Source: Candidatus Poribacteria bacterium (GTDB taxonomy: Bacteria; Abyssobacteria; SURF-5). Taken from it: a DNA stretch of 20,572 nt. A program made the position numbers and the translations under genes. This document shows positions 1-20,572 of this stretch, one piece after another. The notes under the pieces are model-generated. The model searched no databases. It was not told where the DNA came from and saw nothing but the letters and a program-made list of their open reading frames with translations. The stretch spans positions 1 through 20,572 of the forward strand of contig JACRIR010000270.1 in assembly GCA_016215705.1 (NCBI GenBank), written 5' to 3'. How positions within the stretch are numbered: the first letter of the stretch is position 1; every line of letters begins with the position of its first letter.

Positions 1-30
1 AGGGATTACAACACGGATCAGTTCCAGAGA

Positions 31-1404
31 TCACTCTTTCACGCGCGCCCCGACCTTCCGTACCGCATCAAGACGTTCGAGCTCGACCCTGTACGCTTCG
101 GAATTCCGCGCCAGCGCTTCGTGAAGGTCCGTCACGATCCTCTCGGCGCCCGCATGTGTGGGCACAAGGGCGTGCTTCTTGTATAAGTACGGCAGCACGT
201 CGGTGTTGTCGATGATGCAGCACGGGCGTCGATGGTCCTCATTGAACGGCTGCATCGACCTCGCCTCTTTGAAGCACGGTGAGTTGAGGATTTCGGCAAG
301 CGATTTCTCGCGAATGTTGTCCACGGCCATGTGAAGGAAAACGCACGGCTCGACCATGCCGCTTGCGGTGACGTGCAGGTACTTGCGACCCCACGCAAGA
401 CATCCCTCGGTCGCCTCGCCGTCATTCCAGAAATCATAGACGAGGATGGGTTTTGAGCGCCTGAAACGGTCCACCGCCACGTATCTCTCGGCCCGCTGCT
501 CCGCCGTCGGAGCCAGTGACGGGTCAGGGTTCTTTCCCGTTGGTATGTACTGGAAATACCAACCGAAGGACGGCCCGTGACTTATCATCTCCTCGATGAA
601 CTCGTCGCTCGTTATTGCGTGGTGATTTTTCTTCGTGTGCGTGACGGAGAAACCGAAGAGCACCCCTTCCCTCTTGAGGCGGTCCATGCTGGCCAGTATC
701 TTGGAATAAGCGTCTTTGCCGCGGCGCTCATCAGTTTCGCGCGGCCCGCCCTCGATGCTGATCGCCGGGTGCACGTTGCCAAGTTCGCCCATCCTCTTCG
801 CCATCGCGTCGTCTATCATCATTCCGTGTGTGTATATCTGGAAAAAGACGTCATCATGTTCCTCGACGATCTCGAACAGGTGAGGCCAAATCGTCGGCTC
901 GCCGCCTGTTATGGTTATGAAGTAAATGCCCAGTTCCTCTTTCGCCTGCCCGATTATGTCGCTCACTTCTTCGCGCGTGAGCTCCTGAGCCTTGTTGTAT
1001 TCCCACGCATAACAGCCGAAACAATTCAGGTTGCACTTCATGCTCGGGCTTATGACCATCAGGAAGGGCGGCGGCTCTCCATATTTGTCGCGATACTTGT
1101 CGCGCGCTTCCTGACCGAGAGTCATGTGGTTGAAAAACATGTTAAACGCAAGTTTCCGCTGTGTGTTGGGAGATAGCCGCGGGAGGTTACGCTTAACCAT
1201 CTCAAAGAACATGTTCATGCTGTCAGCGACTTTCTGCCGTTTCGTCGGGTCCTGACTCCTCAAATTCCCGAACGCCTTCGCCGAGGCTCCATCCTTGAGT
1301 TTGTCGATGACGGTCTCGAGCAAATGGCCGTTTCCTGTCAGCGACGGAAGAAGATACGACAGCCCCTTTGCTTTCAAGTAACCCATCATCCGATCCACGT
1401 GCAT
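31..1404 (-). CDS. Radical SAM protein with SPASM-like C-terminal cysteines
   Basis: This is a 457-residue radical SAM enzyme, expected to cleave S-adenosylmethionine at a [4Fe-4S] cluster to start a radical reaction in the cytoplasm; its substrate is unknown. The cluster motif CNLNCFGC (C124, C128, C131) is visible, followed by GGEP at about 167-170, which binds the SAM amino group in this family. Residues 1-110 form an extra, mostly helical N-terminal part. The C-terminal part carries cysteines at 335, 354, 377 and 395-396 in a context like SPASM or twitch domains, which hold auxiliary clusters in peptide- or protein-modifying members. The start is supported by an AGGAGGA Shine-Dalgarno (complement of 1413-1419), 8 bases upstream. 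No peptide substrate gene is seen beside it. It is transcribed in the same direction as the hydrolase pair but separated from it by 323 bases of repeats. The superfamily call is firm; the specific role is not. Confidence 0.9.
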   Translation of the reverse strand: MHVDRMMGYLKAKGLSYLLPSLTGNGHLLETVIDKLKDGASAKAFGNLRSQDPTKRQKVADSMNMFFEMVKRNLPRLSPNTQRKLAFNMFFNHMTLGQEARDKYRDKYGEPPPFLMVISPSMKCNLNCFGCYAWEYNKAQELTREEVSDIIGQAKEELGIYFITITGGEPTIWPHLFEIVEEHDDVFFQIYTHGMMIDDAMAKRMGELGNVHPAISIEGGPRETDERRGKDAYSKILASMDRLKREGVLFGFSVTHTKKNHHAITSDEFIEEMISHGPSFGWYFQYIPTGKNPDPSLAPTAEQRAERYVAVDRFRRSKPILVYDFWNDGEATEGCLAWGRKYLHVTASGMVEPCVFLHMAVDNIREKSLAEILNSPCFKEARSMQPFNEDHRRPCCIIDNTDVLPYLYKKHALVPTHAGAERIVTDLHEALARNSEAYRVELERLDAVRKVGARVKE

Positions 1405-1727
1405 TCCTGCAATCCTCCTGTCCTAATTCCACAATCCTGATGGAACAAGCGTGAACGATCCATTCAACTTCTCCGTGTCACCGATGTCAGCAAGAACAAT
1501 TCCTCATCTCGGAAAGCACAATCCCGATACCAGAAAGGACAATTCCTGATGTCATTCTGAGCGAAGCGAAGAATCTCTTATTCAAGAATAATTTACTTTG
1601 AAACTGAGATTCTTCGCTGCGTTCAGATTTACGGCAAAAGGCTCAAAAAGCCAGCGTCACCCTAGTCTTTGCCCGATGCCTGTAACATAATAATCTGCGG
1701 AACGGAGCGCCGGCGGCGCGCCACGGA
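1405..1727. other. Gene-free interval with degenerate repeats and an inverted repeat pair
   Basis: No convincing gene is present. Next to the radical SAM start lies its Shine-Dalgarno. From about 1488 to 1550 there are three degenerate units of about 21-22 bases built around ACAATTCCTGAT. A GTCATTCTGAGC-type repeat follows with an inverted partner. The rest is unremarkable sequence up to the stop of the next minus-strand gene. Confidence 0.7.
1551..1627. repeat. Dispersed GTCATTCTGAGC-type repeat with inverted partner (hairpin)
   Basis: The plus-strand unit spans 1551-1577. A reverse-complement partner at 1606-1627 matches 20 of 22 positions of 1556-1577. The two arms, with a 28-base AT-rich loop, could fold into a hairpin between the two minus-strand units. 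This is the only one of the seven loci of this family where I see an inverted partner. It might act as a terminator of the upstream unit, but there is no clear T-run. Confidence 0.75.
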
Positions 1728-2732
1728 TCAAATCTGACCGTGACCGGCTCTGGAAATTTCAGGCGCCTTCCGGGACTTCGCAGCCTCGCGTTGCTCCAAC
1801 GCGCGTTGAATCATCCGTATGTCGTCCGGTTCACTCAAGTCGGTGGCTAGATCCGGGTCATTCCACTCAATCGCCTTTGCAGTGACGTGGTATGTGTCGA
1901 AGATATGCTGTTCGACCTCGTGAGTCGAGAGCGAGCCAAAAATGTATCTCAGCGTTAGCCGGAGGCCGAGAAATCTGACCATCCCGATCGCGTTTCTCCT
2001 CATATGGTACACGTTGTACAGATTATCCTTGCTTGCTTTCACCTTATCGACATGCTCAAGAAACAAATCCGGTCTCACGAACTCGACGTGCGCGCCCGTA
2101 AACTGGCCTTCCTGAAAGCTCGCGTACGTGCGCCTCTCCTCCGGATACTTCCTTTCACACGAAACACGGCTCACCATGGGAAAGACCAGATCGACGCGCT
2201 TTTCTTCGAGAACCCGCTCGATCAAGCGGTCCAGCCCATCCGCCGTCACGAGCGGCAAATCAGAGGGGATGAACATTATCAGATCGCCCTTCGATACTTC
2301 TCCGATCCCAAACTGAACGTTCTTGGCGGCGTCGCCCTTATCAATCAGAAACGAGGTCGGCGGGCAGTCTCCTATCTCGAGTTTCTCCTCCGTCTCCGGC
2401 GCAGCGACAACAACTATCTTTTGCACGTGTTTCGATTGCCGCAAGACATTATAGACGCGGGTTATCATCGGGACGCCATTCACCTCGAGCAAATCGAGAT
2501 TAGGGACGTCTTTGAACTCCTTTCGGGCGTCCTTTGTCTTTCCGACCGAAAATAACACCGCCACCACACGCGTATCTCCGTTTTCGTTGTGTTGCCTGCC
2601 GCTATTGACGGATTGGACTGCGTCCGCTGCCGATGCCTGGGCCAGCATCCACACAAAAACAATCGACGCGGCCATCGCTGCGGCAGTAACACCCACAGAC
2701 GCACATTGTCTCAGCGACAGGCGCTTCCTCAT
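1728..2732 (-). CDS. Nucleotidyltransferase-fold (MobA-like) protein with N-terminal signal/membrane segment
   Basis: This 334-residue protein resembles the MobA-like NTP transferase fold over about residues 55-210. Seen features are a Rossmann-like start (RVVAVLFSVGK), an acceptor region (LLEVNGVPMITRVYNVL) and a metal-site segment (FIPSDLPLVT, about 154-163). The glycine-rich nucleotide loop usual in the family (LAGGxGxRM) is not intact: here it reads LFSVGKTKDARKEF. Residues 1-13 are basic and 14-38 hydrophobic, ending ASAADA, like a signal peptide, which is odd for an enzyme that normally uses cytoplasmic nucleotides. The chosen ATG overlaps the stop of the upstream hydrolase in an ATGA, which supports translational coupling. 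A GTG at 2567 (codon 56), with GGAGA just upstream, could instead start a purely cytoplasmic form. It may transfer a nucleotide to a sugar or cofactor, or be a non-catalytic relative. Confidence 0.75.
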   Translation of the reverse strand: MRKRLSLRQCASVGVTAAAMAASIVFVWMLAQASAADAVQSVNSGRQHNENGDTRVVAVLFSVGKTKDARKEFKDVPNLDLLEVNGVPMITRVYNVLRQSKHVQKIVVVAAPETEEKLEIGDCPPTSFLIDKGDAAKNVQFGIGEVSKGDLIMFIPSDLPLVTADGLDRLIERVLEEKRVDLVFPMVSRVSCERKYPEERRTYASFQEGQFTGAHVEFVRPDLFLEHVDKVKASKDNLYNVYHMRRNAIGMVRFLGLRLTLRYIFGSLSTHEVEQHIFDTYHVTAKAIEWNDPDLATDLSEPDDIRMIQRALEQREAAKSRKAPEISRAGHGQI

Positions 2733-3541
2733 TGAACCGTTTCCCCCTTCAAAAAGCCGATTATTTGCCGAAAAACAAGCTCTTGCTCGACGTCCATCAT
2801 AATACTATGGCCACTGCGCTCAAGCATGACCAACCGCTTGTCGGAGGAACTTACCCTTTGATACGCCAGAGGGCCGCTCTTACTGCCGGAAACCTTGTCG
2901 TTCCGCGACTGAATTATGAGTACGGGCGAATGGATGCGATCCAACCGCTCTCTTACGATTTCAATCAGCTCCGACATAGTGCGGAGAATCGCCGTCGGCA
3001 CTCTGTCGTAGACATAGCTGAAAGGTTCGCCGTCGGCATCGACAAGTTTCTCCGGCCTCCCTTTGACCGTTTTGAAAAAAGCGCCGTATAGCCGAAGCAT
3101 CAGGCTGGTCGGAAACCTGTCATTCAGAGGGCACAAAGGGACGTTCAGAAGAACAAGTCTGTCGATGTGGTTGTACGCCGCGTAGTGCGCGGCGAGGGCG
3201 GCGCCTATTGAGAAACCGACTAGCGAAACATCATCGAATTCGCTTTTCAGTCCGCAGTATTCCTTGTGGATGTGCTCGTACCAGTCCTGCCACACGATCC
3301 CGTCGAGGTCGTCCGGATGCGTGCCATGTCCCGGCAGGAGAGTTCCCCTCGCTGTAATTCCCGAAATTGCAAGGGCTTCTGCAAGTCCGCGCATCTGGGC
3401 AGGCGAGCCGGCTATCCCATGCACCAGCAAACATGCGCGCCTACCTGCTCCAAGTGTGTAAGGCTCATACCCCTTGATTGTCTTTCGTTCGCGGGGCTGA
3501 ATCTGGTCCTCGCCTCGTCTCGTGAGACCCGGAATCTGCAT
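2729..3541 (-). CDS. Alpha/beta hydrolase, carboxylesterase/monoacylglycerol-lipase type
   Basis: This 270-residue serine hydrolase probably cleaves carboxylic esters in the cytoplasm; no signal peptide is seen. Family landmarks are the oxyanion-loop LLVHGIAGSP at about 38-47, GHGTHP at 71-76, the nucleophile elbow GFSIG with Ser111, an acid candidate Asp215 in QSRNDKVSG, and the catalytic His245 in RSGHSIMMD. Spacing and length match the Est30-like carboxylesterases. Its stop overlaps the start of the nucleotidyltransferase-fold gene by 4 bases, so the two are very likely one transcript. I see no strong Shine-Dalgarno before the ATG at 3541, so the start is chosen by homology and as the first ATG in frame. 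Confidence 0.9.
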   Translation of the reverse strand: MQIPGLTRRGEDQIQPRERKTIKGYEPYTLGAGRRACLLVHGIAGSPAQMRGLAEALAISGITARGTLLPGHGTHPDDLDGIVWQDWYEHIHKEYCGLKSEFDDVSLVGFSIGAALAAHYAAYNHIDRLVLLNVPLCPLNDRFPTSLMLRLYGAFFKTVKGRPEKLVDADGEPFSYVYDRVPTAILRTMSELIEIVRERLDRIHSPVLIIQSRNDKVSGSKSGPLAYQRVSSSDKRLVMLERSGHSIMMDVEQELVFRQIIGFLKGETVQ

Positions 3542-3590
3542 ATAACATTAGACGCGACAAATCCCTCAATATTCGTCTCTGTGGAATCTG

Positions 3591-3732
3591 CCCGCAATTG
3601 TGTGCGTGCGAATTCATTCGCAACTGCAAAACCAAAAACAGACCAGAATCCTTGTACGTGTGAATTGGCACTTGTACAAGACTTCTGAATTCCCTATGGG
3701 GTCGCATTCATTCGACCGCACACAATTGCGGG
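3591..3732. repeat. 142-bp element bounded by a perfect 16-bp inverted repeat
   Basis: The left end CCCGCAATTGTGTGCG (3591-3606) is exactly the reverse complement of 3717-3732. Similarity continues inward for about 16 more bases with mismatches. The interior contains the 10-bp palindrome CTTGTACAAG (3671-3680) and a second CTTGTAC about 20 bases upstream. No transposase frame is inside and I see no target-site duplication. It resembles a small non-autonomous element or a long regulatory hairpin. Confidence 0.6.
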
Positions 3733-3984
3733 ATACGTTCTTGCGTGGAGGTTTGTCCGCTCTTTCGTTCACTCGACAGGAGCGCCCCGTGCCCGGAAAA
3801 CATTTCTCCCTCTCCCCGAATTGGTACAAAGCTTACCACATTTGGACCCGAATTGCAATCACCGTCGGAAGGCTGTGAGACGCATCAAAACCCCTATTCT
3901 CAGCCGGTTTTAGTGATATCGGCGGTTCGCTTGTAAAACCCCGGGGCCTCTGTGCTACCCCGCTTTGCAAACGGCCTCCGTGTC

Positions 3985-4004
3985 CCCCCCTTTGCAAAGG
4001 GGGG
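3985..4004. repeat. CCCCCTTTG-type 20-bp palindrome
   Basis: A perfect palindrome centred on TTTGCAAA, with six Cs on the left and six Gs on the right, followed by a second G-run and GATTT. A degenerate relative occurs at 6756-6787. Translated in the reverse direction it gives a proline-rich frame that I do not treat as a gene. Confidence 0.7.
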
Positions 4005-4052
4005 CAGGGGGGATTTACGCCATTGAACGCCAAGCCCATACGTCTAGAACGT

Positions 4053-4081
4053 TTGTTATTGAATCCAAAATCGTGTAGAAT
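4053..4081 (+). promoter_or_regulatory. Candidate sigma-70 promoter upstream of lolA
   Basis: A -35-like TTGTTA at 4053-4058 is followed, after 17 bases, by a -10-like TAGAAT at 4076-4081. It lies about 125 bases before the chosen lolA start in the divergent region. The -10 matches the consensus at 5 of 6 positions and the -35 at 4 of 6. This is by eye only. Confidence 0.35.
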
Positions 4082-4206
4082 GTGGGTCGTTAACTGCAGA
4101 AGCGCGGCGCTGAGCGCGGAGAAACCCCTTGAACGCATTCAGTCAAATATATCCAAATCCACAAAGGCGGCGGTGTTCCCCCAGGTGCGAATCTGTTCGC
4201 ATACGA

Positions 4207-5025
4207 ATGGCGCAATCAGACAAAAGCAGTCAGCAAGAGGCATCGCCTGCAATTCACCTTCGACTAAGGCGCAGACAGGCTCCTCTTCGCATATTCTTTG
4301 CATTCATTTTCATCCTCAGCCTTGCCGCGTCCGTAACTGCCCAAACCGACGCAAAGACTACACAGATGATGAATGAAATCATTGAAAAAGCAAAAACCGT
4401 TACGACTTACAAGGCCGATTTCAAAGAAACCATCTCAAGCAAAGGGAAAACAATGACCAGCCAGGGAACACTCGCCGTCAAGAGCCCCGACAAAATGCAC
4501 AAGACCGCGAAATTTAACGTGAAGGAAGGAGCGACAAAAGAGGAGTATGTCATCGGTGATGTCGTGTGGACCTACATACCTTCCTTGAAAGCCGCCCAGA
4601 AAATCGATATGGCAAAGGTGAAGAAAGCTATGCAGAAACAGGTCGCCACCGGCGCGGGTGACATGGTGAATCCTTTTGCGGGATTACCCAAAAACAAAAT
4701 CAAATTCATCGAGGCAAAGACTGTGGAGGGGAAATCGGTCTATGTTTTTGACAGTGTCATCTCCACGGCAGCCCAATCGCAGTCACAAGGAGCCCCTCAA
4801 CTGACTCCTCAAAAGGTTATCCTCTGGGTTGACCCCGCCACCGGCATGCGCCAAAAGCATTTTGTTTACGCAAAAGATGGCTCCATTATGATCGAGGCAA
4901 CCTATTCCAACTACCGGCTCAACGTTCAGATTGCCGAATCCGAGTTCCAGTTTAATCCGCCGCCGGGAGTCCAACTCAAGGATATGACAGACGCAACGAT
5001 AAGCAATATGAAGAAACAACAATGA
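4207..5025 (+). CDS. lolA: Outer-membrane lipoprotein carrier protein LolA family
   Basis: LolA shuttles lipoproteins across the periplasm from the LolCDE complex to the outer membrane. The predicted protein (272 residues from this start) has an arginine-rich N-terminus, a hydrophobic stretch at about 29-41 and an ASVTA-Q cleavage-like site near residue 45, so it should be periplasmic. The mature part matches the family: a short helix (MNEIIEKAKTVTTYKADFKE), the beta-strand run with SQGTLAVKSPDKM, and the VWTYIPSLKAAQ segment, ending with VILWVDPATGMRQKH and a closing strand pattern. An ATG 78 bases upstream (4129) is in frame but would put 26 polar residues before the signal peptide, so I chose 4207. 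The IolB-like gene begins 54 bases after its stop, perhaps co-transcribed. No lolB or lolCDE is in view. A mycobacterial-type lipoprotein-binding relative is a less likely alternative. Confidence 0.85.
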   Translation: MAQSDKSSQQEASPAIHLRLRRRQAPLRIFFAFIFILSLAASVTAQTDAKTTQMMNEIIEKAKTVTTYKADFKETISSKGKTMTSQGTLAVKSPDKMHKTAKFNVKEGATKEEYVIGDVVWTYIPSLKAAQKIDMAKVKKAMQKQVATGAGDMVNPFAGLPKNKIKFIEAKTVEGKSVYVFDSVISTAAQSQSQGAPQLTPQKVILWVDPATGMRQKHFVYAKDGSIMIEATYSNYRLNVQIAESEFQFNPPPGVQLKDMTDATISNMKKQQ

Positions 5026-5079
5026 GACGGGAAGTGGGAGCGCCAAAATCCGAAACAGAATCAAGTTGAGGCCCTGACA

Positions 5080-5865
5080 ATGAAGAGGACAAACCTGAAA
5101 TTCCCCCACAAATCTAAAGCCGGATACCGCTGCATCGTCTCACCCCGGAATGCCGCGCTCAAACTGATCGAGTTCGGCGCTATCAGCCTCTCGCATGGAC
5201 GCGCCGTCAATCTGAGTCTCAAGGGAAAGGAAGTCGTCGTCACCTTGCTCAAGGGTCATTGCGAACTCGAGGGCGATGGGAGAAGATACTTTCTTGGCCC
5301 GCGCAAAAACGTCTTCGACGATTATCCCTGGGCAATATATGCGAGCGGAATCGATCTGCTCAGAATCAAAGCGCTTTCCGACGCGGAGGCGGTTGCTTCC
5401 ATGTCCGCGGCCTCGCAGGGCAATCCGCTTGTTCATGTGATCGAGCCGCCCGACGTGATTGAGAAGATTGTCGGCGCAGGCGCGTACGAGCGCCGCGTCA
5501 GAACGATTATCGGCGAGGAATTCCCTGCCCAAAAACTGCTCGTCGGAGAAACGATAAATGAGGCCGGGAAATGGTCGAGCTATCCGCCTCACCGCCACGA
5601 GAAGGATTCGCTGCCGCATGAGGTGAAACTTGAGGAAGTATACTATTATAAGCTCGAAAAACCGGGTGGCTTCGGGGTTCAGCGCATATATACCGACGAC
5701 AGTCGCATCGATGAAGCTCATACGGTCAAAGACGGCGATCTATGCGTGCTTCCGCGCGGTTACCATCCGGTCGCTGCCGCGCCGATCTCCAGACTCTACT
5801 ACTTCTGGGCGCTCGCAGGCAAGAACCGGAAATTGCGCATCCGCGTGGACCCGAACTTCGAATAA
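5080..5865 (+). CDS. iolB: 5-deoxy-glucuronate isomerase, IolB/KduI family
   Basis: IolB converts 5-deoxy-glucuronate to 5-dehydro-2-deoxy-gluconate in inositol breakdown; KduI is the related uronate isomerase of pectin breakdown. The 261-residue length fits IolB. Two cupin halves are visible, and the second carries the diagnostic GETINEAGKWSSYPPHRHE. Likely metal ligands are His171, His173, a glutamate in KLEEVYYY (about 185-186) and His229 in PRGYHPV. GFGVQRIYTDD also matches the family. GAGG-like GAGG at 5068-5071 lies 8 bases before the ATG. Downstream are two dehydrogenases, as expected for a sugar-acid route, but no iolC, iolD, iolE or iolG is in the window. The family is firm; whether inositol is the true substrate is inferred only. 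Confidence 0.88.
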   Translation: MKRTNLKFPHKSKAGYRCIVSPRNAALKLIEFGAISLSHGRAVNLSLKGKEVVVTLLKGHCELEGDGRRYFLGPRKNVFDDYPWAIYASGIDLLRIKALSDAEAVASMSAASQGNPLVHVIEPPDVIEKIVGAGAYERRVRTIIGEEFPAQKLLVGETINEAGKWSSYPPHRHEKDSLPHEVKLEEVYYYKLEKPGGFGVQRIYTDDSRIDEAHTVKDGDLCVLPRGYHPVAAAPISRLYYFWALAGKNRKLRIRVDPNFE

Positions 5866-5868
5866 ATC

Positions 5869-5909
5869 AAACCGCAGTTCTTCTCGCGAACTTTGCGCCT
5901 TTGCGGTTT
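5869..5909. repeat. Inverted repeat hairpin with GCGCCTTTGCGGT phrase
   Basis: AAACCGCA (5869-5876) is the exact reverse complement of TGCGGTTT (5902-5909), giving a possible hairpin directly after the iolB stop. The right arm carries GCGCCTTTGCGGT, also present at 12744-12756 before the dppC-like gene. In both places a Shine-Dalgarno follows within about 20 bases. Confidence 0.65.
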
Positions 5910-5938
5910 AGAAAGTATTTGAGTAAGGAGGCCGGAAA

Positions 5939-6724
5939 TTGACTGACTTGCTGAAAGAAAAATTCGGGCTCGCCGGAAAAGTGGCGGTCGTCGTCGGAGG
6001 AACCAGTGGGATAGGCCGCGCCATAGCGCTTGGGCTCGCCGGCGCCGGCGCTACCGTTCTGCCGGTCTCGCGAGACCATGGGAAAGTCGGGGAAACGGCT
6101 GCCGAAATCGAGAAAATCTCGAACATTAAACCGTCAATCCATACTCTCGATATCCTCGACTGCGTTGCTACCCGCAACCTCTTTGACGTGATAGCGGCCG
6201 AATATGGCTCGCTCGATATCCTCGTCAATTCGGCCGGCGCAACTTTGAAGAAGCCGTCCGTTGATCTCGCCGAGACTGAATGGGACCGCGTCGTGGACAC
6301 CAACCTGAAAGCCGTTTTCTTCGCATGCCAGGCGGCGGCGAGAATCATGATTTCCAAGAAGCGTGGCGGAAAGATAATCAACATCGCGTCTCTTGCGTCG
6401 TTTGTCGCACTGAACGAGGTGGCCGCTTACTGCGCGAGCAAGGGGGGAGTCCTTTCTCTCACCCGCGCGCTCGGCCGTGAATGGGCGAGCCACGGAATCA
6501 ACGTCAACGCCATTGCGCCAGGTGTCTTCCGCACGCCTCTCAACGAACACTTGCTGGCAATCCCCGAACGCTACCAAATGTTCGTTTCCCGAACGCCTAT
6601 GGGCCGTGTCGGCCATGTCGACGAACTCGTCGGCGCCGCCGTCTATCTCGCGGCGCCTGCCTCCGATTTCATGACCGGTCAGTCCATTACGGTTGACGGC
6701 GGCTTCCTCGCAATGGGCGTCTGA
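5939..6724 (+). CDS. Short-chain dehydrogenase/reductase, KduD/gluconate 5-dehydrogenase type
   Basis: This 261-residue NAD(P)-dependent SDR likely oxidises or reduces a hydroxyl of a sugar acid in the cytoplasm. Motifs seen are the cofactor loop GGTSGIG (20-26), LVNSAG (96-100, with Ser in place of the more usual second Asn), Asn122 of the catalytic tetrad, Ser151, Tyr164 and Lys168 (YCASK), and the C-terminal GQSITVDGGF. The pattern NIASLASF before the active site resembles 2-dehydro-3-deoxy-gluconate and gluconate 5-dehydrogenases. It starts with TTG, supported by TAAGGAGG at 5924-5931, 7 bases upstream. It lies between the isomerase and an MDR dehydrogenase, which suggests a shared pathway. 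Substrate is inferred from neighbours only; generic SDRs look alike. Confidence 0.9.
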   Translation: MTDLLKEKFGLAGKVAVVVGGTSGIGRAIALGLAGAGATVLPVSRDHGKVGETAAEIEKISNIKPSIHTLDILDCVATRNLFDVIAAEYGSLDILVNSAGATLKKPSVDLAETEWDRVVDTNLKAVFFACQAAARIMISKKRGGKIINIASLASFVALNEVAAYCASKGGVLSLTRALGREWASHGINVNAIAPGVFRTPLNEHLLAIPERYQMFVSRTPMGRVGHVDELVGAAVYLAAPASDFMTGQSITVDGGFLAMGV

Positions 6725-6755
6725 AAAAGGGAACTGCGAAAGGGAAATTCCGCTA

Positions 6756-6926
6756 TCCTCCTTTTCACAAAGGGGGAGAGGGGGGACTTGAGGAAAGGGG
6801 CAAAGGCGAAAGAAAAAGCCGGAGGATCAAGACAAATAACGGAAGGGAAATGTCATACGGAAGGGAAATGTCATTCTGAGCGAAGCGAAGAATCTCAATC
6901 CAAAATCCAAAATCTAAAATCCAAAA
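6756..6926. repeat. Composite repeat patch before the MDR dehydrogenase
   Basis: Three families lie head to tail. A degenerate CCCCCTTTG-type palindrome is at 6756-6787. A duplicated GGAAGGGAAATGTCAT unit leads into a full GTCATTCTGAGC repeat at 6870-6896. A run of CCAAAAT units follows at about 6899-6926. No gene is seen in this patch. Confidence 0.75.
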
Positions 6927-6963
6927 TGGCAAGACAGTAGGTCGTATCACTATCGAGGCAAAA

Positions 6964-8037
6964 TTGATCTCAGTAGCGCTGCTCCATCGCCCACGAGACT
7001 TGAGGCTGGCAGAAATTCCGGGGTTCGAGCTTGAGTTCGATCAGGTAATGGTCGATGTCGCGGCCTGCGGCATATGCGGCAGCGACCTTCGGTACTATCA
7101 CGGCGAGAACCCGTGGGCGCTTCATACGCTCGGAGTGTCCTTGCCGAATCCGCACAATATTGTCCTCGGACACGAGTTTGCGGGAACCGTGACCGATGCC
7201 GGAGGATTCCGGCAATTACTCGGCAAGCGGGTCGCCGTCATGTCCTTCAAAACTTGTGGCGCGTGTCAGCACTGTCGTGGCGGTCATGAAAACCTTTGCA
7301 GAAACACGACCCATCTCGGACATGGAGCAGGGTGGGGAAAACTGGAATACTATCCAGGCGGCATGGCGGATAGGTGTCCCGCCTGGGGCAACCTCTGTTT
7401 CGAGCTTCCCGATGCAATGATCTTCGAGGAGGCGGCCATGCTCGACGTCGTCGGAGTCGGCGTTCATGCCGCGCGCGTTGGCGGTGTCCGCCCCGGCGTG
7501 TCCATCGCCGTATTCGGAGCAGGTCCGATAGGGAACGCGATCATGCAGGCCTCGCGTGCGATGGGCGCAAGCCGCGCGTTCGTTGTCGATACGTACGAAG
7601 TGGCGCTCGAGATAGCCATCAAATGCAACGCCACGGCGGCAATAGAGGCCGTCGAAGCGGACCCCGTAAAGGCGATTTTCGAGGCAAACAGCGGCGCTTG
7701 CTCCGTTGTCTTCGACACGGTCGGGTCTGTCGATACGCTCCGGAAAGGCGTCGCTCTGCTCGCAGAAGGCGGAACGCTTGTCAATATGGCGGTTCACGAT
7801 ATGAATCTAACCCTGAACTCGCTCGATATCGGGTCGGAGCGCTCGATCAAAACCTCCTGTAACTTCCTCCCCGAAGAGTTCCCGCTCTCGCTTTCCCTGG
7901 TCGAGTCCGGCCAGATCGACGTCAAACCATGGATAACTCACAGGTTCCCTCTGCGCGAGATCAGCAAAGCCTTCGACGTCGCCCTCAATAAGGAGAAACA
8001 CGGCGCATTCAAAGTCATCATCGAACCGGCGTCATAG
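6964..8037 (+). CDS. Zinc-dependent medium-chain alcohol/polyol dehydrogenase
   Basis: This 357-residue MDR enzyme probably oxidises a polyol or sugar-acid hydroxyl with NAD(P). Seen landmarks are the catalytic zinc ligand Cys38 in CGICGSD, the GHEFAG motif with His70 and Glu71, four structural-zinc cysteines (98, 101, 104, 112) in the CGACQHC segment, and a Rossmann GAGPIG at 185-190. This set is typical of the sorbitol, threonine and L-idonate dehydrogenase group. It appears to begin with TTG at 6964, with GAGG at 6955-6958; the first residues align with the usual start of the fold, so a long extension is unlikely. The M20 gene begins 14 bases after its stop, implying one transcript. With the SDR it would supply two oxidation steps of one pathway; this is inference. 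Confidence 0.9.
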   Translation: MISVALLHRPRDLRLAEIPGFELEFDQVMVDVAACGICGSDLRYYHGENPWALHTLGVSLPNPHNIVLGHEFAGTVTDAGGFRQLLGKRVAVMSFKTCGACQHCRGGHENLCRNTTHLGHGAGWGKLEYYPGGMADRCPAWGNLCFELPDAMIFEEAAMLDVVGVGVHAARVGGVRPGVSIAVFGAGPIGNAIMQASRAMGASRAFVVDTYEVALEIAIKCNATAAIEAVEADPVKAIFEANSGACSVVFDTVGSVDTLRKGVALLAEGGTLVNMAVHDMNLTLNSLDIGSERSIKTSCNFLPEEFPLSLSLVESGQIDVKPWITHRFPLREISKAFDVALNKEKHGAFKVIIEPAS

Positions 8038-8051
8038 AACGGGATTGCCAC

Positions 8052-9236
8052 ATGAAAGAAAAAATCAGACAGGAAGCCGCAAAGCTATTCGATTGGCTCG
8101 TTGAAATCCGGCGGGACATTCATGCGCATCCCGAAATCGGCCTACAGGAGGTTCGCACTTCGGCAAGAGTCGCCGACGAACTCCGTCGGCTCGGTCTCGA
8201 AGTGAAAACGGGCATCGGCATGACCGGAGTCACCGGCCTTCTCAAAGGCGGCTCACCAGGCCGCACAATCGCAATCAGGGCCGATATGGATGCGCTCCCC
8301 ATCGAAGAGCAGACCGGTCTCCCGTTCGCATCGCAAAACAAGGGCGTGATGCATGCGTGCGGACACGACGGCCACGTCTCAGTGGCGCTCGGGACAGCGC
8401 GCGTGCTTTCGGGTATGCGGGAGCGTCTCAGGGGAAACGTCAAATTCATCATGCAGCCGGCCGAGGAAAACTATGGGGGCGCGCGAGACCTCGTCGAGGA
8501 GGGAGTCCTCGAAAACCCCGCAGTTGATGCCATCATCGCGCTTCATATAGAAGTGGACGAGAGCGCAGGCAAACTCGTCATAAAGCCGGGCCCCATCGGA
8601 GCGGCTGCCGACGTGTTCATGGTTTCGATAAACGGGAAAGGCGGCCACGGCTCCGAGCCGCAGGCCTGCATCGACCCCATCCATATCGCCGCCCACGTCA
8701 TCACCGCTATGCAAACAATGATCCCGCGCTCATTCGACGCGAGGGACCCTCTTGTCGTGAGCGTGTGCTCGATTCAGGGTGGCTCGGCTTTCAACGTCAT
8801 ACCCGATTGCGTCCATTTCGGTGGAACCGTCAGAACGCTCTCCCGCGAGCGCCGCGCCGCAATACCTAAAAAGCTCGAGGATATTGTCCGCGGAATCACC
8901 TCGACCTTCGGCGCAACATTCGATTTCAGCTACATCCACGGCGCCCCGATAACCGCAAACGAGCCCGGGATGACCGACCTGATGAAAGGAGTGGCCGCAG
9001 AATTGTGGGGACCGGACAGCGTCGTCGAGATGGACAAGCCGCACATGGGATCGGAGGATTATTCTTATTATCTTGAAAAAGTGCCCGGCGCAATGGGCTT
9101 GCTCGGCGCGCGCAAGGACCGCGAGATCGAATATCCGTCGCACCATCCCAGATACGATTTCGACGAGCGCTGCCTGCCGTTCGGCGTCGAGTTGCTTGCA
9201 TCCACAGCCGTAAAGTTTCTCAACGGCGAACTCTAG
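8052..9236 (+). CDS. M20D metallopeptidase/amidohydrolase (N-acyl-amino acid hydrolase type)
   Basis: This 394-residue M20 enzyme likely hydrolyses an amide bond in an N-acyl or amino-acid conjugate, as hippurate and indole-acetyl-amino-acid hydrolases do. Ligand motifs visible are HACGHDGH (Cys103, His105), PAEE (Glu138-Glu139), ALHIE (His165) and a C-terminal MGSEDYSYY region. The lid-domain motif GKGGHGSEP is also present. The use of Cys103 marks subfamily M20D. No signal peptide is seen, so it should act in the cytoplasm on imported substrate. It sits 14 bases after the MDR dehydrogenase and ahead of peptide-type ABC transporter genes, which fits import and deacylation of a conjugated compound. 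The exact substrate cannot be read from sequence. Confidence 0.93.
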   Translation: MKEKIRQEAAKLFDWLVEIRRDIHAHPEIGLQEVRTSARVADELRRLGLEVKTGIGMTGVTGLLKGGSPGRTIAIRADMDALPIEEQTGLPFASQNKGVMHACGHDGHVSVALGTARVLSGMRERLRGNVKFIMQPAEENYGGARDLVEEGVLENPAVDAIIALHIEVDESAGKLVIKPGPIGAAADVFMVSINGKGGHGSEPQACIDPIHIAAHVITAMQTMIPRSFDARDPLVVSVCSIQGGSAFNVIPDCVHFGGTVRTLSRERRAAIPKKLEDIVRGITSTFGATFDFSYIHGAPITANEPGMTDLMKGVAAELWGPDSVVEMDKPHMGSEDYSYYLEKVPGAMGLLGARKDREIEYPSHHPRYDFDERCLPFGVELLASTAVKFLNGEL

Positions 9237-9243
9237 TGTCATG

Positions 9244-9267
9244 TCACACTTGAGCCTGCAAGTGTGA
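9244..9267 (+). terminator. Possible terminator hairpin after the M20 gene
   Basis: TCACACTT (9244-9251) pairs perfectly with AAGTGTGA (9260-9267) around an 8-base loop, starting 8 bases after the stop. Only a short TTTT follows, about 9 bases later, so factor-independent termination is uncertain. Confidence 0.4.
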
Positions 9268-9279
9268 GCGTATGGTTTT

Positions 9280-9307
9280 GTAGGGGCACGGCGCGCCGTG
9301 CCCCTAC
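9280..9307. repeat. Perfect 28-bp palindrome, GTAGGGGC type
   Basis: The sequence begins GTAGGGGCACGG and reads identically on the other strand for 28 bases. A related, imperfect hairpin with GGGCGCA arms is at 20027-20052. Such GTAG-starting palindromes recall REP elements. Confidence 0.75.
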
Positions 9308-9337
9308 GGGAACCGACAAAACAGAGTTGACAGAACA

Positions 9338-9470
9338 CTAGTGGTGTGTCTCAGAAATAACTTGAAGCGCCGCGAAGGGGATCGTCCCGGATTTACGGGC
9401 GCTTTGCGCCGTAGAATCGGGACTGTCCCCGAAGATCAAATGTAAAGAAGCGTTAGAGACACTACTCTAG
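9338..9470. repeat. About 130-bp inverted-repeat element with central GGGGA...TCCCC hairpin
   Basis: Outer ends near 9338-9355 and 9452-9470 are imperfect inverted repeats sharing a TAGTG/TGTCTC pattern. Inside, 9377-9430 folds into a long imperfect hairpin closed by GGGGATCGTCCCGG and TCGGGACTGTCCCC, with a GGCGC/GCGCC tip. No open frame is inside. It resembles a small non-autonomous palindromic element. Confidence 0.6.
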
Positions 9471-9636
9471 AGCAGGAAACAAACCAGGCCTCGCATTCTT
9501 GATTTGCAGACATGCGAAATGCGCCGGATCAAGAGGGAGAACCGGGTAAAAGGCAGAGAGGAACAAGAGAGAGCAGGAATGCCAAGAGATGAGACAAGAA
9601 CGGCGCGAATGGAATGCTCAAACCCCGCAACCGAAT

Positions 9637-9683
9637 GTCATTCTGAGCCCTTCGCTGTCATTCTGAGCAAAGCGAAGAATCTC
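9637..9683 (+). repeat. GTCATTCTGAGC repeat: one shortened unit plus one full unit
   Basis: A 20-base shortened unit (9637-9656) is followed directly by a full unit (9657-9683). This is the smallest form of the array seen at 10924-11013 and 16871-17048. Confidence 0.8.
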
Positions 9684-9857
9684 CCCCTTTACTTCCCGCC
9701 CCAGCGCAAACTTCGCGAAACATCTTATTCTGTCTTGTTCATTTCTTGCGTTTTTGCGGTGAAGCATTCCCTCTCGCCTTTCACCTCTCTCAACCAGAAA
9801 TCAGAAACCAGAAACTGGAAACCGCATTCTCCCTTTTGCCCCCATTTCTCTCCGACC

Positions 9858-12620
9858 TTGCGGTCTTGTCTCTTCTTTCCAATCCAAAACCCAAAATCCA
9901 AAATCCAAAATCTCTTGGCATCCCTTTGCCTCTGCTCTTTGCTCCTGCTCCTGTCTTCTTGCGGCCGCGTCCCCCGCGATTACTCCACACTTCAACTGAG
10001 TCTTTCGCAGGAGCCGACCAGCCTCGACCCCGCCATGATCGTTGACGTGCCCGGCGGCTCCGTGGCAGCGAAGATTCTCAATGGCCTCGTGAGATTCGAC
10101 GACAAAATGAATGTTGTGCCGGATGTTGCGTCGGCCTGGCAAATCTCCCCTGACGGCCGCGTATACACATTTGTTCTCAGGCCCGATGTCTATTTTCACA
10201 ATGGTCGCCGCCTTACTGCACGTGATGTGAAATATTCGTTTGAACGAGTGCTTTCGCCTAGCTCGGGCTCGCGCCGCAAGTGGCTATTCGAGCCGATACT
10301 CGGCGCTCGCGAGTTCATTGAAGGCCGCGCCAATGAGGTCGCAGGCATCTCCCTCGTCAACGACGATACCCTGCGCATCTCACTTGGAAAACCACTTGCC
10401 GTGTTTCTCGAATTCATGGCCATGCCCAATGCCTACATAGTCCCGCGTGAGGAAGCCGAGCGATGGGGGAAGGACTTTTCCGACCACGTCGTCGGCGCCG
10501 GGCCGTTCTCATTAAAGGAATGGAAGCACGACGAGATATTGAGGCTTGCCCGCAACCGGCGGTATTTTGGAGAAACCCCACACGTCGATTCAATCTCGTA
10601 TCGTGTGCTCCCCGAAGACTTCACGCGCGTCGCCGAATTCGAGGCGGGCAACCTGGATATCATCGAAGTTCCCACTGCCGAGTTCGCGAGGCTTTCGACA
10701 GATCCCTTCTGGCAAATGCACATGCAATCACGCGTCGGTCTCAATACCTATTACCTCGGTTTCAATTGCCAGAAATCCCCCATGAACGACCCGGTATTCC
10801 GCCGGGCGGTCAATCTCGCAATTGATCGCAAGAAAATTGTGGACGTTACGCTTCAGGGACAGGCACAGCCCGCAATCGGGCCGGTTCCCCCCGAACTCAT
10901 GGGCTACGACTCTTCTCTAGCCCGTCATTCTGAGCCTCCACCCCGTCATTCTGAGCCTCCACCCCGTCATTCTGAGCCTCCACCCCGTCATTCTGAGCGA
11001 AGCGAAGAATCTCCCCTACACGTCTCCTCGCCAACAGGATACACCTACGACCCCGACCGCGCGCGCGACCTGCTTCTCTCACAGCGCGATACCTCGCGGC
11101 GTTCGTTGAAACTCTATCAGAGCGCCGACCGCCGCGCCCTCGAGATAACCGAAGCTATTCAATACTATCTCGAGAAAGCCGGACTCGATATCCAGATCGT
11201 GCAACTCGAGTGGACGGCGTTCAAACAAGCCGTCAATGACGGCGACGCCGATCTCTTTCTGCTCTCATGGTACGCTGATTATCCCGATGCCGAGAATTTT
11301 CTCTTTCCGGTGTTCCATTCCTCAAATTGGGGGGCCTCAGGCAATCGCTCATTCTATCGTAACCCTCAGTTCGATTCACTCATCGAACAGGCGCAACGCG
11401 AGATCGATCCACAGCGCCGTTTCTTCCTCTATCAGCAAGCCGAGAAGCTGGTCACAGCCGAAGCTCCATGGGTCTTCCTCTGGCATCGAACGGATTTTTT
11501 CCTCACGCAGCCATGGGTGACCGGCTTCAAGCCGCCGGCTATTTACAACTCTGACAACGGAACCACCGTCGCAATCGAACACCCACACGAAGGCGCGTCG
11601 TCTCGCGCATCCGTGGCCGGATGGCTTCTTCTCACGCCCATCGTGGTAGTGTTCTCCGTCGGTTTCGGATACCTCATATTGAGACCTGCGCTCCTGCCGT
11701 TCATCGCGCGAAGACTGCTCTTTGCCGTTCCCACCTTGCTCGGCGTTGCCCTGATCGTGTTCGTAATCCTCAAACTGACGCCGGGTGACCCGGCCCTTGC
11801 TATGGTCGGCGAGCGGGCCGACAAGGCCACAATCGAACAAATACGCCGCGACCTCGGACTCGATGAGCCCCTTCCCGCACAGTTCTTCAGATATCTCATA
11901 CTCATCGGGAACGGCGAATTGGGCCGCTCATACTACACCAACCGACCGGTCGCGCTCAGCCTCGTCGAGAAGTTCCCGAATACCCTCCGACTCGCCGGAG
12001 CAGCTATAATGGTTTCTATACTCCTGGGGGTGTCCCTCGGAGTGATCTCGGCGGTCAAACACAATTCGCTCATCGACCGAGTCTTCGGGATCGTTTCTGT
12101 CCTCGGCATATCGACGCCCGTATTTTGGCTGGCTCTCCTGCTCGTGCTCGTGTTCGCTTATAAGCTCAATTGGCTTCCGCCTTCCGGCATGGGCAACGGC
12201 GCGCTTGCGTACCTCGTGCTGCCCGCGATTGCGCTGGGCACAAACTCGGCCGCCTTCATCGCGCGCGTGACACGCTCCAGCATGCTCGAGGTGATGTCAC
12301 AACCATTCATTACCGCCGTGAAAGCGAAAGGTGTGTCCCCAATGGCCGTCGCCCTCAAACATGCGCTCCGCAATGCGCTCATACCCGTCACGACTCTCAT
12401 TGGCATCGATATGGGCAGCTACCTGAACGGATCGGTCCTCACCGAAACGATATTCGGCTGGGACGGCATCGGCAGATACGCGATGACCGCCATACTGAAA
12501 CATGATTACCCCGTGATCCTCGGGACGGTGCTGCTCGGTTCCGTCGTCTTTGTCGCAATCAATTTGCTCGTCGATCTGCTTTACGCAGTCATCGACCCTC
12601 GCATCAGGTCCGGAGAATGA
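9858..12620 (+). CDS. Fused family-5 solute-binding lipoprotein and DppB-type ABC permease
   Basis: One uninterrupted frame joins a peptide/nickel-type solute-binding domain to a DppB-like permease. The N-terminus is lipoprotein-like: a leucine-rich stretch ends in LSSCG with the lipid cysteine at codon 9960-9962. The binding domain follows (EPTSLDPAM, VYTFVLRPDVYFHNG), to about 11580. A membrane segment unusual for either partner (GWLLLTPIVVVFSVGFGY, 11619-11672) precedes the usual permease start FIARRLLFAVPTLLGV (from 11700), then LTPGDPA, the EAA-type loop and a C-terminal YAVIDPRIRSG. The start is uncertain: an in-frame TTG at 9858 (920 residues) or at 9915; an ATG at 9504 or 9579 would add translated repeats. 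An in-frame repeat array interrupts the binding domain at 10924-11013. It pairs with the dppC-like gene downstream; no ATPase gene is present. Function: import of a peptide or similar solute. Confidence 0.85.
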   Translation: MRSCLFFPIQNPKSKIQNLLASLCLCSLLLLLSSCGRVPRDYSTLQLSLSQEPTSLDPAMIVDVPGGSVAAKILNGLVRFDDKMNVVPDVASAWQISPDGRVYTFVLRPDVYFHNGRRLTARDVKYSFERVLSPSSGSRRKWLFEPILGAREFIEGRANEVAGISLVNDDTLRISLGKPLAVFLEFMAMPNAYIVPREEAERWGKDFSDHVVGAGPFSLKEWKHDEILRLARNRRYFGETPHVDSISYRVLPEDFTRVAEFEAGNLDIIEVPTAEFARLSTDPFWQMHMQSRVGLNTYYLGFNCQKSPMNDPVFRRAVNLAIDRKKIVDVTLQGQAQPAIGPVPPELMGYDSSLARHSEPPPRHSEPPPRHSEPPPRHSERSEESPLHVSSPTGYTYDPDRARDLLLSQRDTSRRSLKLYQSADRRALEITEAIQYYLEKAGLDIQIVQLEWTAFKQAVNDGDADLFLLSWYADYPDAENFLFPVFHSSNWGASGNRSFYRNPQFDSLIEQAQREIDPQRRFFLYQQAEKLVTAEAPWVFLWHRTDFFLTQPWVTGFKPPAIYNSDNGTTVAIEHPHEGASSRASVAGWLLLTPIVVVFSVGFGYLILRPALLPFIARRLLFAVPTLLGVALIVFVILKLTPGDPALAMVGERADKATIEQIRRDLGLDEPLPAQFFRYLILIGNGELGRSYYTNRPVALSLVEKFPNTLRLAGAAIMVSILLGVSLGVISAVKHNSLIDRVFGIVSVLGISTPVFWLALLLVLVFAYKLNWLPPSGMGNGALAYLVLPAIALGTNSAAFIARVTRSSMLEVMSQPFITAVKAKGVSPMAVALKHALRNALIPVTTLIGIDMGSYLNGSVLTETIFGWDGIGRYAMTAILKHDYPVILGTVLLGSVVFVAINLLVDLLYAVIDPRIRSGE
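9882..9911 (+). repeat. CCAAAAT tandem repeat at the fusion's 5' end
   Basis: Four or so degenerate CCAAAAT/CCCAAAAT units run into the first hydrophobic codons of the binding-protein gene. If translation begins upstream they would encode the polar NPKSKIQN stretch. The same repeat lies at 6899-6926. Confidence 0.7.
10924..11013 (+). repeat. In-frame 21-bp tandem array inside the solute-binding gene
   Basis: Three shortened 21-bp units start at 10924, 10945 and 10966, and a full unit (10987-11013) closes the array. Because 21 is a multiple of three the frame is kept, giving PRHSEPP repeats and then PRHSERSEES. It lies in what should be a loop between GYDSSL and YDPDRARDLL of the binding domain. 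Confidence 0.9.
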
Positions 12621-12624
12621 TTAA

Positions 12625-12756
12625 ACCGCAAAAACGCAAAGGAAAAAATGAAGCACAAGCAGAAAACCGAATCATGGGAAACAATTGCTGCTTTCTTTGG
12701 AGCGAAGCGGAGAGCCTTGTTTTGCTCTTCCGTTGCGCTCTCGGCGCCTTTGCGGT
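12625..12756. repeat. Nested inverted repeats between the two permease genes
   Basis: ACCGCAAA (12625-12632) is the exact reverse complement of 12749-12756. Inside, 12700-12715 (GAGCGAAGCGGAGAGC) pairs imperfectly with 12724-12740 around an 8-base loop. The interval interrupts what would normally be closely spaced permease genes and has no convincing frame of its own. Confidence 0.65.
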
Positions 12757-12773
12757 AAATAGGAGTCTTCAAA

Positions 12774-13592
12774 GTGAGCTTCTTCCGTAAAAACAAACTG
12801 GCTGCTTCTGCCGGTATGGCGCTCGCACTGATCCTCCTGGGGGCGCTTCTCGGCCCGTTCGTATGCCCTTATTCACCCAACGACGTGAATCTCGACGAGG
12901 CATTGCTGCCCCCCGGACCGAATCATCTCTTCGGTACCGACAACCAGGGCCGCGACGTCCTCGCGCGCACACTCGCGGGCGCGCGCATCTCGCTTGGAAT
13001 AGGGATAACGGCAACCGCGCTCTCGCTTCTTATCGGCGCCTCTCTCGGCTTGCTCGGAGGTTTCTTCGGCCGACCGATGGACTCCGCGATTGTCGGTGTA
13101 ACCGACGTGACGCTCGCCTTCCCAAGTCTTCTTCTCGCGATTGCCATCAGCGTCATCATACCGCCCGGGCTGACATCGGTCTTTGTCGCGCTCTCTCTCG
13201 TGGGATGGCCCACCTTTGCTCGCCTCACACGCAGCATAGTCTTCTCAATCAAGCAAACCGAATACTTCACCGCCGCCACGGCTACCGGTTCCCCCAATTT
13301 TCGACTCATACTCAGGCACACCCTTCCCAACTGCATCCCCATCCTGATTGTTGCGGCAAGCTTGAGGATGGGAGGATTCATGCTCGGCGAGGCGGCGCTC
13401 AGCTTCCTCGGCGCAGGTGTTCAACCCCCGACCGCCTCCTGGGGCTCTATGATCAGTTACGGCCGTGATTTCTTGCATTCCGCCCCCTGGATTACTTTCT
13501 TCCCTGGCACAGCAATTGCTCTTACTATCGTTTCGATGAATGTTCTCGGCGACTCGCTTCGGGATTACCTCGACCCGAGAATGAGAATATAG
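12774..13592 (+). CDS. DppC/OppC-type ABC transporter permease
   Basis: This 272-residue inner-membrane protein is the second permease subunit of a peptide/nickel-type importer. It has the usual N-terminal membrane segment (MALALILLGALLGPFV), the family signature HLFGTDNQGRDVLARTLAGARISL region (about 51-74), four further hydrophobic stretches, and the EAA loop region near LRHTLPNC, then GEAALSFLGAGVQPP near the C-terminus. It starts with GTG, supported by AGGAG at 12761-12765, 8 bases upstream. The partner permease is the C-terminal half of the fused gene upstream. The ATPases (DppD/DppF type) that would power it are not in the window and must lie elsewhere. No clear terminator follows the stop. 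Confidence 0.93.
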   Translation: MSFFRKNKLAASAGMALALILLGALLGPFVCPYSPNDVNLDEALLPPGPNHLFGTDNQGRDVLARTLAGARISLGIGITATALSLLIGASLGLLGGFFGRPMDSAIVGVTDVTLAFPSLLLAIAISVIIPPGLTSVFVALSLVGWPTFARLTRSIVFSIKQTEYFTAATATGSPNFRLILRHTLPNCIPILIVAASLRMGGFMLGEAALSFLGAGVQPPTASWGSMISYGRDFLHSAPWITFFPGTAIALTIVSMNVLGDSLRDYLDPRMRI

Positions 13593-13955
13593 CCGGCGGG
13601 TGATTCAAGATGGAAGACGTATCTGCTTATTTCACCAATACTTACAGATTGGCGCGTTTTCGGGAGTTCCCTGCCCGCCAAACGCTCGCGAGCAGAATCG
13701 ACCCGGGCCGTTGTGATCAAGGCTGTATGATTACATTTCAGAAATGTCTCTACGGGAAAATACTTCCGAGGTTTCCCGGAAACCATTTCCAAAAACTCCT
13801 GTTTCCAGCTATAATATTACGAGTGATAATGACGACACAGATGGCGAACACCCAAATATTGATGTCTGTGGAGCGTAGTAATCGACGCCTTGCGACTTTG
13901 GACTCTGGACCTTGGAGCCAGTCCTGATAAAGGCGTTCGTGGGAGGCAGCAACCA
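13593..13955. other. Gene-free interval before the response regulator
   Basis: A 105-codon frame (13610-13927) is open here, but I see no domain or codon pattern to support it, and it overlaps a likely promoter. The rest contains a short palindrome and a -10-like box, and no repeat family of the kind seen elsewhere. Confidence 0.55.
13770..13815 (+). promoter_or_regulatory. Candidate promoter with palindromic operator-like site
   Basis: GGTTTCCCGGAAACC (13770-13784) is a near-perfect palindrome. Next to it, a weak TTTCCA (13786-13791) is 18 bases from a perfect TATAAT (13810-13815). It would drive the response regulator and comEC about 140 bases downstream. The position of the palindrome against the -35 suggests a repressor or activator site, by inference. 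Confidence 0.4.
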
Positions 13956-14327
13956 ATGCCGAAAGGAAAGGTTCTGGTGGTCGAAGACCAGGCCAGCTTC
14001 AGGGAATTTCTGCAGATAAGCCTGACAAAACTTGGGCTGGAAGTGGCCACCGCGCTCACGGGAAAAATGGCGCTCACGAAAGCGAAGGACTCCCACCCCG
14101 ACTTGGTACTGCTCGACGTGATGCTGCCCGATATGGACGGCTACGAAATTTGCCACGAGATGCGCGAGCAGCCCGAGACTTCGCTAACCCCCATCGTTTT
14201 CGTGTCGGCAGTGAGCACGGAAAAACACATTCAAAGAGCAATGGCCGCCGGAGGAACCGACTACCTCGTCAAGCCGCTGAGTATGGAAGACGTGAAATCG
14301 CTCGTCGCCCGGTACTTCGGAAAATAA
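13956..14327 (+). CDS. Single-domain response regulator (CheY-like receiver)
   Basis: This 123-residue protein is a lone receiver domain with no output domain. It would be phosphorylated by a histidine kinase and act by protein contact. Key residues are visible: acidic pocket Glu10-Asp11 (VLVVEDQ), phospho-acceptor Asp54 (LVLLDVMLPDMDG), switch Ser84 (FVSAVS) and Lys106 (YLVKPLS). The ATG at 13956 follows GGGAGG at 13941-13946; an upstream in-frame ATG at 13890 would add a polar tail outside the fold. The stop lies 6 bases before the comEC GTG, so the two are probably co-transcribed. No kinase is in the window. Confidence 0.95.
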   Translation: MPKGKVLVVEDQASFREFLQISLTKLGLEVATALTGKMALTKAKDSHPDLVLLDVMLPDMDGYEICHEMREQPETSLTPIVFVSAVSTEKHIQRAMAAGGTDYLVKPLSMEDVKSLVARYFGK

Positions 14328-14333
14328 TTACCT

Positions 14334-16742
14334 GTGAGAAGACCCCTCGTCTGGCTCCTGGTTGCCCTCATGTCCGGAGGAGCGGTCTCCTCTCTCTTTC
14401 ATCCTCCTCTCAAACCTCTTCTCGTTGCGTTTCTGTGCGCGTGGCTCATCGCAGTTCTCTTTCTTATATTCAGGAAACGAACGCCCTCCGCGTTCTTTGT
14501 CTTGTCCGCAACATTCCTCCTCGGCGCATGCGGCTATCTACTGCGTGACTTCGTGGCGGAGATACCCGATCAACTAGCCTTGAGCTACGCCTCCGAACAA
14601 ATGGCGCCCGCCACGCTCACCGGAATCGTCTCGAAAACCCAGTCAACGTACGAAAGCGGAAGCATCACTTTCCTGCTCGATGCAGAAACCATTGAAACCC
14701 ACGGCCGAAGCGAACCCGTGAGTGGCTGCGCGCAGGTGACCTGGCGGGAGCCCTCCGCCCGAATCGATCTCGGCGATAAGGTTTCGGTCAAGGGACGTGT
14801 GAGTCTCGCCCGGGGCTTCAAGAATCCCGGCGTATTCGACTACGAACGCTTCGTGCATCGCCGGGGCATCTTCACTAAAATGTTTGCGCGGGGCTCCGCC
14901 GCAGTCACCGTTCAGAGCAAGGGCGCAGCCAACTGGGTCTTGCGCCTGAGAGAATATGTCCGCCGCGAGAGCCTCGATATCATCTCGCGCTCCACCCGCA
15001 CCCTCGAGACGCGCGCTTTTGTGTCTGCTATGCTGCTCGACGAGCGCAGCCTCTTGACAGATGAGATGAACGACTGGTTCAAGCGAACCGGCACGTTTCA
15101 CGTCATCTCGATTTCCGGCCTGCATGTGGGCCTGGTCTACCTGTTTGTCTCTTTGGCCCTCACACCATTGCCTTTGGGCCCCAAGGCGCGCGTCAGTATC
15201 GGAATTCTGTTTGTGTGGCTATATGCGTTCATTACCGGCGCCAGCGTTCCCGTGATACGGTCTGCGACAATGCTTACGCTCATACTGGCGGAATACTATC
15301 TCGCGCGCGAAAGCGATTTCCTGTCAGCAATCGCGCTTGCCGCGTTCGTCATTGTGGCGTTCGATCCACTCGTCATTGACGATGTCAGCTTTCAACTCTC
15401 GTTTATGGCTGTCGGTCTCTTGTGCGCCTTTGAGCCGCTCTTCACGAATACGATCTATCCGCTCGCACAGCAAAAGCTGCCGGGAATCGCGGGAACGGTA
15501 CTATACAAGCTGATGCTTACACTGTTAGCCTCACTCGTGGTTGGAATCGGCATGAGCCCCGTCGTCGCTTATCACTTCAATCAGGCATCCCTCGTATTTC
15601 CCATCGCCAATCTCATCGTCATACCGGTGGTGTCCCTCGTGCTCGCAGCCGGTTTCGTATGCCTGCTCGCGGGTTTCCTCTGGATGAAAGCGGCAATCGC
15701 ATTCGGCCTCCTTCTCGAGGCCTTCTCATGGGTTGTCTTTTGGACCGTGAAACTGTGCTCGCTTATTCCTGCAAGCTCGATAACCGTCGCATCACCGCCG
15801 TTGTGGATTCTTGGGCTGGAGGCCTTCGCGATAATGCTCGTGTGGTGGCGCGGTCGCCCGGCGCGAAGAGTCGCGGTCTTTGCCACTGTGGCTTTGCTGA
15901 CCGCAGGGGCCGCTCTCGCCGTCCAGCGGTTCTCCAGCAACCGCCTCCGCGCAACGTTCCTTGACCTCGGTGACGCTGACTCGTGCCTGGTCGAGTTTCC
16001 CGATGGACGCACGATGCTCGTTGACACAGGCTTCGCAAGCCATTACATCGACTGCGGCGAGCGCGTAATAGCTCCGTTTCTCTGGAAAAAAGGAATTAGG
16101 CGAATAGACACTCTCGTGCTTACTCACCCCGATGCCGACCACATCGGCGGAGCCCCTTTCATTATTGATAATTTCATGATCGGTCGCCTTGCGCTTCCGG
16201 AAACTCCCCGCGCTCACGAGGGTTTCCTGCCGATTCTCGAAAACACAAAACAGAAAAACGTTCCCGTGGAACTCGTCAGCGCCGGAGGACTGCTCACGGA
16301 CACAAATCAAGTCCGCATCGAGGTCCTCAATCCCCCGCCGGACACCTCATCCCAAACCCTTTCCGACAATGAAGGCTCCGTTGTCTTTAGGATTACCTAT
16401 GGCGACATAAACCTCCTCCTTCCGGCAGACGCCGAGAAGAAGACACTCAGCCTCATGTGCGACTCCGGCCGGGAAATCCGCAGCCGTGTCCTCAAAGCGC
16501 CCCATCACGGCCTGGCAAGTGGCTTCAATGCGCGATTCGTCAAAATGGTCAGCCCGGAACTGATTGTGATCTCAGGCGCCAAACACCGGGCCGGCAGACT
16601 CTCCGGCAGCCGCCTCTCACGATATGCTCCCTTTGCAAAGACCGTCCTCTCCACCCATGATTCCGGCGCAATCGTGCTCGAAACCGATGGCCGCCACCTC
16701 GCTACAACTCTTACACGCTGTCCGCGCGCAAGCCTGTTTTGA
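14334..16742 (+). CDS. comEC: DNA internalization competence protein ComEC/Rec2
   Basis: ComEC forms the inner-membrane channel that passes single-stranded DNA into the cytoplasm during natural transformation. The 802-residue protein has the three-part family layout: N-terminal membrane segments with an OB-like soluble part (about 80-200), the Competence domain with many hydrophobic helices starting at FHVISISGLHVGLVY (about 256), and a C-terminal metallo-beta-lactamase-like domain from about residue 540. The latter shows FLDLGDADSCLVEF, VDTG, the metal-binding THPDADHIGG (His598 to Asp602-His603) and LKAPHHGL. It starts with GTG, 6 bases after the response regulator stop. No other competence genes (comEA, pilins) are nearby. 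Length and motifs look complete. An 18-bp hairpin lies about 57 bases after the stop. Confidence 0.95.
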   Translation: MRRPLVWLLVALMSGGAVSSLFHPPLKPLLVAFLCAWLIAVLFLIFRKRTPSAFFVLSATFLLGACGYLLRDFVAEIPDQLALSYASEQMAPATLTGIVSKTQSTYESGSITFLLDAETIETHGRSEPVSGCAQVTWREPSARIDLGDKVSVKGRVSLARGFKNPGVFDYERFVHRRGIFTKMFARGSAAVTVQSKGAANWVLRLREYVRRESLDIISRSTRTLETRAFVSAMLLDERSLLTDEMNDWFKRTGTFHVISISGLHVGLVYLFVSLALTPLPLGPKARVSIGILFVWLYAFITGASVPVIRSATMLTLILAEYYLARESDFLSAIALAAFVIVAFDPLVIDDVSFQLSFMAVGLLCAFEPLFTNTIYPLAQQKLPGIAGTVLYKLMLTLLASLVVGIGMSPVVAYHFNQASLVFPIANLIVIPVVSLVLAAGFVCLLAGFLWMKAAIAFGLLLEAFSWVVFWTVKLCSLIPASSITVASPPLWILGLEAFAIMLVWWRGRPARRVAVFATVALLTAGAALAVQRFSSNRLRATFLDLGDADSCLVEFPDGRTMLVDTGFASHYIDCGERVIAPFLWKKGIRRIDTLVLTHPDADHIGGAPFIIDNFMIGRLALPETPRAHEGFLPILENTKQKNVPVELVSAGGLLTDTNQVRIEVLNPPPDTSSQTLSDNEGSVVFRITYGDINLLLPADAEKKTLSLMCDSGREIRSRVLKAPHHGLASGFNARFVKMVSPELIVISGAKHRAGRLSGSRLSRYAPFAKTVLSTHDSGAIVLETDGRHLATTLTRCPRASLF

Positions 16743-16798
16743 TAGTTGGGTTCTTCCACCCCTTCAAAGTGTTGCCCCGTGAGACCGCGAACACCCAG

Positions 16799-16837
16799 AA
16801 AATCGGGGACACGATGCCGCATCGTGTCCCCGATTTT
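16799..16837. terminator. Perfect 18-bp hairpin, GGGGACACGATG family, after comEC
   Basis: Both arms (16799-16816 and 16820-16837) pair perfectly around a CCG loop, and the right arm ends in TTTT. It shares the core GGGGACACGATG with hairpins at 19152-19202 and 20070-20116. It could work as a terminator, and it belongs to a dispersed family. Confidence 0.8.
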
Positions 16838-16870
16838 CCCCTTTCGCTTTTCGTGGCGGCCCTTTCACCC

Positions 16871-17048
16871 GTCATTCTGAGCCCCCTCATTGTCATTCTG
16901 AGCCCCCCTCATTGTCATTCTGAGCCCCCCTCATTGTCATTCTGAGCCCCCCTCATTGTCATTCTGAGCCCCCTCATTGTCATTCTGAGCCCTCCTCATT
17001 GTCATTCTGAGCCCTCCTCATTGTCATTCTGAGCGCAGCGAAGAATCC
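16871..17048 (+). repeat. Eight-unit GTCATTCTGAGC tandem array
   Basis: Units start at 16871, 16892, 16914, 16936, 16958, 16979, 17001 and 17023. Seven are shortened 21-22 bp units ending in a C-rich stretch and CTCATT; the last is a full unit ending in GCGAAGAATC. There are no unique spacers, so it is not a CRISPR array. Confidence 0.92.
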
Positions 17049-17235
17049 CGCCTTTCCTTTCGACCTCCTCTCGGCCAGGAACCATGAACCATAAACCCGA
17101 AACCCGCGCCTTGCGCGATCCCCCTTTTTCATCACTCATCATTCGTTGTTTCCCCTTTCCCCTTTTTTCTCTTTGCACTTTTGACATTTTCGCTCCCCTT
17201 CGTCTTTCGTCTTGCCCCTTTCGTCTTTATTTGGT

Positions 17236-17264
17236 TTGCATTGCCACTGGCCAGTTGCTATAAT
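17236..17264 (+). promoter_or_regulatory. Extended -10 promoter upstream of the sppA-like gene
   Basis: A perfect TATAAT at 17259-17264 is preceded by TGC, forming an extended -10. A weak TTGCAT at 17236-17241 lies at 17 bases. Transcription from here would give a leader of about 75 bases before the ATG and would run through the sigma factor gene. Confidence 0.6.
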
Positions 17265-17344
17265 GTGTTCGCATGGCGCGTGGGAATCACGGACGGACCC
17301 GCGCTTCGGCTCTGTCTCAATAATAACCGACGGAGAAAAACATC

Positions 17345-18232
17345 ATGAAACAAGGCTGCCGAACAAGCCTGCTCATACTCCTGCTTATCGGTCTCGTCTT
17401 CGGAATGGGCTTGATCGCGATCTTGATTTTTGTCTCACAGGGCAACCGTCAACTGTGGGTGCTCCCGTCGCGCGAGAGCGTGGCCATCGTAGAAGTCGTG
17501 GGCCCAATCTTCGACGTCGAGGAACCTCTCAAACAGTTGGAGTCATACGCAGGCAACTCGTCGGTCAAAGCAATCGTTGTTCGCGTCGACAGCCCGGGTG
17601 GCGCAGTCGCGCCCTCGCAGGAAATGTTCGAGGAAATGAAGAAGGCGAAAGCGAAGGGCAAGAAGATCGTCGTCTCCATGGGCTCAGTCGCCGCCTCGGG
17701 TGGCTACTACGTCTCGTGCGCGGCTGATGAAATATACGCGAACCCCGGAACTATCACCGGCAGCATAGGCGTGATCGCCGAGTTCCCGAATGTCGAGGGC
17801 CTCATGAACAAGATCGGGATAAAATTCGACACCATAAAATCAGGCAAGTTCAAGGATACCGGCTCGGCGTTCCGACCCATGACCCCCGAAGAACAGCAAC
17901 TCCTTCAGGAAATGCTCATGGACGTGTATGAGCAATTCGTCGAGGCTGTTGCCGACAGCCGAAAAATGCCGATAGATGAAGTCAGAAAATACGCCGACGG
18001 CCGCGTTTTCAGCGGGCGACAAGCGCTCGAATACGGATTCGTGGACGCGCTGGGCACTCAGAACGACGCCATCAAACGGGCGGCGCAACTGGCCGGCATC
18101 AAAGGCGAGCCTCGTGTGCTCAAGAAGAGCAAGAAACGCTTCCCGTTCGGCGGATTCGCCGACGAGATGTTGCGCCAGTACCTTCCCCTGGCCCAGCCCG
18201 CGTATGCGCCCGTGCTCTACCTGCTTCGCTGA
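17345..18232 (+). CDS. sppA: Signal peptide peptidase SppA-like, S49 family
   Basis: This 295-residue membrane-bound serine protease should degrade cleaved signal peptides or other membrane-linked peptides. It has one N-terminal membrane segment (about residues 9-30) and a single S49 domain, like the short Bacillus-type SppA rather than the double-domain E. coli form. The nucleophile candidate is Ser118 in MGSVAASGGYY; the general base candidate is Lys170 in the SGKFKDTGS segment. DSPGGAVAPS (82-91) and GTITGSIGV (135-143) are also family motifs. CGGAG at 17331-17335 lies 9 bases before the ATG. The sigma factor gene starts 18 bases after its stop, so they are probably one unit. Confidence 0.94.
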   Translation: MKQGCRTSLLILLLIGLVFGMGLIAILIFVSQGNRQLWVLPSRESVAIVEVVGPIFDVEEPLKQLESYAGNSSVKAIVVRVDSPGGAVAPSQEMFEEMKKAKAKGKKIVVSMGSVAASGGYYVSCAADEIYANPGTITGSIGVIAEFPNVEGLMNKIGIKFDTIKSGKFKDTGSAFRPMTPEEQQLLQEMLMDVYEQFVEAVADSRKMPIDEVRKYADGRVFSGRQALEYGFVDALGTQNDAIKRAAQLAGIKGEPRVLKKSKKRFPFGGFADEMLRQYLPLAQPAYAPVLYLLR

Positions 18233-18250
18233 AGTTGAATAGGTTCTGCT

Positions 18251-19147
18251 ATGAGCGACATGGAATACGAAGAGGAAATCCCCGACCTTTCTCCTCAGCC
18301 CAAAGAAGCGCGCATCCGCTACTACGACGGCAGTATGAGCGCTTATTTGAAGGAAATATCGCGCCAGTCTCTCTTGTCCTACGAAGAGGAGAGAGACCTC
18401 GCGAAACGCATGGAGAAAGGGGATTCCGAAGCCCGCAAGAAACTGATTATCGCGAATCTGCGTTTGGTCGTCAGCGTGGCCAACAAGTATCTCCACTACG
18501 GCCTGCCTCTACTCGACCTAATTGAGGAAGGCAACCTTGGCCTCATCAAAGCCGTCGATAAGTACGACTACAAGAAAGGATACAAGTTCAGCACGTATGC
18601 CACCTGGTGGATACGCCAGGCCATATCCCGGTTCCTCGCAAACTACGGGCGCACCATCCGCATACCCGTCTACATGACCGAGAACGTCATCAAATACAAG
18701 CAGGCGACCCAGCGGCTTTACAAGGAGTGGGGCCGCAAACCAACAATCGAAGAAGTGGCGAACGAGCTTGATATCACCCCGCAAGAAGTCGCCGAGTTAC
18801 ACAAATACTCCCAGAAAATAACCTCTCTCGAGACCGCCGTCGGCGCTGAAGACGGCGCCGAATTGGGTGACCTTATCGAGGACACTCACTCGATCGATCC
18901 GGTCGACCTCGTCGCAAAAGTGTTCCGTGATCAAAAGCTGATGCAGTTGCTGACCCAATTGACGCAACGCGAGGCCGACATCCTCCAGTTCCGATACGGC
19001 CTCGTCGACGGCGACCCGCATACACTCAAAGAAACGGGCGACCGCTTCAAGCTGACACGTGAGCGGATTCGTCAGATCGAGGCCAAGGCTCTTAAGAAAC
19101 TGAGGAAACTGATCGGCCAAAGCAACATCGACTTCGAGGAGTTCTGA
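18251..19147 (+). CDS. RNA polymerase sigma factor, sigma-70 family (RpoD/RpoS-like)
   Basis: This 298-residue sigma factor directs RNA polymerase to promoters. It has region 1.2 (about 28-60), region 2 (64-134, with [17 protein letters not shown] and [14 protein letters not shown]), region 3 (143-218) and region 4 with a helix-turn-helix at about 258-285 ([18 protein letters not shown]). It lacks region 1.1 and the long non-conserved insert of large housekeeping sigmas. Length and motif strength suit a compact primary sigma or a group 2 (RpoS-like) factor; I cannot separate these here, so I give no gene symbol. No strong Shine-Dalgarno is seen. A 24-bp perfect hairpin starts 5 bases after the stop and may end the transcript. 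Confidence 0.94.
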
Positions 19148-19151
19148 CACT

Positions 19152-19202
19152 CGGTGTTTATTCGGGGACACGATGCCTCATCGTGTCCCCGAATAAACAC
19201 CG
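19152..19202. terminator. Perfect 24-bp hairpin, GGGGACACGATG family, after the sigma gene
   Basis: Arms 19152-19175 and 19179-19202 are exact reverse complements around a CCT loop. A second, right-arm-only copy lies at 19210-19230. It starts 5 bases past the stop, placed where a terminator would be, but it has no T-run. Confidence 0.85.
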
Positions 19203-19275
19203 GACACCTTGCGACATCGTGTCCCCGAATTAGCGAACAGTCGGTTCTCTGAAAGTGACCGACCCCTGCGCACGC

Positions 19276-19302
19276 GTCATTCTGAGTGAAGCGAAGAATC
19301 TC
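19276..19302 (+). repeat. Single GTCATTCTGAG-type repeat
   Basis: A lone full unit with one change (GAGTGAAGCGAAG in place of GAGCGAAGCGAAG) in the apt leader region. A more diverged copy is at 20141-20167, before the tRNA. Confidence 0.8.
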
Positions 19303-19479
19303 CCTGGCAGTTTGTTTGAGGAAGAAATATGAAGCCGAAAACCAAAAACGAGCTTGCCCCCCTTTTCTCCAATATTTCGCCTTTCGCTTCTTTAACCCTG
19401 AACCCTAAACCCTGAACCACTAACCATAAACCGTGAACTGTGAACCATAAACTGCGAACCCGCTTTCTGAGGAGGAACA

Positions 19480-19998
19480 ATGGACGAACAACTGAAAAAA
19501 ACCATACGTAGCATCCCCGATTTCCCGAAGAAGGGCATCCTCTTCAGAGATATCACCACACTCCTTAAGGACAAAAAGGCGTTCACCGAAGCCATCAACC
19601 TCCTCGTGTCACGCCACAAGGGAAAAGGCATCGACAAAATTGTCGGAATGGAATCGCGCGGATTCATCCTCGGCGCGCCGATGGCCTACCTGCTCGGCGC
19701 CGGCTTCGTGCCCGTCCGCAAAAAAGGCAAGCTCCCCGGCGAATCCTACAAGGCCACCTACGAGCTCGAATACGGCAGCGACCATCTCGAAATTCATAAG
19801 GATGCCATCGAGCGCGGCGAGAAAGTCCTCATCGTCGATGACCTGCTTGCCACCGGCGGAACCGCCGTCGCCACCATCGAGCTCGTGCAGAACTTCGACG
19901 CCAAAATCCACGGTCTCGATTTCCTCATCGAACTCGAAGACCTCAACGGCCGCGACAAGCTGAAAAAATTCGATGTCTTTTCTTTGATTAAGTTTTAG
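19480..19998 (+). CDS. apt: Adenine phosphoribosyltransferase
   Basis: Apt makes AMP from adenine and PRPP in purine salvage, in the cytoplasm. The 172-residue length is typical. Seen motifs are the N-terminal FPKKGILFRDITTLL (15-29), ESRGF (58-62), the flexible-loop region RKKGKLPGESY (80-90) and the PRPP-binding VLIVDDLLATGGTA (116-129). The start is set by AGGAGG at 19470-19475 close to the ATG. It stands alone between repeat-filled gaps. Two hairpins follow at 20027-20052 and 20070-20116. Confidence 0.96.
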   Translation: MDEQLKKTIRSIPDFPKKGILFRDITTLLKDKKAFTEAINLLVSRHKGKGIDKIVGMESRGFILGAPMAYLLGAGFVPVRKKGKLPGESYKATYELEYGSDHLEIHKDAIERGEKVLIVDDLLATGGTAVATIELVQNFDAKIHGLDFLIELEDLNGRDKLKKFDVFSLIKF

Positions 19999-20026
19999 GG
20001 TATAATAGGCTTGTTGTATGGCGCCG

Positions 20027-20052
20027 TAAGGGCGCAGCATGTTGCGCCCTAT
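20027..20052. repeat. GGGCGCA hairpin, GTAGGGGC-type palindrome relative
   Basis: AGGGCGCA (20029-20036) pairs with TGCGCCCT (20043-20050) around a 6-base loop, 30 bases after the apt stop. It looks like a decayed member of the palindrome type seen whole at 9280-9307. Confidence 0.55.
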
Positions 20053-20069
20053 CATTCCCGCGCAGGCGT

Positions 20070-20116
20070 GCGTTTATTCGGGGACACGATGCGACATCGT
20101 GTCCCCGAATAAACGC
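20070..20116. terminator. Perfect 22-bp hairpin, GGGGACACGATG family, after apt
   Basis: Arms 20070-20091 and 20095-20116 are exact reverse complements around a CGA loop. Inner sequence matches the 19152-19202 copy; the outermost bases differ on both arms together, keeping the pairing. Confidence 0.85.
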
Positions 20117-20140
20117 TGCTAACGCCCAATAGCAGATTTG

Positions 20141-20167
20141 CTGTTCTGAGCAAAGTGAAGAATATCT
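20141..20167 (+). repeat. Diverged CTGTTCTGAGCAAAG-type repeat
   Basis: A degraded copy of the GTCATTCTGAGC family with several substitutions, about 30 bases before the tRNA. Confidence 0.6.
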
Positions 20168-20195
20168 GAATAACAACTTCCTCGCGAGACTTAAT

Positions 20196-20272
20196 GGGCC
20201 CGTAGCTCAGGTGGATAGAGCAGCGGTTTCCTAAACCGCGTGTCGCCGGTTCAACTCCGGCCGGGCCCTCCA
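20196..20272 (+). tRNA. tRNA-Arg (anticodon CCT)
   Basis: A full cloverleaf can be drawn. The acceptor arms GGGCCCG (20196-20202) and CGGGCCC (20262-20268) pair perfectly. The D stem is GCTC/GAGC, the anticodon stem GCGGT/ACCGC with loop TTCCTAA, and the T arm is GCCGG-TTCAACT-CCGGC. Anticodon CCT reads AGG codons for arginine. The CCA end is encoded (20270-20272). Confidence 0.96.
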
Positions 20273-20280
20273 CTTCTTTA

Positions 20281-20357
20281 GGAAAACAATCCGCAGATTT
20301 CGCAGATTCTCACTGATTGTGCCCTTTGCCACGAAAGAACACGAAATTCACGAAAGT
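20281..20357. repeat. Short-period repeat phrases between tRNA and VOC remnant
   Basis: Two periodic stretches are seen: CGCAGATTTCGCAGATT near 20290-20307, and CACGAAAGAACACGAAATTC followed by ACGAAAG near 20330-20357, built on an ACGAAA unit. They abut the place where the VOC gene ends early. Confidence 0.6.
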
Positions 20358-20365
20358 TTGGACTC

Positions 20366-20572
20366 TCACTCTATTTCTCCACCACTCGAGAGTTTCTCCC
20401 ACAGATCGTCTACTTCTTGCTGTGTCTCGCAATTCACCACGAACGATATTGCCGGCGAGAACGTGAACACGGGGCCGCCGTTTAACGCAACAAATTCCTG
20501 CCCTTCGATCTGGAATTCAACGGTCATTACCGTTCCCTTTCGTCTTCCGGAGACCTCTGCCCCTGCTTCTCC
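20366..20572 (-). pseudogene. Truncated VOC/PhnB-like (3-demethylubiquinone methyltransferase-like fold) gene, partial
   Basis: Reading leftwards from the window end, 68 codons are open to a TGA at 20366-20368. The segment MTVEFQIEGQEF, ALNGGPVFTFSPAISF and VDDLWEKLSSGGE match PhnB-like VOC proteins, which are metal-binding or non-catalytic small dimers of unclear role. In that family GGE is normally followed by a further 40 or so residues with a CGWLKD-like strand. Here the frame stops at GGEIE and ACGAAA-type repeat sequence begins, so the 3' end looks lost. The 5' part lies outside the window. It could still be an intact short variant. Confidence 0.65.

Follow-up and report, generated by a model that had tools for sequence, protein, structure and literature searches.

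A REP-like family of perfect hairpins whose matched outer arms look like one flank copied back onto the other side

Short palindromes that occur in high copy number between genes, and mostly downstream of them, are characteristic of the GTAG REPs, BIMEs and REPINs with their RAYT (TnpA-REP) transposases. Comparable repeats are the TIRs of TIRtrons or TIRYT elements (Di Nocera et al. 2013, PMC3733652; subclass 2.1 of Quentin et al. 2018, PMC6006769), with a consensus motif GGGGWSAS in the terminal repeats, self-complementary units, dimers and clusters, and an association with RAYT-like Y1 transposases. The hairpins described here, from the draft genome of a Candidatus Poribacteria bacterium, share the general features of the first group, but they have a long perfect stem closed by a 3-nt loop and no unpaired GTAG tag, which was absent 5′ of the hairpin in the flanks of the 177 copies collected. 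With the TIRs they share the GGGGWSAS motif, the self-complementary, dimeric and clustered organization and the association with a RAYT-like Y1 transposase; they differ in their 303 copies, in the lack of a transposase found with the exact repeat, and in having matched copy-specific arms and leftover half-cores. Rickettsia palindromic elements are palindromic repeats able to lie in frame inside protein genes, and the present 27-nt unit, equal to nine codons, likewise lies in frame in a Syntrophales gene, although it is much shorter, has another host and core, and is nearly always intergenic in this genome. Finally, in quasipalindrome template-switch mutation, as known from work in E. coli, fold-back copying perfects imperfect inverted repeats; the fold-back copying proposed here would also make inverted repeats match, but it would extend palindromes into their flanks, leave half-units behind and have acted at many natural loci. 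Altogether, we regard the family as REP-like, that is, of a known kind, with an unusual record of palindrome extension.

The window, which is the whole stretch of 20,572 nt that was analysed, contains three complete hairpins and a broken one, each complete hairpin being preceded by a gene:

14334..16742, + strand: comEC-type competence gene, 5′ of hairpin 1 (Pfam domains Competence, DUF4131 and Lactamase_B)
16798..16838, no strand assigned: hairpin 1, arm GAAAATC plus core GGGGACACGATG, loop CCG, 19 bp
18251..19147, + strand: sigma-70-family sigma factor gene, 5′ of hairpin 2 (Pfam)
19152..19202, no strand assigned: hairpin 2, arm CGGTGTTTATTC plus core, loop CCT, 24 bp
19203..19236 (about), no strand assigned: leftover half-hairpin adjoining hairpin 2, on the + strand GACACCTTG-CGA-CATCGTGTCCCC-GAATTAGCGA
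19480..19998, + strand: phosphoribosyltransferase gene (apt-like), 5′ of hairpin 3 (Pfam)
20070..20116, no strand assigned: hairpin 3, arm GCGTTTATTC plus core, loop CGA, 22 bp

A previous sequence-only reading had described the three hairpins, with perfect stems and 3-nt loops, downstream of comEC, sigma and apt genes. This description holds, with hairpin 1 one pair longer than given and with Pfam support for the three gene types, whereas the half-hairpin, a fourth piece, had been overlooked. The hairpins start 56, 5 and 72 nt after the stop codons of the comEC-, sigma-70- and apt-type genes, respectively. Folded as DNA, they reach −22 to −32 kcal/mol (z −8.9 to −13.3), and no shuffled sequence folds as well. 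An Rfam scan of the window gave a single match above the gathering score, a tRNA, and no match of a hairpin to a known RNA family. The window also carries about eight tandem copies of a ~21-nt unit GTCATTCTGAGCCCCCCTCAT (16870-17050), a widespread repeat GTCATTCTGAGCGAAGCGAAGAATCTC as an inverted pair (1551-1632), and a perfect 28-nt palindrome GTAGGGGCACGGCGCGCCGTGCCCCTAC (9280-9307), perhaps another GTAG-type repeat.

The genome-wide search for the core proposed by that reading revealed many copies: 303 complete hairpins with the core GGGGACA-N3-TG-N3-CA-N3-TGTCCCC (pattern GGGGACANNNTGNNNCANNNTGTCCCC; none for the control pattern), and 159+163 occurrences of the 13-mer CGGGGACACGATG (none for its reversed control). 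With these zero controls, the family is not a product of chance. Because the bins are drafts, copy counts are lower bounds, and an autonomous element may be missing from them. The palindromic pattern had no site in 385 other genomes searched, including two of the same family but of other genera, a restricted distribution that is compatible with the recent spread previously suggested. A stricter pattern, scanned over 84,980 species genomes, matched only in Syntrophales/Deltaproteobacteria bins, and four of these, searched whole, contain 66, 95, 22 and 53 copies of the same 27-mer. They share the inner subclasses GATG and CTTG with this genome, where the 177 copies (degenerate ones included), collected from the 1.60 Mb that were read, belong mainly to GATG and CATG and some to CTTG.

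In the Syntrophales bins, the 27-mer also lies in frame inside one enzyme gene (L053:2334-4373; L252:1013-3025 and L251:3-1367, both on the − strand), whose product, as we judge from the sequence, resembles an enzyme of the glycogen-debranching type. The unit has no stop codon in the three frames concerned, and the frame of the gene continues across the inserts, which read GTRCGIVSP, GHDAASCP and GDTMQHRVP depending on the bin; reading frames and copy numbers differ, and local multiplication varies between bins. A hairpin array upstream of a gene starting MYAVIKTGGKQHRV (rplU-like) likewise differs in hairpin number and class among three related bins (L054:5080-5480, L260 and L287). The present genome carries, in addition, a separate GTAG-REPIN family (GTAGGGGCGC...GCGCCC pairs, linker of ~21 nt), some copies of which have a hairpin in the linker and move as a composite (L057:1075, L082:15077, L087:5888 and others). 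Empty counterparts of these composites exist (L078:7320-7500, L068:9980-10150), and since the composite arms equal a recurring class, they do not decide the origin of the arms.

The core GGGGACAC fits the GGGGWSAS consensus of TIRYT terminal repeats (PMC3733652; PMC6006769) and looks like one half of the terminal inverted repeat found with TIRYT/RAYT-like Y1 transposases. The REP-type assignment of the sequence-only reading was fair as far as REP-like is concerned, but the core fits the ends of TIRYT elements and not GTAG-tagged REPs. Y1 transposase genes (PF01797) are present in this genome: two near-identical ones on contig C28 are bounded by TTATTCCGGGGACATAATACC, and one on C225, whose protein matches NF047646 and Bac_DnaA_C and has a DnaA-like C-terminal domain, by GGGGTCAGGTCTTGAA. 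Elsewhere, related transposases have GGGGACACCATACCTAATTC, GGGGACACCTTACTTAA and similar sequences at their boundaries, and those found in Syntrophales end in GGGGACAGTATAC, GGGGACATAATACC, GGGGACGGTTCTA or GGGGGGACAGCTCCC. Ends of related elements share 7-11 bp with the hairpin, reaching 11 bp with subclasses CATG and CTTG for the ends GGGGACACCATAC or GGGGACACCTTAC. The Y1 transposases with GGGGACA ends of this genome and their relatives fit the TIRYT/TIRtron class. Y1 genes occur in three of the four Syntrophales bins (a profile search of the other, G386, gave no PF01797 match), and a plasmid search returned distant transposases only. No transposase flanked by the exact hairpin, and hence no RAYT gene of the kind the earlier reading had in mind, was found in the incomplete assemblies of this genome and the four Syntrophales bins; we therefore infer mobilization by a TIRYT-like enzyme and do not claim membership in the class. 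In several TIRYT elements (L121, L123, L133, L211, L222, L225, L227 and L228) the flank outside GGGG complements an inner part of the terminal repeat, so that each end can fold alone; this complementarity may represent guide-target pairing.

With a simple gene finder, crude but in agreement on the window with the Pfam-supported genes, 155 of 165 copies lie between genes, though 82% of the sequence is coding. Clustering near stop codons, which the sequence-only reading had proposed as a check, was borne out: of the 155 intergenic copies, 93 (60%) lie at most 100 nt from a stop codon, whereas random intergenic positions do so in 25% of cases (p ~2e-20). Hairpins are overrepresented in convergent spacers (27 vs ~14 expected) and underrepresented in divergent ones (13 vs ~40). 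Loop orientation shows no bias with respect to the gene strand (56 vs 55). We propose that intergenic sites and sites after stop codons are where a copy is least harmful and hence where most copies persist.

Among copies selected only by their core, pairing at outer positions 1-8 reaches 75-91%, compared with 29-83% expected from base composition, and it falls to chance level from position 11; outside the REPIN composites, 150 copies carry 87 distinct paired arms, the shortest included. Positions 7-8 vary freely yet stay paired (26/27 and 26/27; 22/24 and 23/24; Fisher p ~3e-19). In the core, there are 97 one-sided changes against 3 compensated ones, a ratio to be read with a match filter (at most three core changes, both arms together) that partly disfavours double changes. 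An excess of one-sided changes at position 8 (29) is probably due to a G.T subfamily (GGGGACAT...GTGTCCCC), also common in Syntrophales. The 97:3 ratio indicates that pairing is not kept up once a copy has been inserted: the arms are matched at first and decay later. On these grounds we reject ongoing correction of, or selection on, pairing, and continuing selection on structure, which the earlier reading had offered among the causes of the matched arms, is not supported. On the other hand, arm sequence in this genome is not arbitrary, since the arms conform to WWAWTC and several classes recur (GAAAATC; GC[C/T]TTATTC; CCC[T/A]TAATTC; GCTTATTC, seen 10 times), AAAA-type arms being almost confined to the inner class GATG. 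Part of the arm would therefore be inherited or chosen with the target; that is, it may travel with the element or reflect target choice. Insertion into pre-existing palindromes was considered and rejected, because the only unfilled palindrome of TTATTC, TAATTC or AAAATC type with a gap of 0-8 was a TTATTC pair with gap 2 located inside another repeat. In Syntrophales, 48 of 71 copies have 0-1 paired outer bases, and some carry long arms whose sequence is arbitrary, the longest reaching 18 bp (L281).

To account for these features, we propose that each hairpin is a copy of a short, non-autonomous element of REP-like type, whose palindromic core of 27 bp reads GGGGACAC-N4-N3-N4'-GTGTCCCC, that this element was most likely spread by a TIRYT/RAYT-like Y1 (HUH) transposase acting on the single-stranded hairpin, and that the matched outer arms would mostly be made at or soon after insertion by fold-back template switching. 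A growing strand that has copied one arm would switch at the palindrome and copy the other arm and its flank in reverse, which would turn one flank into the exact complement of the other and, in some cases, leave a half-core in place. We hold this account, taken as a whole, to be probable, if by a modest measure.

The clean orthologous before/after comparison comes from one locus. In L240 (bin G387) a hairpin has unpaired flanks, while its ortholog L239 (bin G389; 94.7% identity over 2.5 kb) carries an insert, AGGGGGGCGTTTACGGGGACACGATGC, that exactly matches the reverse complement of the right arm together with the right flank; 14-bp arms result, and the original left half-core remains upstream. 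By its sequence, this structure is what fold-back template switching would be expected to produce. In the present genome, 29 half-cores in the L239-like orientation lie at most 50 nt from a hairpin, compared with 2 in the opposite orientation. At these 29 loci, pairing with the far flank averages 7.4 of 8 positions for the arm beside the hairpin and 5.7 of 8 for that of the leftover half-core; the new arm pairs better in 22 loci and worse in 2 (p = 4e-5). Hairpin 2 of the window, with its adjoining half-hairpin, is one of these loci: on the − strand, the old arm TCGCTAATTC pairs with the far flank at 6 of 8 positions and the new arm GTGTTTATTC at 8 of 8. The gene-conversion-like process between arms that the sequence-only reading had listed among its options thus gains support from the L239/L240 pair and the 29 loci. 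In a second orthologous comparison, L053 has TTTTAAT/ATTAAAA arms where L251 and L252 lack the left arm, which is compatible with fold-back copying but only suggestive. A half-core beside a hairpin could also result if a new copy inserted next to or within an older one whose other half was lost, and fold-back artefacts of amplification or assembly are a caveat for these structures. Tandem arrays of 29-33 bp half-units (arm plus core), each ending in one complete hairpin, were also observed (L071:18099-18272, L069 near 5500, L162:6638-6730).

The alternative that carries most weight is that the arms belong to the mobile element, with several master subfamilies differing in their arms. The transposase would need a paired lower stem of any sequence, only matched copies would propagate, and matched variants would accumulate. 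The WWAWTC motif, the recurring classes and the near-restriction of AAAA-type arms to GATG are expected from it, as are the similar AT-rich outer arms of related TIR ends (TTATTCC, AATTC, ATTTT and AAAAATAT), and for the recurring classes and AT-rich transposon ends we keep it as a possible, if rather unlikely, explanation. However, many Syntrophales copies of the same core are armless, and spread there therefore does not depend on arms; the core has hardly any two-sided changes, and one-sided outer intermediates are few; and L239/L240 shows an arm arising at a fixed locus. The same pair, which suggests an armless insertion that gained arms later, speaks against the idea that insertion itself makes the arms: the hairpin would be joined at one end only and repair synthesis from the 3′ end would copy the adjoining flank, every insertion being an inverted duplication of its target. 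Arms that look matched from the start and later decay on one side, roughly as fast as the core, would agree with it, but most Syntrophales copies lack arms and arm classes recur in this genome, and we consider it improbable. Should it nevertheless apply, which seems doubtful, a Y1-type enzyme would join the 27-nt hairpin at one end and a hairpin-primed host polymerase would copy 7-18 nt of target, each insertion then carrying an inverted target duplication as a kind of target-site scar; we know of no earlier description of such a scar.

A different possibility is that the hairpins are RNA elements, either bidirectional transcription terminators or 3′-end stabilizers, whose structure is kept by selection after insertion. 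Their concentration after stop codons, the convergent enrichment and divergent depletion, and the GAAAATC copies with A and T runs inside the stem would suit such a role. Nevertheless, no T-run follows the stem (T 0.23-0.27 in the following 16 nt), for which reason an intrinsic terminator is rejected, and a terminator scan of the window listed none of the hairpins; the 97:3 ratio argues against selection on pairing, and REPs of other bacteria are placed likewise relative to genes (PMC3733652), so that placement alone may reflect tolerance. We consider this RNA reading very unlikely.

Under fold-back template switching, our preferred reading, this genome keeps what looks like the record of a copying error, in which matched outer letters are one flank copied back onto the other side. 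When hairpins are perfect but their arms vary, selection for structure is the usual interpretation. In this family, both the arm statistics and the before/after comparison favour a copying process, and surveys of RNA structure should therefore be wary of compensatory changes counted in repeats. Together, the loci would amount to a natural collection of fold-back template switches, events otherwise examined with laboratory reporters, and the hairpins offer a family of substrates for testing the poorly known TIRYT transposases. Moreover, the presence of the same 27-mer in very different bacteria suggests either horizontal spread or its repeated generation by related transposases.
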